A stretch of DNA of 64,000 nt from Verrucomicrobiota bacterium (GTDB lineage Bacteria; Verrucomicrobiota; Verrucomicrobiia; Limisphaerales; UBA9464). The stretch's first letter is position 1. Every line of letters begins with the position of its first letter. Shown one piece after another: positions 1 to 64,000 of the stretch. The position numbers and the translations under genes are program-made. The DNA is taken from positions 62,001 through 126,000 of the forward strand of contig VHCG01000001.1 of assembly GCA_016871805.1 (NCBI GenBank). The letters run 5' to 3'. The notes beneath the pieces were generated by a model. That model did not search any database. It saw only the letters and a program-made list of their open reading frames with translations, and was not told where the DNA came from.

Positions 1-337
1 TCGAGGGCAGGACCAACATCCAGGCCTGCGACTGCACCCCCAGCTTCGGCAGCAATGGCGCGGCCAGGGCTCCAAGCGTGGGCGCGAAGGCGAGGCCGAC
101 GAGGGCACCGATCAGACCGACCGCCGAGCGGATGCCGCCCAGCTGGAAACCGAGGAACGCGAAACCGCCGACAAGTACGATGGCCAACACCCACATGAGC
201 ATGTCGTCAAGCTAGTCGCGGCCCTCGGACAAGTGCACGCGGAAAATGGGTAACAGAGGGGCCCATCAAGCCTTTCCCTTCCGCGTCCCCGTCCGTCGGA
301 TTGACGGCATCCGGGACCTCCGTAGGTTGCGCCTCCC

Positions 338-3300
338 ATGGCCCGGAACCCCCACGCTGATCGAGCCCGTCCCAACGGTCGCGGCCCCCATCCCCAGGTG
401 ATCCGACTCGAGGGGGTCCGACAGAACAACCTGAAGGGATTCAACCTGGAGATCCCCCTGGGGAAGCTGGTCGTGGTGACGGGCCTGAGCGGGTCCGGGA
501 AGAGCTCCCTGGCGTTCGAGACACTCTATGCGGAGGGCCAGCGGCGCTACATCGAGACCTTCACCCCCTACGCACGCCAGTTCTTCGACCGGATGGACCG
601 ACCCGCGGTCGATCGCATCGAGAACATCCCCCCCGCCATCGCCATCGAGCAGCGCAACGCGGTCCGGAGCTCCCGAAGCACCATCGGCACGATGACCGAG
701 ATCTGCGACCACCTGAAGGTCCTCTGGCCCCACTGGGCCCGCAGACAGTGCCGGGGATGCGGCCGCACCGTCCGCCGGGAGCCACCCGACCTCGTATGGG
801 AGACCGCGGGCACCATGAACGGCGAGGGCGCCGAGCTGATCGTGTCGTTCGACCTCCCCCTCACGGAACGCCTACCCATCCCGGAGCAGCTTGCGCTTCT
901 CGGCCAACAGGGATTCCGCCGTCTGCTCATCGACGGCGGAGTCGTGCGACTCGAGGACGCCGCAGGGCGCGTTTCCTCCGCCTGCCGCTCGATCACCGTC
1001 GTCACCGACCGGGTCCGGATTGCCGCAGCGAACCGGTCCCGGTTCATCGACGCCTGCGAACAGGCCTACCGCTACGGACAGGGACGTCTGAAGCTCCACG
1101 GTCCAGGCGAGGAGGGCCGGAGATCCTGCCAGCCGTTCTCGGAGGGGCTCCATTGCGCGGCCTGCGACATCGCCTACCCCGAACCGACCCCCTCCCTTTT
1201 CAGCTTCAATAACCCAATCGGGGCCTGCCCGGCCTGCAAGGGGTTCGGCCGGGTGATCTCGATCGATCCCGACCTCGCCCTGCCCGACCGCTCCAAGACC
1301 CTCGCCGAGGGCGTAGTGAAACCATGGCAGTCTGGCATGAGCGCCGAATGTCAGAAGGACATGATCCGCGCCGCACGACGCTGCGGGATCCCGCTCCACG
1401 TCCCGTTCAACAGCCTCTCCGAGGCGCATCGCCAATGGGTTGTTTCGGGGGAGCCGGGATACGACGCCAACGATCCCGAACACAGCTGGCCCAACCTCTG
1501 GTACGGGGTCGAGGGCTACTTCCGCTGGCTCGAGAGCAAGTCCTACAAGATGCACGTGCGCGTGCTGCTGTCCCGATACCGGAGCTACCGCACGTGTGCC
1601 GACTGTGACGGACGCCGCTTCAACCCGGAGTCCCTGTCCTTCCGGATTCCCTCGGATGGCCCCGGAAAACCCGCACTCGATCTCGCCTCCTTCTACGCCC
1701 TTCCCGTCCGGGAGGCTCTGGCATGGGTCCGACGTTTCGAGGACCCCTCGGCACCCGTGACCGACCCGAGGGCCATCGCGCTCCGGGAGGTCCGGATCCG
1801 ACTCGAGTACCTCGAGGAGGTGGGACTCGGCTACCTGACACTCGACCGGCCCACCCGGACCCTGTCCGGCGGGGAGACCGAGCGGGTGAACCTGACCACC
1901 TGTCTGGGGTCACGCCTCACCCATGCCCTGTTTGTCCTCGATGAACCCAGCGTGGGGCTGCATCCGCGGGACACCGACCGACTAATCCGGATCCTCCATC
2001 GGTTGCGGGACGCCGGGAACACGGTGGTGGTGGTCGAACATGAACCCAGCGTGATCCGGGCAGCGGATGAGGTGATCGACATCGGGCCAGGACATGGCCA
2101 CTCCGGTGGGGAGATCGTCTTCCAGGGTCCTCCCAAGGCCCTGACACAGGCGCGGCACTCGCTGACCGCGGCACACCTGACGGGTCGACAGCCGATGCCC
2201 ACACCCCGGCGGCGCCCGGTGGACGATGGATCGACCGGGGCTGGGCCCGGATCACGGACGCTGGAGGAGACCCGCGGCGACTACCGGGTCCCGCCCCCCC
2301 CGCGGACCGCAGCCGGACACCCGGGAGGAATCACCTCCTGGCGGGAAAACCCAGGCACCGGGGCCGTGCTCAGACTCGAAGGCGCCCGTGCCCACAACCT
2401 GAGGGATCTGTCCGTCGGGATACCGCTGAACCGGTTTGTCTGTCTCTCCGGTGTCAGCGGCTCCGGCAAGACCACCCTGGTGCGGGAAATCCTGTTTCCC
2501 CTGCTCCAGCAGCGGCTCGCCGGAAAGCAGGGGACCGCATCCGATGCCCTCGACGAGGAGGTCGATGGGGAGTCCCGGGACGAGGCACGATCGGCCCTTG
2601 CCGGGGCATCGCTCACCGGAACCGGGTCCCTGGACGCCGTCGTGCTTGTGGACCAGTCGCCCATCGGCCGAACGCCTCGCTCCAACCCGGCCGTGTACAT
2701 CGGGGCGTTCGACGACATCCGGGACCTGTTCGCCGCAAGCCCGGCCGCCCGGGAGCGGGGTCATTCGGCCGGGGCGTTCAGCTTCAATTCCGCCCAGGGA
2801 CACTGTGAACGCTGTCGGGGAGCGGGCTTCGAGAAGATCGAGATGCAGTTCCTGAGCGACGTCTTCGTCCGATGCCCCGCCTGCCAGGGCCGCCGGTACC
2901 GGGACCATATCCTCGAGGTGCGGCTCCAGAGAACCCGGCCCGCAGCGACTGCGGAGGGTCTCGATTCCATGTCCATCGCGGATCTCCTCGAGGAGCCGGT
3001 GGAGAAGGTCCTGGAATTCCTCGGCTCGCTGCCAGCCTCCAAGGCCTCGACCCGCGCGATGGCCAGGCTGTCGGTCCTCTGCGAGGTCGGGCTGGGATAC
3101 CTCCCGCTGGGCCAGCCGGTGAACACCCTCAGCGGCGGCGAGAGCCAGCGGCTGAAGCTCGCCCGTCATCTCTTGGAATCATCCACCACCCTGTCCGCCC
3201 ACACCCTGTTCCTGTTCGACGAGCCCACGACCGGACTCCACATGGAGGACGTCCGGATCCTCCTCGGGACGTTCCAGCGACTGGTCGACCGTGGGCATAC

Positions 3301-3475
3301 CGTGGTCGTCATCGAGCACAACCTCGACGTGATCCGCGCGGCGGACTGGATCGTGGACCTCGGACCGGAGGCGGGAGACCAGGGCGGAAGGGTCGTCGTG
3401 GAAGGCACACCGGAACAGGTGGCGCGTTGCGCCGCGAGCCACACCGGCCGGTTTCTGAGGTCACTGGGGATCTGA
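338..3475 (+). CDS. UvrA-like excinuclease ABC ATPase (probably a divergent UvrA paralogue)
   Basis: 1045 aa; two ABC ATPase halves (GLSGSGKSS, GVSGSGKTT; LSGGETERVNL, LSGGESQRLKL; VLDEPSVGLH, LFDEPTTGLH) and CxxC zinc-finger pairs. Confidence 0.93.
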   Translation: MARNPHADRARPNGRGPHPQVIRLEGVRQNNLKGFNLEIPLGKLVVVTGLSGSGKSSLAFETLYAEGQRRYIETFTPYARQFFDRMDRPAVDRIENIPPAIAIEQRNAVRSSRSTIGTMTEICDHLKVLWPHWARRQCRGCGRTVRREPPDLVWETAGTMNGEGAELIVSFDLPLTERLPIPEQLALLGQQGFRRLLIDGGVVRLEDAAGRVSSACRSITVVTDRVRIAAANRSRFIDACEQAYRYGQGRLKLHGPGEEGRRSCQPFSEGLHCAACDIAYPEPTPSLFSFNNPIGACPACKGFGRVISIDPDLALPDRSKTLAEGVVKPWQSGMSAECQKDMIRAARRCGIPLHVPFNSLSEAHRQWVVSGEPGYDANDPEHSWPNLWYGVEGYFRWLESKSYKMHVRVLLSRYRSYRTCADCDGRRFNPESLSFRIPSDGPGKPALDLASFYALPVREALAWVRRFEDPSAPVTDPRAIALREVRIRLEYLEEVGLGYLTLDRPTRTLSGGETERVNLTTCLGSRLTHALFVLDEPSVGLHPRDTDRLIRILHRLRDAGNTVVVVEHEPSVIRAADEVIDIGPGHGHSGGEIVFQGPPKALTQARHSLTAAHLTGRQPMPTPRRRPVDDGSTGAGPGSRTLEETRGDYRVPPPPRTAAGHPGGITSWRENPGTGAVLRLEGARAHNLRDLSVGIPLNRFVCLSGVSGSGKTTLVREILFPLLQQRLAGKQGTASDALDEEVDGESRDEARSALAGASLTGTGSLDAVVLVDQSPIGRTPRSNPAVYIGAFDDIRDLFAASPAARERGHSAGAFSFNSAQGHCERCRGAGFEKIEMQFLSDVFVRCPACQGRRYRDHILEVRLQRTRPAATAEGLDSMSIADLLEEPVEKVLEFLGSLPASKASTRAMARLSVLCEVGLGYLPLGQPVNTLSGGESQRLKLARHLLESSTTLSAHTLFLFDEPTTGLHMEDVRILLGTFQRLVDRGHTVVVIEHNLDVIRAADWIVDLGPEAGDQGGRVVVEGTPEQVARCAASHTGRFLRSLGI

Positions 3476-3502
3476 CCCGGGAGAACTCCCCGGATACCGC
3501 GC

Positions 3503-5389
3503 TCAGGGGGTCTGCGGCGTGGTCAGCAGACCCTGTCGCTCGATGTCTTCCAGCACCGCGCGAGCCATGTCGTTGCTCCACCACTGCCACTCGAGGGAAC
3601 GCTTGGCCAGCTTCCGGGCCTCCTCGATGCGTCCGTCCTGGAGCGCATACCAGGCGAGGTTCGAGGCGATCAGGATGTCGTTCGGCCCGAGCTGCTCGGC
3701 CTTCTGGAGGGCGATCGCGCCCTTGTCGGGATCCCGCAGCCAACGGTGCGTCTGGCCCAGGGCCAACTGGGTGCGGGCCGAATAGGGATCGAGCACCGCG
3801 GCGCGTTCAAGCCACTGGACCGCTTCGGTGGCCAGCTCGCGCCACGTCACCTCGCCCTCGAAGCTAGCCCGACGCAGGTTCTCACCCAGTTCATAGGCGG
3901 TCCTCGGGTTGTCGGGACGGGCCGCGGCCGCGGCCTTGAGGTCGGCAATGAGGGTGTCCGTGACCTCCCTCTGGACCACCGCCCGGTTCAATGCCAAGCC
4001 CTCGCGCCCAAAGGTCCAGACCTCACCGGCAAGCCAGTAGACCACCGCACCCGTCGCAAGCGTCAGCAGGACGCGCGAAAAGGGCCCGGCCCCGAACCAG
4101 AAGCGCTCGGTGGCGTGCCGGAGGTGGGACGCCAGCAGGGCCGCAACCAGCGAGGCCGCGACCGCGATGGCCGGGATGTGGAGGTCGAAATCCACCACGA
4201 CGTGCACCGCCAGAGAACCCAGTCCCACGGTGGAGCCCAGATAGAAGGACGTCCGATTGCTGCTGCGGGTCCCAAGGTCACCCGAACCACGCTCGACATA
4301 CTTGAGGGACCGGACCACGCCCCAGCCGAAGGCGAGGAGGGTCGCCGCGGCGAGGCCAGCCCCCACAACGCCGTAGTCGACGAGCAGGTTGAGATAGTCG
4401 TTGTGGACCCATACCGGGAACGTCTGGTTCCGCGGTCCCCGATACTGGGGAAAACGGACATCGAACTGTCCGGGGCCGACCCCCATCCAGACATGATCCT
4501 TCCACATGGCCCAGGCCGGACCCCAGAGGACGCCACGCCCCTGCCCCGAATCGATGTTCCCATCGCGGTTCAGGTTCTCGATCCGAGCCCTCGCCTTCTC
4601 GGAGCGTTCGAGGAAGTTCCACCCTCCGAGCACTAGGACTGCCGCCGTGATCGCCACCGGGATCCGAAGCTCCCAACGGCGCCACCCCAGCCAGCCCAGG
4701 AGCGACACCAGCCCCACCCCCACCGCCAGCCAGCCGCCGCGCGACATCGTCACCCCCACCGCACCCAGCATCATCAGAGAGGCGTAGGTGTAGAGGACCT
4801 TCAGCAACGCCCCCCCGCGTCCGACGAACACCTGGGCGACCGCCAACGGGAGAACCAGCGAGAGGAACCCCGCCAGATGGTTGGGGTTCACGAACGTCCC
4901 ACCCGCCCGCTTGAAGTACTGCGGAGGCTGCGTCAGCCACAGGACACGGTTGGAGTTGCTGATCCACTGGATCAGGGCATAGGCCGCGACCAGGGCGCCG
5001 AAGGCCACCAGGACGTGGGTGGCGTTCTGGACCGTCTCCTGACGGTAGAGCGACTGGAGTCCCACCCAGAAGATGACCGCGACGAGCACCAGCAGGAGGA
5101 GCTCCTTCTCCGCGGGGTATCCGACCGGCGCCTGCTGGGTCCGCCAGACCGCATATCCAAGGAACCCCGCCGCCGGCACCAGCACGGGATGCAGCAACAG
5201 CCGGGGAGTTCCCGCGGTCCAGAGACGGACCGCCGTCAGACCCAGGGCGACGCCAGCCAGCAGGAGCATCCCCGCAAAGTCACTGGTCCGGACCCCGCCG
5301 AAGAAGAGGAGACCCAAGCCGAGGGTCGACACCAAGGCCACCAGAGTGGCCTTGTCCAAGAATTTGTCCCAGTCATCACGATCCCACAT
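3503..5389 (-). CDS. O-antigen ligase/polymerase family membrane protein with C-terminal TPR-like region
   Basis: 628 aa; many TM segments, GGTFVNPNHLAGFL and WVHNDYLNLLVDYG typical of the O-antigen ligase family; TPR-like C-terminus. Confidence 0.85.
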   Translation of the reverse strand: MWDRDDWDKFLDKATLVALVSTLGLGLLFFGGVRTSDFAGMLLLAGVALGLTAVRLWTAGTPRLLLHPVLVPAAGFLGYAVWRTQQAPVGYPAEKELLLLVLVAVIFWVGLQSLYRQETVQNATHVLVAFGALVAAYALIQWISNSNRVLWLTQPPQYFKRAGGTFVNPNHLAGFLSLVLPLAVAQVFVGRGGALLKVLYTYASLMMLGAVGVTMSRGGWLAVGVGLVSLLGWLGWRRWELRIPVAITAAVLVLGGWNFLERSEKARARIENLNRDGNIDSGQGRGVLWGPAWAMWKDHVWMGVGPGQFDVRFPQYRGPRNQTFPVWVHNDYLNLLVDYGVVGAGLAAATLLAFGWGVVRSLKYVERGSGDLGTRSSNRTSFYLGSTVGLGSLAVHVVVDFDLHIPAIAVAASLVAALLASHLRHATERFWFGAGPFSRVLLTLATGAVVYWLAGEVWTFGREGLALNRAVVQREVTDTLIADLKAAAAARPDNPRTAYELGENLRRASFEGEVTWRELATEAVQWLERAAVLDPYSARTQLALGQTHRWLRDPDKGAIALQKAEQLGPNDILIASNLAWYALQDGRIEEARKLAKRSLEWQWWSNDMARAVLEDIERQGLLTTPQTP

Positions 5390-5556
5390 CGCCTAGGGCG
5401 GGAATCGTAGGGAAGAAAAGGCGAAGGCCGGAAGCAGAAGTTGCCGGGATTTTGGCCACCGAGCGGCGGGACGGCCCCGCGGAGGGAATCCCGGAATGGT
5501 GGTAATATTCTTCGGAGGCCGACTGATTGATGGCAATGCAGCACCCCGCTGATCCC

Positions 5557-5832
5557 ATGAAATTCGTCATCTACCGAGACCCCGTCGGACTCTGGCGCTG
5601 GACCTATGAGGTGAATGGGCGGGCCCTGGCCGAAGGCGGCGGAGCCCACCCGACTCCGGCCCGATGCCTCGAGGACATCGCCCAGATCCGATCCGCGCAC
5701 CTGTCCCCGGTGTCCGTATCCCCCTTCCATCGCCTGCTGTCCGGCGAGACGGCTCTCACGGCGTCCCAATCGCGCGACGCTCCGGGTCCCGGGCTCGGAG
5801 AGCCACTCACCACAGGCCAACCGCACGGCTAG
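5557..5832 (+). CDS. YegP/DUF1508-like small protein
   Basis: MKFVIYRDPVGLWRWTYEVNGR... resembles the DUF1508 motif; ORF extends upstream to 5527. Confidence 0.45.
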   Translation: MKFVIYRDPVGLWRWTYEVNGRALAEGGGAHPTPARCLEDIAQIRSAHLSPVSVSPFHRLLSGETALTASQSRDAPGPGLGEPLTTGQPHG

Positions 5833-6884
5833 ACCGCACGCCGCGCACGCACCCCGATCGTCCCGGGCGCGGGATGGACCTCCTGGATCCGGATCGCAGC
5901 ACGGCGGACCCGTTCGATGAGTTCCACAGGAGCCACCACCCGGGCGGCGCCACCCCACCCCAGGATCCAGCGTTCGATCTCCGTGAGGCTTCCCAGACGG
6001 AGACCCACCTCCACACCGCCATCCTCCAGTTCCCTGACGATCTGGGAGGGATGCCAGCGCTTCTCCCGGAGGTAGTCCGCCACGGAGGTATCGAATCGGA
6101 GCACCACCTCGAAATCGCCCTCCTTCGACCGGACGCCGAAGCTGTCCTGGAGCAGTTTCTGGAGCTCGAACTTCGCCAGCCGGGTGAAGGTCGTGCCGGT
6201 CGGTGTCGCCGAGACGATCCGGGCCGGCACGAACCGACGGAGATCCTTCCGAAGGTGGTCGAAGGCGAACAGGTACCAGTCCCCGTTGACGTTCGCGATC
6301 TGGTAGGGATCGACCACCCGCTCCTCCTCCAGCCTCGCTCCCGGCTTCCGGTACCGGAGGACGAGCTGCTGCCGACGCTGTGCTGCGCGGATGAGGGATT
6401 CCAGGACGGGCGGCACCTGGTCGGGCGGTTCCGCCGTGGTGTGGAACGAGATGGACTGGTCCCAGTCGGCCAGGTTCAGCGACACCGTGTCCGGCAGGGC
6501 CTGCTCCAGTTTCCGGAGAGCCCCCACCAGACGCTTCTCGAATGGCGTTCCGCGGTACTGCTGCAGCGCCTTCTCGGCGACGATCAACGCCACGAGCTCC
6601 CCTTCCGAGATCTGGAGCGTCGGGAATGCATCGACCTCCTCGGTGTAGCGGAAGCCGTTGTGCTCCGGACGGAACTCGATCGGCAGCCCCATCCGGTCGC
6701 GCATGAACTCGATGTCGCGCTGGATCGTCTTGGTGCTCACCTCGAGCAACCGCGAGAGGGTGGAGCAGTTCGGATTGCCGCCCTCCTGCAGGGCCGCGTG
6801 GATCCGGATCATCCGATCCAGCGGAGGCCGCGTGAGCGGGAGACGGCCACCGGCACCAGGAGCAGGATTGCGGGACGGAGGCAT
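5829..6884 (-). CDS. HTH/WYL-domain transcriptional regulator (YafY family)
   Basis: N-terminal HTH (CSTLSRLLEVSTKTIQRDIEFMRDRMGLPI) and WYL-type region (VDPYQIANVNGDWYLFAFDHLRKDLRRF); internal ATG at 6884 preferred. Confidence 0.88.
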   Translation of the reverse strand: MPPSRNPAPGAGGRLPLTRPPLDRMIRIHAALQEGGNPNCSTLSRLLEVSTKTIQRDIEFMRDRMGLPIEFRPEHNGFRYTEEVDAFPTLQISEGELVALIVAEKALQQYRGTPFEKRLVGALRKLEQALPDTVSLNLADWDQSISFHTTAEPPDQVPPVLESLIRAAQRRQQLVLRYRKPGARLEEERVVDPYQIANVNGDWYLFAFDHLRKDLRRFVPARIVSATPTGTTFTRLAKFELQKLLQDSFGVRSKEGDFEVVLRFDTSVADYLREKRWHPSQIVRELEDGGVEVGLRLGSLTEIERWILGWGGAARVVAPVELIERVRRAAIRIQEVHPAPGTIGVRARRAV

Positions 6885-6898
6885 CCGGTCAGCCGCGG

Positions 6899-7681
6899 TC
6901 AGTGCCGCTCGATGAGGGCGTAGGCGTTGTGGTTGTGGATGCTCTCCTGGTTCTCGGCCTCGACCCGGTACCACACGACATCGGCTCGCTGGTTCAGACG
7001 CAGCGCCACGTTGCGGACGAGATCCTCCACGAACACCGGGTTCTCATAGGCTCGCTCCGTCACCGCCTTCTCATCCTCGCGCTTCAGCAGGGAATACATC
7101 TCGCTGCTGCCGCACGACTCGATGAGGGAGATGAGGTCCTCGATCCAGAACACATCCTTCGACCGCACGCTGACGGTGACCTCGCCGCGCTGGTTGTGGG
7201 CGCCGTACTTCGAGATCGCCTTCGAACAGGGACAGAGGGTCGTGACGTTGCACTTGAGGCTCAGGACCAGATCGTAGTCGCGGCCATGCATCGTGGCCTC
7301 GAACCTTACCGTGTAATCCAGGACGCCCGGCTTCCCGGAGACCGGAGCGTTCTTGGTTTGGAAAAACGGAAACTCCATCTCGAGATGGGCACTTCGGGCG
7401 TGGAGCCGAGATTGCATCTCCCTCAGGACGACGGGGATGCTCTCGACATGGAAGACGCTGCCGTGGGCGTTCAGGACCTCCACGAAGCGACTCATGTGGG
7501 TGCCCTTGAACTCCTTGGGGAGATCCACGAAGAGACCGACGGTGGCCACCGTGCTCTGCAGGGAGGCGGTCGACTTGTCTCGGACCTGGATCGGGTAACG
7601 GAGCCCACGGACCCCCACCTTGTCGATGGGCAGCTCCCGATGGTCGGGCTCGCTTTGCTTGTCGGTCAGATTCTTGCTCAC
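6899..7681 (-). CDS. folE2: GTP cyclohydrolase FolE2 (type IB)
   Basis: 260 aa; KVGVRGLRYPIQVRDK, CPCSKAISKYGAHNQRGEVTVSVR and ESIHNHNAYA characteristic of GCYH-IB. Confidence 0.95.
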   Translation of the reverse strand: MSKNLTDKQSEPDHRELPIDKVGVRGLRYPIQVRDKSTASLQSTVATVGLFVDLPKEFKGTHMSRFVEVLNAHGSVFHVESIPVVLREMQSRLHARSAHLEMEFPFFQTKNAPVSGKPGVLDYTVRFEATMHGRDYDLVLSLKCNVTTLCPCSKAISKYGAHNQRGEVTVSVRSKDVFWIEDLISLIESCGSSEMYSLLKREDEKAVTERAYENPVFVEDLVRNVALRLNQRADVVWYRVEAENQESIHNHNAYALIERH

Positions 7682-7842
7682 AGCGTTTGAACGTGGCCCA
7701 GCTTCACCGGATGCAAAGGGAGCGTCACCGGAAATCTCCCGGATTCGGGGTCTCCGGGACGGATCGGAGGGACAGGACCTTCACCGAATGGCCCGGCTCA
7801 CCGACCCTTGCGTTCACACCGAAGCGTTTCCACACTCTCCGC

Positions 7843-8301
7843 GTGAAGAGAGACGTCATACCGGTGCAGATCCGGGGGCTCCTGCCCTCCTCCAACGGAG
7901 TGGCTCTCTTCATCGGCAACGAGACCAAGGTCTTCGTGATCCAGGTCGAGCACAACATGGGAGCCATCATCGGCATGGCGCTGCGCGGCAGCCACCATGA
8001 GCGCCCCCTCACCCACGACCTGGTCGGCCACATCTTCAAGGGATTCGGCATCACCGTGGAGCGGGTCATCATCACCGAACTCCACAATTCCACCTATTTC
8101 GCCCGACTCATCCTCAAGCAGGAGAGCGAGCTGGGCTCGAAGCTCGTGGAGCTCGACGGCCGTCCCAGCGACTGCCTCGCCCTCGCCGCGGCCCAGAAAC
8201 GCCCGATGTACGTGGCGCGGAAGCTGTTCGAGGAGGTGGAGGACATGACCGAGGTGTTCTCGCGGATCGGCGAGGAACCCTCCGACGAGGAACCCACCTG
8301 A
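7843..8301 (+). CDS. Bifunctional nuclease (BFN/DUF151) family protein
   Basis: VFVIQVEHNMGAIIGMAL, LTHDLVGHIFKGFGITVERVIIT, DGRPSDCLALA; GTG start at 7843 preferred, open frame begins at 7687. Confidence 0.85.
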   Translation: MKRDVIPVQIRGLLPSSNGVALFIGNETKVFVIQVEHNMGAIIGMALRGSHHERPLTHDLVGHIFKGFGITVERVIITELHNSTYFARLILKQESELGSKLVELDGRPSDCLALAAAQKRPMYVARKLFEEVEDMTEVFSRIGEEPSDEEPT

Positions 8302-9470
8302 TGCCGAAGGCGGTCCAGGACGCCGGGGCCACACGGGCCTCCGCGCTTCCGATCACGCTCGTCTGCGGCGAGGAGGAGTTCTCGGTCAAGCAACGCGCCC
8401 GAGAGCTCTGGAACCAGTGGTGCCAGGAGATCCCCGGCATGGACCACGAGATCCTCGAGGCGTCGGCCGGCACCGTCGACGAGGCACTGAATCGGATCGT
8501 GAAGGTCCGCGAGTCCCTGCAGACCCTCCCCTTCTTCGGTGGCGACAAGCTCGTCTGGTTCCGGGACTGCACCTTCCTCGGCGAGGACCGGACCGGTCAG
8601 TCCGCGACCGTCACCGAGGCGCTGGCCGGTCTGGCGGAGGAATGGAAGACCTTCAACTGGCAGGGACTTCGACTCCTCATCTCATCAGGGAAACCCGACA
8701 AGCGCCGGGCCTTCTTCAAGGCCCTCGACAAGCTCGCGACCGTCGAGCACTTCGCCTCCCTGTCCGACGAGAGGGACTGGGCGGATCGGCTCGAATCGGA
8801 AGCACTCCAACGGATCAAAGCCGCCGGGAAACGCATCCAGGACGAGGCGCTGGGTGAGCTGGTCGGACGGGTCGGACCCAACCTCCGGGCCCTGCACGGT
8901 GAGATCGAGAAGCTCCTGCTGTACGCGGGCGACGCCCCGGAACTCAGCATCGACGCCGTCCGTCTCCTCACCCCGCTGCAGAAGCAGGCCGAGGGATTCG
9001 CCCTCGGTGAGGCCGTCGGGGACCGCGACCTCGTGCGCTCGCTCAAGGTCCTCGACGAGGAGCTCTGGACCATCCGGGCGGGCACCGACAAGCGGAAGAG
9101 CGAGATCGGGGTCGTCTACGGTCTCATCTCCAAGTTCCGGCTCCTCCTGCTCGTGAAGGAGCTCCGGCGTCTGGGCCGGCTGCGTCCCGCACGCGACTAC
9201 AATGGCGCCCGGACGCAGCTCGCGTCGGCCGATACGACCGGGATGCCGACCGACAGGCGTTTCTCACCGTTTGCCGCCCATCCGTTCAGCGTCTTCCAGG
9301 CGATGAAGCAGGTGGACCGCTGGGAGATCGAGGAACTGGTCCGCGCGATGGACCGTCTTCTCGAGGCGAACGTGCAGCTGGTGGCCTCCGGCCTCGACGA
9401 GGCCGTGGTCCTCCAACGGCTCCTGATCGAGCTGATCGGGACCCGACCGTCCACCCGCCGCAGGAGCTGA
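8301..9470 (+). CDS. holA: DNA polymerase III subunit delta
   Basis: 389 aa; ITLVCGEEEFSVKQRARELW and LGELVGRVGPNLRALHGEIEKLLLYAG typical of HolA; TGATG overlap with preceding gene. Confidence 0.88.
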   Translation: MPKAVQDAGATRASALPITLVCGEEEFSVKQRARELWNQWCQEIPGMDHEILEASAGTVDEALNRIVKVRESLQTLPFFGGDKLVWFRDCTFLGEDRTGQSATVTEALAGLAEEWKTFNWQGLRLLISSGKPDKRRAFFKALDKLATVEHFASLSDERDWADRLESEALQRIKAAGKRIQDEALGELVGRVGPNLRALHGEIEKLLLYAGDAPELSIDAVRLLTPLQKQAEGFALGEAVGDRDLVRSLKVLDEELWTIRAGTDKRKSEIGVVYGLISKFRLLLLVKELRRLGRLRPARDYNGARTQLASADTTGMPTDRRFSPFAAHPFSVFQAMKQVDRWEIEELVRAMDRLLEANVQLVASGLDEAVVLQRLLIELIGTRPSTRRRS

Positions 9471-9530
9471 CCCGGCCCGACGGATCGGCCCCGGAGTCTG
9501 GATGGACGCCTCCCGAGTCTGGCGCTTCGA

Positions 9531-10175
9531 CTAGCCGAGGAGCGGAGCCCCCAGGTGGAGTCCGTGCCGGAGGCAATAGGCGCCGTTCACGACATATTTC
9601 TCCGCCCAGTGACGCAGACCCTTCCGTTCCTCCGGGGTGAGGGATCGCTTGACCCTGGCCGGCGATCCCACCACGAGCGAACCCGGTGGGATGACAGTGC
9701 CGGGAGTCACCAAGGCATTGGCTCCGATCAGGCTCTGGGTTCCAACCACCGCACCGTCGAGCACCGTCGCTCCCATGCCGATCAGGCACTCGTCCTCGAT
9801 CGTACAGGCATGCACGTTCGTCGAGTGCCCGATGGTGACCCAGTTGCCGACGAGGCACGGGAAGTCATCCGCCAGGTGCAGCACGGCGTTGTCCTGAACG
9901 TTGCTGTGGTGGCCGACGACAATCCGGTTGATGTCGCCACGGAGCACCGCCCCGTACCAGACGCTGCTATGGTCCCCAAGTGTGACGTCCCCGACCACCA
10001 CTGCGGTCCGGGCCAGATAGACCCCGGTGCCGAGCCTGGGGTTGCGTCGAAGAAAGGTGTCGAGCTGGCGCTCGAGGGAGCCCGTGAGGCTGGCCGGTTC
10101 CATGCGGAGTCGAGCCTCGCCTCCGGATCGAGACGACCCAAGGAAAAGATCGCGCCGCCAGCGGATGGGGTACAC
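9531..10175 (-). CDS. Gamma-carbonic anhydrase / left-handed beta-helix hexapeptide family protein
   Basis: GDVTLGDHSSVWYGAVLRGDINRIVVGHHSNVQDNAVLH...VGNWVTIGHSTNVHACTIEDECLIGMGATVLDGAVV. Confidence 0.92.
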   Translation of the reverse strand: MYPIRWRRDLFLGSSRSGGEARLRMEPASLTGSLERQLDTFLRRNPRLGTGVYLARTAVVVGDVTLGDHSSVWYGAVLRGDINRIVVGHHSNVQDNAVLHLADDFPCLVGNWVTIGHSTNVHACTIEDECLIGMGATVLDGAVVGTQSLIGANALVTPGTVIPPGSLVVGSPARVKRSLTPEERKGLRHWAEKYVVNGAYCLRHGLHLGAPLLG

Positions 10176-10184
10176 AGAACGCCC

Positions 10185-10331
10185 ATGTCATCGACTCGCA
10201 TCCTGCTGGGATTGCGGGTGGGCGGGCTGATTCTCGCCGCCGACTTCCTTGCGTCATGGCCTCCGGAGTTGGATCCGAAGTGGACGCCGGTGGTGCTGGT
10301 GGTGCTTCACGGGGCGGTGGCCCTGGCTTAG
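10185..10331 (+). CDS. Possible small hydrophobic protein (48 aa)
   Basis: MSSTRILLGLRVGGLILAADFLASWPPELDPKWTPVVLVVLHGAVALA fits the gap between convergent and codirectional genes; no known family recognised. Confidence 0.3.
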   Translation: MSSTRILLGLRVGGLILAADFLASWPPELDPKWTPVVLVVLHGAVALA

Positions 10332-10346
10332 CCTGACCGCCCCGAC

Positions 10347-11207
10347 ATGAAGGTACGAGAGGCCATCCAGATCGCTGAAAGCCGGTTCAGGACGGCCGGG
10401 ATCGAGTCCGCCCGGCTCGACGCCGAGCTCCTGCTGGGACACCTGCTGGATGTTCCACACCTCGAGGCCTGGCTGCGGCAATCGGAGTCCCTCACCCCGT
10501 CCCAAGCCGCCAAATGGGATCGGATGATCGCCCGGCGTGAAGGTCGGGAACCGCTCCAGCACATCACAGGCTGGACGGGGTTCCTGGACCTCGAGCTCCA
10601 CGTCAGCCGGGATGTCCTGGTCCCCCGACCGGAGACCGAGGTCCTCGCCCAGCTGGCCATCCGGCGCCTCGCCGCCTGCCCCGCGCCCACCCGGGCCCTC
10701 GACTGGGGCACCGGTTCCGGATGCCTGGCGCTCTCCCTCGCCAAGGCGGTGCCCTCCGCCCGGATCACGGCGCTGGATGCCTCATCCGACGCCCTCAGGA
10801 TCGCCCGCGCCAATGCGATCGCCCACGGGCTTGCCGACCGGGTCCGGTGGGTCGAGGGACACGGGCTGGGCGCCCTGGGTGGGATCCCGGACCCGTTCGA
10901 CCTGATCGTCTCGAATCCCCCCTACATCCCCTCCGAGGAAATCGAGGAGCTGGACCCCGAGGTCCGGGATCATGACCCACGTCTCGCGCTGGACGGGGGA
11001 GCGGATGGACTCGAGTGCTATCGAGAGCTGGCCCGCACGGCGCTCCCTTGGCTGAAACCCGGGGCCCCCCTGCTCCTGGAGTTCGGCGACGGCCAGTCCG
11101 GGTCGGTCGCGGACCTGTTCCGGGGGGCGGGTTGGATTCAGGAGTCCATCGAGAAAGACTTGTCCGGGAGGGATCGGATTCTCATCGTCGCGCGGCCGCG
11201 GGGTTGA
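10347..11207 (+). CDS. prmC: Peptide chain release factor N5-glutamine methyltransferase
   Basis: 286 aa; LDWGTGSGCLALSLAK, FDLIVSNPPYIPSEEI (NPPY motif), VLVPRPETEVL. Confidence 0.95.
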   Translation: MKVREAIQIAESRFRTAGIESARLDAELLLGHLLDVPHLEAWLRQSESLTPSQAAKWDRMIARREGREPLQHITGWTGFLDLELHVSRDVLVPRPETEVLAQLAIRRLAACPAPTRALDWGTGSGCLALSLAKAVPSARITALDASSDALRIARANAIAHGLADRVRWVEGHGLGALGGIPDPFDLIVSNPPYIPSEEIEELDPEVRDHDPRLALDGGADGLECYRELARTALPWLKPGAPLLLEFGDGQSGSVADLFRGAGWIQESIEKDLSGRDRILIVARPRG

Positions 11208-11268
11208 AGGAGGGCGTGGCACGGTTGTCCAGGCACTTCGTTCTCCCCATGGCGGACCCTAACAATCC

Positions 11269-12531
11269 ATGGACAGCTTTCTCATCGAGGGCGGACGCCC
11301 CCTCCACGGCGAAGTCACCATCAGCGGCTCCAAGAACGCGATCCTGCCGATCCTGGCCGCGACGCTGCTGACCCCCGACACCTGCCGGATCCGCGGGGTT
11401 CCCGACCTGAGCGACGTCCGGTTCATGCTCCAGATCCTCGAGTCCCTCGGGGCCGAGACGAAGTTCGAGCGGGGAATGGTCACGGTCCGCGCCGCCAAGG
11501 TGCGCGGTTTTGGCGACTACGAGCTCATCCGGAAGATGCGCGGCAGCATCTGCATCCTCGGCCCGCTCCTGGCCCGCTGCTGCGAGGCGCGGGTCTCGCT
11601 CCCCGGCGGCTGCGTCATCGGGACACGCCCCATCGACCTCCATCTCAAGGGTCTCCGTGCCCTGAAGGCCCGGATCACCGTCGAGTACGGCTACATCAAT
11701 GCAACGACCCGCCGACTCGCGGGCACCACAGTGTTCCTGGGGGGGCGCGCCGGCCCCACCGTACTTGGAACCGCCAACCTGATGATGGCGGCGACGCTGG
11801 CCACCGGCGTCACCGTCATCGAGAGCGCCGCCTGCGAGCCCGAGGTCACCGACCTCGCGAACTTCCTGGTCTCCATGGGCGCCAAGATCCAGGGCATCGG
11901 GAGTCCAACCCTCACCATCACCGGGGTCGACCGCCTCAACGGCACCGACCACGAGGTCATTCCCGACCGCATCGAGGCGTGTACCTTCATCTGCGCCGCC
12001 GCGGCGACCCGAGGCGAGGTCATCATCCATGGGGCCCGTCCGGACCACTTCGCCGCGGTGATCGACAAGCTCCGAGAGGCCGGGGTGCAGATCGAGCGCA
12101 AGGCCGGGACACTCCGGGTCACGCGTCCGGGCAAGCTGAAGCCCGCCGACGTCACCACGATGCCCTATGCGGGATTCCCCACCGACGTCCAGGCCCAGTT
12201 CATGGCGTTGATGTGCCTTGCCCAGGGAACCAGCGTCATCACCGAGCGCATCTTCGAGTCCCGCTTCATGCACGTTGCCGAACTCATGCGGCTCGGCGCC
12301 GAGATCGCCATCGAGGGCCCCAACGCGATCGTGAAGGGCGGCCTCCCCCTGAGCGGCGCCCCGGTCATGGCCAGCGACCTCCGAGCCAGCGCCGCGCTGG
12401 TGATCGCCGGCCTCGCAGCCAAGGGCAAGACGCAGGTGCACCGGATCTACCACCTCGATCGCGGCTACGAGCGCATGGAGGAGAAGCTCCGAAAACTGGG
12501 TGCCAAGATCCTTCGGGTGGCGGGGGAGTGA
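11269..12531 (+). CDS. murA: UDP-N-acetylglucosamine 1-carboxyvinyltransferase
   Basis: 420 aa; ISGSKNAILPILAATLLT, PGGCVIGTRPIDLHLKGL, PYAGFPTDVQAQFMAL, DLRASAALVIAGL. Confidence 0.97.
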   Translation: MDSFLIEGGRPLHGEVTISGSKNAILPILAATLLTPDTCRIRGVPDLSDVRFMLQILESLGAETKFERGMVTVRAAKVRGFGDYELIRKMRGSICILGPLLARCCEARVSLPGGCVIGTRPIDLHLKGLRALKARITVEYGYINATTRRLAGTTVFLGGRAGPTVLGTANLMMAATLATGVTVIESAACEPEVTDLANFLVSMGAKIQGIGSPTLTITGVDRLNGTDHEVIPDRIEACTFICAAAATRGEVIIHGARPDHFAAVIDKLREAGVQIERKAGTLRVTRPGKLKPADVTTMPYAGFPTDVQAQFMALMCLAQGTSVITERIFESRFMHVAELMRLGAEIAIEGPNAIVKGGLPLSGAPVMASDLRASAALVIAGLAAKGKTQVHRIYHLDRGYERMEEKLRKLGAKILRVAGE

Positions 12532-12603
12532 GTCGAGTCCGACCCAGGACCTTCGCCCCCACAACGGTCCCGATACCACTCCACCGATAGAACCCGAACA
12601 CCC

Positions 12604-13077
12604 ATGGACATCGTCTTCAAGTGCCCCGGCTGCCATCAGGAGCTCGAGGTGGATTCCAGCGCCGCCGGCGAGACGATTCCCTGCCCATCGTGCGCCAGGA
12701 CCCTGTCCATCCCCCAGCCGGACCTGGCCAACCTGAAGGTCGGCATCGCCTCCCACGCATCCGCCGCCGCCCGACAGGAAAAACACTTCGCGGTGCCGGT
12801 CAGCGAGAAGCCCGTCCAACCTCTCATCCAGAAGGCCCTTCCCCCGCTCCAGGCCGCGGCGAAGGATGGAAAACGCCATCTCCGGACCCGGACCATCCGC
12901 CACATCGACTGTCGGGAGGTGGGTCAGGACAAGTTCGATCAGACCGTCTCGGAGGCCCTCGGAGAGATTGGTGACGACAACGTCGTGGGCCTCCATCCGA
13001 TCAGCTACACCTACGTCGAGATGGGGTCCCAGAAGATCCTCTCCGACTACGGTGTGATCATCGTCTACAAGGGATGA
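12604..13077 (+). CDS. Zinc-ribbon-containing conserved hypothetical protein
   Basis: N-terminal CPGCHQELEVDSSAAGETIPCPSCARTL zinc ribbon; ATGA overlap with the next gene. Confidence 0.75.
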   Translation: MDIVFKCPGCHQELEVDSSAAGETIPCPSCARTLSIPQPDLANLKVGIASHASAAARQEKHFAVPVSEKPVQPLIQKALPPLQAAAKDGKRHLRTRTIRHIDCREVGQDKFDQTVSEALGEIGDDNVVGLHPISYTYVEMGSQKILSDYGVIIVYKG

Positions 13078-13928
13078 TCCCTTCCGGGGAACCTCGTGGC
13101 GGCGAGATCATGGCCGGGCCAGCCAGTGCGCATCCGCACGTGGCCGCACTCCGGGACCGCCTCGGTCGGCCCCTCGTGCTTCTGGAGGTCCTGCTGGAAA
13201 GGCGTCCGACGGGGATCGAGCTGCGTCACTTCCGAGACGCCGACCGACCGGACGGGGAGCTTGTCTCCCGGACTCCGGAGGCCCTCGGAGCCCTCGCGGA
13301 GTCCACGGAGAACGGCGCCTTCCGTCCCAACCGATCCGCGCCGACGCTCCGGTCCGGTTGGCGATGTCCCATCTCCACGGAAACGGACCTGCACGAGGCC
13401 CTCGAACAGCTCTACCCGGGAGCGCTTGCCGACTGGCAGGCCTGGGAGACGGGGTCCGCCCGCCCCACACCTTTCCGGGACTTCGTGGGCCGCCAGACCG
13501 GGATGTATCGGTCGACCCAGGCGATCACGGATGGGGAGGCCGACGCCGTGGCCCGGGCCGGATGCGACAGCAGCCTGTGCCTCCGTCGCCGATGCTGGAG
13601 CACGCCCGGAATGGGTCCGGCCCCGCGGCCCGAGTCCGATGCCGAGGTCCTCGCGATTCCCTGCCTCGAGCCATGCGCCCTGGTGCTGGATCTCGCGCGA
13701 TGGAGGGTGAAGGACGTGGAGTCCCGACCGGTGCGGCTGGAGCTGACCACCGGGGAACTGGAATCCCTGGAGAGGGCGCTCCGGAACACCCTCGACCAGC
13801 CGCCCGAGGATCTGCGCGAGGGCTCCACCCGGCATCCTGGAAACCCACGACGTCTCGGACTCCTTCTGGAGCGATTCCGCGAAGTGGGCACCGGTATCGA
13901 GGATCTCCCGAGGAACAAAGGGACTTGA
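13074..13928 (+). CDS. DR2241-like Fe-S protein (tentative)
   Basis: 284 aa; Cys clusters CDSSLCLRRRCW and IPCLEPC resembling the DR2241 4Fe-4S domain; translationally coupled to upstream gene. Confidence 0.6.
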   Translation: MIPSGEPRGGEIMAGPASAHPHVAALRDRLGRPLVLLEVLLERRPTGIELRHFRDADRPDGELVSRTPEALGALAESTENGAFRPNRSAPTLRSGWRCPISTETDLHEALEQLYPGALADWQAWETGSARPTPFRDFVGRQTGMYRSTQAITDGEADAVARAGCDSSLCLRRRCWSTPGMGPAPRPESDAEVLAIPCLEPCALVLDLARWRVKDVESRPVRLELTTGELESLERALRNTLDQPPEDLREGSTRHPGNPRRLGLLLERFREVGTGIEDLPRNKGT

Positions 13929-13929
13929 A

Positions 13930-15108
13930 GTGTCCCCTCGATCGAAGAGGGTCTGGATCAAGCTCATGAACGCCCCGTCCCTGCTTCGCAACGCCGTCCT
14001 CATCGCCACCCTCGCGGCCGGATCAACGATGATCCTCGGGGCGGAGGACTCCAAGCCCGAGGCCGCCGAGACGGTGGCGGAGGCCGAGAAGGCGGCCTGG
14101 AAGGCGGTGAAGGAGGCGAGCCGCCCTCCCCTGCCCCCGGCGGAGTGGAATGAGAAGAAGCCCTCAAACGAGGAGTACGCCGCGTTCCGGCGTCGGATGG
14201 GGGAATCCGCCGCCGCGGCCGCCGACAAGGCCAAGGCCTTCGTCGCCACCTACCCCAACAGCGCCCGGGTCGCCGAGGCGAACGATCTGCGCCTGGGACT
14301 CCTCCAGACCGCCGTCCAGCTGGGCCTCTCCGATCGGGCCGAGGAGCTGCAGCAGGTCGCCGGTCCTGTCGGAAAGCCCGAACGGGGCGACGAGAAGAAA
14401 TCCGAACCCAAGGCCGAGGACCCGTTCATGGCCGCCATGCAGGCCGCCGCCGAAAAGGCCATGGCCCTCCAGGGACAGGGAATGGAGGCCGTGTTCGCGG
14501 AATTCGAGAAAGGGGTCCGGAAGGTCATGAAGGAGTACCCCGACCGCACCGAGGCCTACGCCGCCCTGCTCCAGATCGCCGAGGGGCTCGGCGGGGAGAA
14601 GGCCAAGGCCATCGGCGAGGAGATCGCCCAGAGCAACGCTCCCGCGGAGATCAAGGCCATGGCTAGGGCCCAGCTGAAGCAGGCCTCCCTCGTCGGGCAG
14701 TCTCCCGACATCTCCTTCACCGCGATGGATGGACGCAAGGTCGACCTCGCCGCGATGAAGGGGAAGGTGGTGCTCGTGGATTTCTGGGCGACCTGGTGCG
14801 GCCCCTGCGTCGCGGAACTGCCCAAGGTCAAGGCGGCCTACGACGCGCTCCACGACAAGGGATTCGAGATCGTCGGAATCAGCTTCGACGAAGACCGTGA
14901 GGCTCTCGAGTCGTTCGTGAAGAAGAAGTCGATGCCCTGGCCGCAGTACTTCGACGGTCAGGGCTGGCAGAACAAGTTCGGCAAGGAATACGGGATCCGC
15001 GGGATCCCAGCCATGTGGCTGATCGACCGTCAGGGCAAGGTCCGCGACCTCAACGCCCGGGGGGATCTCGCCGCCAAGGTGGAGAAGCTTCTGGCGGAGA
15101 AGCCGTGA
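13930..15108 (+). CDS. TlpA-family thioredoxin-like protein
   Basis: 392 aa; C-terminal KVVLVDFWATWCGPCVAELPKVKAAYD (WCGPC) redoxin domain; Ala/Glu-rich helical N-terminal region. Confidence 0.9.
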   Translation: MSPRSKRVWIKLMNAPSLLRNAVLIATLAAGSTMILGAEDSKPEAAETVAEAEKAAWKAVKEASRPPLPPAEWNEKKPSNEEYAAFRRRMGESAAAAADKAKAFVATYPNSARVAEANDLRLGLLQTAVQLGLSDRAEELQQVAGPVGKPERGDEKKSEPKAEDPFMAAMQAAAEKAMALQGQGMEAVFAEFEKGVRKVMKEYPDRTEAYAALLQIAEGLGGEKAKAIGEEIAQSNAPAEIKAMARAQLKQASLVGQSPDISFTAMDGRKVDLAAMKGKVVLVDFWATWCGPCVAELPKVKAAYDALHDKGFEIVGISFDEDREALESFVKKKSMPWPQYFDGQGWQNKFGKEYGIRGIPAMWLIDRQGKVRDLNARGDLAAKVEKLLAEKP

Positions 15109-15141
15109 CCGAAGCCCGCCCGGGGCCGGGAGCAATCCCGC

Positions 15142-15438
15142 CTAGAGGGCCGGAGGCGCGAGCCTGAGGACCGCGTCCTTCATCTCCTTGCCCGGCTTGA
15201 ACTTGACTACCATCCGCTGAGGGATCGGGACGTCGTGGTCAGGCTGGTTGGGATTTCGGCCTACACGGGCCTTGCGGACCTTGACCTCGAAAACCCCGAA
15301 GTTCCTCAACTCAACCTTGTCTCCGCGGGTAACCGCTTCCGAGATGTAGCCGAGGGTCTTCTGGACGACGTCGTGGACCTGCTCTTGGATCAAACCGGTC
15401 TCCGCAGAGATGCGGACAACCAGATCGCGCTTTGTCAT
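15142..15438 (-). CDS. HU/IHF-family DNA-binding protein
   Basis: MTKRDLVVRISAETGLIQEQVHDVVQKTLGYI...VELRNFGVFEVKVRKARVGRNPNQP. Confidence 0.95.
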   Translation of the reverse strand: MTKRDLVVRISAETGLIQEQVHDVVQKTLGYISEAVTRGDKVELRNFGVFEVKVRKARVGRNPNQPDHDVPIPQRMVVKFKPGKEMKDAVLRLAPPAL

Positions 15439-15613
15439 AGGGTGCTGGGATGGATACTCCCCCGGGGGATGAGTCCGGGGAAGCAACCACGACTAAAAAC
15501 CCATTTCAGAAGGGGTCAAGCTGTGATTCAGGCAGCTTTGACACCCCGAAAAAGTGGCACCGAAACCCACCTATCCTAGGGGGGGACGGGAATCCCCTCC
15601 ACCGCTGGAGCCT

Positions 15614-15889
15614 TCAACCCCCGGCGATCGCGGGGATGATGCTTACCTCGTCACCCGCCTTGATGGGGGTTTCCTGGTTCTGTAGGAAGCGGATGTCCTC
15701 CTCATTGACGTAGATGTTGACGAAACGGCGGACCTGTCCCGAGTCATCAACAAGGCGTTCCCGGATTCCAGGGAACCGACCCTGCAGTTCCTCGAGGGCA
15801 CTGCCGATGGTGCCTGGGGCGACCTCGACCAGTTCCTGTTCCTGGGTGAGCTTCCGGAGGGGAGTGGGAATGCGGATCTTGACGGCCAT
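15614..15889 (-). CDS. MoaD/ThiS-family ubiquitin-like sulfur carrier
   Basis: 91 aa; MAVKIRIPTPLRKL...GDEVSIIPAIAGG with C-terminal GG. Confidence 0.9.
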   Translation of the reverse strand: MAVKIRIPTPLRKLTQEQELVEVAPGTIGSALEELQGRFPGIRERLVDDSGQVRRFVNIYVNEEDIRFLQNQETPIKAGDEVSIIPAIAGG

Positions 15890-16037
15890 GGTTGCGAGGC
15901 GCAGAGCGTGTGCCACGCGGCCTGCCGGATGCAAGGGACAACCCTCGGACTGCGCGGTCCGACCTGCACCGTCGAATACCGCTACCGAAACACCGCTGTC
16001 CTTGTCAGACAGCCCGTTCAACTCCTAGCCTGCCGTC

Positions 16038-16679
16038 GTGGACCCCAGCCCTCTCACCGCCCGACGGGCCGCGCCGGAGGATCTCGAAGCCCTGGAGGGC
16101 CTGTGGCGGCAGGCCGAGCTTCCCTGGGAGCAGCTCGGTGGATTCCTCCAGGAATTTCTGGTCGTCACGTCCGAGGACGAATCGGTGGTCGGAGGTGTCG
16201 GCCTGCTGATCGAGGGGGATGATGCGCTCCTGCATTCCGAGGCGATCCATCCGGCAGTGGACGCCGACGCGGTCCGGGCCGCCTTGTGGCGACGCATGCA
16301 GATCGTGGCCAGGAACCAGGGTGTGAAGTCGCTGTGGACCCAGGAGGATGCCCCCTACTGGCTGGCCAGCGGATTCGGGACCGCTTCCCGCGATCGGATC
16401 ACCGCCTGCCGCGCCTCGTTCATGGATCCGGATCCCTCGACCTCCTGGAGACTGTTTCCGCTCGTGGATCCGGACCGAGTCCGGGATGTCCTCGAGGAGC
16501 AGTTCGCCATTCTCGAGGCGAGCCGGCTCCAGTCGGCCGAGACCCTTCAGAAGCGGATCCGCACCCTCCGGCTGCTGGCGATCGTGATCGCCCTCGGCGT
16601 TGCCGCCGCCGCCCTCCTCATCTTTCTTCGGGTCGCATCGGCCAAGCCGGACCTCATCCGGCAGATCCTCGGAAACTAG
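16038..16679 (+). CDS. GNAT-like N-acetyltransferase with C-terminal transmembrane helix
   Basis: N-terminal TARRAAPEDLEALEGLWRQAELP; C-terminal LRLLAIVIALGVAAAALLIFLRVAS hydrophobic segment. Confidence 0.65.
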   Translation: MDPSPLTARRAAPEDLEALEGLWRQAELPWEQLGGFLQEFLVVTSEDESVVGGVGLLIEGDDALLHSEAIHPAVDADAVRAALWRRMQIVARNQGVKSLWTQEDAPYWLASGFGTASRDRITACRASFMDPDPSTSWRLFPLVDPDRVRDVLEEQFAILEASRLQSAETLQKRIRTLRLLAIVIALGVAAAALLIFLRVASAKPDLIRQILGN

Positions 16680-17932
16680 GTCGACGGTCCGCCCGGGGAT
16701 TCCTCGTGGCTTTCCACCACGTCCTCCTCAAAGGATTCGGGAAATGCCGGCGGCGGATCGGCCCGAGGCAGCGTGAACCGGAAGGTGGTCCCCCGGCCCG
16801 GCCAGCTCTCGACATCCACCTCGCCGCCATGGGTCTGGATGATGTGCTTCACGATGCTCAGCCCCAGTCCGGTCCCTCCCTGCTCGCGCGATCGCGCCCG
16901 ATCCACCCTGTAGAACCGTTCGAACACCCGCGGCTGGGCCTCCGGCGGAATCCCGGGGCCGTCGTCCGCGACAAAGCCCTCCACCACGGAGTCGGCAACC
17001 GCCCTCGCCCCGATGCGCACGGTGCCGGCCGTCCGCCCGTACTTGATCGCGTTGTCGATCAGGTTGAGCAGCACCTGCTGCAGCCGGTCCCCATCGGCAC
17101 GCACCCAGAGATCCGCGGGTACGTCGTTGACCAGCGTGACATGACGTTCGAGGGCCCGGACCTCCAGCTCGGATCGGACCCGCTCCACATGCCTGCGGAG
17201 ATCGACGGTCTCGATGTTGTAGGCCACCTGTCCGGACTCGAGCCGCGAGATGGCCAGGAGGTCGTCGATCAGGAAGGTCAGTCGGTCCGCATGGCGCTCG
17301 ATCGTCTGGAGGAACCGCGCCGCGAGGACCGGATCGTCCTTGGCGCCGTCCAGAAGTGTCTCCACGTAGCCCTTGATCAGGGAGAGCGGGGTCCGGAGCT
17401 CATGGCTGACGTTCGCGACGAACTCCTTGCGGACGTTCTCGAGCTGCTGGATGCGGGTCAGGTCATGGAAGACGAGAATGGTGCCGATCAGGGAGAGTTC
17501 CGGGTCCCGGACCGTCGCCGCGTTGACCTGCAGGATCCGGCAAGGCGGACCGGGTAGCTGCACCTCGAAGCCGGTGACGCGGCCCTCCTGCAGGACCCGC
17601 TGTGCCAGGGCCTCCAGTTCATGCAGCCGCAGGGCCTCGATCAGGCTGAGTCCCCGCACCGGGTTGGGCAGGGTGAAGAGCTGTCCAAGGGCCGGGTTCA
17701 CGAAGAGCACCTTCCCCTGGTGGTCGAGGACGAGCAGGCCCTCCACCATGCTGTTGAAGACTGCCTGCTGCCGGATCTCGGCCTCGGCAAGCCGTTGTCC
17801 CTCGGCACTGCGCAGCGCCTCGAGTTCCCGCTGAAACCGACGCTCCGTCTCACGCCGTCTCCGGACCGCCCAGATACCCCATCCCACGCCTGCTATCGCG
17901 GCGATCACGGCCATGGGGTCGAGGAGGGTCAT
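16676..17932 (-). CDS. phoR: PhoR-like sensor histidine kinase (PAS-HisKA-HATPase)
   Basis: 418 aa; FVANVSHELRTPLSLIKGYVETLLDGA, LNLIDNAIKYG, GTGLGLSIVKHI; adjacent to PhoB-like regulator. Confidence 0.92.
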   Translation of the reverse strand: MTLLDPMAVIAAIAGVGWGIWAVRRRRETERRFQRELEALRSAEGQRLAEAEIRQQAVFNSMVEGLLVLDHQGKVLFVNPALGQLFTLPNPVRGLSLIEALRLHELEALAQRVLQEGRVTGFEVQLPGPPCRILQVNAATVRDPELSLIGTILVFHDLTRIQQLENVRKEFVANVSHELRTPLSLIKGYVETLLDGAKDDPVLAARFLQTIERHADRLTFLIDDLLAISRLESGQVAYNIETVDLRRHVERVRSELEVRALERHVTLVNDVPADLWVRADGDRLQQVLLNLIDNAIKYGRTAGTVRIGARAVADSVVEGFVADDGPGIPPEAQPRVFERFYRVDRARSREQGGTGLGLSIVKHIIQTHGGEVDVESWPGRGTTFRFTLPRADPPPAFPESFEEDVVESHEESPGGPST

Positions 17933-17975
17933 CCGGCACCGATGAGGAACCAGGGAGTCGCTGAAGACAAGCCGC

Positions 17976-18656
17976 CTAGGCCTCGACGAACCGGTATCCG
18001 ACGCCCCGGACCGTGTCCAGGTACTGGCACGCCGGTCCGAGCTTCTCCCTGAGACGACGCATGTGGGTGTCGACCGTCCGGGTGTCGATGAGGTTGTCGT
18101 ACTCCCAGACGTCCTTGAGCAGCTGCTCGCGCGACTGCACCCGGCCCCGACGCGAGGCCAGCGTCGTCAGGAGCTTGAATTCCGTCGCCGTCAGATCCAC
18201 CCGCTTCCGGGCGACCGTCACGAGATGCCGTGGGACATCGATCATGAGGTCCCCGATGGTGAACTGCTCCAGCTTCTCCTCCGGCCCTTGACGGCGGCGC
18301 AGGATGTTCTTCACCCGGAGCATCAGCTCACGGGGACTGAACGGCTTGGTGACGTAGTCGTCCGCCCCCAGCTCGAGACCCAGCACCCGGTCGATCTCAC
18401 CGGCCTTCGCGGTGAGCATGATGATCGGGATGCTCGACGTCGCGGCATCCCGGCGCAGCAGCTTGCAGACCTCCATCCCGTCGACCTCCGGAAGCATCAC
18501 GTCGAGCAGGATGAGATCCGGCACCGTCTGACGCGCCTTCTTCAACGCCTCCTGGCCCTCCTGGGCGGTGACCACCTCGTGGCCCGCCGCCTTGAGGTTG
18601 AAGCTCACCAGTTCCAGCGCATCGGGTTCGTCGTCGACGACGAGGATTTTCGCCAT
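17976..18656 (-). CDS. phoB: PhoB/OmpR-family response regulator
   Basis: MAKILVVDDEPDALELVSFNLKAAG; REC plus winged helix (DTRTVDTHMRRLREKLGPACQYLDTVRGVGYRF). Confidence 0.92.
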   Translation of the reverse strand: MAKILVVDDEPDALELVSFNLKAAGHEVVTAQEGQEALKKARQTVPDLILLDVMLPEVDGMEVCKLLRRDAATSSIPIIMLTAKAGEIDRVLGLELGADDYVTKPFSPRELMLRVKNILRRRQGPEEKLEQFTIGDLMIDVPRHLVTVARKRVDLTATEFKLLTTLASRRGRVQSREQLLKDVWEYDNLIDTRTVDTHMRRLREKLGPACQYLDTVRGVGYRFVEA

Positions 18657-18693
18657 AACGCGAGTCTTGGTAACCATGCGCCAAGGCTAACAA

Positions 18694-18722
18694 TTGACGG
18701 GACGGTTACAAGGCGGTGACAA
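18694..18722 (-). promoter_or_regulatory. Candidate Pho-box-like operator upstream of phoB
   Basis: Minus strand TTGTCAC-CGCC-TTGTAAC-CGTC-CCGTCAA: three 7-bp units at exact 11-bp periodicity, about 40 bp upstream of the phoB start. Confidence 0.6.
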
Positions 18723-18833
18723 GGTCCGGGGCTTCGGCCCCTGGCGGGACGGTGATTCAAGGATGGCCGGGTCTCGGGTGTGGACGGGGATCGTCGGATC
18801 CGCTTGGGTCTCCCGATCCCCGGTCCAATTCCC

Positions 18834-21017
18834 ATGAGATCCCAAACCGCCCGATCCGGACTCCTGTTCGCCCTCACCCTGTTCCTCGCCAGCGCCGAGG
18901 GCCGGACCGCCCCGCCCAGGGCCTTGCCATCCGGACAACGTCCCGACGACATCCGACTCTCACCTCCCAAGGATCTGAACGGGTACTTCCCATTCGATCC
19001 TCCCACCGACCCGGGTCTCTGGTCCCAACGCGCCGAACAGGTCCGTCGCCGCATCCTCGTGTCCCAGGGCCTCTGGCCCATGCCGACCCGGACGCCACTG
19101 GAGCCGGTGCTTCACGGTCGGATCGATCTCGGGGACTACACCGTGGAGAAGGTCTACTTCCAGAGCGCCCCGGGGTTCTTCGTCACGGGCAATCTCTACC
19201 GACCGAAGGGCCTCACCGGGAAGCTCCCGGGCGTCCTGTTCGCCCACGGACACTGGAAGGATGCACGGCTTGCGATCTCGCCACCCGAGGAGGTTCGCCG
19301 GGAGATCGCGTCGGGAGCGGAGCGGTTCGAGGAGGGGGGACGGAGCCGGTTCCAGTCGATGTGTGTCCAGCTCGCCCGGATGGGTTGCGTCGTCTGGCAG
19401 TGGGACATGCTGGGGGATTCGGACTCCCGTCAGATCTCCCGGGAGCTGGCCCACGGTTTTGCGACGCAACGTCCCGAGATGAACACGGTCGAGGACTGGG
19501 GCCTGTTCAGCCCGCAGGCGGAGACCCACCTGCAGGGGGTAATGGGACTGCAGACCTGGAACTCGATCCGGTCGCTCGACTTCCTGCTCGACCTTCCCGA
19601 GGTGGATCCGGATCGGATCGCGGTCACGGGCGCCAGCGGTGGCGGGACGCAGACGATGATCCTCGCGGCGATCGACCCCCGGGTGCGGCTCTCGTTCCCA
19701 GCAGTGATGGTGAGCACCGGGATGCAGGGAGGCTGCACCTGCGAGAACGCCTGCCTGCTCCGGGTGGGCACGGGCAACGTCGAGTTCGCCGCGCTGGCCG
19801 CACCAAGGCCCCAGGGACTCACGACGGCGGACGACTGGACCCGGGAGTTCGCCATGAAGGGATTCCCCCAGCTGAGGCAGACGTACCAGCTCGTCGGGGC
19901 GCCCGAGGCGGTGATGCTGCATCGGGGCGAACACTTCCCGCACAACTACAACGCCGTCGCCCGCTCCGCATTCCACACCTGGCTCAACCGGCACTTCCGT
20001 CTCGGCCAGCCCAGCCCGGTCATCGAGCGCGACTACCGGGTTCTGACACCGGCAGAGCTGACCGTCTGGAATGCCGAACACCCGGCACCCAAACCGGCCG
20101 ATCCCGACTTTGAGCGACGCCTGCTCCGGATGTGGCAGGACGATGCCCACGAGCAGCTGGCCTCATGGACGACCCCCGACGACTTCCGCTCGAAGGCCGG
20201 CGGTGCCGTCGAGGTCCTGATCGGACGCATCCTGCGGGAGACGGGGAAGGTCGACTGGCATCTCCACGAAAAGGTGGACCGAGGCGACTGGCTGGAGATG
20301 GCGGGGACACTCCGGAATCCGGCCCGGAAGGAGGAACTACCGGTAGTGTTCCTCCATCCGAGAAACTGGTCCGGGACATCGGTCCTCTGCTTCACCGGCC
20401 AAGGCAAGGCACCGCTCTTCGGAGGAGGCGGGGAACTCCACCCGGGTGTGCGACGCCTCGTCGAGGCGGGAGCCACGGTGATCGGGGCCGACCTGCTCTT
20501 CCAGGGCGAGTACCTCGCCGAGGGTCAAACCCTCGGTCAAAGCCCCAAGGTCGCCGAGAACCGGGAGTCGGCCGCCTACACCCTCGGCTACAACCCAAGC
20601 GTGTTCGCCCAGCGGGTGCACGACGTCCTGACCCTGGTGGACTTCATCAGTGCCAACGAGCGGAGGTCGTCCCGGATCGTGCTCGTCGGCATTGGCGGGG
20701 CGGGTCCGGTGGTCGCCACGGCGCGCGCCCTGTGTCGGGACCAGGTTACGAAGGCTCTGATCGAGACCCGCGGCTTCCGCTTCGGGAAGCTCCTCGACTT
20801 CCGCGACCCGGACTTCCTCCCCGGAGGTGCGAAGTATGGGGATCTCCCTGGAATGCTCGCCCTCTCGGCCCCCGCCCAGACCTGGGTTGTCGGGGAATCC
20901 CCCAGCTCCCTGGACCTGGCCGTCCGGCAGTATGCCGCCGCCGGTGCTGGTGGGGGACTGAAGGTCGATCCGGAAGCCCCGGACGAGGCGGTGATCCTCC
21001 GTTGGATTCTGGAGTGA
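18834..21017 (+). CDS. Alpha/beta-hydrolase (acetyl xylan esterase-like), secreted
   Basis: 728 aa; signal peptide MRSQTARSGLLFALTLFLASAEG; VTGASGGGTQT nucleophile elbow. Confidence 0.85.
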   Translation: MRSQTARSGLLFALTLFLASAEGRTAPPRALPSGQRPDDIRLSPPKDLNGYFPFDPPTDPGLWSQRAEQVRRRILVSQGLWPMPTRTPLEPVLHGRIDLGDYTVEKVYFQSAPGFFVTGNLYRPKGLTGKLPGVLFAHGHWKDARLAISPPEEVRREIASGAERFEEGGRSRFQSMCVQLARMGCVVWQWDMLGDSDSRQISRELAHGFATQRPEMNTVEDWGLFSPQAETHLQGVMGLQTWNSIRSLDFLLDLPEVDPDRIAVTGASGGGTQTMILAAIDPRVRLSFPAVMVSTGMQGGCTCENACLLRVGTGNVEFAALAAPRPQGLTTADDWTREFAMKGFPQLRQTYQLVGAPEAVMLHRGEHFPHNYNAVARSAFHTWLNRHFRLGQPSPVIERDYRVLTPAELTVWNAEHPAPKPADPDFERRLLRMWQDDAHEQLASWTTPDDFRSKAGGAVEVLIGRILRETGKVDWHLHEKVDRGDWLEMAGTLRNPARKEELPVVFLHPRNWSGTSVLCFTGQGKAPLFGGGGELHPGVRRLVEAGATVIGADLLFQGEYLAEGQTLGQSPKVAENRESAAYTLGYNPSVFAQRVHDVLTLVDFISANERRSSRIVLVGIGGAGPVVATARALCRDQVTKALIETRGFRFGKLLDFRDPDFLPGGAKYGDLPGMLALSAPAQTWVVGESPSSLDLAVRQYAAAGAGGGLKVDPEAPDEAVILRWILE

Positions 21018-21241
21018 GGTCCGAAAGGGGGTGACGCCAACGGCCGCGGACCCGCTTCCTCCGGGCCCGGGTCGGATCCATGACGGTCCACAACGGCCTA
21101 AAGCGGCCAACGACGACACGGCCCGCAACGACCATTGCGGTCAGAAGGCGCACGGGATAAGACCCGCGGCGCGAATTGATGGATCCAACCCCTCCAGGAA
21201 CCGGGACCGGAACTGGAACCGGCAGGCAGCAGGCCGAGCCA

Positions 21242-21811
21242 GTGTCTGAATTGCGCGTTCCCATCCCGGACCTCGCCCGAGCCCACGCCGCACTGGCCCA
21301 GTCCCTCGGCGAGTCGGGCGTCGGAGGGGTCGAACTGGAACGGCTGTTCGCCTCCGGGGTGACCGCCGGGTGCGTGGCCTGTGGCCTCTCCGTGACCGGC
21401 CGTGACCTCGGCGACCTTGCCCTCCACGACGGCGGGGAGCCGGATCGCCGGCTTTCCGAGCGACTGGAGCGACTATGGCTGGGGTACTGTCCGCGTCAGG
21501 GCTGCGAGTCGCGCTTCTTCCGGTTGGACATCACGGTACCGGGACGTTTCGACCGGGAGCGAGTCCTGGGGAGGACCCGAAGCCTGATCCAGGGGGAGTC
21601 CGGACCGCGGCTGGGGCTGAGGCTGGCCTCGCCGCTGTCCTCCGAGACCACGCGACGCCTGCGTCGGGTTGCCGGGATCGGCATCGCCACGCTGTTCGTC
21701 GCGTTCATCGCGCACCGGCTCGCCTTCTTCCGATCCCAACCAATTCCCTTCATCCAACCCACGTCTCCGTATACGATCGACCCCGCCTCGGTCGATCCTC
21801 ACCAGCGTTGA
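21242..21811 (+). CDS. Hypothetical protein with C-terminal transmembrane segment
   Basis: Open frame 21176-21811; GTG start at 21242 (VSELRVPIPDL) or ATG in the 21176-21179 region; hydrophobic segment near the C-terminus. Confidence 0.55.
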   Translation: MSELRVPIPDLARAHAALAQSLGESGVGGVELERLFASGVTAGCVACGLSVTGRDLGDLALHDGGEPDRRLSERLERLWLGYCPRQGCESRFFRLDITVPGRFDRERVLGRTRSLIQGESGPRLGLRLASPLSSETTRRLRRVAGIGIATLFVAFIAHRLAFFRSQPIPFIQPTSPYTIDPASVDPHQR

Positions 21812-21859
21812 AAGGCCGGGCCATCGGAGGTCCGACCCCGCATCCGTGAAAACTCCCGC

Positions 21860-23416
21860 ATGAACGAATCCTCACACCTTGATGAACTGCTGGCCTCCCG
21901 TGCCAGTTCGACCCGCCGTACCATCGATCCCAGCACGGTGGTGATCTTCGGCGCCTCGGGCGACCTGACCGCCCGCAAGCTGATCCCGGCGCTCTACCAC
22001 CTGGCCGTGGAGCGGGCCCTGCCGACGCCCTACCGCATCATCGGGTTCGCCCGACGGGAGAAGACCCCGGACTCCTTCCGCTCCGAACTGCTCGAGGCCC
22101 TCCGCAAATACTCACGGACCCGGACGGTCGACGAGTCCGTCTGGAACGACTTCGCCAAGAACATCGACTACTGCCAGGCCGACATCTCCGAGGCCGCCGG
22201 ATATGGTCGACTGAAGCAGATGATCCAGTCCGCCTCCGACGAGAAGCTGCGGAACAACCTCCTCTTCTACCTCGCCACCAACCCGAGCCAGTTCGGCGAG
22301 ATCGCGGAACATCTCAGCCAGGTCGGACTGCTGACCAAGTGCGAGAACGGCGGATGCCTGCAGCGGCTGGTGGTGGAGAAGCCGTTCGGACACGACCTGC
22401 CCAGCGCCCAGCAGCTGAACGCGGAGCTGATCCGCCACGCCCACGAGAACCAGATCTTCCGCATCGACCACTACCTGGGGAAGGAGACGGTTCAGAACAT
22501 CCTGACGTTCCGGTTCTCCAACGGCATCTTCGAGAACCTCTGGACCCGGGACTCGGTGGACCACGTCCAGATCACGGTTGCCGAGAAGCTCGGCGTGGGC
22601 TCCCGCGGCGGCTACTACGAGGAGTCCGGGGCGATGCGGGACATGATCCAGAACCACGTCCTTCAGGTGCTCTCGCTGGTCGCGATGGAGCCGCCGGTCT
22701 CGCTCGAGGCCGAGGCGGTGCGCGACGAGAAGGTGAAGCTGTTGAAGTCGGTGCGCCCGATGACCCCGGCCGACATCGCCCGGAACGTGGTCCGTGGACA
22801 GTATTTTGCCGGTGAGATCGACGGTGAGACGCGTCCCGCCTACCGCAGCGAGCCCAAGGTCAACCCGAAGTCGAACGTCGAGACCTTCGTCGCCCTGAAG
22901 CTCTGGATCGACAACTGGCGCTGGAGCGGCGTTCCGTTCTACGTCCGCACCGGCAAGAACCTGCCGGTCAGCGCGAGCGAGGTCCGGGTGCAGTTCAAAC
23001 CCGCCCCGAACATCCTCTACGGGGCCAAGAGCGGTGTGCGGCTCGACCCGAACTCGCTGACCCTCCGGCTGCAGCCGGACGAGGGCATCGCCCTCCGCTT
23101 CAACGGAAAGGTGCCGGGCGCCGCCACCAAGCTGCAACCCGTCCGGATGCAGTTCAGCTACGACACGGAATTCGGCGCCTACACCCCCGAGGCCTATGAG
23201 CGCCTCCTGCTCGAGGCGATCGCCGCCGATGCCACGTTGTTCATCCGTCGCGACGAGGTGGAGACCGCCTGGGCGATCGTCGATTCGATCCGTTCGGCAT
23301 GGACCGACAAGCCACTGACCAACCGGGAATTCTACCTGGCCGGCACCTGGGGGCCGACCGCATCGGACGACCTCCTGGGCACCGACGGCCGGGAGTGGAA
23401 GCATCCGACAGTCTGA
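21860..23416 (+). CDS. zwf: Glucose-6-phosphate 1-dehydrogenase
   Basis: 518 aa; VIFGASGDLTARKLIPALYHL, RIDHYLGKETVQNILTFRFSN. Confidence 0.97.
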   Translation: MNESSHLDELLASRASSTRRTIDPSTVVIFGASGDLTARKLIPALYHLAVERALPTPYRIIGFARREKTPDSFRSELLEALRKYSRTRTVDESVWNDFAKNIDYCQADISEAAGYGRLKQMIQSASDEKLRNNLLFYLATNPSQFGEIAEHLSQVGLLTKCENGGCLQRLVVEKPFGHDLPSAQQLNAELIRHAHENQIFRIDHYLGKETVQNILTFRFSNGIFENLWTRDSVDHVQITVAEKLGVGSRGGYYEESGAMRDMIQNHVLQVLSLVAMEPPVSLEAEAVRDEKVKLLKSVRPMTPADIARNVVRGQYFAGEIDGETRPAYRSEPKVNPKSNVETFVALKLWIDNWRWSGVPFYVRTGKNLPVSASEVRVQFKPAPNILYGAKSGVRLDPNSLTLRLQPDEGIALRFNGKVPGAATKLQPVRMQFSYDTEFGAYTPEAYERLLLEAIAADATLFIRRDEVETAWAIVDSIRSAWTDKPLTNREFYLAGTWGPTASDDLLGTDGREWKHPTV

Positions 23417-23447
23417 ACCGTCGGTTCCACGGTCCCCGTTCTTCGCG

Positions 23448-24095
23448 TTGTCCATCCCGACCTTCCCCGACTACGCTCACCCCGTGCCTGAAGGAAGGGA
23501 AGATGCGCCGCTGGACCGCCTGTGGAAGGAATACGGGCGGAGTTTCCGGGAGTTCGACGACCTGACGCTGGCCCGATGGTGCTCCCAGACCCTCGGTCAG
23601 CTGAGGGGGCGTCCGTGGCGCCTTTCGCATCCGCTCGTGGGAGCCTTCCGGCTCGCCGCCCAGCAGGCCCATGACCGCCAGGTCTGGCAGCAGCGTCTGG
23701 TCGACATCCCTCCCGGATACCAGGCCTCCTCATGCTGCCGCGCCCCCTTCCTTCCCCTGCTGACCCGGGATGTCGGAACTTCCGGACTCGTCTGCCTGCA
23801 CTGCAACGAGATCGCGGTACCGCCGGACCAGCTGCCGCCGGAATCCCATAAGACGCTTTCCGACTGGGGCACGAGATACGCCCCCGTGCACGAGGTCGCG
23901 CATTGGGACGACACCCAGCGGAAGAAGGTCCCCGACTATGACGCGGCCTTCGAGGAGGCGGCCCAGAAGGCGGAGGATCTTCTCGCCGAGCTCGCCACCC
24001 AGCACGTCGCCCACCTCCTCGAGTCCTTTCCGGCGCTGGTCTGGGAGGACCAGGACGAATGCCTCGAGGTTCGCCCCGAGGACATTCATCCGTGA
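23448..24095 (+). CDS. Conserved hypothetical protein
   Basis: 215 aa, TTG start; GTGA overlap with following gene; no family recognised. Confidence 0.65.
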   Translation: MSIPTFPDYAHPVPEGREDAPLDRLWKEYGRSFREFDDLTLARWCSQTLGQLRGRPWRLSHPLVGAFRLAAQQAHDRQVWQQRLVDIPPGYQASSCCRAPFLPLLTRDVGTSGLVCLHCNEIAVPPDQLPPESHKTLSDWGTRYAPVHEVAHWDDTQRKKVPDYDAAFEEAAQKAEDLLAELATQHVAHLLESFPALVWEDQDECLEVRPEDIHP

Positions 24096-24748
24096 GCCCC
24101 ATCGGCATCCGCCGCCTCGTCCTCCGCCTGGCCGCCCTCCTGCTGGCGATCCTCGCGGGTGCCGTCCTGATCCTCTGGTGGACCCGTGACACCCTCGTCA
24201 CTTGGACCCTCCGCAAGGCCATCGCCGGGATGCTCGGCGTCGGAGTCCGCCTCGACCGGTCGGAACTCGGTCTCTCGGACGCCTCGTGGCGCCTCCAGAA
24301 CCTCGTCCTGAGCAACCCGCCCGGGTTCGGTCCTGGACCAATGGTCGAGATTCCCGAGATCTTCGTCCGCTACGACACCGCCGCCTCCGGCTCGAACTCC
24401 GTACGCCTCGCCGAATTCCGGTTCGATCTCGCCGGGCTGCATGTGGACGTCGACACCGCGGGGCGGACTAACCTGATGGCGCTTGGGCAGGTCGGGGGCA
24501 CCGGGTCGACCCGGACCAATCCCATCACCGGTGGGTGGCAGTTCTCCGGGATCGACCGCCTCACGCTCTCCCTCGGCCAGATCACCTTCCGGGATGCCCG
24601 GGATCCGGCCCGGAACCGCGTCTTGGACCTCGGTGTGACCAACCGCACCTTCGAGAACGTGACGTCCCCCTTCCAGCTGATCCCCCTGGCCATCGAGATC
24701 GGACTCAGGTCCGGCTGGAACCCCCTCGGGACCCCACCGCAACGCTGA
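24092..24748 (+). CDS. AsmA-like membrane-anchored protein
   Basis: N-terminal TM followed by VGVRLDRSELGLSDASWRLQNLVLSNPPGFG, AsmA/DUF748-like; GTG start overlaps upstream stop. Confidence 0.7.
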   Translation: MSPIGIRRLVLRLAALLLAILAGAVLILWWTRDTLVTWTLRKAIAGMLGVGVRLDRSELGLSDASWRLQNLVLSNPPGFGPGPMVEIPEIFVRYDTAASGSNSVRLAEFRFDLAGLHVDVDTAGRTNLMALGQVGGTGSTRTNPITGGWQFSGIDRLTLSLGQITFRDARDPARNRVLDLGVTNRTFENVTSPFQLIPLAIEIGLRSGWNPLGTPPQR

Positions 24749-24924
24749 GTCTGCGGTCCCGGCCACGGCCATTGCGTCTCCGAGGGGCTCGTCGTACAGG
24801 CGGTGGCCTTATCCAAAGGGCGTCCAGCCCCGGTCCGGGCTTTGCCGACAGGTCACGCCCCAAAAAACTTCACGCTGAATGACCCGTTACATTGACATGA
24901 CGAAAAAGTTCCGCATCGTTTCGT

Positions 24925-25614
24925 GTGTTGATCCCGGAGGTAAAGCGAATCTACCCGTCTGCCTTGGTGCTCCTGTGGTTTGTCCTGATCTTTTTGATCT
25001 TGACTCAGACCGCTAAGTCCGAGGAACCCCGGCGTCCTCTGAAGTCTCAGACCGTGCTGGTGCTGGGCGATTCCTTGGCGGCGGGGTTCGGGGTGGATCC
25101 CGAGGAGGCCTTCCCGGCGGTGCTGCAACGGCGGGCGGAGGAGTCCGGTCTCCCCGTCCGCGTCATCAACGGCGGGGTCAGCGGCGACACGACCGCCGGC
25201 GGTCTGCGACGCCTCGACTGGCTGCTGAAGACGCCCGTCGACATCCTGTTTCTCGAGCTGGGCGGCAATGACGGGCTCCGTGGGCTGCCGATCGAGTCCA
25301 CGCGCAGCAACCTCACCGCGATCATCCAGAGGACCCGCACCCGCCATCCGAAGGCGGAGGTCGTGGTGGCGGGCATGCAGATGCCCCCGAATGTGGGTCG
25401 CGACTATGCCGACCGCTTCCAGGCCCTGTTCCCGGAGGTCGCCCGCGGACAGAAGGCGTCGCTCATCCCGTTTCTGCTCGAAGGGGTCGGAGGCATTCCC
25501 GAACTGAATCTTCCGGACCAGATCCATCCGACCCCGAAAGGACATCGGATGATCGCCAGCAACGCCTGGCCCGTCCTGGAACCGCTCCTCCGTCGGGGAA
25601 CCTCCGGCAGCTGA
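24925..25614 (+). CDS. GDSL/SGNH-family arylesterase (TesA-like)
   Basis: VLVLGDSLAAGFGVDPEEAFPAVLQ, GGNDGLRGLP, DQIHPTPKGHRMIA catalytic blocks. Confidence 0.93.
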   Translation: MLIPEVKRIYPSALVLLWFVLIFLILTQTAKSEEPRRPLKSQTVLVLGDSLAAGFGVDPEEAFPAVLQRRAEESGLPVRVINGGVSGDTTAGGLRRLDWLLKTPVDILFLELGGNDGLRGLPIESTRSNLTAIIQRTRTRHPKAEVVVAGMQMPPNVGRDYADRFQALFPEVARGQKASLIPFLLEGVGGIPELNLPDQIHPTPKGHRMIASNAWPVLEPLLRRGTSGS

Positions 25615-25642
25615 TCCGTGTCCCGGGCATCCCAGGGTGCAT

Positions 25643-26968
25643 TCAGGTCGGATCGGAGGCCCTGACCCGACGGAGTCCCACCCGGGTAACCCGCACACCG
25701 TCGAGCTCTTCGACGGACAGTTCGAAGGCGCCAATGGCAATGTGGTCGGTCCGGTTCGGGAACCGTCCCAGCCTCTGGGTGATCCAGCCGTTGATCGTCG
25801 TCGCCCCCTCCGACGACATCGGGATCCCGGTGAGCTCCGAGAGCTCGAACAGGGGCAGCGAGGCGTCCAGCTCCCAGGCATCCTCTCCGCGACGCGTCAC
25901 CCTGGGCTTTTCGTGGTCGAACTCGTCCTGGATCTGCCCCACCAGCTCCTCCAGCACATTCTCGAGCGTCACCATCCCGGTGGTGCCGCCGTATTCATCG
26001 ACGACGAGGGCGAAGTGGAGACGCCGCTCGAGGAACAGCTGCAACAGGCGCTCAAGTCGGGTCGTTTCAGGGACATAGATCAGGCGACGGGCGACAGGCC
26101 TCAGATCCTCCCCCGTCCTCGCCCGGGTCCGCAGGCTGTACAGGTCCTTCACATGGACCACCCCCACCGCACGATCCACATCCCCCTCCTCGCACAGGGG
26201 GATGCGCGAGTAGCGGCTCCGCTCGGCGCAGTCGAGGCACGACTCGATCGTCTGGCGGGTGTCGAGCACCGTGATCTCACGTCGGGGTCGCATGACCTGG
26301 GCGACGACCCGGTGCCTCAGGTCGAGCGAGTTGAGGACGATCTCACGACCAAGCTCCGAACCGCGTTCGCGGCGATGGGTCGCGTTGAACAGCAGGCGCA
26401 GCTCCTCAGAGCTGTGTACCTCCTCCTCGAGGGATTCCACGCCAAGATGCCGAAGAATCCAGCGGGAGGTGCCGTCGATCGCGCGGATCAGGGGATAGGC
26501 CACCAGATGGAACCACCCGAGCGGACGCGCCACGAACAGAACCACCGGGACCGTCTCCTTCAGCGCGATGGCCTTGGGCACCATCTCCCCGACGACGATC
26601 AGCGTGAAGGTCATGCCCACGAAGCTCCCGATCGAGACGGCCTGATGAACCCAAGCGACATGGTGGATCTCCAGCAGGCGGAGGACGGGATCCAGGGCGG
26701 ACTGGACAAGAGGCTCCACGAAATACCCCGACAGGAGGCCGGCCAGGGTGATGCCGATCTGCACCGTGCTGATCGCCGCGTTGATGTTGGACTTGAGCCG
26801 TCGGGCCACCGTGGCCGCGCGGTTGCCCTGGGCCACAAGGGTGTCGATCTGGGTGTCCCGGATCTTCACCAGGGCAAGCTCGGCCGCGACGAAGAAGGCA
26901 TTCATCGCCACGAGCCCCAGAGCCACCAGGGCCTTGAGGAGGAGGGTGATTGCAAGGCCGCCACTCAC
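25643..26968 (-). CDS. CNNM/CBS-domain hemolysin-CorC family protein (copy 1)
   Basis: MNAFFVAAELALVKIRDTQIDTL; CBS region; EYGGTTGMVTLENVLEELVG; CorC_HlyC C-terminus. GTG start overlaps upstream stop (GTGA). Confidence 0.92.
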   Translation of the reverse strand: MSGGLAITLLLKALVALGLVAMNAFFVAAELALVKIRDTQIDTLVAQGNRAATVARRLKSNINAAISTVQIGITLAGLLSGYFVEPLVQSALDPVLRLLEIHHVAWVHQAVSIGSFVGMTFTLIVVGEMVPKAIALKETVPVVLFVARPLGWFHLVAYPLIRAIDGTSRWILRHLGVESLEEEVHSSEELRLLFNATHRRERGSELGREIVLNSLDLRHRVVAQVMRPRREITVLDTRQTIESCLDCAERSRYSRIPLCEEGDVDRAVGVVHVKDLYSLRTRARTGEDLRPVARRLIYVPETTRLERLLQLFLERRLHFALVVDEYGGTTGMVTLENVLEELVGQIQDEFDHEKPRVTRRGEDAWELDASLPLFELSELTGIPMSSEGATTINGWITQRLGRFPNRTDHIAIGAFELSVEELDGVRVTRVGLRRVRASDPT

Positions 26969-27954
26969 AGGATCACCTCCCCGAAGACACCCCGGAGCAT
27001 GTCGGTCAGAGTCACGATCCCCTGCTCCCGACGCTGGGCATCCACCACGATGGCCAGGGGCATGCCGCTGCGCTGCAGCCGCCGCAGCGCCTCCTCGAGC
27101 CTCATCGACTCCTCCAGAAAGAGCGCTGGACGCAGGTAGTCGGCCACCCGGGCCGTCCCGGGATCCGCCTCCGAGTAGAGGAGATTCTTGAGGCTGACGA
27201 CGCCCACGATCCGACGGGCCTCCATCGATCCGCCCCAGACCGGGATCCGGGTATGCCCCCGCTCGCGACAGAGCGCGAGAAGGTCCGAGATCGGGGTCTC
27301 CTCCGAGACCGTGTCGGCCATCGACAACGATCGGGCCACCTGGCCGACGGTCCGGTACTGCATTTCCAGCACACGCTGGATGAGGTTCCTCTCGGTGGAC
27401 GACAACCCGACCCCGGGATCCAGGACCTGGGACCGGAGGTCCTCCCGGTTTCCGAAGAGCTGCACGCCGTTCGCACGTCCACCAGCCACCCGCAGAAAGA
27501 TGTCGGAGAACAGCTCGACGAGGGCGACCAGGGGCGAGAGCACGAAGTGGACGACCCGGAAGGGCCACACCAGGCGCAGGGCCAGGCGGTTCGGGAACAT
27601 CCGGCAGACGGCCTTCGGAAGGAGGTCGGCCACGACATGCAGCAGGAGGGCCGCCAGCACGACGAGGGACCAGAAGATCCACGGCCGATGGCTGAACTGG
27701 CCCGAGAGCCAGGCGACCACCAGGGTCACCGCGACGAAGTTGGCGAGCGTGTTGCCGACCAGCAGGGTCCACAGGAAGTTCTCCGGGCGGTCGAGGTAGA
27801 CCTGCAGCGCCCGGGCCCCCCTCCGCCCCTCCCGAACCCACTGCCGGATCCGGAGTCGGCTCAGCGCCATGGCCGCGGCCTCCTGGCCCGACAGCAGAGC
27901 CGACAGCAGCAGGGCCGACAGGAGGGCACTCCACTGGAGCGTATCAAAGGTCAT
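26965..27954 (-). CDS. CNNM/CBS-domain protein (copy 2)
   Basis: LLSALLSGQEAAAMALSRLRIRQWV; CBS domains; ATGA overlap with upstream copy. Confidence 0.9.
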   Translation of the reverse strand: MTFDTLQWSALLSALLLSALLSGQEAAAMALSRLRIRQWVREGRRGARALQVYLDRPENFLWTLLVGNTLANFVAVTLVVAWLSGQFSHRPWIFWSLVVLAALLLHVVADLLPKAVCRMFPNRLALRLVWPFRVVHFVLSPLVALVELFSDIFLRVAGGRANGVQLFGNREDLRSQVLDPGVGLSSTERNLIQRVLEMQYRTVGQVARSLSMADTVSEETPISDLLALCRERGHTRIPVWGGSMEARRIVGVVSLKNLLYSEADPGTARVADYLRPALFLEESMRLEEALRRLQRSGMPLAIVVDAQRREQGIVTLTDMLRGVFGEVIL

Positions 27955-29189
27955 GCCGCCCCTCCTTCCCGTTCCACGAGCAGTTCCCGGACCCGACGAT
28001 CATCGGCCGCCTTCACCGTGAACCGGAGCCCCCGATGCGACACCGTCTCCCCGACCGCCGGAACGACCTCGCAGAGCTTCACCACCAGACCGCCGAGGGT
28101 GTCGACATCCGGGTCCGTTCCCAGCGCCGGATGCTCACGGACAAAATCATCGAGGCGCATCGCCCCGCTGGTCCGCCAACGTCCCGGTCCCAGCGGCTCC
28201 ATCACGAACCCCTCCGCCTCCCCTTCCCCACGGATCGGTCCCACCACCACCTCGAGGATGTCCTCGATGGTGATGAGCCCCGACATCCCCCCGAACTCAT
28301 CCAGGACCAGCGCCATGCCACGCTGCTGGCTCTGCAGGGCCTGGAACAGCGTCAGGAGGTTCATGCTTTCCGGGACGAACGAGGGGAACTCCAGCGCCTC
28401 GTCGAGGCCGGCCTCCGGATGCAGCAGGAACTGACGGGTGTTCAGGATCGCCACGATCGTGTCGGGCGTCTCGTCGTACAGGGGGATCCGATGGTGACGG
28501 GATCGACGGGCGGCGACCCGCAGCGCGTCCATCTCAAGATCGTCGGACAACATCACCACGGAGGCCCGCGGTCGCATGGCGTCCCGTGCCGTGCGGTGCT
28601 CGAGGGCCAGAATTCTCAGGATGATCTCCCGCTCCTGGGTCCCAAGCGCCCCATGCTGGTGGGCCAGATCGACGAGGTCGGCATACTCCTCATCCGAGAC
28701 GCCTACGGGAAGCGGGATGCCCCCCTTCACGAGCGGACGAAGGACGCCCTGGACGAACCCCTGGGAGACCTGCCGGATCGGACGGCACACGGGGACCATC
28801 CAGCCCAGGACCCGTGCCAGCCGCAGGGCCCACCACTCCGGGGATCGCACGGCAAGAGCCTTGGGCACGACCTCGCAGCCGACGACCAGCACCACCAGCA
28901 GCAGGAGCTCCCAGACGATCTGTTCCCAACCGGTGTCGACGGTCACCACCAACACGACGGCGATGAGGAGGAAGTTCGCCACCGCGTTGCCGAGGACCAG
29001 CGTGGCCAGCAGGTCATCGGACCGGCTCAGGAGGTCGGCCACCCTGGGGCCCCTTCTTGGATCCTTGTCGATGAGCTGACGGACCCGCCACGAGGCCAGA
29101 GAGAAGAAGGCGGTCTCGGCCGCCGCGAAGAAGAAGCTTGCGGCCGCCAGCACCCACAGCAGCAACAGAATCCCGTACAGCGGCAGCAT
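27951..29189 (-). CDS. CNNM/CBS-domain hemolysin-CorC family protein (copy 3)
   Basis: FFFAAAETAFFSLASWRVRQLIDKD; DEFGGMSGLITIEDILEVVVG; internal ATG at 29189 preferred. Confidence 0.92.
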   Translation of the reverse strand: MLPLYGILLLLWVLAAASFFFAAAETAFFSLASWRVRQLIDKDPRRGPRVADLLSRSDDLLATLVLGNAVANFLLIAVVLVVTVDTGWEQIVWELLLLVVLVVGCEVVPKALAVRSPEWWALRLARVLGWMVPVCRPIRQVSQGFVQGVLRPLVKGGIPLPVGVSDEEYADLVDLAHQHGALGTQEREIILRILALEHRTARDAMRPRASVVMLSDDLEMDALRVAARRSRHHRIPLYDETPDTIVAILNTRQFLLHPEAGLDEALEFPSFVPESMNLLTLFQALQSQQRGMALVLDEFGGMSGLITIEDILEVVVGPIRGEGEAEGFVMEPLGPGRWRTSGAMRLDDFVREHPALGTDPDVDTLGGLVVKLCEVVPAVGETVSHRGLRFTVKAADDRRVRELLVEREGGAA

Positions 29190-29341
29190 CACGACCCCGG
29201 AATCCTGCCTGCCAGCCGCAAACGATTCAACCCGGGGCAACCCGGGATTCCTCCGGGGCTTCTCAAGGATCCTGTCAGGGCGCACCCGGAGCCCCTCCGA
29301 GCCCTTGTCAGCCAGGACCACCTTCCAGGAGGCTCAACCCC

Positions 29342-30189
29342 ATGGCGTGGCACCTCGTCCAGACCTCAATCGATCCGCCGGCCCTCGAACCCGTGCAACG
29401 GGCCCTTCAGGCCAGCGGCGTCTTCCCGGCGTTCGACGCCCATGGATTCGTCCGGGACGCCTTCGGCGTGCTGGTCCGCGGCCTCGAACACGAGCCCGCA
29501 CTGAGCCTCCAGGCGTTTCTCGCCGCCGAGGGGGTGCCCGTCGAGGTCGTCCAGGACTCCGACTGGCCCGGCCTGCCCACTGCGAAGCGGATCCAATTCG
29601 CCTCGTGTCGGGTGGATGGCTTCGTTCCGCTCGACCCACTGGGCCGGGAACTGGTCGTGCCGTGGAACTCCATCGCCGCCGTCGCCTGTGGACTCGTCCG
29701 GGAAACGGAATTCGGCAAGCGGGTCACCGCCAGCGTCAGCCTCGGCCGGATTCCCGTGCCGCTCAATGCCACCTTGACCGAGATCGGCGGCGCCCCGGTT
29801 TCCTGGGACAACGGCGACACCTTCGACTACGGGGAACCGCTGCCGACCGACTGGTCCTGACCGGCGAGGAGCGGAACTGGCGCTGGAACGCCGAGGTCAT
29901 TCTGGCGGGGGGCCTCCGCTTCACGTGGAAATCCCACCGGTTCCAACCGACCCGGGCGTCGATTCCAGAGGGTGCGGACGCCCCGGACTTCTTCATCTTC
30001 ATCAAGGACCTGCCGAGTCATGTGCCCAACGCGGCACTCAACCGGGGGGCCTTCGCGATCCGGACGGACCAGCCCGACACCGGCCCGCGGTACCCGACCC
30101 GCAACGGCTACGAGGAGGAACTCTGCTGGATCCTGTTTCATCTGCGTCGATCAGGAATCTACCACGGTGGAGACGGAGGGCACCGGTAG
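29342..30189 (+). pseudogene. Hypothetical gene apparently disrupted by a frameshift near 29850-29860
   Basis: Frame 1 from ATG 29342 to TGA 29858-29860; a protein-like sequence (TGEERNWRWNAEVILAGGLRFTWKSHRFQ...) continues in the -1 frame to 30189 with no good start codon. Confidence 0.5.
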
Positions 30190-30345
30190 CCCGGATTCTG
30201 GAGGGCTGAATCGCGTCCCTCCGAGATCCAACGGGGGGGGCGAGGCGGTGGGATCTGCCGAGGCGGCACGACACACCGGCCGGCCCACCGGATGGCCTCC
30301 AGGCTCGCGGGAAAATGGGGGACGGGCGGGACCCATCCCTACCGT

Positions 30346-30392
30346 GGTGGGCACTCCCGCGCCCAGTGCCGCAGGGCACTGCGGTACCCACC
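30346..30392. repeat. Nested palindromic (REP-like) element
   Basis: GGTGGG...[CAGTGCC gcag GGCACTG]...CCCACC; perfect 7-bp inner stem plus 6-bp outer stem, GGGCACT occurs twice. Confidence 0.6.
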
Positions 30393-30464
30393 TGTTCTGC
30401 CGCTGACACGGACGTTGCTCTTTGGACTTTGCCGCGTCGCTGGTCCCGGGATACTCGCGGCACC

Positions 30465-31889
30465 GTGACCACTCCCTCTGCATCTGGCCCGTCCACCGAC
30501 CGCTGGCCCTCGCAGGTCAAATTCATCATCGGGAACGAGGCCTGCGAACGCTACAGCTTCTACGGCATGAAGGGGATTCTCGCCGGTTACATCACCGGCG
30601 AGGTCGTCCGCGGCGGCCTCGGACTCACCAAGGACACCGCCACGGTGTGGATCCACCTCTTCATCATGGCGAACTACTTCATGCCGCTGCTCGGGGCCTA
30701 CATCTCCGACCGGCTCTGGGGTCGCTACAAGACCATCCTCTGGATCTCCCTCTTCTACTGCGCCGGACACGGGGTCCTCGCCCTGAGCGATCTGACCTCC
30801 AGTCTCGAGTCGCGGACCTGGATGCTCTGGGCGGGACTGGCCCTGATCGCGTTCGGTGCGGGCGGCATCAAGCCCTGTGTCTCCGCGTTCATGGGCGACC
30901 AGTTCCCAGCCGGGAAGACGCGGCTCTACCAGAAGGCCTACGCCGCCTTCTACTTTTCGATCAACTTCGGCTCCTTCTTCTCGTTCCTCACCATCCCGTT
31001 CATCGCCAAACACCACGGCTACGGATGGGCCTTCGGGATCCCCGGGGTCCTGATGGGCATCGCCACCCTCATCTTCTGGTCCGGCCGCCACCGCTACACC
31101 AAGGTCCCGCCTGCCTCCGAGACCCGGTCGGCCGGGTTCTTCCGCGTGCTGTGGGAGGCGTTGAGCCACCGCCAACCCGGACGCGGATTCTGGGAGGGCG
31201 CCCGTGGACGCTTCTCGGCCGAGGAGGTCAGTGCCGCCCAGTCGGTCCTGCCCGTGCTCAGCATCTTCGCCCTCATCCCGCCCTTCTGGGCGATGTTCGA
31301 TCAGCACTCGTCGACCTGGATCCTCCAGGCCGAGCGCATGACCCCCGTCCAGCTCTCCACAAGCTATTCCATCGGTGGCGAGGAGATGCAGTCGCTCAAC
31401 CCCCTCCTGGTGATGCTCCTCGTCCCACTGCTGACCGGGGTGGTGTACCCGCTGTGCGGACGCCTCATCACGCCGCTGCGCCGGATCGGGCTGGGCATGA
31501 TCATCGCGGCCACCTCCTATCTGGTCGTGGCCTGGATCCAGCGGCGGATCGAAGGCGGAGAACAGCTGAGCGTCCTGTGGCAGTCCGTGCCGTATGTGAT
31601 CATCACGACCGCCGAGGTGCTGGTGTCGACCACGGGCCTGGAGTTCGCCTACACCCAGGCGGCCAAGAGCATGAAGAGCATCATCATGAGCTTCTGGCTC
31701 CTGACCGTGGCGGCCGGCAACGGACTGGTGGCCCTCATCACGAAGCTGGGCGGGGCCGGGAGCCATGACGCCTCGGTGACCCCGGGACGGTTCCTGATGT
31801 ACGCCCTGTTCACCTTCGGCGTCTCGGGCGCTTTCCTCATCGTCGCCATGCTCTACCGGTATCGGGACCCGGCCCACGAGGGACACTGA
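30465..31889 (+). CDS. POT/PTR-family proton-dependent oligopeptide transporter
   Basis: NEACERYSFYGMKGILAGYI, MPLLGAYISDRLWGRYKTI, FGAGGIKPCVSAFMGDQF; GTG start. Confidence 0.94.
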   Translation: MTTPSASGPSTDRWPSQVKFIIGNEACERYSFYGMKGILAGYITGEVVRGGLGLTKDTATVWIHLFIMANYFMPLLGAYISDRLWGRYKTILWISLFYCAGHGVLALSDLTSSLESRTWMLWAGLALIAFGAGGIKPCVSAFMGDQFPAGKTRLYQKAYAAFYFSINFGSFFSFLTIPFIAKHHGYGWAFGIPGVLMGIATLIFWSGRHRYTKVPPASETRSAGFFRVLWEALSHRQPGRGFWEGARGRFSAEEVSAAQSVLPVLSIFALIPPFWAMFDQHSSTWILQAERMTPVQLSTSYSIGGEEMQSLNPLLVMLLVPLLTGVVYPLCGRLITPLRRIGLGMIIAATSYLVVAWIQRRIEGGEQLSVLWQSVPYVIITTAEVLVSTTGLEFAYTQAAKSMKSIIMSFWLLTVAAGNGLVALITKLGGAGSHDASVTPGRFLMYALFTFGVSGAFLIVAMLYRYRDPAHEGH

Positions 31890-31924
31890 GTCCCGACCCG
31901 ATTCCAGAGCGCAACCCGATTGCC

Positions 31925-32569
31925 ATGTATCGCGTCCAAGGATCAGACCTCAAGGAATACGGCCCGATCTCGGAGGGACAGCTCCGGGAATGGATCGCGG
32001 AGAACCGTCTCAACCGGTTCTCGATGGCCTGCAAGGAGGGCGACCCGACCTGGCGTCCGCTGGACCAGTTCCCGGAATTCGCCGCCGCCCTGCAGTCCCA
32101 ACCGGCGACATCACCCCAGACCGGCTCCGGGGTACCGGCGGCCGACCCGGAACGGGCCCGACGACTCCTGCAGGGCCCGTCCCTCGCCCTCCTGCTCATG
32201 GGAACGGTCGGTCTGGTGATCACCCTGTCGGGTTTTGTTGCCCGGGACTGGCTCATCGACGCGTTGGTCCGGGCCACGTCCACCCTCCCGGCCACGGTTC
32301 CAACCGATCAGCTGGGCCTGTGGAAGACCGAGCTGTCCCGCAATCTGGGCCTCCACGACTACGCTCGGGGCCTGGCTGGCGTGGTCATCAACGGGGTGAT
32401 GATCGCCGGAGCGCTGGCGATGCGACGCCTGGAGAACCGGAACCTGGCTCTCGCGGCGGCGACCTTTGCCCTGATCCCCTGCCAATGCTGCTGCTGCGTC
32501 TCGATCCCCTTCGGCGTCTGGGCCCTTCTGATGCTCAATCGCCCGGAGGTGAAGCAGTCGTTCCGCTGA
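31925..32569 (+). CDS. GYF_2 (DUF4339)-domain membrane protein
   Basis: MYRVQGSDLKEYGPISEGQLREWIAENRLNRFSMACKEGDPTWRPL; following TM segments. Confidence 0.8.
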   Translation: MYRVQGSDLKEYGPISEGQLREWIAENRLNRFSMACKEGDPTWRPLDQFPEFAAALQSQPATSPQTGSGVPAADPERARRLLQGPSLALLLMGTVGLVITLSGFVARDWLIDALVRATSTLPATVPTDQLGLWKTELSRNLGLHDYARGLAGVVINGVMIAGALAMRRLENRNLALAAATFALIPCQCCCCVSIPFGVWALLMLNRPEVKQSFR

Positions 32570-32570
32570 C

Positions 32571-32993
32571 GTGTCGGCCCCACCCCAGATCCCCGCTCCG
32601 CCGGTCGCCGAGGGCCTGACCCCAAACCGCACCCTCACCGTGATCCTGGGACTCCTGGGACTCGGGGTTCTGACGGTTCTGGCCGTCGTCGAGCCGGCCG
32701 GTCAGCTCGTTTTTCCGAGGTGCTGGCTCCAGGAGATGACCGGACTGCGGTGTCCGGGCTGCGGGGGGACCCGTGCGGTGCACGCCCTGCTCACGGGCGA
32801 GATCCGTCGGGCCTGGCAGCTCAATCCCCTCGTGGTAGCCACCCTGCCCCTCGCCGCCTGGTGGACCCTCCGCGGGCTCCGGGGGGGATGGACCGGTCGC
32901 TGGTGGAACGACCCCTCCACCCATCCGGTCAGCCTCGCCGTGATGGGCGGAGTGCTGGTCGGGTTCGGGATCGGACGGAATTTCTCCTGGTAA
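32571..32993 (+). CDS. DUF2752 family membrane protein
   Basis: MTGLRCPGCGGTRAVHALLTGEIRRAWQLNPLVV signature; GTG start. Confidence 0.88.
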   Translation: MSAPPQIPAPPVAEGLTPNRTLTVILGLLGLGVLTVLAVVEPAGQLVFPRCWLQEMTGLRCPGCGGTRAVHALLTGEIRRAWQLNPLVVATLPLAAWWTLRGLRGGWTGRWWNDPSTHPVSLAVMGGVLVGFGIGRNFSW

Positions 32994-33018
32994 CCCCTGT
33001 TCTGAGACACAGGCGCCA

Positions 33019-33042
33019 CAAAAAGTTGAGGCACCTCACTTG
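33019..33042 (-). terminator. Candidate intrinsic terminator downstream of the zinc-ribbon coiled-coil gene
   Basis: Minus strand AAGTGAGG-TG-CCTCAACTT followed by a T-run. Confidence 0.55.
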
Positions 33043-33092
33043 ATCCTACCCACCCCACAACCGCTCTGGGCGGATTGCGTGCCACCCCACCC

Positions 33093-33818
33093 TCACGGCT
33101 CCATATCCCGGGTGTAGTAGAGGATCCGGGTGCAGTTGGGACAGTAGACGAGATCCTTCTGGGCCTTGGCCTCCAAGAAGACCTGCTGGGGGAGCTTCAT
33201 GTGGCATCCGCCGCAGCTGACGCCCGCAACGCCCACTACGACGTTGTCGCCACGCTTGTCGATCAGGCGGCTGTAGCGGGCGAGGATCCCGGGGTCGACT
33301 CCGGCGGCCAGCTTCGCGTGGTCGGCCAGGACGCGTTCCAGATCCACCTTCAGGTTGCCCTCGCGGGCGTTCATGTCGGTGACCTGCTTCTGGATCAGGG
33401 CCTTCTCCTCGGCGGCGACCTTGTCGGCCTCGGCGAGTTCCTTCGCGGCGGCCTCGGTCTGTTCCATGAGCACCAGCTGCTGGTCCTCAATCCCGCTGAT
33501 CTCGGTCCGGGTGGTCTCGATCTGGTGGGTGCAGCGTTTGTACTCGTCGTTGTTCTTGGTAGTCCCCTGCTGGGTCTCGATCTTCCGGATGAAGTCCTCC
33601 TTGGTCTTCACCTCGAGCTCGAGCCGCTTGCGTTCGCTCTCGAGGTGCATGAGCCGCTGTTTGCGCTGCTCGGCGGCGGCGGCGGCCTGGGCGAGCTTGG
33701 TCTCGAGATATCTTCGCTGCTGCGGGATTCCCGACAGCTCCCCCTGCAGCCGGAGGCGGGTGCGGTCACGATCCTGTAGGACAAGGAGCTGTTCGATCAC
33801 GGGAAGCATGGTCTTCAC
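33093..33818 (-). CDS. C4-type zinc-ribbon coiled-coil protein (DUF164-like)
   Basis: Long coiled coil then VAGVSCGGCHMKLPQQVFLEAKAQKDLVYCPNCTRILY. Confidence 0.9.
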   Translation of the reverse strand: MKTMLPVIEQLLVLQDRDRTRLRLQGELSGIPQQRRYLETKLAQAAAAAEQRKQRLMHLESERKRLELEVKTKEDFIRKIETQQGTTKNNDEYKRCTHQIETTRTEISGIEDQQLVLMEQTEAAAKELAEADKVAAEEKALIQKQVTDMNAREGNLKVDLERVLADHAKLAAGVDPGILARYSRLIDKRGDNVVVGVAGVSCGGCHMKLPQQVFLEAKAQKDLVYCPNCTRILYYTRDMEP

Positions 33819-33951
33819 GCTATCGGTCCGCCCACCCGGGGGTCAATCGGCTGGAACCGGGAGTTGGCGAGAGGACACCCAGGCCCCCCGCCCGCCCCCC
33901 GCCCGGGCCCTCCGCGGTTGCACGATGGGGACACGGCCGTAACCTCCCGTC

Positions 33952-35427
33952 ATGAATCTCTCCCGGACGTCGATGGTGTCGCTGGTGATGGCGGGTTCCC
34001 TCGCCTGCTTCGGAGAAGACGCCCCCAAGCCGCCCAGCAAGGCCCGGGAATTCGCCCGCATCCTCAACGAGGCCTTCAAAGAGGTCGCCGACGAGGTCTC
34101 GCCGGCAGTGGTGGTGATCGATGTCGCCCAGCGCGAGGAGGACGAGATGGCCGTCCCGCCGGATCATCCGTGGTTCAACTTCGTCCCGGAACGCTTCCGG
34201 AAACGCGATCGCAGCTCCACGTCACAGGAACCCCCGGAATACAACGGCCAGGGATCCGGCATCATCATGGACTCCGAGGGGCGCATCCTCACCAACCACC
34301 ATGTGGTCGAGCAGGCCGAACGGATCCGCGTCCGCCTCCGCGACGGCCGCCAGTTCGACGCCGAGGTCAAGGGAACCGATGAACAGTCAGACCTGGCCGT
34401 CCTCCAGCTCAGGAACCCGCCCGCCGACCTCCCGAAGGCCCGGTTGGGCGATTCCGACAAGGTCCGGGTCGGCGAGTTTGCCATCGCGATCGGTGCCCCG
34501 TTCCGCCTCGACTACACCGTGACCTTCGGCCACATCAGCGCCAAGGGCCGCAACTCGGTGGTGCCGCTGGGGATGGGGGGCGGGCTGATGGACCAGGACT
34601 TCATCCAGACGGACGCCAGCATCAACCCGGGCAACTCGGGGGGGCCGCTGGTGAACATCGAGGGCGAGGTCATCGGAGTGAACTCGATGATCCGGGGTCT
34701 CAACTCCGGCATCAGCTTCTCGGTTCCGATCAACCTGGCCCGGGAGATCAGCTCCCGACTCATCAAGGAGGGCCGCTTCGTCCGTTCCTGGCTTGGGGTC
34801 AACATCGCCGCCCTCCGGGAATCCGAGAAGGTCCAGACGCTCGTCCCGGGCCTGGCCGACGGCGTCGTGATCACCCGCATCGTCCCCTCAGGTCCAGCCA
34901 GCGAAGCCAAGCCCGCCCTTGAGCCGAACGACATCATCACCTCGGTCGACGGACGCCCGGTGAAGAACCCCGCGGAACTCCGGGCCGTCGTCACCCGCAA
35001 GGCCCCCGGGACGGAACTGACCCTCGAGGTCCACCGCGCCGACAAGACCTTCACCAGCAAGGTATCGCCGCAGCCGATGCCCGACGATCTCGCCTCGAAC
35101 GGCGAGCCCCGGAAGAAGTCAGGGCCGCCGCGCTTCCTGGGCATGGTCCTCAAGCCGCTCAGCGAGGCGGAGGCCAAGGAACAGGGGATCGACGGCGGCG
35201 CGATGGTCCTGGACCTCCCCGAGGAGGGACGCGCCGCAAAGGCCGGACTCAAGGACGGCGACATCATCACCGAGATCAATCACCAGGGCATCGGATCCCC
35301 GGCCGATTTCAGGACGGCGATCCAACAGGTCGACACCGAAAAGGACGTGGTTCTGGTCGTCCGACGGAAAGCCAAGGAGGTCATTCTTGTCATCAAAGCT
35401 GCCGACCCTGAGAGGCAGGATCGGTGA
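33952..35427 (+). CDS. Do/DegP-like serine protease with two PDZ domains
   Basis: GSGIIMDSEGRILTNHHVV, SDLAVLQLR, QTDASINPGNSGGPLVN catalytic motifs; PDZ repeats. Confidence 0.95.
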   Translation: MNLSRTSMVSLVMAGSLACFGEDAPKPPSKAREFARILNEAFKEVADEVSPAVVVIDVAQREEDEMAVPPDHPWFNFVPERFRKRDRSSTSQEPPEYNGQGSGIIMDSEGRILTNHHVVEQAERIRVRLRDGRQFDAEVKGTDEQSDLAVLQLRNPPADLPKARLGDSDKVRVGEFAIAIGAPFRLDYTVTFGHISAKGRNSVVPLGMGGGLMDQDFIQTDASINPGNSGGPLVNIEGEVIGVNSMIRGLNSGISFSVPINLAREISSRLIKEGRFVRSWLGVNIAALRESEKVQTLVPGLADGVVITRIVPSGPASEAKPALEPNDIITSVDGRPVKNPAELRAVVTRKAPGTELTLEVHRADKTFTSKVSPQPMPDDLASNGEPRKKSGPPRFLGMVLKPLSEAEAKEQGIDGGAMVLDLPEEGRAAKAGLKDGDIITEINHQGIGSPADFRTAIQQVDTEKDVVLVVRRKAKEVILVIKAADPERQDR

Positions 35428-35641
35428 CCCCACGAAGCGCTGTCCCCGCAGTTCGGGGATCGCCCCTGCCCTGAAACGAGTCGGGGGCACCGCCGCGACC
35501 GCTGGGTCATGGATCCTCGATTCCCTGTCCGAAGACCCCGCCAAACCGGGCCACCCTTCCAGGATCGAAGGGCCTTCCGTTGAGGTCCACAGACCCCGCG
35601 GGACCGGGTTCGGACACCATCGATCCGGCTCCCGCCGTGTT

Positions 35642-35678
35642 CCTGTGACAGGTTCCGTCACAGGACTGTGCTACAGTC
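35642..35678 (+). promoter_or_regulatory. Operator-like inverted repeats and possible -10 upstream of the YbjN-like gene
   Basis: CCTGTGAC-N7-GTCACAGG followed by GACTGT-GCT-ACAGTC; TGTGCTACAGT resembles an extended -10. Confidence 0.45.
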
Positions 35679-35739
35679 TTCCCGCGGTTCGAGTTGACGT
35701 CCCGGCAGACGTCCTCGACAGAAATTCCCACCTCACGAC

Positions 35740-36222
35740 ATGAACTCCACCATCCGCTCCATCAACGACCACCTCATCCACGAAGGTCTCATCGTGCACC
35801 CCATCGGGGACGGCGAGGGCATTGTCGTCCACATGACGCTGAAGCATCTCCGGCTGGCGGTGTCGTTCCTGACGGGGGAGGAGAAGGATTTCCTGCGTCT
35901 CGACGCCGTATTGCCCGTACCGGTCCCGGCGGACCGCCGCACCGCCGTCTCGGACTTCCTCACGCGGGTGAACTGGAACCTGCGGCTGGGGCGCTTCGTC
36001 ATGGACTTCAGCGACGGCGAGATCCGGTTCCGGCAGGAACTGGACTCACGGGATGACACCGTGGACGTGCAGCGGGCGGAGGTGGCTCTGCTGAGGTGCT
36101 GCCACATGGTCGACGCCTTCTTCCCGGCGCTCATGGGAGTCATCTTCCGTGAGACTCCGCCTGAGGAGGCCTTGGCCCAGGCCGAGAAGGATCTCGAGGC
36201 TCTGGCCACGGACGAGGAATAG
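35740..36222 (+). CDS. YbjN-domain protein
   Basis: 160 aa; VNWNLRLGRFVMDFSDGEIRFRQELDSRD...; type III chaperone-like YbjN pattern. Confidence 0.75.
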   Translation: MNSTIRSINDHLIHEGLIVHPIGDGEGIVVHMTLKHLRLAVSFLTGEEKDFLRLDAVLPVPVPADRRTAVSDFLTRVNWNLRLGRFVMDFSDGEIRFRQELDSRDDTVDVQRAEVALLRCCHMVDAFFPALMGVIFRETPPEEALAQAEKDLEALATDEE

Positions 36223-36323
36223 GACCGTCCCCGTTTGGCCTCTTCCCCCTCCTCCACCCCTCTTTCCCATCCTCCCAGTCGCCCTGGTTTTCCCCCGGGC
36301 CTCCGCGTCGCTGCGTGGGTGTC

Positions 36324-37142
36324 TCACCGACCCAGCAGACGTCCCGCCTGGGCGGTGATGTCGCCGGACTTCATCAGCGATTCGCCCACCAGGATCGCGC
36401 GGGCGCCGCACCGCAGCAGTCGCTCCACATCCGCCCGGGTGTGGATGCCACTCTCGGCTACCAACAGATGCGCGAGGCGCTCCTCCGTACCCTGGATCAG
36501 ATCCAGGATCCGGGCCGCGAGCCGCTCGGCCGTGCCGAGATCCACCTTGAAGGTCTTCAGGTCCCTGTTGTTCACCCCGATCAACCGCGCCCCACACCGC
36601 ACGGCACGTTCGAGCTCCGCTTCGTCATGAACCTCCACCAGTGCGGTCAATCCCGCCGCATCCGCGAGGGCATGAAAATGCGACAGCTGGACGTCGTCCA
36701 GGATGGCGACGATCAGCAGGATGGCATCTGCACCCCACTCGATGGCCTCGAGGATCTGCCGCTCGTCGACGATGAAATCCTTGCGCAGCAACGGGAGCCC
36801 CACGGCCCCACGGATCTGCCGGAGATACTCAAGGGACCCCTGGAAGAACTTCTCGTCGGTGAGGACAGAAAGACAGCTCGCTCCCGCCGCCTCATAGGTG
36901 CGGGCGATCCGGACCGGATCGAAGTCGGGACAGATCACCCCGAGGCTCGGTGAGGCCTTCTTGACCTCGGCGATCAACCCGACATCGCCGGAGCGCGGAT
37001 GGACCAACGCACCGAAGAAGTCCCGGACCCCGTCGCCGCGCCGGGTGATCGCGCCGCGAAGCTGGTGTGCTGCAACCGGTCCAACGGGAAGTCGGGCGAC
37101 TTCGAGCCGCTTCTGGACCACGATGGTGTCGAGGATCGTCAT
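36324..37142 (-). CDS. trpC: Indole-3-glycerol phosphate synthase
   Basis: LIAEVKKASPSLGVICPDFDP, LLRKDFIVDERQILEA, LIGVNNRDLKTFKVDL. Confidence 0.96.
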   Translation of the reverse strand: MTILDTIVVQKRLEVARLPVGPVAAHQLRGAITRRGDGVRDFFGALVHPRSGDVGLIAEVKKASPSLGVICPDFDPVRIARTYEAAGASCLSVLTDEKFFQGSLEYLRQIRGAVGLPLLRKDFIVDERQILEAIEWGADAILLIVAILDDVQLSHFHALADAAGLTALVEVHDEAELERAVRCGARLIGVNNRDLKTFKVDLGTAERLAARILDLIQGTEERLAHLLVAESGIHTRADVERLLRCGARAILVGESLMKSGDITAQAGRLLGR

Positions 37143-37168
37143 GGAACGGGTCGGATCGCGTTTCCGGT

Positions 37169-38317
37169 TCAGTCCTCGTCGTCTTTAAGCCCCGGAATCC
37201 GCTTGAGCGGACATCCGGCGCGGAGCCAGCCGTTCACGAAGGCATCGAGGTCGCCATCCATGACGCCCTGGACATCGCTGGTCTGCACCCCGGTGCGGAG
37301 ATCCTTCACCATGCGGTAGGGCTGGAAGACGTAGCTGCGGATCTGGTTGCCCCAGCTGACCGAGCCCTTCTCGCCGTAGAACCGCTCCATCTCCCCCTTG
37401 GCCTGGTCGAGCTTCAGGGCGTAGAGCTTTGAGATCAGCATGCCCATGGCGGTGGCCTCGTTCTGCGCCTGGCTGCGCTGGGCCTGGGAGGCCGCAACAA
37501 GTCCGGTGGGGATGTGCGTGAGGCGGACCGCGGTCTCGACCTTGTTGACGTTTTGGCCGCCCTTGCCGCCGGATCGGAAGGTGTCGCGCTGTATCTCGCT
37601 CTTCGGAATGACGATGTCGCTCTCCGAGATGTCGCTCAGCTCGGCGATGACGTCGACGCTGGCGAAGCTGGTATGGCGTCGCTTGTTGGAATCGAACGGC
37701 GAGATCCGGACGAGCCGGTGGACGCCACGCTCGGCCTTGCAGAAGCCGTAGGCGTTCTCGCCCTCGACCCGGAAGGTGACACTCTTGAGCCCCGCGGAAT
37801 CCCCGGGCAGCGCATCGGTGACCTCCCACTTCCATCCGCGGAGGTCGAACCAGCGTCCGTACATCCGCGAGAGCATCTCCGCCCAATCCTGGGCCTCCGT
37901 TCCACCCGCACCGGCCTGGACACTGAAGATCGCATTCCGGGCGTCATGGGGACCGGTCAGCAGCACCTCGAGCTCGAATCGGTCGAGGGACCGCCCGATG
38001 TACGCGGTCTCGGCGTCGGCCTCCTTCTGCACGGCATCCTGTCCTGCCGGCGGCTCGGCCTCGCCGAGTTCGAGCAGCACGAGGACATCCTCCAGTCGGC
38101 GCTCAAATCCAAGGAGCGGCTCGACCCGCTTCTTCAGCGTGTTGGACTCCTCGATGACCTTCTTCGCGGCCTCCTGGTTGTTCCAGAAGGTGTCGCCGGC
38201 CATCTGCGCCTCGAACTCCTGGATCCGCCTCTGGGCGTTCGGGACATCGAGGAACTTCCGGAGCTGCACCACCTTGGACGACAGCGCGTCGAGGTTGGCG
38301 CGCGTGACTTCGAACAT
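37169..38317 (-). CDS. prfB: Peptide chain release factor 2 (single uninterrupted frame)
   Basis: 382 aa; GGTEAQDWAEMLSRMY, RVEGENAYGFCKAERGVHRLVRISPFD, SGGKGGQNVNKVETAVRL (GGQ); class II RF pattern. Confidence 0.96.
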   Translation of the reverse strand: MFEVTRANLDALSSKVVQLRKFLDVPNAQRRIQEFEAQMAGDTFWNNQEAAKKVIEESNTLKKRVEPLLGFERRLEDVLVLLELGEAEPPAGQDAVQKEADAETAYIGRSLDRFELEVLLTGPHDARNAIFSVQAGAGGTEAQDWAEMLSRMYGRWFDLRGWKWEVTDALPGDSAGLKSVTFRVEGENAYGFCKAERGVHRLVRISPFDSNKRRHTSFASVDVIAELSDISESDIVIPKSEIQRDTFRSGGKGGQNVNKVETAVRLTHIPTGLVAASQAQRSQAQNEATAMGMLISKLYALKLDQAKGEMERFYGEKGSVSWGNQIRSYVFQPYRMVKDLRTGVQTSDVQGVMDGDLDAFVNGWLRAGCPLKRIPGLKDDED

Positions 38318-38485
38318 AGCCCGGAGACGATAGGCGGCGCCTCACCCGGCGCGCTAGGGTGAAGTTTTTGGGGACGCGGTGGAGTGAAAAGGCACGCACG
38401 GTCAGCGACAGAGAGGACTGGCCTTTCCTCCTCTCTTCTCCAGCTCGGCGCTTGTCCGGTCCCCTCTCCGCGCTACCCTTGGTCT

Positions 38486-38884
38486 ATGGCTGGAACGACG
38501 GAACGGACGGAGACCTTGGGACTGCGGGTCACCTTGGATCGTCTCCTCTACCAGAGGCTGGATCCGGCGCAGTCCAACGGACGTCCCCACGCCTTCGTCT
38601 ACTTCCTCTCGATCCACAACGAGGGTCCTGGTCCGGTCACGATCCGGGGACGCAAATGGGTGGTGACCCACGGCGACGGATCGAGGCTCGTCGTGGAGGG
38701 AGATGGTGTGGTGGGCCAGCAGCCGACCATCGCTCCCGGGGGGAAGTTCAGCTACAACAGCTACCACACGATCCAAAGCCGCAACGCGAGGGCCGAGGGG
38801 TCCTTCATCGGGGAGGATGGACAGGGCCGACCGGTCGTGGCCCGGATCCCGGCGTTCCAGCTCGAGGTTCCGGACACGGAGTAG
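38486..38884 (+). CDS. apaG: ApaG-domain (DUF525) protein
   Basis: FLSIHNEGPGPVTIRGRKWVVTHGDG...GVVGQQPTIAPGGKFSYNSYHTI. Confidence 0.88.
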   Translation: MAGTTERTETLGLRVTLDRLLYQRLDPAQSNGRPHAFVYFLSIHNEGPGPVTIRGRKWVVTHGDGSRLVVEGDGVVGQQPTIAPGGKFSYNSYHTIQSRNARAEGSFIGEDGQGRPVVARIPAFQLEVPDTE

Positions 38885-39017
38885 AGGGACGCGGGGGGAG
38901 GGGCACCCAAAAAATCTGGGCCCAACCTCGGACCCAGACCCTAGCGCGGACACTAGCCCGGCGCCCCGTCCAAGGCACGTGGCCTTGCCGGAGTGGAGCC
39001 CGCGTGGTGGAGCCCGA

Positions 39018-39239
39018 TCAGGCCCGCTGACGGAAGGTGATCCGGGCCTTGCCCAGATCATAGGGGGACATCTCGACCTGCACCTTGTCCCCGACGCCAA
39101 TCCGGATGAAATTCTTGCGCATCTTCCCGGAGATGTGCGCCAGGACCACGTGGCCGTTCGGCAACTGGACGCGGAACATCGTGCCCGGCAGCACCTGGGT
39201 CACGGTCCCGATCAACTCAATGGGTTCTTCTTTCGCCAT
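39018..39239 (-). CDS. infA: Translation initiation factor IF-1
   Basis: [70 protein letters not shown]. Confidence 0.97.
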
Positions 39240-39493
39240 GCAATTCGCAGGGACCCGACACCGGGACCACGCGGATTCTGGAGACTGACGAAAGCCGGAA
39301 CCCTCACGCAAGAAACCATTTGATGGAAATTGGGTTGTTGGGTCCCCTTCCCCATCCGCTCCCCAACGCGGCCCGGGATTCGTGTTGATCCGACCTCATC
39401 CAGGACCTGGGGCTAAGCCTGGCACCAGGTGGACAACCATGGAATCGAAGGTTCTGTTCTTCCACATCCCGAACCGGCACCCTAAAACACAGC

Positions 39494-40594
39494 ATGAGCC
39501 TGAAGACCTCCCCCACGTGCATCACCCGACGGGTGCTCCGGACCGTGATCCTGGTTGGCGTCATCCTGGTGCTCGGGCTCCCGTCGGTCATGGCCCAAAG
39601 GGACGGCGGGGGTGACCCGAACCCATTTCCGGAACTGACCGCGTCGGACGTCACGCTCACGGTGGGCTACGCGACGCTGGAGATCCCGGAGAACAAGGCG
39701 TACATCCCCCTGTTCTTCCAAGTGAAGGCTCCCTTCTACAGTCCGCAGGAAGTGACGGTCCGGGCGGCATTCGTGGGTGGCACCGCAACCCCGGGGGAGG
39801 ACTTCAGTCTGGAAAACCTCGAGATGAAGGTCCCGGCAGCGTTCGGCTCCGGGTTCCTCGCCCTCCCCCTGATCCTCGACGAGGTGAACGAGGGGACGGA
39901 GACGGCGGTGTTCGAGCTCTCGATCGTCGGCAGCACCAACCCGCCGGTCCGCATGGAAATCACCCTGCTCGAGGATCTCAATCCGGGACAGGTGGGCTTC
40001 GTCTCCCCACGGTTCTCGGCCAACGAGGGTTCGCCCCGGGGCTTCGTCGAGATCCGCCTCTGGAGGACCCTCAACACCCGGAATGCCTCGACCGTCACGT
40101 TCCGTCTCGAGGGCAGGCCCGAGGCCTTGGCGATCCTCGGGGGCGAGACCCGCCAGACGGCCCGGTTCGGACCCGGCGAGTCACAGATCTTCCACCGGAT
40201 CCTGTTGGTCAACAACACGACCGCGGACGGAACCCAGGACCTCACGCTGACCGTGGAATCGAGTGATGATGGGGCCACGATCATGCCGGGACTCGGCTCG
40301 ACGGTCCTGACACTCGGGGACGACGAGACCCTCCCCGAACCAGAACCGCTGGTGATCCTCGAGGGGGGCTCCGATTCCGGCGAACGCGGGGTCATGCTGT
40401 CCACCCGCGTCCCCCGGGGCTACCAGGTCCGGCTCGAATACTCGGACTCCGGCATGGAAGGCCCATGGCAGCCCTACTGGACCTTCGAAGGGGCCGAGAC
40501 CGACCGGATCACGTTCAACAGCTTCAAGGCCTCCCTCCAGAGGCTGTTCCGCATCCTGCCGCCCGAGCCCCTCGAACTGACATTCCCCTGGTAG
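39494..40594 (+). CDS. Secreted Calx-beta-domain protein
   Basis: Signal peptide; two Calx-beta-like repeats (GGTATPGEDF, VNEGTETAVFELS). Confidence 0.75.
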   Translation: MSLKTSPTCITRRVLRTVILVGVILVLGLPSVMAQRDGGGDPNPFPELTASDVTLTVGYATLEIPENKAYIPLFFQVKAPFYSPQEVTVRAAFVGGTATPGEDFSLENLEMKVPAAFGSGFLALPLILDEVNEGTETAVFELSIVGSTNPPVRMEITLLEDLNPGQVGFVSPRFSANEGSPRGFVEIRLWRTLNTRNASTVTFRLEGRPEALAILGGETRQTARFGPGESQIFHRILLVNNTTADGTQDLTLTVESSDDGATIMPGLGSTVLTLGDDETLPEPEPLVILEGGSDSGERGVMLSTRVPRGYQVRLEYSDSGMEGPWQPYWTFEGAETDRITFNSFKASLQRLFRILPPEPLELTFPW

Positions 40595-40675
40595 GCGGGA
40601 CGCGATCGCGTCCAGTCGGTACCCTCCCCATTTCTAGGGATCCCGTTCCCCTCTGGAGTCCGCCATCATGGCGGG

Positions 40676-41662
40676 ATGAACGGCTTAATCCTCGCCCGGG
40701 TTCTTGGGCTTCTGTTCGTCCTCCTCCTCCGTCTCGACGGTGCGGAGACCGTCACCCTCGTCACCTACAACCTGCAGAACTATCTGCTGGAGTCCGTGCC
40801 CCCGCGCGGAGCCAAGCCTGCGGACCGGCGGGACCGGGTGATCCAGATCCTCGAACCGTTGAAGCCCGACGTGCTGGTGGTCCAGGAGATCGGCGGAGCC
40901 GGGGCGCTGGAGGACCTCGGGGCGCGTTTGGCCGGTGTCGGAATCCCCCTGCCGCATCGCGAAATCGTCTGGGGATCGGACCCGGTGATTGCCGTCGCCG
41001 TACTGAGCCGGTTCCCGTTCGTGTCCCGGCGATCCCACAGCAACGACACGATCCTCGCCGAGGGACGGCTGCTCCGGACCAGCCGTGGGATGGTCGAGGT
41101 CGAGATCGAGGGGCCTGACCGCTTCCGGTTCACCCTTCTCGCCGCCCATCTGAAATCCAAACGCGAGACCGGCACCCCCTCCGAGGCCTCGATCCGGGAA
41201 GCGGAGGCGCGCATGTTGCGACAGCATGTCGACACGCTGCTCGGACGGGATCCCGAGGCGCGGATCGTGGTGGCCGGGGACCTCAACGACCATCAGGACA
41301 GCCGGGCACTGCGGTTTCTCCGATCACGGGGGCCGAAGGCCCTGTTCGACCTGCGTCCCAGGGAACGTGGGGTCATCGACCCGGCGGACAACTCCGATCC
41401 GAGTGACGCCGCGACCTGGACCCATCACTACGCCAAGGAGGACAGCTACGGGCGGTTCGACTACATCCTGGTGAGCCCCGCCCTGCGGCCGTTCTGGCGT
41501 CCGGAGTCGAGCCATGTGCCCGCCGTTCCTGGCTGGTCACGGGCCTCCGATCACCGTCCCGTGGTGGCGACGTTCGGGACCCGGCCGAGGCGAACCGCGC
41601 GGACACCACGTCGTCAGCCTTCGCGACGGGTCACGGGGCGTCGACGGACACGGGAATCCTGA
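40676..41662 (+). CDS. Endonuclease/exonuclease/phosphatase-family protein
   Basis: [44 protein letters not shown] motifs; N-terminal signal peptide. Confidence 0.92.
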
Positions 41663-42419
41663 AGAAGAGCTCCCAGCCGGAGTAGTCGGACCCGAGCGAC
41701 ACCTTCTTGCCGTTGATCCACTCCACATGGCCGTCCTCGAAGGTGAAGTTCCCGCCCTCGGGGGCACCCCGGGCGATCCGGTGGACGGCCGTCGGGACCT
41801 TCTTGCCGTTGTAGTCGGTGAACCAGTTCAGCTTCGGATCATACATGTTGGTCGTCTTCGGGCCGAGGGCCTGGAGCCGGTCGATCAGGATCGGGGCCAT
41901 TCGATAGGGGCCGTTGAGCTTGGACTTGAAGAACCACTCCGAGGTCCCCTGCGCCCCCGTGGTCACGTCGGGATCCCCGCGTTTGCGTCCGGGCAGGTAG
42001 AAATAGCCGATGAGCTGCTCGGTGGCGTCGGTGGTGATCATCCCCTTCTCCGCGGCGCGGTGCCAGAGGTCAGTCGGACAGAAGAGCACGTCGTTGTTGG
42101 GGCGGACGTACTGGGCGGAGGTGCGGCGGTTCTTGATAAGGTAGCCGTTCCAGAAGTTGCTCATCGACGCCGTCATCCAGCTGAACCCCGCGCCTCGGCT
42201 GTTGTCGGGGAAGCTGTCGCCAAAATCCCCGGCATAGAGCGTGACCGCGAGCCCCCACTGCTTGCCGTTGCTCATGCACAGCGTCTTGTGGGCATTGGCC
42301 TTTGCCTTGGCGAGGGCCGGCAGAAGCATGCCGGCGAGGATCGCGATGATGGCGATCACCACGAGCAGTTCGATCAGGGTGAACGCGGTTCCTCCGTGGG
42401 AGGCCTTCCGGGGATTCAT
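41631..42419 (-). CDS. Type II secretion/pseudopilin-like protein (prepilin N-terminal cleavage motif, H-X9-DG type)
   Basis: [41 protein letters not shown]-terminal [23 protein letters not shown]. Confidence 0.92.
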
Positions 42420-42467
42420 GCTTCCTAGTGCATCCAAACCCCGAGACCCGGACCAGCCAAATCTCCG

Positions 42468-43526
42468 TCAGCGCGGGAACACCGGGCCGTCCGGGAGACG
42501 AAATCCGTCCGGCCAGACGAGGTAGACGGTCCGGTCGGAATACGTCCACGCCCGGGCGAAGTCCGCCCTGGGAATCACCTTCTGCACCCGTTCACGTCGG
42601 ACCCCGGGATCGTTGATCCGAACGTCCCCGGTCGCCGTGAAGCCGCGCACCACGACCAGATGGCCGTCGTCGGGCTCGGCCGTCGCCCTGCCCTGGAGCT
42701 GGGCGTAGCTGACGGACACCGCCACGGGCGCACCGGCAGCCACCCACTGCTCGAGGTCCGCCAAACCGCGGAACCGCGCCACGGCCGCGTTGAGGCCCGG
42801 CACGGCCCCTGCGTAGGCCATGTTGAAGGACCAGTTGCCGGTGCCGCCCCAGCCGGGATCGAAGACCCCCCGGGCCACCTCGGGAATGTCCCGCCGCCAT
42901 TCCGGACGCCGCTCCCGATCGGCCCAGAACGACAGCAGCATGGCGGTGCAGGCAGGACTGCACCACTTGGTGACGCCCTCCGGATGGTCCGCCTGGCTGC
43001 GGATCGGAACCTCCAGGACCCGGTCCCAGGCCGCTCGATCGGTGGACTCCACCGACGGCGCCTTCGACCGACTGAGAGCCAGCGAGAGACGCTTGAGGGA
43101 CTCCTTCGGACCACCCATCCGGATACGGACCCGAAACCCCCCGACCGGCTGGGACAGGATCAGGGTGTCGGTATCCATCCGGGCCCCGGCCTCCCGTTGA
43201 TCTCCAATGCTCGACCGATCAGAGGGGGTTGCCGGCTGGGCGGTCCAGCGTCCGAACGAGAAGAAACGACCGTCCCCCGTGGACGCCGGACACACCTCCA
43301 CGGCGACCGCCAGGGGTGGGACGGCATTCCACGAGGCCACCATGCGATTCCATGGCACCCCGGGTTCCAGCCCCCCCGACTCCAGCAGCGTCTCCCCAGT
43401 CTTCGGATCCGTCGAAACCGTGAAGGCATCCCATCGGGTGAATGAGACCAGGCGCGCCTCCGCCCAGGCGGCGGGACCGGACACAAGTATCAGACATGCG
43501 AAACCCTGGAGGAACAGACGCCTCAT
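42468..43526 (-). CDS. C39-like peptidase family protein, secreted
   Basis: EGVTKWCSPACTAMLLSFW and DDGHLVVVRGFTATGDVRINDPG typical of peptidase_C39_2. Confidence 0.82.
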   Translation of the reverse strand: MRRLFLQGFACLILVSGPAAWAEARLVSFTRWDAFTVSTDPKTGETLLESGGLEPGVPWNRMVASWNAVPPLAVAVEVCPASTGDGRFFSFGRWTAQPATPSDRSSIGDQREAGARMDTDTLILSQPVGGFRVRIRMGGPKESLKRLSLALSRSKAPSVESTDRAAWDRVLEVPIRSQADHPEGVTKWCSPACTAMLLSFWADRERRPEWRRDIPEVARGVFDPGWGGTGNWSFNMAYAGAVPGLNAAVARFRGLADLEQWVAAGAPVAVSVSYAQLQGRATAEPDDGHLVVVRGFTATGDVRINDPGVRRERVQKVIPRADFARAWTYSDRTVYLVWPDGFRLPDGPVFPR

Positions 43527-44035
43527 GGGAGCGCTGTCCGAGGCATGACCGGGGGATTCGTCGCGGCGTCGATCCGCTCGTAGCGCTCCACCACGAAGTC
43601 GGGATGCTCAAGGACAACGCCCGCCATTCGGAAGTCGGCCTCGAACGGCGGGAAGACGGCATCCCCTTCCACCACGCGACGGACCCGCGTCAGCAAAACC
43701 TCCCCGCACGAGGGCAGGAGCAGCCGGTAGATCTCGCTGCCTCCCGCCACGAAAACCTCCCTGGGATCGTCCTGGACCCGCCGCAGGAGCGAGTCTACGT
43801 CAGGAACCGTCAGCACCCCATCGGCCGCAAAGCCCTGGCGGCTCAGCACGATCGTCTGGCGACCGGGAAGCGGACGTCCGATCGACTCATAGGTCTTCCG
43901 CCCCATCACCAGGATCTGGCCCATGGTGACCTGCTTGAACCACTTGAAGTCATCGGGAAGGTGCCAGGGGATCCGTCCCCCGGATCCAATCACCCGGTTT
44001 TCCGACATCGCCGCGATCGCCTTGAACGGCCTCAC
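43523..44035 (-). CDS. folA: Dihydrofolate reductase
   Basis: FKAIAAMSENRVIGSGGRIPWHLPDDFKWFK, VMGRKTYESIGRPLPGR, VFVAGGSEIYRLLL; GTG start. Confidence 0.95.
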   Translation of the reverse strand: MRPFKAIAAMSENRVIGSGGRIPWHLPDDFKWFKQVTMGQILVMGRKTYESIGRPLPGRQTIVLSRQGFAADGVLTVPDVDSLLRRVQDDPREVFVAGGSEIYRLLLPSCGEVLLTRVRRVVEGDAVFPPFEADFRMAGVVLEHPDFVVERYERIDAATNPPVMPRTALP

Positions 44036-44269
44036 GGGCCAAGCGTGACCGAGTCCTCGGGCGCTGCCCATCGCAAAGGCGGGCCGGCTCGGGCGCAGCT
44101 TCCAAACGCCGCCCAAGCCCAACGGGATTTCAGCCCCCAGCCCAGGGTTGTCGAGCCCGCGAGGCCACCCTGGGTGACCTGTCCCCAAACGCTATCGTCC
44201 CAACCGCAACGCGGTTGCGCCACCGGTCGCATCGTTGCCCAAGGGTCGGAGGACTGCCACGGTGGGTCG

Positions 44270-45172
44270 ATGCGGACCTCGAAGACGGCGTCGATCGCCA
44301 CCGCCGGACCGCGGCTACCCGAGGCGCCTCGCTCGATCCTCAAGGGCAGTTCCCTCGCCCAGCTCCTCGACCGCGAGGCCATCGAGTGTCTCGCCGGCAA
44401 CATCGCGCTGGTCCATCCGGCCTTCGATGCCGCCGGGTTTCAACGGGACGCTCTTGAGGGCCTAGGTCCGCTGTCGCTTCTCCGACGCGGCGAACACCTC
44501 GCACGGATCCTCCGGCGACATCTGCCACGCACCTATGAGGACGCCGTCGCCATCCTGATCCGCTCCCTCACCCCGGCACTGTCGCGCACCGAAGGGCTCG
44601 GGCTGGGGGTATTCTTCTACCTGCCGCGCGTTTCCTTCGTCGCGTTGTACGGACTCGACCCGGCGGAGAACGGCGGGCGCGATCCGTTCGAGACCTCGAT
44701 GGTCGCCCAGCATGAGCTGACCCGGCGCTTCAGCGCGGAGTTCTCACTGCGCCTGTTCCTCATCCAGTGGCCGGCGCGGACCCTCGCACGGCTCATGGAA
44801 TGGACGCAGGATCCGGATCCGCACGTGCGTCGGCTGTGCAGCGAAGGCACCCGATCCCGACTGCCTTGAGCGATCCGGATTCCCGCCTTCCTCCAGGATC
44901 CAAGCCCGGTCATCCCGATCCTGGAGGCGCTGCGGGATGACCCGTCGGAACACGTCCGGCGCAGCGTGGCCAACCACCTGGGCGACATCGCGAAGGACCA
45001 TCCGGAGCTGGCCTTCGGTATCTGCGAACGCTGGATTTCCAGTGCCGCGGAGGAACGCAACTGGCTGATCCGACACGCCGTTCGTCACCCCGCCAAGAAG
45101 GGGGTGGCGGCAGCGTTGCGACTGCGACAGCTCGCGAAGGCGACCCCACGCGCGCCGCTAGGCAGGGATTAG
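44270..45172 (+). pseudogene. AlkC/AlkD-type DNA alkylation repeat protein with an in-frame TGA at 44867-44869
   Basis: ...[74 protein letters not shown]..., same frame before and after the stop. Confidence 0.85.
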
Positions 45173-45259
45173 CAGTGGAGTGATGACCTGGCCCTGGTTT
45201 CCTCCACGGACTCCTTCTTGGGGATCCGTCAGGCCCTTGCCGGAAAGCCGTGGACCACA

Positions 45260-45289
45260 AAATGCGGCGGACGCCTTGGCGTCCGCCGC
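45260..45289 (-). terminator. Intrinsic terminator downstream of gap
   Basis: GCGGCGGACGCC-TT-GGCGTCCGCCGC, 12-bp perfect stem followed on the minus strand by ATTTTGT. Confidence 0.88.
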
Positions 45290-45312
45290 TGTTCAACAGG
45301 ATCAACCTGCGA

Positions 45313-46386
<1,074 letters not shown>

Positions 46387-46499
46387 TCAGGATGAGAAAA
46401 ACGAGCGGGCAGCGTATTCGGGAAGGGGGTCGGGTCAACGCGTTTTTGGGAAACAGACCGCGACGCAGACCTTCAAGAACCCGACTCTCAGTAGGATCC

Positions 46500-47354
46500 T
46501 CACGGTTTGAGCGGTTGGCAACCCGGGCAGACATAGGTGGACCTCGATGCCTGTCGGATCCTCTGGATTGGCAGGCCGCATCGGGGGCACGGAGCTCCCT
46601 CGCGGTCATAAACCCGGAATCCAGACCCCTTCCCATCGGACCCAAGGCCTCTCGTCTCCCGATGAAACAGGGTCCACTTCGCGGGATTCCCGGACCGGGT
46701 GGCCGCCCACCCGACATGGATGGCCTGGGACAGCACGGAGCGGATGGCCCGGTGCAGCCGGTGGACCTCTGCCTCCCGAAGATCCCGGGTCGGGCGCTTC
46801 GGATGGATTCCTGCTTCGAACAGACACTCCGCGGCGTAGATGTTGCCGATCCCCGCGAGGCATTGGGGATGCATCAGGCGCACCTTGATGGGCTGTGAGC
46901 TATTGCCAAGCGCGGTGGCCAGACGTCCGGGAGTGAACTCCGGATCCAGGGGTTCAGGCCCAAGGCCCTCGGGCATGACCCAGACCCGATCGATCCGACC
47001 CAGACCCCGGGCGTCCGAGAACACCAGTCGTCCATGGTCGAGATGAAAGGTGACCGCCGGATAGGCTGGGGATTCCTGGTCGCTGTCCCCGATGGCCACC
47101 CGACCGGTCATGCCCAGATGGATCTGGAGGAACCCATCCGGAAGCCCGCCATCGGAGTTCAGTCCGAAGAGGAGTCGTTTCGCCCGTCGTGACACGGGTC
47201 CAAAAACTCTCCCGATGCAGTGGCCCGTGAATGTCCGGGTCGATGAACGATGGATCGAGGCGGGCCGATGGATTTCCACCCGCTGGAGGATCCGACCCGC
47301 CAGCCGCGGGGCTAGCCTACGGCACAGCACTTCGACCTCTGGGAGCTCCGGCAT
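46500..47354 (-). CDS. mutM: Formamidopyrimidine-DNA glycosylase
   Basis: MPELPEVEVLCRRLAPRL start; zinc finger CPRCGLPIQRIRQASRSTYVCPGCQ. Confidence 0.96.
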   Translation of the reverse strand: MPELPEVEVLCRRLAPRLAGRILQRVEIHRPASIHRSSTRTFTGHCIGRVFGPVSRRAKRLLFGLNSDGGLPDGFLQIHLGMTGRVAIGDSDQESPAYPAVTFHLDHGRLVFSDARGLGRIDRVWVMPEGLGPEPLDPEFTPGRLATALGNSSQPIKVRLMHPQCLAGIGNIYAAECLFEAGIHPKRPTRDLREAEVHRLHRAIRSVLSQAIHVGWAATRSGNPAKWTLFHRETRGLGSDGKGSGFRVYDREGAPCPRCGLPIQRIRQASRSTYVCPGCQPLKP

Positions 47355-47531
47355 GGTCGGGACCGTACTGGAGCCAAGGGGTTTCGCCACTCAAGGCCTC
47401 TTTCGGGGAGTTCGGCCCGCAAAGGGGTTCCCGACAAAATCCCAGCGCTTGCATTTGAGGTCCGCGGTCCGCATCTTTTTCTGCTCTGAACATCACCAAA
47501 CTGCACGGCGGTCCGTGGAGCCTTTAAGAAT

Positions 47532-49244
47532 ATGAGTGAATCCCTCGACCTCGCCCTCGACTTGGAGAAGGCCTTTCTTCCCTCCTGGGCCCAGAACCCC
47601 GGCGATGCGAACGCCAGCAAATACGCCAAATACGACGGCAGCGAGGGCGCGGAACGCAGGGACGGACGCGGACCCCACGGTAATCGCCCGCCCCGTCCGG
47701 GTGGACCTGGACGCGGGGGGGGGAGGGGGGGTGGCGGCTTCGGTGGTGGCGGTGGATTCGGTCCCCGTCCCGACCGCGGACCGCGACGTGATTTCGGCCC
47801 CCGCCCTGGTGGACGGGGTCCAGGAGGGCCGGGGGGACCCGGTGGTGGTGGCGGTGGACTCCGTTGGGATCCCACCCAGGCCGGTGAGGGCGGTCATCCA
47901 GGTCGCCCCCGGGATGGACGTCGTCCCGATCGTCGCGAGGCTCCCGAGCCACTGATCCCCGTCGACATCGATCTCCGTCCGGATCCTGCCGGCGTCTCCT
48001 CCCTCGCGCGGCAGATCAAGCTGGGAGGCCGCGCCTACCCGCTGCTCGAGGTGGCCGGCCTGGTGGTCCAGAAGCCCGACCGCTACGAGGTGACCTTCCG
48101 GGTCCTGAATGGAAGGGACGGACAGCCACCGCAACGGCTGTTCGTGTGCTCGCTGGACGACAGCATCTGGCTGAGCGAGGCCGATGCGGTCCGCCATGCG
48201 CTGAAGGCCCACTTCGACACCTTCTACCAGACCCAGACCCAGCCGTGTGATCCGCCGAAGGGTGTCTGGACCCTGGTGGCGATGTTCGACGAGATCGTCC
48301 TGGGTCCTCCGAACTACCACGGATACCAAGAGCGTCTCCGCGAGATCCACGCCCAGCGGGCGCCCCGGTTGCCGTTCGAGGTCTTCAAGAGCAAGGTACG
48401 GATCGTCAAGGATGAGGCTGCCGTGAAGCAGTGGGTGGACGGGCAGAGCCAACGTCTGGAGTACACCACGCTCAACGTCCCGGAGGCCCAGACCCTCCAC
48501 TCCATCGGCGAGGTGGAGATCCATTTCCGATCGGTACACGCCATCAACCTTGTGAAGGAGGTCTCGCACTGGACGCTCAACCGGGCCCCGAACGCCCCGC
48601 GTCTGCCCGAACCCCTCCTCCGACTCCTGCGCGTGACCATGGATCGGGAGCGTCGGTTCCCGATCCGCACCATGACCTCTCTGAGTGGCGCCTTCGCACA
48701 GGCGGGTCTGCAGTTCTTCAAGCGCGACAAGACTGTCGTGCACGTGGCCGTGGCCCGGCCCCACTTCCTCGATCTCGACGCGACCGCAGTCCAGCCGGGG
48801 CTGCGTCAGATCATCGAGTTCATCAATGCGAATGCCAGGACGACACGGAAGCAGCTGGTCGAGGCGATCGCGCCAAGCCCGGCCCCTGAGGCAGCTCCGG
48901 CACCGGTGACTCCTGCGCCTGAAGCCTCATCGGCACCGGCAGAGGGAGCCGCACCAGCCCCAGCGCCTACCCCTGCCGCCCCCGCGCCGACCGCTGCACA
49001 GCAGGAGCTGCTGGGCAACCTCCACTGGCTCATCCACCAGGGCCATGTGATCGAGTTCGCCAACGGACTGCTCGAGACGGCCAAGAAGCCGACCCCGAAG
49101 CCGGAGCCCTCGGCACCGAAGGCCCAGGAACCCAAGGGCGACCGTCCGAAGAAGGATCGGCCCCCGCGGCCCCGTGGACGCTACGTCTTCGACAACGCGG
49201 GACTGCTCCCGGTTCCAGCAGCGCAGCCGGCCCTTGTGGGCTGA
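47532..49244 (+). CDS. RGG/Gly-rich conserved hypothetical protein with Ala/Pro-rich C-terminal linker
   Basis: 570 aa; PRPGGPGRGGGRGGGGFGGGGGFGPRPDRGPRRDFGPRPGGRGPGGPGGPGGGGGG then a globular domain with no recognised family. Confidence 0.85.
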   Translation: MSESLDLALDLEKAFLPSWAQNPGDANASKYAKYDGSEGAERRDGRGPHGNRPPRPGGPGRGGGRGGGGFGGGGGFGPRPDRGPRRDFGPRPGGRGPGGPGGPGGGGGGLRWDPTQAGEGGHPGRPRDGRRPDRREAPEPLIPVDIDLRPDPAGVSSLARQIKLGGRAYPLLEVAGLVVQKPDRYEVTFRVLNGRDGQPPQRLFVCSLDDSIWLSEADAVRHALKAHFDTFYQTQTQPCDPPKGVWTLVAMFDEIVLGPPNYHGYQERLREIHAQRAPRLPFEVFKSKVRIVKDEAAVKQWVDGQSQRLEYTTLNVPEAQTLHSIGEVEIHFRSVHAINLVKEVSHWTLNRAPNAPRLPEPLLRLLRVTMDRERRFPIRTMTSLSGAFAQAGLQFFKRDKTVVHVAVARPHFLDLDATAVQPGLRQIIEFINANARTTRKQLVEAIAPSPAPEAAPAPVTPAPEASSAPAEGAAPAPAPTPAAPAPTAAQQELLGNLHWLIHQGHVIEFANGLLETAKKPTPKPEPSAPKAQEPKGDRPKKDRPPRPRGRYVFDNAGLLPVPAAQPALVG

Positions 49245-49261
49245 GCCTCGAAACCCCCTCC

Positions 49262-49298
49262 AACCCGGCAGCTCCCCTCGCGGACTGCCGGGTTTTTC
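49262..49298 (+). terminator. Intrinsic terminator after the RGG-protein gene
   Basis: AACCCGGCAG...CTGCCGGGTT followed by TTTC. Confidence 0.88.
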
Positions 49299-49353
49299 AT
49301 TCCAGTCACGGCACCACCTTGCCCGATCCCCGCCCCGCCACCATCCTCGGCGC

Positions 49354-50322
49354 ATGAGGATCATCCACCTTGAGATCGCGGCGTGGTTCGCGTTCGCCCT
49401 GCTGGTCGGCTGGGGGTGCAACCCCAAGCCGGAGGCGCCAGCCCCTGGCAGCGCCTCCTCCAGCATCACCAACTACACGGTCCGCGGAGTGGTGAAGTCG
49501 CTGAAGCGCCCGGAACGCGAGGCGGTGATCCGTCATGAGGAGATCCCCGGATACATGCCCGCCATGACCATGCCGTTCACGGTCCGGGAATCCCGGGAGC
49601 TGGACGGGGTCGACCCCGGCGACTCCGTGGAGTTCCGGTTGCGGGTGACCGAGACCGATGGGTGGATCGACCAGGTCAAGGTCGTGGCCAAGGCGGATCC
49701 GGCGACCCGGAAGCCGGTCGTCACGAACGCCCCGGCTGCGACCCCGACCGCGACCAACGCGGCCTTTCGGGTGCTCCCCAACGTGCCGGATCTAAAGCCC
49801 GGGGACCTGGTCCCGGACTACGCCTTCACGAACCAGGTCGGCCAGACCGTCCGGCTGGAATCCTTCCGGGGACAGGCCCTCGCGGTCTCGTTCATCTTCA
49901 CCCGGTGCCCGTTTCCGCTGTTCTGTCCCCGCATGAGCGAGCGCTTCGCCGAGGTCCAGGCCGCGTTTGCCGCACAGAAGGTCGAGGCCACCAACTGGCA
50001 CCTGCTTTCCATCACCTTCGATCCGGAGTTCGACACACCCGAGGTCCTGAAGGCCTACGGCCAGCGCTGGAAGGCCGATCCGAGGCACTGGACGCTGGCG
50101 ACGGGTGGGTTCGGCCAGATCGAGCCCTTCGCCACCAGCGTGGGGCTCTACTTCGGCCGGGGGGTGTCAATCGCGGACCAGAACCACAACCTTCGGACCC
50201 TCGTGATTGGACCCGACGGTCGACTCGTGCAGGTCTTCCGCGGCAACGAATGGTCCGCCGGGGCGCTGGTGCAGTCGCTCCGCGAGGCAATGGCGACGCC
50301 GGAGAAGGCATCCGGGAAGTGA
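49354..50322 (+). CDS. CusF-like copper-binding domain fused to a SCO1/SenC domain, lipoprotein
   Basis: Lipobox LVGWGC; GVVKSLKRPEREAVIRHEEIPGYMPAMTMPF; SCO-type FIFTRCPFPLFCPRMSERF. Confidence 0.92.
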   Translation: MRIIHLEIAAWFAFALLVGWGCNPKPEAPAPGSASSSITNYTVRGVVKSLKRPEREAVIRHEEIPGYMPAMTMPFTVRESRELDGVDPGDSVEFRLRVTETDGWIDQVKVVAKADPATRKPVVTNAPAATPTATNAAFRVLPNVPDLKPGDLVPDYAFTNQVGQTVRLESFRGQALAVSFIFTRCPFPLFCPRMSERFAEVQAAFAAQKVEATNWHLLSITFDPEFDTPEVLKAYGQRWKADPRHWTLATGGFGQIEPFATSVGLYFGRGVSIADQNHNLRTLVIGPDGRLVQVFRGNEWSAGALVQSLREAMATPEKASGK

Positions 50323-50350
50323 CGCCGCATCGGGTCGCTTCCGCCCGGGA

Positions 50351-51442
50351 TCACCGTCCCTTCGTCGCGAAGTCCTGGATCCGGTTCCGGTCGGCCGCGA
50401 GGAGGTAGACGAGACCGCCGATGGCGCTCCAGACGAGGTTGACGGTGTAGGCGATCAGGGAAAGCGAGAGGGCGAGTCCGGGCTTGAGGGACAATCCGGG
50501 GATCGAGAGCAGCCAGACGAAGAGGTTCTCCCGCACCCCAAGGCCAGAGGGGGTTGCCGGGAGGGCGGCGATGCAGATGACCAAAAGGGAGACCAGGGCG
50601 ATGAATGAGGCATCGACAGTCATCCCAAGCCCACGGGCCAGCACCACATAGGTGAGGGCCACCACGATCCCGATGGCGGCCGACAGCGCCAGCATCCGGA
50701 CGAGGAACCAGGGACGACGACCCAACTGCCGACAGGTCGCCAGAGCCCGAAGCGCCGACGTCCCGTGCGGAATCCTCTCCGCGAGCCTCGAGATCCATCC
50801 GCCCTGCTCGAGCAACCGGGTGTAGAACCCCGCCACCAGCAGACCCAAGGCCGCCATCAGCATGAGCAGCAGCGTCAGGGCGACCACCTGGAACCGCTGG
50901 AAATCCTGAACCAGGTGCCAGTGATCGATCACGAGCACAGCGGCGACCACCAGGAGGCCCAGCATGCCGAGCAGTCGATCGACGAAGACGGTCACCGCCG
51001 CCGCCCCCTCCTGGTTCGGACAGCTCCGGGCGGCATACCAGGCCTTGATGACATCCCCGCCGGCCGTGCCGAGAAGAAAGGCGTTGAAGAACTGGGCGAT
51101 CAGGGAGATCCGAACGACGTCCCTGCCTCCCATGGACAATCCCTGTTCCTGCAGGACCTGTCTCCAGCGCCATGCCCCGAGGGCCACGAGGAGTCCACAC
51201 AGGAGAAACGCGGTGGCCAGGCTCACGCCATCGAGGAGACGGAAGGTGGCCCAGAGGGCGAGCGGCCCATGGATCCAGGCCAGCCGACGCTGTTCCCACT
51301 TCCCCATCGAGGCCCATTCAGGTCCCCCATCTCTCAGCAGCTCCAGCTGGACCTCGTTGCAGAAGATGACGTGCAGGATCACCGCCAGCAGCAGCCAGCC
51401 CACGAGGGCTCGGGCCACGCTCGGGATCGACGGGACACGCAC
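50351..51442 (-). CDS. Lysylphosphatidylglycerol synthase TM-region / UPF0104 family membrane protein
   Basis: Multiple TMs; FFNAFLLGTAGGDVIKAWYAARS, VDRLLGMLGLL, LPATPSGLGVRENLFVWLL. Confidence 0.88.
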   Translation of the reverse strand: MRVPSIPSVARALVGWLLLAVILHVIFCNEVQLELLRDGGPEWASMGKWEQRRLAWIHGPLALWATFRLLDGVSLATAFLLCGLLVALGAWRWRQVLQEQGLSMGGRDVVRISLIAQFFNAFLLGTAGGDVIKAWYAARSCPNQEGAAAVTVFVDRLLGMLGLLVVAAVLVIDHWHLVQDFQRFQVVALTLLLMLMAALGLLVAGFYTRLLEQGGWISRLAERIPHGTSALRALATCRQLGRRPWFLVRMLALSAAIGIVVALTYVVLARGLGMTVDASFIALVSLLVICIAALPATPSGLGVRENLFVWLLSIPGLSLKPGLALSLSLIAYTVNLVWSAIGGLVYLLAADRNRIQDFATKGR

Positions 51443-51451
51443 GACGGACCC

Positions 51452-52372
51452 CTACTCCTCACCCCAGACCGACCTGATGTGCGCGAACCCGCGACGGACA
51501 TACTCCGTCTCGGTGCCGGGACTGAGCTCAAGGACCTTGATGTGCTCGGGTCGGACAAACGGGCGAAGCGCGCCGTAGTCGATCATGCCTGAACCCGGCG
51601 GGCTGTGGTCGTGCTGACCCTCCTCGTCGGCGATCACATCGTGCACATGCAGTCCCTCCAGTCGCTCGGCCATTCCCTCCAGATGGAGCGCATGCTGGAT
51701 CAGGCCAAGGTTCTCCTTGATCTGGGCATGCCCACAGTCGTGCCAGTAACGGACGTTCGGCGGCAGCTGGGCAAGGAAGATGGGGAGGTCGTGGTCGAAC
51801 GGGATCTCCTCGACCGCCTCCCGGTTCTCGATGCCCAGCAGCAGACCCTCGGCGGCAGCGGCATCCGCCAGGTTGCGGATCATGTCGAGGGCCAGCTCCA
51901 GGGGGCGTTCCTTCCGGCGCTCCCGTTTGGAGTCCATCTCCTCGACCAGCTTGCGATACCGGGGCGTCTCGCGCTCGCCGCAGGCGACCATCTCCTCGAG
52001 CTTCTCGTTGTAGTCCTTGATGTCGACCTGGCCCGAATGCAGGACCACCAGCTTGGCGCCGACCCGTGCGGCGGTCTCGATCGTCTTGAGGGAGTGTTTC
52101 CAGGCCGACTCCCGTTCCCGGCGGTCCTCGGCGCTGAACTTGAACAGGTTCGGTGCCGGCCAATGCACGCCCATGGGCAACGGGCAGAAATTGTGGAGGG
52201 TCGAGATCTTGATCTCACCCGCCTGCACGGCGTCGAGGATGCCGGGCAACAGGCTGATCCGGATGCCATGGCTCAGCTCGGCATACTCGAAGCCGAGCTC
52301 ACGGATCTCTCGCAGCATCGCCCGGCCGTCGGTGTGGCGTCCGGAGTTCCAACAGGTCGAAAGGGAGTACAT
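51452..52372 (-). CDS. Sugar phosphate isomerase/epimerase (xylose isomerase-like TIM barrel)
   Basis: MYSLSTCWNSGRHTDGRAMLREIRELGFEYAELSHGIR; VRYWHDCGHAQIKENLGLI; LHVHDVIADEEGQHDHSPPGSGMIDY. Confidence 0.88.
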   Translation of the reverse strand: MYSLSTCWNSGRHTDGRAMLREIRELGFEYAELSHGIRISLLPGILDAVQAGEIKISTLHNFCPLPMGVHWPAPNLFKFSAEDRRERESAWKHSLKTIETAARVGAKLVVLHSGQVDIKDYNEKLEEMVACGERETPRYRKLVEEMDSKRERRKERPLELALDMIRNLADAAAAEGLLLGIENREAVEEIPFDHDLPIFLAQLPPNVRYWHDCGHAQIKENLGLIQHALHLEGMAERLEGLHVHDVIADEEGQHDHSPPGSGMIDYGALRPFVRPEHIKVLELSPGTETEYVRRGFAHIRSVWGEE

Positions 52373-52377
52373 GAAAG

Positions 52378-52420
52378 TGAAAAGTCGCCGGAGGTGCCCC
52401 TTCAGACAACAACCGGCGAC
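52378..52420 (-). terminator. Candidate intrinsic terminator downstream of rpsU
   Basis: Minus strand GTCGCCGG-N21-CCGGCGAC stem followed by TTTTCACTTT. Confidence 0.55.
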
Positions 52421-52447
52421 ATGGGATTCAATACGACAGACCGTTCA

Positions 52448-52645
52448 TCACTGATCGGCGTAGCGGGCGGCCAGCATCGCGCTGAACTTGGCCACCTTGA
52501 GCTTGCGGCGGCGGCGCTCGCTCGGCTTCTCGTAGTGCCGCTTGTTGCGGACCTCACGAAGGGTGTTCTCCCGGTCGACCTTCTTCTTCAGTCGGCGCAG
52601 GGCCCGATCGATCGGTTCGCCTTTCTTGAGTTTGATTTCGCTCAA
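52448..52645 (-). CDS. rpsU: 30S ribosomal protein S21
   Basis: LSEIKLKKGEPIDRALRRLKKKVDRENTLREVRNKRHYEKPSERRRRKLK; probable TTG start. Confidence 0.9.
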   Translation of the reverse strand: MSEIKLKKGEPIDRALRRLKKKVDRENTLREVRNKRHYEKPSERRRRKLKVAKFSAMLAARYADQ

Positions 52646-52900
52646 ATCACGTTCACGTCCTTTCCTCAACACGGTTCCCGGACCAGACGGCCCAAGACTC
52701 CGCGCCCGCCTGTACGGGACAGATGGGGAAACCGGGAACTCGCCTAGGCAAGCCCCGGGGGACGAGTGAGATACGCTTTTTTCAGGCCGAGGCAAGAGCG
52801 GAAACCGGCCCAGGTCGACTTATTCGGCGGCCGACCCGGGATGCCCCGGGCCTCATCCGGACCGATCGCAGACCTCCAGACCTCGACGCCCCAGGCGGGC

Positions 52901-54835
52901 TCATTCCCGGAGACGCACCGGTCGCTCGTCGCGATCCTCCAGGAGACCCCGCCACACCTCGCCGCCCACCCCGACGCCATCCCGCCCCACCAGGACCGGT
53001 GCCGGGAAGGAATCGCCGCTCTTCCCAAGGCGGGCCTTCCACGGGCCCAGAACGGCCTCCAGGGCTGGGGAACGCTGGCCTGGGGAAAGGACGTAGTCAT
53101 ATCCCGTGGGGACCCGATCCGGAGTCCCACGGAGCGATCGCTCCGCGACACATCGCACCGCCGCGTATGGATCGTCCATCAACTGCCCCAGGTAGGGAGC
53201 GATCCAGTCGAACCCCGACGCCGCCCGGGCTGGGGCCCATCCCAGGTGCCAGGCCATGAGGGCCCGCTGGCCCGCGTCCCCCGCCAGTGTGATCCGGACG
53301 GAGTCCGCCACCGTCCGCTGCACCTCGTCCAGCACCGGGGCCTTCTGACCGTACCACCGCTCCAGATGCCCAGCAGTCCAGTCCAGGGTGCGATCCAGAT
53401 GACACAGATTGCAGGCGTTCGGCCGGCCTGTGGACAGCTCCACATCCACCCTTGGGCTACTGACTTCATGGCTTCGGATCGCGGTGAGGACCCCGTAGGT
53501 CGTGTGCGGCATGTGACAGTTGTAGCAGTCGCTCCCAGAGGATCCGGGCCGGTGGTGCGTATGGGCCTCCTGGACGGCCGGTTCCCGGAACCGCTCATGG
53601 CACTGCGTGCAAGCCCGAGCATCCTGCCGGTTCACAGCCAGGAGGTCGGCCGGCTCGCTTTCGTGGAGAGAATGACATGACAAACAGGAGAACCGGCCTC
53701 CCTTGAAACACGGGGATTGGACGAGTCCGTTGTGTTCCCGGCCGCTGACACGAACCATGCCGTCGGACCAGAAGAAATCCTCAAGGAGCTGGGGATTGCG
53801 GGCGATGTACTCGCGCAGTCCCGGCACGCGTTCCACCTCGTCCGGCTGGATGAGGGGAGTGGTGTCCGCCAGCACATCGCCGGGGCGGAACCGGAAGCCG
53901 TCCTGCCGCCAGTTCTCGGCGCGATCGATCCACTTCATCGAGTGGCAGAACCCACAGGTCTCGGACGCCCTCACCGGATCGATCTTCTCGGGATGGACGA
54001 TCTCACGGGCGAGGGTGGTCGGATCGGGCTTCGGGGCGTTCAGACCGGCGGCCCGACGCGCCTCGACATGGGCCCGACCGGGTCCGTGGCAGGCCTCGCA
54101 GGAGATGCCGAGCTCGGCGGCCCGGGTGTCCATGCGCCTCGCCACAGGGTCGACCCGCGGTTCGATCGCCGTGGTGTGACACCGACTGCAGGTGACATTC
54201 CAGGCCTCCGACTGATGCGACATCCCCGGGGGACGCAGGAAGGTCGAGTTGCGCGGCACCCACCGCTGCTCGGGGATCAGCCAGGTGAACGGGAAGCCCA
54301 CCTGCAGGTTGCCGCTGCCCTCCGGCATCCAGAACACCTGCATGTGATGGGACCCCGTCACGAGGGTCACCTCGGTGTCGAGGACCGGCGTGCCCGCGTC
54401 CGACAACGGACCCGGGGCCACCTTCTCGAGGCGGACCTTGAGGGCCTGTCCCTCCTGCGACAGCCGGAAACGGGTGCCGTCGTTGGTGAGGACAACATTC
54501 CTGAAATCGGCCCGCACGGTCTCCGGGGAGGCCCGCTGGGTCATGGTCCGATGATACGTCCGATGCCAGGACTGGAACTGATCCACATGGCATTCCCTGC
54601 AGGATTCGGAACCGAGATAGCCCTCGGGACCTCCCTGACGTGGGATCCGGTCATCGGACGCAGGGACCGATTGGGACCGGGTTGGAGTGGAGGCCTGCTC
54701 CAGCGGCGGCGGGGTGGCGACCGGCTCCCCGCGTCGGGAACATCCAGCCAACGCCAGGATGAGAAGGACCCACATCACCCCCCCCAGGGCGGAAACCCTC
54801 GGGATCCACGGAGGAGTCGGGAGCCGGAGGTGCAT
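52901..54835 (-). CDS. Octaheme-type multiheme c-type cytochrome lipoprotein
   Basis: Eight CxxCH motifs (CRECH, CSRCH, CEACH, CGFCH, CLSCH, CTQCH, CYNCH, CNLCH); LALAGC lipobox. Confidence 0.92.
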   Translation of the reverse strand: MHLRLPTPPWIPRVSALGGVMWVLLILALAGCSRRGEPVATPPPLEQASTPTRSQSVPASDDRIPRQGGPEGYLGSESCRECHVDQFQSWHRTYHRTMTQRASPETVRADFRNVVLTNDGTRFRLSQEGQALKVRLEKVAPGPLSDAGTPVLDTEVTLVTGSHHMQVFWMPEGSGNLQVGFPFTWLIPEQRWVPRNSTFLRPPGMSHQSEAWNVTCSRCHTTAIEPRVDPVARRMDTRAAELGISCEACHGPGRAHVEARRAAGLNAPKPDPTTLAREIVHPEKIDPVRASETCGFCHSMKWIDRAENWRQDGFRFRPGDVLADTTPLIQPDEVERVPGLREYIARNPQLLEDFFWSDGMVRVSGREHNGLVQSPCFKGGRFSCLSCHSLHESEPADLLAVNRQDARACTQCHERFREPAVQEAHTHHRPGSSGSDCYNCHMPHTTYGVLTAIRSHEVSSPRVDVELSTGRPNACNLCHLDRTLDWTAGHLERWYGQKAPVLDEVQRTVADSVRITLAGDAGQRALMAWHLGWAPARAASGFDWIAPYLGQLMDDPYAAVRCVAERSLRGTPDRVPTGYDYVLSPGQRSPALEAVLGPWKARLGKSGDSFPAPVLVGRDGVGVGGEVWRGLLEDRDERPVRLRE

Positions 54836-54853
54836 GAGGCCGGGAGGGTGGGG

Positions 54854-55333
54854 TCACCGCGGGGACAGCGTCCCCAGGAGATGCGCCATCTCGAGCGCGG
54901 TGCGGGCCGCCTCACGTCCACGGTTGGTCTTCGGGTCCAGACACCGGACCCGCGCCTGCTCCACGCCCGCGACCGTCAGCACCTCATGGATCATCGGGAC
55001 CCCGGTCTTGAGCGCGAGCCGCATCAGACCCTGGCTGACCGCCTCGCCGATGTGGTCGGCATGGGAGGTTTCGCCCTGCAGGATCAGGCCGAGGCAGACG
55101 ACCGCGTCCGGCGGCTGGGGCAGACGCCGTGTGAGGGCTGCGGCGGCGACGGGGATTTCCCAGGCTCCCGGGACCCGGACCACCTCGGGCTCCGGGGCCC
55201 CGGCGGCCCGGAGCGTCTCCCGGGCCGATTCCAACATGCCGTCGACGAACTGGGCGTTGTATCGCGAGGCGACGATGGCGATCCGCAGTCCGGATCCGGG
55301 AGGGAGCGAGGCACCTGAGTCCGCGGTCAACAT
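54854..55333 (-). CDS. ribH: 6,7-dimethyl-8-ribityllumazine synthase
   Basis: RIAIVASRYNAQFVDGMLESARETL, VRVPGAWEIPVAAAAL, VVCLGLILQGETSHADHIGEAVSQGLM. Confidence 0.96.
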   Translation of the reverse strand: MLTADSGASLPPGSGLRIAIVASRYNAQFVDGMLESARETLRAAGAPEPEVVRVPGAWEIPVAAAALTRRLPQPPDAVVCLGLILQGETSHADHIGEAVSQGLMRLALKTGVPMIHEVLTVAGVEQARVRCLDPKTNRGREAARTALEMAHLLGTLSPR

Positions 55334-55480
55334 GACAAAACCCTCCTGCACGCGGGCGACTCACTCAACCCCCAACTCTGGCGCCGAACGCCTGAAGAGG
55401 ATCCAGCGAACAAGTTGCTTGGCGGGGGGACGCGGACGGGACGATCCTCCGGATCTGGGCCGAACCGCCTCCTGAACCCC

Positions 55481-56863
55481 ATGTCGATCCGATATCTGAA
55501 TCTCCTGGTGGGCCTGCTTTTGGGCCTTGGACTCCGGATGGCCGCCGTCGCGGCGGTCGCCCCCACGTCTCCAGCGGATTCCTGGCCCACGAACGCCCTG
55601 AGCCTGAACGACGCGCTGGAGGTCGCCCTGCGCCAGAGTCCGACCATCCTGAAGGGGCGTCAGGACATCCAGGAATCCTACGGGGTCTCCCTGCAGCTCA
55701 GGTCCGCCATGCTGCCGCGGATCACGGGTGCGGCCTCCTACCAGGCGATCGGGGACGGCAACATCGAGTCTGTCCAGACACCCACATTCGGCTTCCGCCT
55801 GCGCAACAACCAGTTCTGGAACGCCAACATCCTGGTGAGCCAGCCCATCTACGCCGGCGGCGGGATCCAGTCCCGGGTCCGATCCGCCGGGCTCACCCGC
55901 GAGGCCGCCCTCGCCCAGTTCCAGGCGATCGTCGCGGACGCCCTCCTCTCCATCAAGGTGGCCTACGACGACGTCCTGCTCACGATGGAGCAGATCCAGA
56001 CCCAGAAGGCCTCGGTGGCGCTGCTCGAGAAGGAGCTCCTGGACCAGAAGCGGCGCTTCGACGCCGGGACGGCCCCGCGGTTCAACGTCCTGCGGGCCGA
56101 GGTCGAACTCGCCAACGCCAAACCCCGACTGATCCGCGCCGAGAACGCGTTCCGCATCTCGCGGGACACCCTCGCCACGCTGCTGGGCTGGAACATCCCG
56201 ACCAACAGCCTCGACAGCATCCCGCTGCGGCTGTCCGACCGCCTGGCCGCGGAACCCTTCGACATCACCCTCCCCATGGCCATCGCCAAGGCCCGGGTCC
56301 AGCGCCCCGAGCTGACCGTCCGCGCCATGGACCGCCGCATCAAGAAGGAGGACGTCACCCAGGCCCAGGCCAACTACTACCCCTCCGTTGGGATCGCCGG
56401 CGGATACCAGGGGCAGAGTCGCGTGTTCTCGGATGACCTCTCGCTGGTGCTCGATGGCTGGACCGCCGGGGCGCAGTTCAACTGGAGCATCCTCGATTTC
56501 GGCCTGACCAAGGGGCGGGTCGACGCCGCGAAGGCGCGGTTGGCGAAATCCGAGATCGACCAGGACGACACCGTTCGTCGGATCGACCTCGAGGTCCGGA
56601 CCGCCCACTCGACCTTCATCGAGGCCCGCGAGGTCCTCGCATCCCAGCAGAAGGTGATCGAACAGGCGGAGGAGGCGGTCCGCCTCGCAATGGCCCGGAA
56701 CGACGCGGGATCGGGCACCCAGCTGGATGTCCTGTCGGCCCAGACGGCGCTCACCGAGGCCCGCACGGTGCATGCCCAGGCGCTGCGCGACTATGCCGTG
56801 GCCCTTGCCCGCCTCGACCGGGCCATGGGCGATGGCATCCAGCTTCTCGCGGGCAAGCTCTGA
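55481..56863 (+). CDS. TolC-family outer membrane efflux protein
   Basis: 461 aa; LSLNDALEVALRQSPTILKGRQDIQESYG; two OEP repeats. Confidence 0.93.
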   Translation: MSIRYLNLLVGLLLGLGLRMAAVAAVAPTSPADSWPTNALSLNDALEVALRQSPTILKGRQDIQESYGVSLQLRSAMLPRITGAASYQAIGDGNIESVQTPTFGFRLRNNQFWNANILVSQPIYAGGGIQSRVRSAGLTREAALAQFQAIVADALLSIKVAYDDVLLTMEQIQTQKASVALLEKELLDQKRRFDAGTAPRFNVLRAEVELANAKPRLIRAENAFRISRDTLATLLGWNIPTNSLDSIPLRLSDRLAAEPFDITLPMAIAKARVQRPELTVRAMDRRIKKEDVTQAQANYYPSVGIAGGYQGQSRVFSDDLSLVLDGWTAGAQFNWSILDFGLTKGRVDAAKARLAKSEIDQDDTVRRIDLEVRTAHSTFIEAREVLASQQKVIEQAEEAVRLAMARNDAGSGTQLDVLSAQTALTEARTVHAQALRDYAVALARLDRAMGDGIQLLAGKL

Positions 56864-56896
56864 GCACCGCGTCGACCGACTCCGGTTCGACCCCTC

Positions 56897-57820
56897 TCAG
56901 GCGGCTGCCGCCTCGGCCTCGGCGACCCTCTCCAGGACCACCTCGAGCATCCGGGGATCGCCGCCGATTCCCGGGGTGTACCAGACCCGTCGCCCCTCGC
57001 GGACGGTCGGATTGATCCAGGTCGGTTGCCCCGACCGCATCCGGGACGCCACCGTCCCGGGCGATTCCCCCAGCAACACGGGGATATCCTCCTGGCTGTG
57101 GAGTCCATCGCTCATGAAGAACGGGACGACCACCAGATCCCGGGTGGCACAGCTGCGGATGCAGTCCTCGATGCGGGGATCCTCCTCCATGAAGACGCCG
57201 TGGACCTCGGGGTAGATCCCCAGACGTCGGATCTCCGAGACCTGGACCTCCACCGACTTCCTGGAATTCTCGTTGTTGCCCGTTCCGTGGCCCGCGATGT
57301 ACAGGCTGGTCCGACCGGGCTCCGGCGGCGGGCCCGAGGCCCCGGGAAATTGGGTCACGATCCCACGAGCCCGTTCAAGGATCAGCTGCGTCATGGACAC
57401 GTGGGTGCCCACCGGAAGGCAGTAGTGCAGGTCCTGGTGCCCAACGCGTCGATGCCGGACCTGCTGGCCGGCGCCATCGATCATCCCCAGCTCCCTGGGG
57501 ATCACCTCCTCGGTGAAGTAGCCCTCGCTGATGAACATCGGGACGATGAAGACCCGGGAGGACACCACCTGCCGGAGGCATCCGCAGAATGTCGGCTGTT
57601 CCTTCCAGAACCCGGTCGCCACCTCGGCGAAGAGACCGGTCTGGCGGATCCGCGAAGCATGCTCCCGCACGGGTCGCGACGAGTCGGCGTTGAGGGTGGA
57701 TCCGTGACCGAGGAGTACTAGGGCCGCGTCGGGTCGACGACGCGGCTCCCCGGGTCCGATGACGGGGACCGGGCCTGGTTCCATGCCCACGGTCGGGGCC
57801 CCTTCGCCAGAAGCCCCCAT
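56897..57820 (-). CDS. Double CbiX/SirB-domain protein (sirohydrochlorin chelatase-like)
   Basis: Two halves with ALVLLGHGSTLNADSS and SLYIAGHGTGNNENSRKSVE; TGATG overlap with preceding response regulator. Confidence 0.85.
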   Translation of the reverse strand: MGASGEGAPTVGMEPGPVPVIGPGEPRRRPDAALVLLGHGSTLNADSSRPVREHASRIRQTGLFAEVATGFWKEQPTFCGCLRQVVSSRVFIVPMFISEGYFTEEVIPRELGMIDGAGQQVRHRRVGHQDLHYCLPVGTHVSMTQLILERARGIVTQFPGASGPPPEPGRTSLYIAGHGTGNNENSRKSVEVQVSEIRRLGIYPEVHGVFMEEDPRIEDCIRSCATRDLVVVPFFMSDGLHSQEDIPVLLGESPGTVASRMRSGQPTWINPTVREGRRVWYTPGIGGDPRMLEVVLERVAEAEAAAA

Positions 57821-58569
57821 CAACCCTGGGGAGGAAACGCGTTCTGCTCGGTCTCCATCCACCGGGTCGCGTAGTGGATCAGCGCGGTGGAGTCGGGGAG
57901 CTTGAGCTTGTCCTTGATGTGCCCACGGTGGACGTCGACGGTCTTCGGACTGAGCCCGAGCTCGCCGGCGATCTCGCGGGTGGTCATACCCTGACCAATG
58001 AGGCGGAAGACCTCGAACTCGCGGTCGGTGAGGTCGGCAATCCCGGGTTGCGAACCCGCCTTCGCGGGGCGGCCGAGGCTCTTGACCACCTTCTCCGTGA
58101 TGGCGGGGCTGAGGTAGATGCCGCCTCCGAGGACCTTGCGGATCGCGACCATCAGCTCCTCGCCACCGGCACCCTTCATGATGTAGCCCTGCGCTCCGGC
58201 CTTGAGGGCCCGTTCGGCATGGAGGTCCTCTCCGTTCATCGAGAGGATCAGGATGGCCAGATCCGGGAACCGGGCCCGGATGTCCCGGACGAATTCCATG
58301 CCGCTGCGGCCGGGCATGTTCATGTCGGTCAACAGCAGGTCGGGAACGATCTTGTCGAGCAGGGTCATCGCCTCGGCCGGATTTCCGGCCTCGCCACAGA
58401 TCTCGAGGTCGGACTCCCGGCCGATGAGCTGGGCAAGCCCGAGGCGCAGGATGGGATGGTCCTCGACCAGCATGACCCGCCGGCGCGGGGCCGCGGGCGG
58501 AGGTGGCGTCGCGGACGCGGCGGGTTCCGGGACGACGGCCTTGGTGTCGCGTTTGTCCTTCGATTTCAT
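57820..58569 (-). CDS. NarL/LuxR-family response regulator
   Basis: REC domain (VMLVEDHPILRLGLAQLI) plus LuxR HTH (LTDREFEVFRLIGQGMTTREIAGELGLSPKTVDVHRGHIKDKL). Confidence 0.93.
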   Translation of the reverse strand: MKSKDKRDTKAVVPEPAASATPPPPAAPRRRVMLVEDHPILRLGLAQLIGRESDLEICGEAGNPAEAMTLLDKIVPDLLLTDMNMPGRSGMEFVRDIRARFPDLAILILSMNGEDLHAERALKAGAQGYIMKGAGGEELMVAIRKVLGGGIYLSPAITEKVVKSLGRPAKAGSQPGIADLTDREFEVFRLIGQGMTTREIAGELGLSPKTVDVHRGHIKDKLKLPDSTALIHYATRWMETEQNAFPPQG

Positions 58570-61500
58570 AGGGCTTTCCACAGCGAGCAGGTGATGCGCA
58601 GTCCACGGCGTGGCGCCGGCCCGACCTCGAGGGTCGCACCGATCATCTCGGCGCGGTACTTCATGACCCGCATCCCCATGCCCATATCGTCACCATCGGG
58701 ACCGGAAAATCCACAACCATCATCTTCGACCGTGAGGACGATCCGCGGGGATCGCTGAGTGAGGCGGATCTGGACCCGACCCGCTCCGGAATGCTTGAGC
58801 GCGTTGTTCACCGCCTCCTGGGCGATCCGATAGAGCTGGGTCGCCACCGTGACCTCCTTCAGCAAAACCGGTCGCGGACACAGGAACCGGCACTGGACCC
58901 GGGTCATGGTCCGCACCCCCATCGCCAGCTCCTCGAGGGCACGCATCAGGCCATCGTCCTCGAGCGGGACCGGAGAGAGCCCATGGGAGAGGAGCCGCGC
59001 CTCGGTGACCGCCTCGCGGAGCTGATGCGTCAGGTTCTGGACCTGCGGCTGGAGGTTCGGGGCCTTGCTCCGGACATCGCTCGCAAGGGCCTGTCCGAAC
59101 AGCTCCAGCGCCGTGAGCCGCTGCCCCAGCCCGTCGTGGAGATCCCGTCCGAACCGACGCTGCTCCCGCTCCCGGGCCTCGAGCGCCTCCTTCTCCAGCT
59201 CAAGACGCTCGGTGATGTCCATCAGAGTCCCGACCACCTTCACCGTCCGACCCCGTCGGGCCGCCACCGCCTCCCCAACCACCTGGACATGCCGGACACG
59301 TCCGTCCGGACGCACGATCCGACACTGGAGGTCATAGCCGATGCCGCGTCGGATCAGCTGGGCGATCGTCGACTGCACGCGGGCCCGGTCATCGGAGTGG
59401 ACGAACCCGTCGACGAAACGTTCCAACGAGAGGCGTTCCTCGATGCCCAGACCCAGGATGCGGTAGACCTGGGTGGACCAGCTTGCGCGCGGCTCGGATT
59501 CGAGGATGACCTCGTAGCTGCCGAGCTGGGCGATCTTCTGGGCGCGCGCAAGACTGGCCTCGCTCCGCCGCAGGGCATCGGCGGTCTGCTTCCGATCGAT
59601 GAACTGGCCAATCTGTCCCCCGAGGCTGCCGACGAGCCCGATCAGCTCCGGATCGGCATCGAGGGAACGGGTGCTGTAGAAGACCATGACGGCGAGGGTC
59701 CGGCCCTCGAAGCGCGCCGGGAAGGCGAGTGCCGACCGCAGACGGGCCCTCGAGGCGGATCGGCGACGGCTGAACTCGGTGCACGACGACAGGTCCGGGA
59801 CCCAGTGGGGTTCGCCGGCGGGGAGGACCTGTCGGGCCAGCCATGCCGGATCTCCCAGACGGGGCGACCAGCCCCGGTTGATGAAGTCCGCGAGCGCAGG
59901 CGAAGGCGAATGCCACGCCCTCAGGATCCGCAGTCCACCCGTCTCCCCATCCGCCTCCCAGAACTCCCCCGCCCGCCACCCCAGCGACTCCGCAACCGAC
60001 CGCAGCAGCTCCGGGACGGCCTCGTCGAGACTCTGGGCCGCCGCCAGGATCCGTGCGGCCTCGAACTGCAGCCGCGCGAGGATCTCCCCCTTCCGCTGAT
60101 CGGTCACGTCCTGCAGCGTGCCGGCAACACGCTGGATCCGTCCGTTCGGAACAGCGAGCGTCTCCACAAGACTCTGGACATGCCGCACCGATCCATCGGG
60201 TCGCACCACGCGGAACTCCAGGGTGTAGCGGTCGCCTCGCCCCTCCATCCTGCGGATCGAGTCCCTGAGGCGTGCACGGTCGGCCGGGTACACATGCCGC
60301 CCGATGAACTCGTCGAGGCTCAACGGCCCCTGCGAGGGCTCGCGTCCGACAATGCGGAACATCTGGGCCGACCAGCGGAAGGACCGTTTGGAACGGAAGG
60401 AACCCGTGAAGCTGCCCAGGTGTGCGATCTCCTGGGCGCGCGCGAGTCCGCCCTCGCTCTCCCGAAGCGCCAGCTCCACGCGCTTGCGCTCGGTGATGTC
60501 CCGGACAAAGGCCGTGAAGATCGTACGACCCGGAAGCCGGACCTCGCTGAGGGACAGCTCGATGGGAAACTGCCGCCCGTCCTGGCGTCGTCCCTGCACC
60601 TCCCGTCCCGCACTCAGGGGCCACGCCCCCGGATCCCCCAGGCCACGGGGAATCAGCTGGCGCAGGGGCTTTCCGACAACCTGCGACTCGGACAGGCCGA
60701 AGATCTGCTCGGCGGACCGATTGAAGGATTCCACGACGCCGTCGATGTCGGTGGTGATGATCCCGTCGGCCGCCGTGTCGAGCATCGCCGACAGCCGTGC
60801 CTCCCGGTCCCTCACCTGCTCCTCCACCTGACGCTGGGCCGTGACCTCCAGGTGCGACACCACCGCGCCACCCCGTCCCCGGGTGAGGGGCGTCACACTC
60901 ATGAGGAACCACCGCCGCTGTCCCGGACACTGGCAGGAATACTCCGTCATGAACCCGGAGCTCTCACCCGAAAGGACCGCCGCGATGCCCGCCGCACCGG
61001 TCCGATCCGTCCGGGACCACACCGTCGAACGCCGACAGACCTCGAGATAGTCCGTGCCCACCGAGGATCTCGGCAGGTCCACCACACCCTGCTCGCGGGC
61101 GAAGCGATCCCACGCATCGTTCGTGGCGATCACCACGCCGTCCCGGTCCAGCAGCGCGATGTGGGACGGGAGGGCGCTGAGGATTTCCTGGTTGATCGCC
61201 TGCGCCTCGACCGCCTGGCGCCGCAAACGGGCCTCGGTCAGCTCCCGCTGCACCACCGACGGCAGACGGCCCAGGTCGTCCTTCCGCACGTAGTCGTGCG
61301 CCCCCGCCTTCATCAGGGCCACCGCGTTGTCCTCACCGATCGTCCCGGAGACCAGGATGAACGGGACGTCGAGCCGGGAGTCCTGGAACACCGACAGCGC
61401 ACCGCTGGCGCTGAACTGCGGGAGGTTGAAGTCCGAGATCACCAGACCCCACGGACTTGAATCGAGAGCCGCCTTGAGCTCCAGGGCGGTCTCGACGCGC

Positions 61501-61595
61501 CGCCAGTCCACCTCGTATCCCGCCCGGCGAAGGCTCCGGACCACCAGGTGGGTGTCGTTCTCGGAATCCTCGACGACCAGGACGCGAAGATGCAT
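58566..61595 (-). CDS. REC-PAS(n)-GAF-HisKA_3 hybrid sensor histidine kinase
   Basis: 1009 aa; N-terminal REC (VLVVEDSENDTHLVVRSLR), several PAS domains, GAF-like region, RFGRDLHDGLGQRLTAL (HisKA_3) and HATPase. Confidence 0.92.
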   Translation of the reverse strand: MHLRVLVVEDSENDTHLVVRSLRRAGYEVDWRRVETALELKAALDSSPWGLVISDFNLPQFSASGALSVFQDSRLDVPFILVSGTIGEDNAVALMKAGAHDYVRKDDLGRLPSVVQRELTEARLRRQAVEAQAINQEILSALPSHIALLDRDGVVIATNDAWDRFAREQGVVDLPRSSVGTDYLEVCRRSTVWSRTDRTGAAGIAAVLSGESSGFMTEYSCQCPGQRRWFLMSVTPLTRGRGGAVVSHLEVTAQRQVEEQVRDREARLSAMLDTAADGIITTDIDGVVESFNRSAEQIFGLSESQVVGKPLRQLIPRGLGDPGAWPLSAGREVQGRRQDGRQFPIELSLSEVRLPGRTIFTAFVRDITERKRVELALRESEGGLARAQEIAHLGSFTGSFRSKRSFRWSAQMFRIVGREPSQGPLSLDEFIGRHVYPADRARLRDSIRRMEGRGDRYTLEFRVVRPDGSVRHVQSLVETLAVPNGRIQRVAGTLQDVTDQRKGEILARLQFEAARILAAAQSLDEAVPELLRSVAESLGWRAGEFWEADGETGGLRILRAWHSPSPALADFINRGWSPRLGDPAWLARQVLPAGEPHWVPDLSSCTEFSRRRSASRARLRSALAFPARFEGRTLAVMVFYSTRSLDADPELIGLVGSLGGQIGQFIDRKQTADALRRSEASLARAQKIAQLGSYEVILESEPRASWSTQVYRILGLGIEERLSLERFVDGFVHSDDRARVQSTIAQLIRRGIGYDLQCRIVRPDGRVRHVQVVGEAVAARRGRTVKVVGTLMDITERLELEKEALEAREREQRRFGRDLHDGLGQRLTALELFGQALASDVRSKAPNLQPQVQNLTHQLREAVTEARLLSHGLSPVPLEDDGLMRALEELAMGVRTMTRVQCRFLCPRPVLLKEVTVATQLYRIAQEAVNNALKHSGAGRVQIRLTQRSPRIVLTVEDDGCGFSGPDGDDMGMGMRVMKYRAEMIGATLEVGPAPRRGLRITCSLWKAL

Positions 61596-61803
61596 CGGCT
61601 ACACGGCGCTCGGTGGAGACTCGTTCAGACCCGGCCTGCAATCGCCCAACCACCGCCACGGCGGCGACGGGCGGGACGATGCGGACTCGATGCCAAATGA
61701 AGCCACCCGGCCTTGGACCCTGCCAGCCGAAAGATCCGCAACTTCCACGGATGAGCCCCGGGATCCACGGGATCCCAGGGCTCCAAGCCGTCCGACAGCG
61801 TCC

Positions 61804-64000
61804 TCAGGGACCCACCACAACGGTCAGGGAGGTCGCCCGATTCAGCGCCGGAGTGTACCGGGCGTTCTCAAGGGACACCCCGGTCACCGTGAAGGTGAGC
61901 TTCGTCGACCGGGTCACACGGGGGGAGGCGATCTCCACGACGCCGTTCGCATCCGTCTTGATGCCCCGGCTCTGGGTCAGCGATCCAAGCCAGGAACCGG
62001 TCACAGCCGCCCCGGCAACGGGGGATCCGTCAGGATGGGTGATGCGGACTGTCGCGTACGCCACCCGGGAGAGACCACTCGCCGCGGTTCGGACCGTGAT
62101 CGATCCGATGCAGATCTCCCGTTGTGCGACCGTGATCGAGGTCGTGACGGAGGATTCGGCTCCCTGGTTGTCGACCACCGTGAGGGTCACCCGATGGACT
62201 CCGGGGCGACTGAACTCCCGGCGTACCATCGGCCCCGTCACCACCCGGCCATCCCCGAAATCCCAACGATGGGCGATCACCGCTCCATCCGGATCCACCG
62301 ACCGGGATCCGTCGAACACCACCGCCAACGGGGCATATCCCGAGGTGACATCGGTGGAGATCACGGCCTGGGGCGCGAGATTCGGAGGGGTGATCCGAAG
62401 ACCGACCGCACTGGAATGGGACAGTCCAGCCTCATCCGTGACCGTCAGGGTCACGCCGTAGGATCCCGGGATCTGGAAGGCGTGGGTCACCGTCACGCCC
62501 TCGGTCCGGGTGCCATCCCCGAAATCCCAGACGTAGGTCGCGAGGGTGTCGTCCTGATCGAACGAAAGACTGCCGTCGAAGACGATCGGGACAAACGCCT
62601 CGGCGACCGAAGGCGTGGGCCCGATCACGGAGACGGGCGGGACCTGTCGGACCGGTTCCGGAACTCTGCCGGAGACCGTGTACCGCCCCAGCGAGCCGTA
62701 GCCATTCCCGCTGACCACCAAGAAATACCGGCCCGCCGGGAGAACGAGATCGAACGAGGCGCCGAGGACGTCGACCGGAGCGGATTCGGCCACCAGGGCC
62801 CCGGTGGAATCGAGGAGCCGGGCCTCCACGTCGAGATTCGCGCCGACCTCCTCGGGGGACACCTGGATGCCCACGGCACCCTGTCCCGACTCGAAGGCAA
62901 ACACATCACGATCATCGGCCTCGCCTACGAGGCCGCCGGCGGTCCAGCGGGTTCCCAGCGGAAGGTGGCTGGCGGCATCCACGGAGTCGCCATGGTCATC
63001 GTCGCGGAGCGTCAATCCTGCCGCCTGGATCCGTGCGATGTCATCCTGGGCGGAAGACGCCCCGGGATACTCCCCACGGCTCCAGTGCGACAGGGAGCGG
63101 ACCGAGGCGTCACCCATGATCGGGGCCCATCCGGTATCCCCCGAACCGATCCCGGCAAAGGGCGTGGACTCACCCACCAAGGCATGGTGGAGAAGCCCCA
63201 GCGAATGGCCCACCTGATGTGAGATCGCCTCTGCAATGGCCTTGGTCTGGTCGAGCCCCAGCACGTCGGCAAACACCAGCGCGGTGTTCCACCGAGGCCC
63301 CGTCGACCCGAACGAACCCAGGTAGGAGACCCCCGAATATCCTGGAAAGGACTGACCCATCGGCGTGATCAGCACCCGGACTCCGCGTCCGGCCAGGACC
63401 GCCTCCCCGGCCGCAGCCGCGGTGGTGACATCGACATCAAACGGGGCGAAATCCTCGGAGACCCGCTTCCAGATCTCCACGATCTGGGCCCGCTCCACGG
63501 CGTTGAGGCCCTGGGGCTGGCCATCCCGATCGAAGGCCGGTGCGGTGAATCTCTGGCCCTGGAACCAGGACTCGTTCCAGACCGTCCCGGAGACGGTGGC
63601 CCCATTGAAATCCAGCTCGATGACCCTCGCGGATCCCGGGCTACTGTGGAGCTCCACGGACTCTCCATCGATGGATGGATCAGCCGTCGACGGACCCGTT
63701 TCCCCACCCAGGGTCAATACCCCGACCGAACCCTTTAGGCCACGGATCGGAGGCGATGGGATGTCCACCATCGGACTGACCCCCGCCCGCACGGGAGGCG
63801 ACGGGATGTCCGTGTTGAAGGTCCGGGCAGCCCCATCGGCCACAGGGCGAATCGGAGGGGATGGAATGTCGGTGCCAGGATTGACGACACCTCCCCGAAT
63901 CGGAGGGGACGGAATGTCGGTGTTCAGGTTCTCGCCTGCCCCATCCGTCACCCGTCGAACCGGGGGCGAAGGGATATCGGCACCAGGGTTGGAGCCGCCG
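61804..64000 (-). CDS. PKD-domain protein with metzincin-like domain and N-terminal DIPSPP(I/V)R repeats (5' end outside the window)
   Basis: Open frame extends past the window edge; two PKD domains (YVWDFGDGTRTEGVTVTHAF, HRWDFGDGRVV), HQVGHSLGLLHH plus GWAPIMG Met-turn-like motif. Confidence 0.85.
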   Translation of the reverse strand, partial: GGSNPGADIPSPPVRRVTDGAGENLNTDIPSPPIRGGVVNPGTDIPSPPIRPVADGAARTFNTDIPSPPVRAGVSPMVDIPSPPIRGLKGSVGVLTLGGETGPSTADPSIDGESVELHSSPGSARVIELDFNGATVSGTVWNESWFQGQRFTAPAFDRDGQPQGLNAVERAQIVEIWKRVSEDFAPFDVDVTTAAAAGEAVLAGRGVRVLITPMGQSFPGYSGVSYLGSFGSTGPRWNTALVFADVLGLDQTKAIAEAISHQVGHSLGLLHHALVGESTPFAGIGSGDTGWAPIMGDASVRSLSHWSRGEYPGASSAQDDIARIQAAGLTLRDDDHGDSVDAASHLPLGTRWTAGGLVGEADDRDVFAFESGQGAVGIQVSPEEVGANLDVEARLLDSTGALVAESAPVDVLGASFDLVLPAGRYFLVVSGNGYGSLGRYTVSGRVPEPVRQVPPVSVIGPTPSVAEAFVPIVFDGSLSFDQDDTLATYVWDFGDGTRTEGVTVTHAFQIPGSYGVTLTVTDEAGLSHSSAVGLRITPPNLAPQAVISTDVTSGYAPLAVVFDGSRSVDPDGAVIAHRWDFGDGRVVTGPMVRREFSRPGVHRVTLTVVDNQGAESSVTTSITVAQREICIGSITVRTAASGLSRVAYATVRITHPDGSPVAGAAVTGSWLGSLTQSRGIKTDANGVVEIASPRVTRSTKLTFTVTGVSLENARYTPALNRATSLTVVVGP
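63742..63978 (-). repeat. Coding tandem repeat, DIPSPP(I/V)R
   Basis: Five 24-nt units at 63742, 63787, 63847, 63895 and 63955; alternating spacing gives a 108-nt (36-aa) super-repeat; array may extend beyond the window. Confidence 0.9.

Follow-up and report, generated by a model that had tools for sequence, protein, structure and literature searches.

Short proline-rich cores that are conserved between tolerant spacers are the usual anatomy of multivalent docking arrays, and the EVH1-binding repeats of Listeria ActA are a short linear-motif array with such conserved proline-rich cores. Reprolysin-like metzincins that carry PPC and PKD domains form an uncurated bacterial family that is found in Verrucomicrobiota, Planctomycetota, Cyanobacteriota and Pseudomonadota. 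Inactive bacterial metzincins are hardly present in the literature that we searched. Human ADAM7, in which the catalytic glutamate is replaced by glutamine (HQLGHNLGMQHD), is listed among the inactive metallopeptidases, and ADAM pseudopeptidases act through protein–protein interactions (PMC11266112).

Here we describe an array of DIPSPP(V/I)R octapeptides on a predicted exported protein of a Verrucomicrobiota bacterium. As in ActA, a short conserved proline-rich core is repeated in a region that is predicted to be unstructured, and multivalent docking may be the result; unlike in ActA, the motif is a different one, and the likeness lies in a possible way of working and not in descent. With the uncurated bacterial family the protein shares its N-terminal domain, a zincin domain with a WAPIMG Met-turn block (about 33–48% identity), a PPC-like domain and a PKD/Ig tail, but it differs in the change of HE to HQ, in a diverged loop after the motif and in a 19-unit array that replaces a linker of typically 28 amino acids (aa). 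The exchange of the general base Glu for Gln, with zinc ligands and Met-turn kept, is the same as in the inactive ADAM metzincins (PMC11266112); these, unlike the array protein, are animal membrane proteins with disintegrin domains and no DIPSPP-type array, and the kinship is at the level of the superfamily only.

The DNA analysed (the window) is a 64,000-nucleotide (nt) stretch, positions 62001–126000 of contig C1 of genome G000. Its edge (G000:C1:126000) falls inside the array, and the whole open reading frame (ORF) was read from C1:122000–132000 (locus L007). The initial annotation had noted five DIPSPP(I/V)R units at the end of the window, in a proline-rich sequence with higher-order repetition that might run on past the edge. 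All five are present, on the minus strand, and a whole-genome search for [DH]IPSPP[IV]R revealed 14 more units upstream. The full array, proline-rich and repetitive at a higher order, has 19 units in about 930 nt (C1:125742–126668), a copy number that is provisional because near-identical 150-nt copies may be collapsed in the draft assembly (124 contigs). It occupies residues 137–445 of a 1,090-aa ORF that starts at TTG, or 106–414 of the 1,059-aa protein that starts at an ATG at residue 32. The exact pattern DIPSPP(V/I)R matches 18 times in this genome, and its reversed control matches 0 times.

Successive units are spaced by 15, 16 or 20 aa (20, 16, 20 and 15 aa among the five units in the window). 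Both intervals from which a 108-nt (36-aa) period had been proposed are exact, but this period (20+16) is local to the C-terminal side of the array, which includes the part in the window and is more diverged. The dominant higher-order repeat found by TRF is 50 aa or 150 nt long (3.9 copies, 97% match) and lies on the N-terminal side as blocks of 15+15+20. The spacers between octapeptides are either 7 aa long and Gly-rich or 12 aa long, and each octapeptide ends in Arg, followed mostly by Gly-Gly or Arg-Val.

Table 1. Features of the array gene, in window coordinates unless stated otherwise.
Feature	Position	Strand	Basis
DIPSPP(I/V)R array, C-terminal portion (5 of the 19 units, all complete)	63742–64000	−	unit search
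The five complete units in the window	63955–63978, 63895–63918, 63847–63870, 63787–63810, 63742–63765	−	
3′ part of the array gene, stop codon at 61804	61804–64000	−	ORF
Full array gene, ATG start, 1,059 aa	reaches G000:C1:126983 (window 64983)	−	ORF
Reprolysin-like metzincin domain, apparently catalytically dead	62974–63678	−	alignment, models
Pseudo-active site HQVGHSLGLLH (CAT CAG GTG GGC CAT ...)	63187–63219	−	homolog alignment
Met-turn IMG within WAPIMG, kept	63112–63120	−	coordinates derived from alignment position
PPC-like beta-sandwich domain, approximate boundaries	62659–62995	−	Pfam matches of relatives, structure model
Two PKD domains (PF18911/PF00801), approximate boundaries	62130–62650	−	Pfam
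Ig-like domain at the C terminus; CarboxypepD_reg matched weakly, under the curated cut-off	61804–62130	−	Pfam

Units that differ in DNA encode almost the same peptide. Among 14 distinct DNA versions of the octapeptide core, pS was 0.617 and pN 0.042 (ratio 0.068), with 53, 0 and 408 pairwise differences at codon positions 1, 2 and 3, respectively. By column-by-column minimal counting, third positions carry 16 of the 18 extra base types in the core, an excess over one-third with a binomial P of about 2e-6, which is no more than indicative, since units that share an array are not independent. In the 7-aa linkers the three codon positions vary 7/6/13 times and in the 12-aa linkers 7/9/10 times; the octapeptide hardly changes across 28 units drawn from the two species, and the spacers vary at all codon positions. 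Silent differences have persisted, and gene conversion would have erased them too; therefore, as read from these counts, it is the peptide that selection has kept while the DNA drifted. A function for the motif is therefore probable, most likely that of a docking site in many copies, although it could instead have been selected because it keeps the protein soluble, stiffens it as polyproline or resists proteolysis. The array is thus a clear case of a partly recently expanded bacterial repeat in which selection at the peptide level is readable from silent divergence among its own units. We take the long plus-strand ORFs opposite the array (window 63365–64000; 434 aa within L007) to be antisense artefacts, because the variation among units concentrates at third positions of the minus-strand frame.

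The protein read from the ATG begins with MKLPATRRFRALERAAALSVLILMAGRAG, which by eye resembles a signal peptide, and we infer that it is exported. A small N-terminal domain, the array, a reprolysin-like metzincin domain, a PPC-like domain, two PKD domains and an Ig-like C terminus follow. Pfam detected the two PKD domains at high confidence (PF18911, 138.8 bits over two stretches against a curated cut-off of 27), with mostly sub-threshold matches elsewhere. The N-terminal domain, which has the pattern AIxxLGxxLPxVAxxYG...DxxGRLxY in common with the homologs, matched the LysM model at 13.6 bits (E 0.066; curated cut-off 20.9). Reprolysin models (Reprolysin_5 and Reprolysin_3) match 16 of the 18 members of our alignment, the array protein itself falling below Pfam detection; a profile search of the PDB found metzincins, and 38–43% identity to the HE-bearing members of the alignment supports its membership of the metzincin superfamily by descent. 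PPC (PF04151) is matched in 10 of the 18 aligned relatives and not in the row of the array protein. Its AlphaFold model (pLDDT 75.8, pTM 0.80) points to a PPC fold: in Foldseek it matched the collagen-binding domains of ColG and ColH and the PPC domain of Bacillus anthracis collagenase (E about 2e-6 to 8e-6), with weaker matches to astacin and snake-venom reprolysin.

Of the 15 distinct family rows in which the linker from the N-terminal to the zincin domain was measured, 9 have a length of 28 aa (range 28–53). In the array protein this linker is about 340 aa long and holds the array. This segment was modelled without structure (pLDDT about 25–33), and we predict that it is intrinsically disordered, low pLDDT being weak evidence of disorder where the segment is repetitive and just two array sequences are aligned.

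Within the metzincin domain, the zinc-ligand histidines H174, H178 and H184 (numbered as in alignment A1) do not vary, and HQVGHSLGLLH contains all three; the Met-turn methionine, M208, is likewise an invariant column. The catalytic Glu of HExxH is replaced by Gln in the array protein and in the one ortholog found, and every further homolog row in which the motif is covered reads HE. Both species use the same Gln codon, CAG, even though their silent sites have diverged (dS about 0.25), which rules out a sequencing error. The loop that follows the motif has also diverged (TPFAGIGSG versus YYxGHGSG in relatives) and was modelled at low confidence. With the catalytic Glu gone, the alignment argues against classing the protein as an active metzincin peptidase, and the domain appears to be catalytically dead; a metalloprotease with this exchange may keep residual activity.

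The domain is nevertheless constrained. In the 644 codons that follow the array, comparison with the ortholog gives a dN/dS of 0.13. The zincin domain taken by itself has a value of 0.159 across the species pair (Nd/Sd, Fisher P 6e-10), and an active pair of paralogs from the same two genomes has almost the same one, 0.160; therefore, the gene is not decaying. The locus thus ties a repeat to a metalloprotease homolog that lacks its catalytic residue yet is under selection. Paralogs with HEAGHTLGLSHDG are retained in both genomes. Each genome has two neighbouring metzincin genes of the same family (G000:C8:70598–74531, L145; G001:C40, L147), with HEAGH intact where covered; part of the second copy on C8 (C8:73425–74531) is a separate 444-aa frame. 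The same genus also has a second metzincin subfamily at a greater distance, HEVGHALGLRHD / HEVGHTLGLSHDG (G000:C14:65541–66347, L146; G001:C206, L150; G003:C154, L026), on large proteins with stretches that by eye resemble cadherin and PA14.

The nearest relative in the collections is a Verrucomicrobiales metagenome-assembled genome (SYEM01000234.1; 94% protein identity), and contig C199 of the same-genus genome G001 gives the same match. The ortholog in G001 has at least nine units before the zincin domain, a lower bound because the contig begins inside the array; its N-terminal domain was not found elsewhere in the G001 assembly, except in paralogs. The order of units differs between the two species, and the G000 array has an extra GGVVNPGT unit near its end, in support of variation in register and in copy number, the latter as had been suggested from the window. 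Extension upstream and comparison with homologues, the checks proposed at the outset, produced 14 further units and an orthologous array in a second species; together with the silent-site pattern, the 19 units and this ortholog rule out a chance or purely local duplication.

Among 78 genomes of relatives searched, the exact DIPSPP(V/I)R pattern was present in two, G000 and G001, and a phylum-wide sample of 387 further genomes had none. The array was absent from the plasmid records and the viral contigs searched. A sample of 244 further genomes of the order gave no more than three weak matches (G572, G605 and G619; E 0.0009–0.003), which we treat as chance; in six-frame translation, L156 (G619) had no proline-rich frame by our filter, and L157 and L158 had no visible DIPSPP-type array. 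Spread of the array onto other proteins, phages or plasmids was thus not found in the genome, plasmid and viral searches. A sequence search of the PDB with the array returned one insignificant match (E 3.2), and a literature search for the motif one irrelevant text match. In the tree, the array-bearing pair is on the longest stem (1.12) among the HE-bearing homologs; deep forks are weak and carry a long-branch warning, so we claim no closer sister. By its occurrence in these searches the array is limited to two species of one genus, and it seems to have arisen recently, within one small lineage.

The explanation that we favour, with about even confidence, is a disordered, multivalent display of DIPSPP(V/I)R on a non-catalytic exported scaffold or adhesin-like protein, the octapeptides of which would bind a putative partner. 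The array lies in the stretch that joins the small N-terminal domain to the metzincin domain, and the metzincin domain has lost its catalytic base (HExxH to HQxxH) but retains its zinc ligands and Met-turn and is still under purifying selection. Units would have spread through unequal exchange of the 50-aa block and then been kept by selection on the peptide; each octapeptide would dock a putative partner, with copy number setting avidity and reach. A proline-rich core with tolerant spacers, on a carrier without a catalytic base, is why we favour a non-catalytic docking scaffold. The architecture, the missing Glu, the constraint on octapeptide and domain and the occurrence in two species are read directly from the sequences, and partner binding and avidity enter the proposal as hypothesis only; the motif itself is available for testing it. 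The initial annotation had offered a stalk or a multivalent ligand, and both roles are compatible with the data.

That the array is no more than a stiff and extended proline-rich spacer, keeping the N-terminal domain off the pseudoprotease and PKD domains and binding no specific partner, is possible but rather unlikely. Such a spacer would account for an array that lies exactly in an interdomain linker, is rich in Pro and Gly, is modelled as unstructured and differs in unit order between the two species; a plain spacer should, however, drift and tolerate D/E, S/T and R/K swaps, and the octapeptide is nearly invariant. The terminal Arg of every unit, followed mostly by Gly-Gly or Arg-Val, suggests another reading, raised in the initial annotation as a processing site, that the units are cut, for example after Arg (...PPVR/GG or ...PPVR/RV), by a paralogous or other protease that releases the N-terminal domain or short peptides. 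Paralogs with intact HExxH are encoded in the same genome and the array is located where a prodomain would be cut, but Pro-rich sites are usually poor substrates, a single site would suffice for prodomain release and relatives manage without an array, and we consider cleavage improbable.

Less probable still is an array that serves as an uncleavable pseudosubstrate of its own or a paralogous metzincin cleft. The domain would then have become a peptide-binding module for the array in its own linker, linking molecules head to tail in a self-assembling extracellular protein or inhibiting active paralogs. Loss of Glu with zinc ligands and Met-turn kept could preserve a peptide-binding cleft without turnover, and array and Glu loss coincide in the only two species found; this co-occurrence is, however, that of one lineage, the diverged and poorly modelled loop after the motif means that the cleft may be gone, and the monomer model does not place the array (pLDDT below 35). 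Neutral growth of the repeat through slippage or unequal exchange, in a gene that is decaying, to which we give the least credence of all, would fit the 97% similarity of the 150-nt copies, a sign that part of the array expanded recently, and the lost active-site Glu. Against it stand an open frame of 1,090 codons, the low dN/dS after the array and divergent units whose differences are nearly all silent.

The array gene is followed directly downstream, on its own strand, by a gene for a 1,009-aa hybrid sensor kinase (window 58566–61595, minus strand; receiver, several PAS, GAF, HisKA_3 and HATPase domains), which adjoins a likely LuxR-type response regulator gene (57820–58581). Upstream of the array gene, a divergent gene on the plus strand (L007:5243–6382) specifies a protein whose C-terminal domain is a receiver (PF00072).
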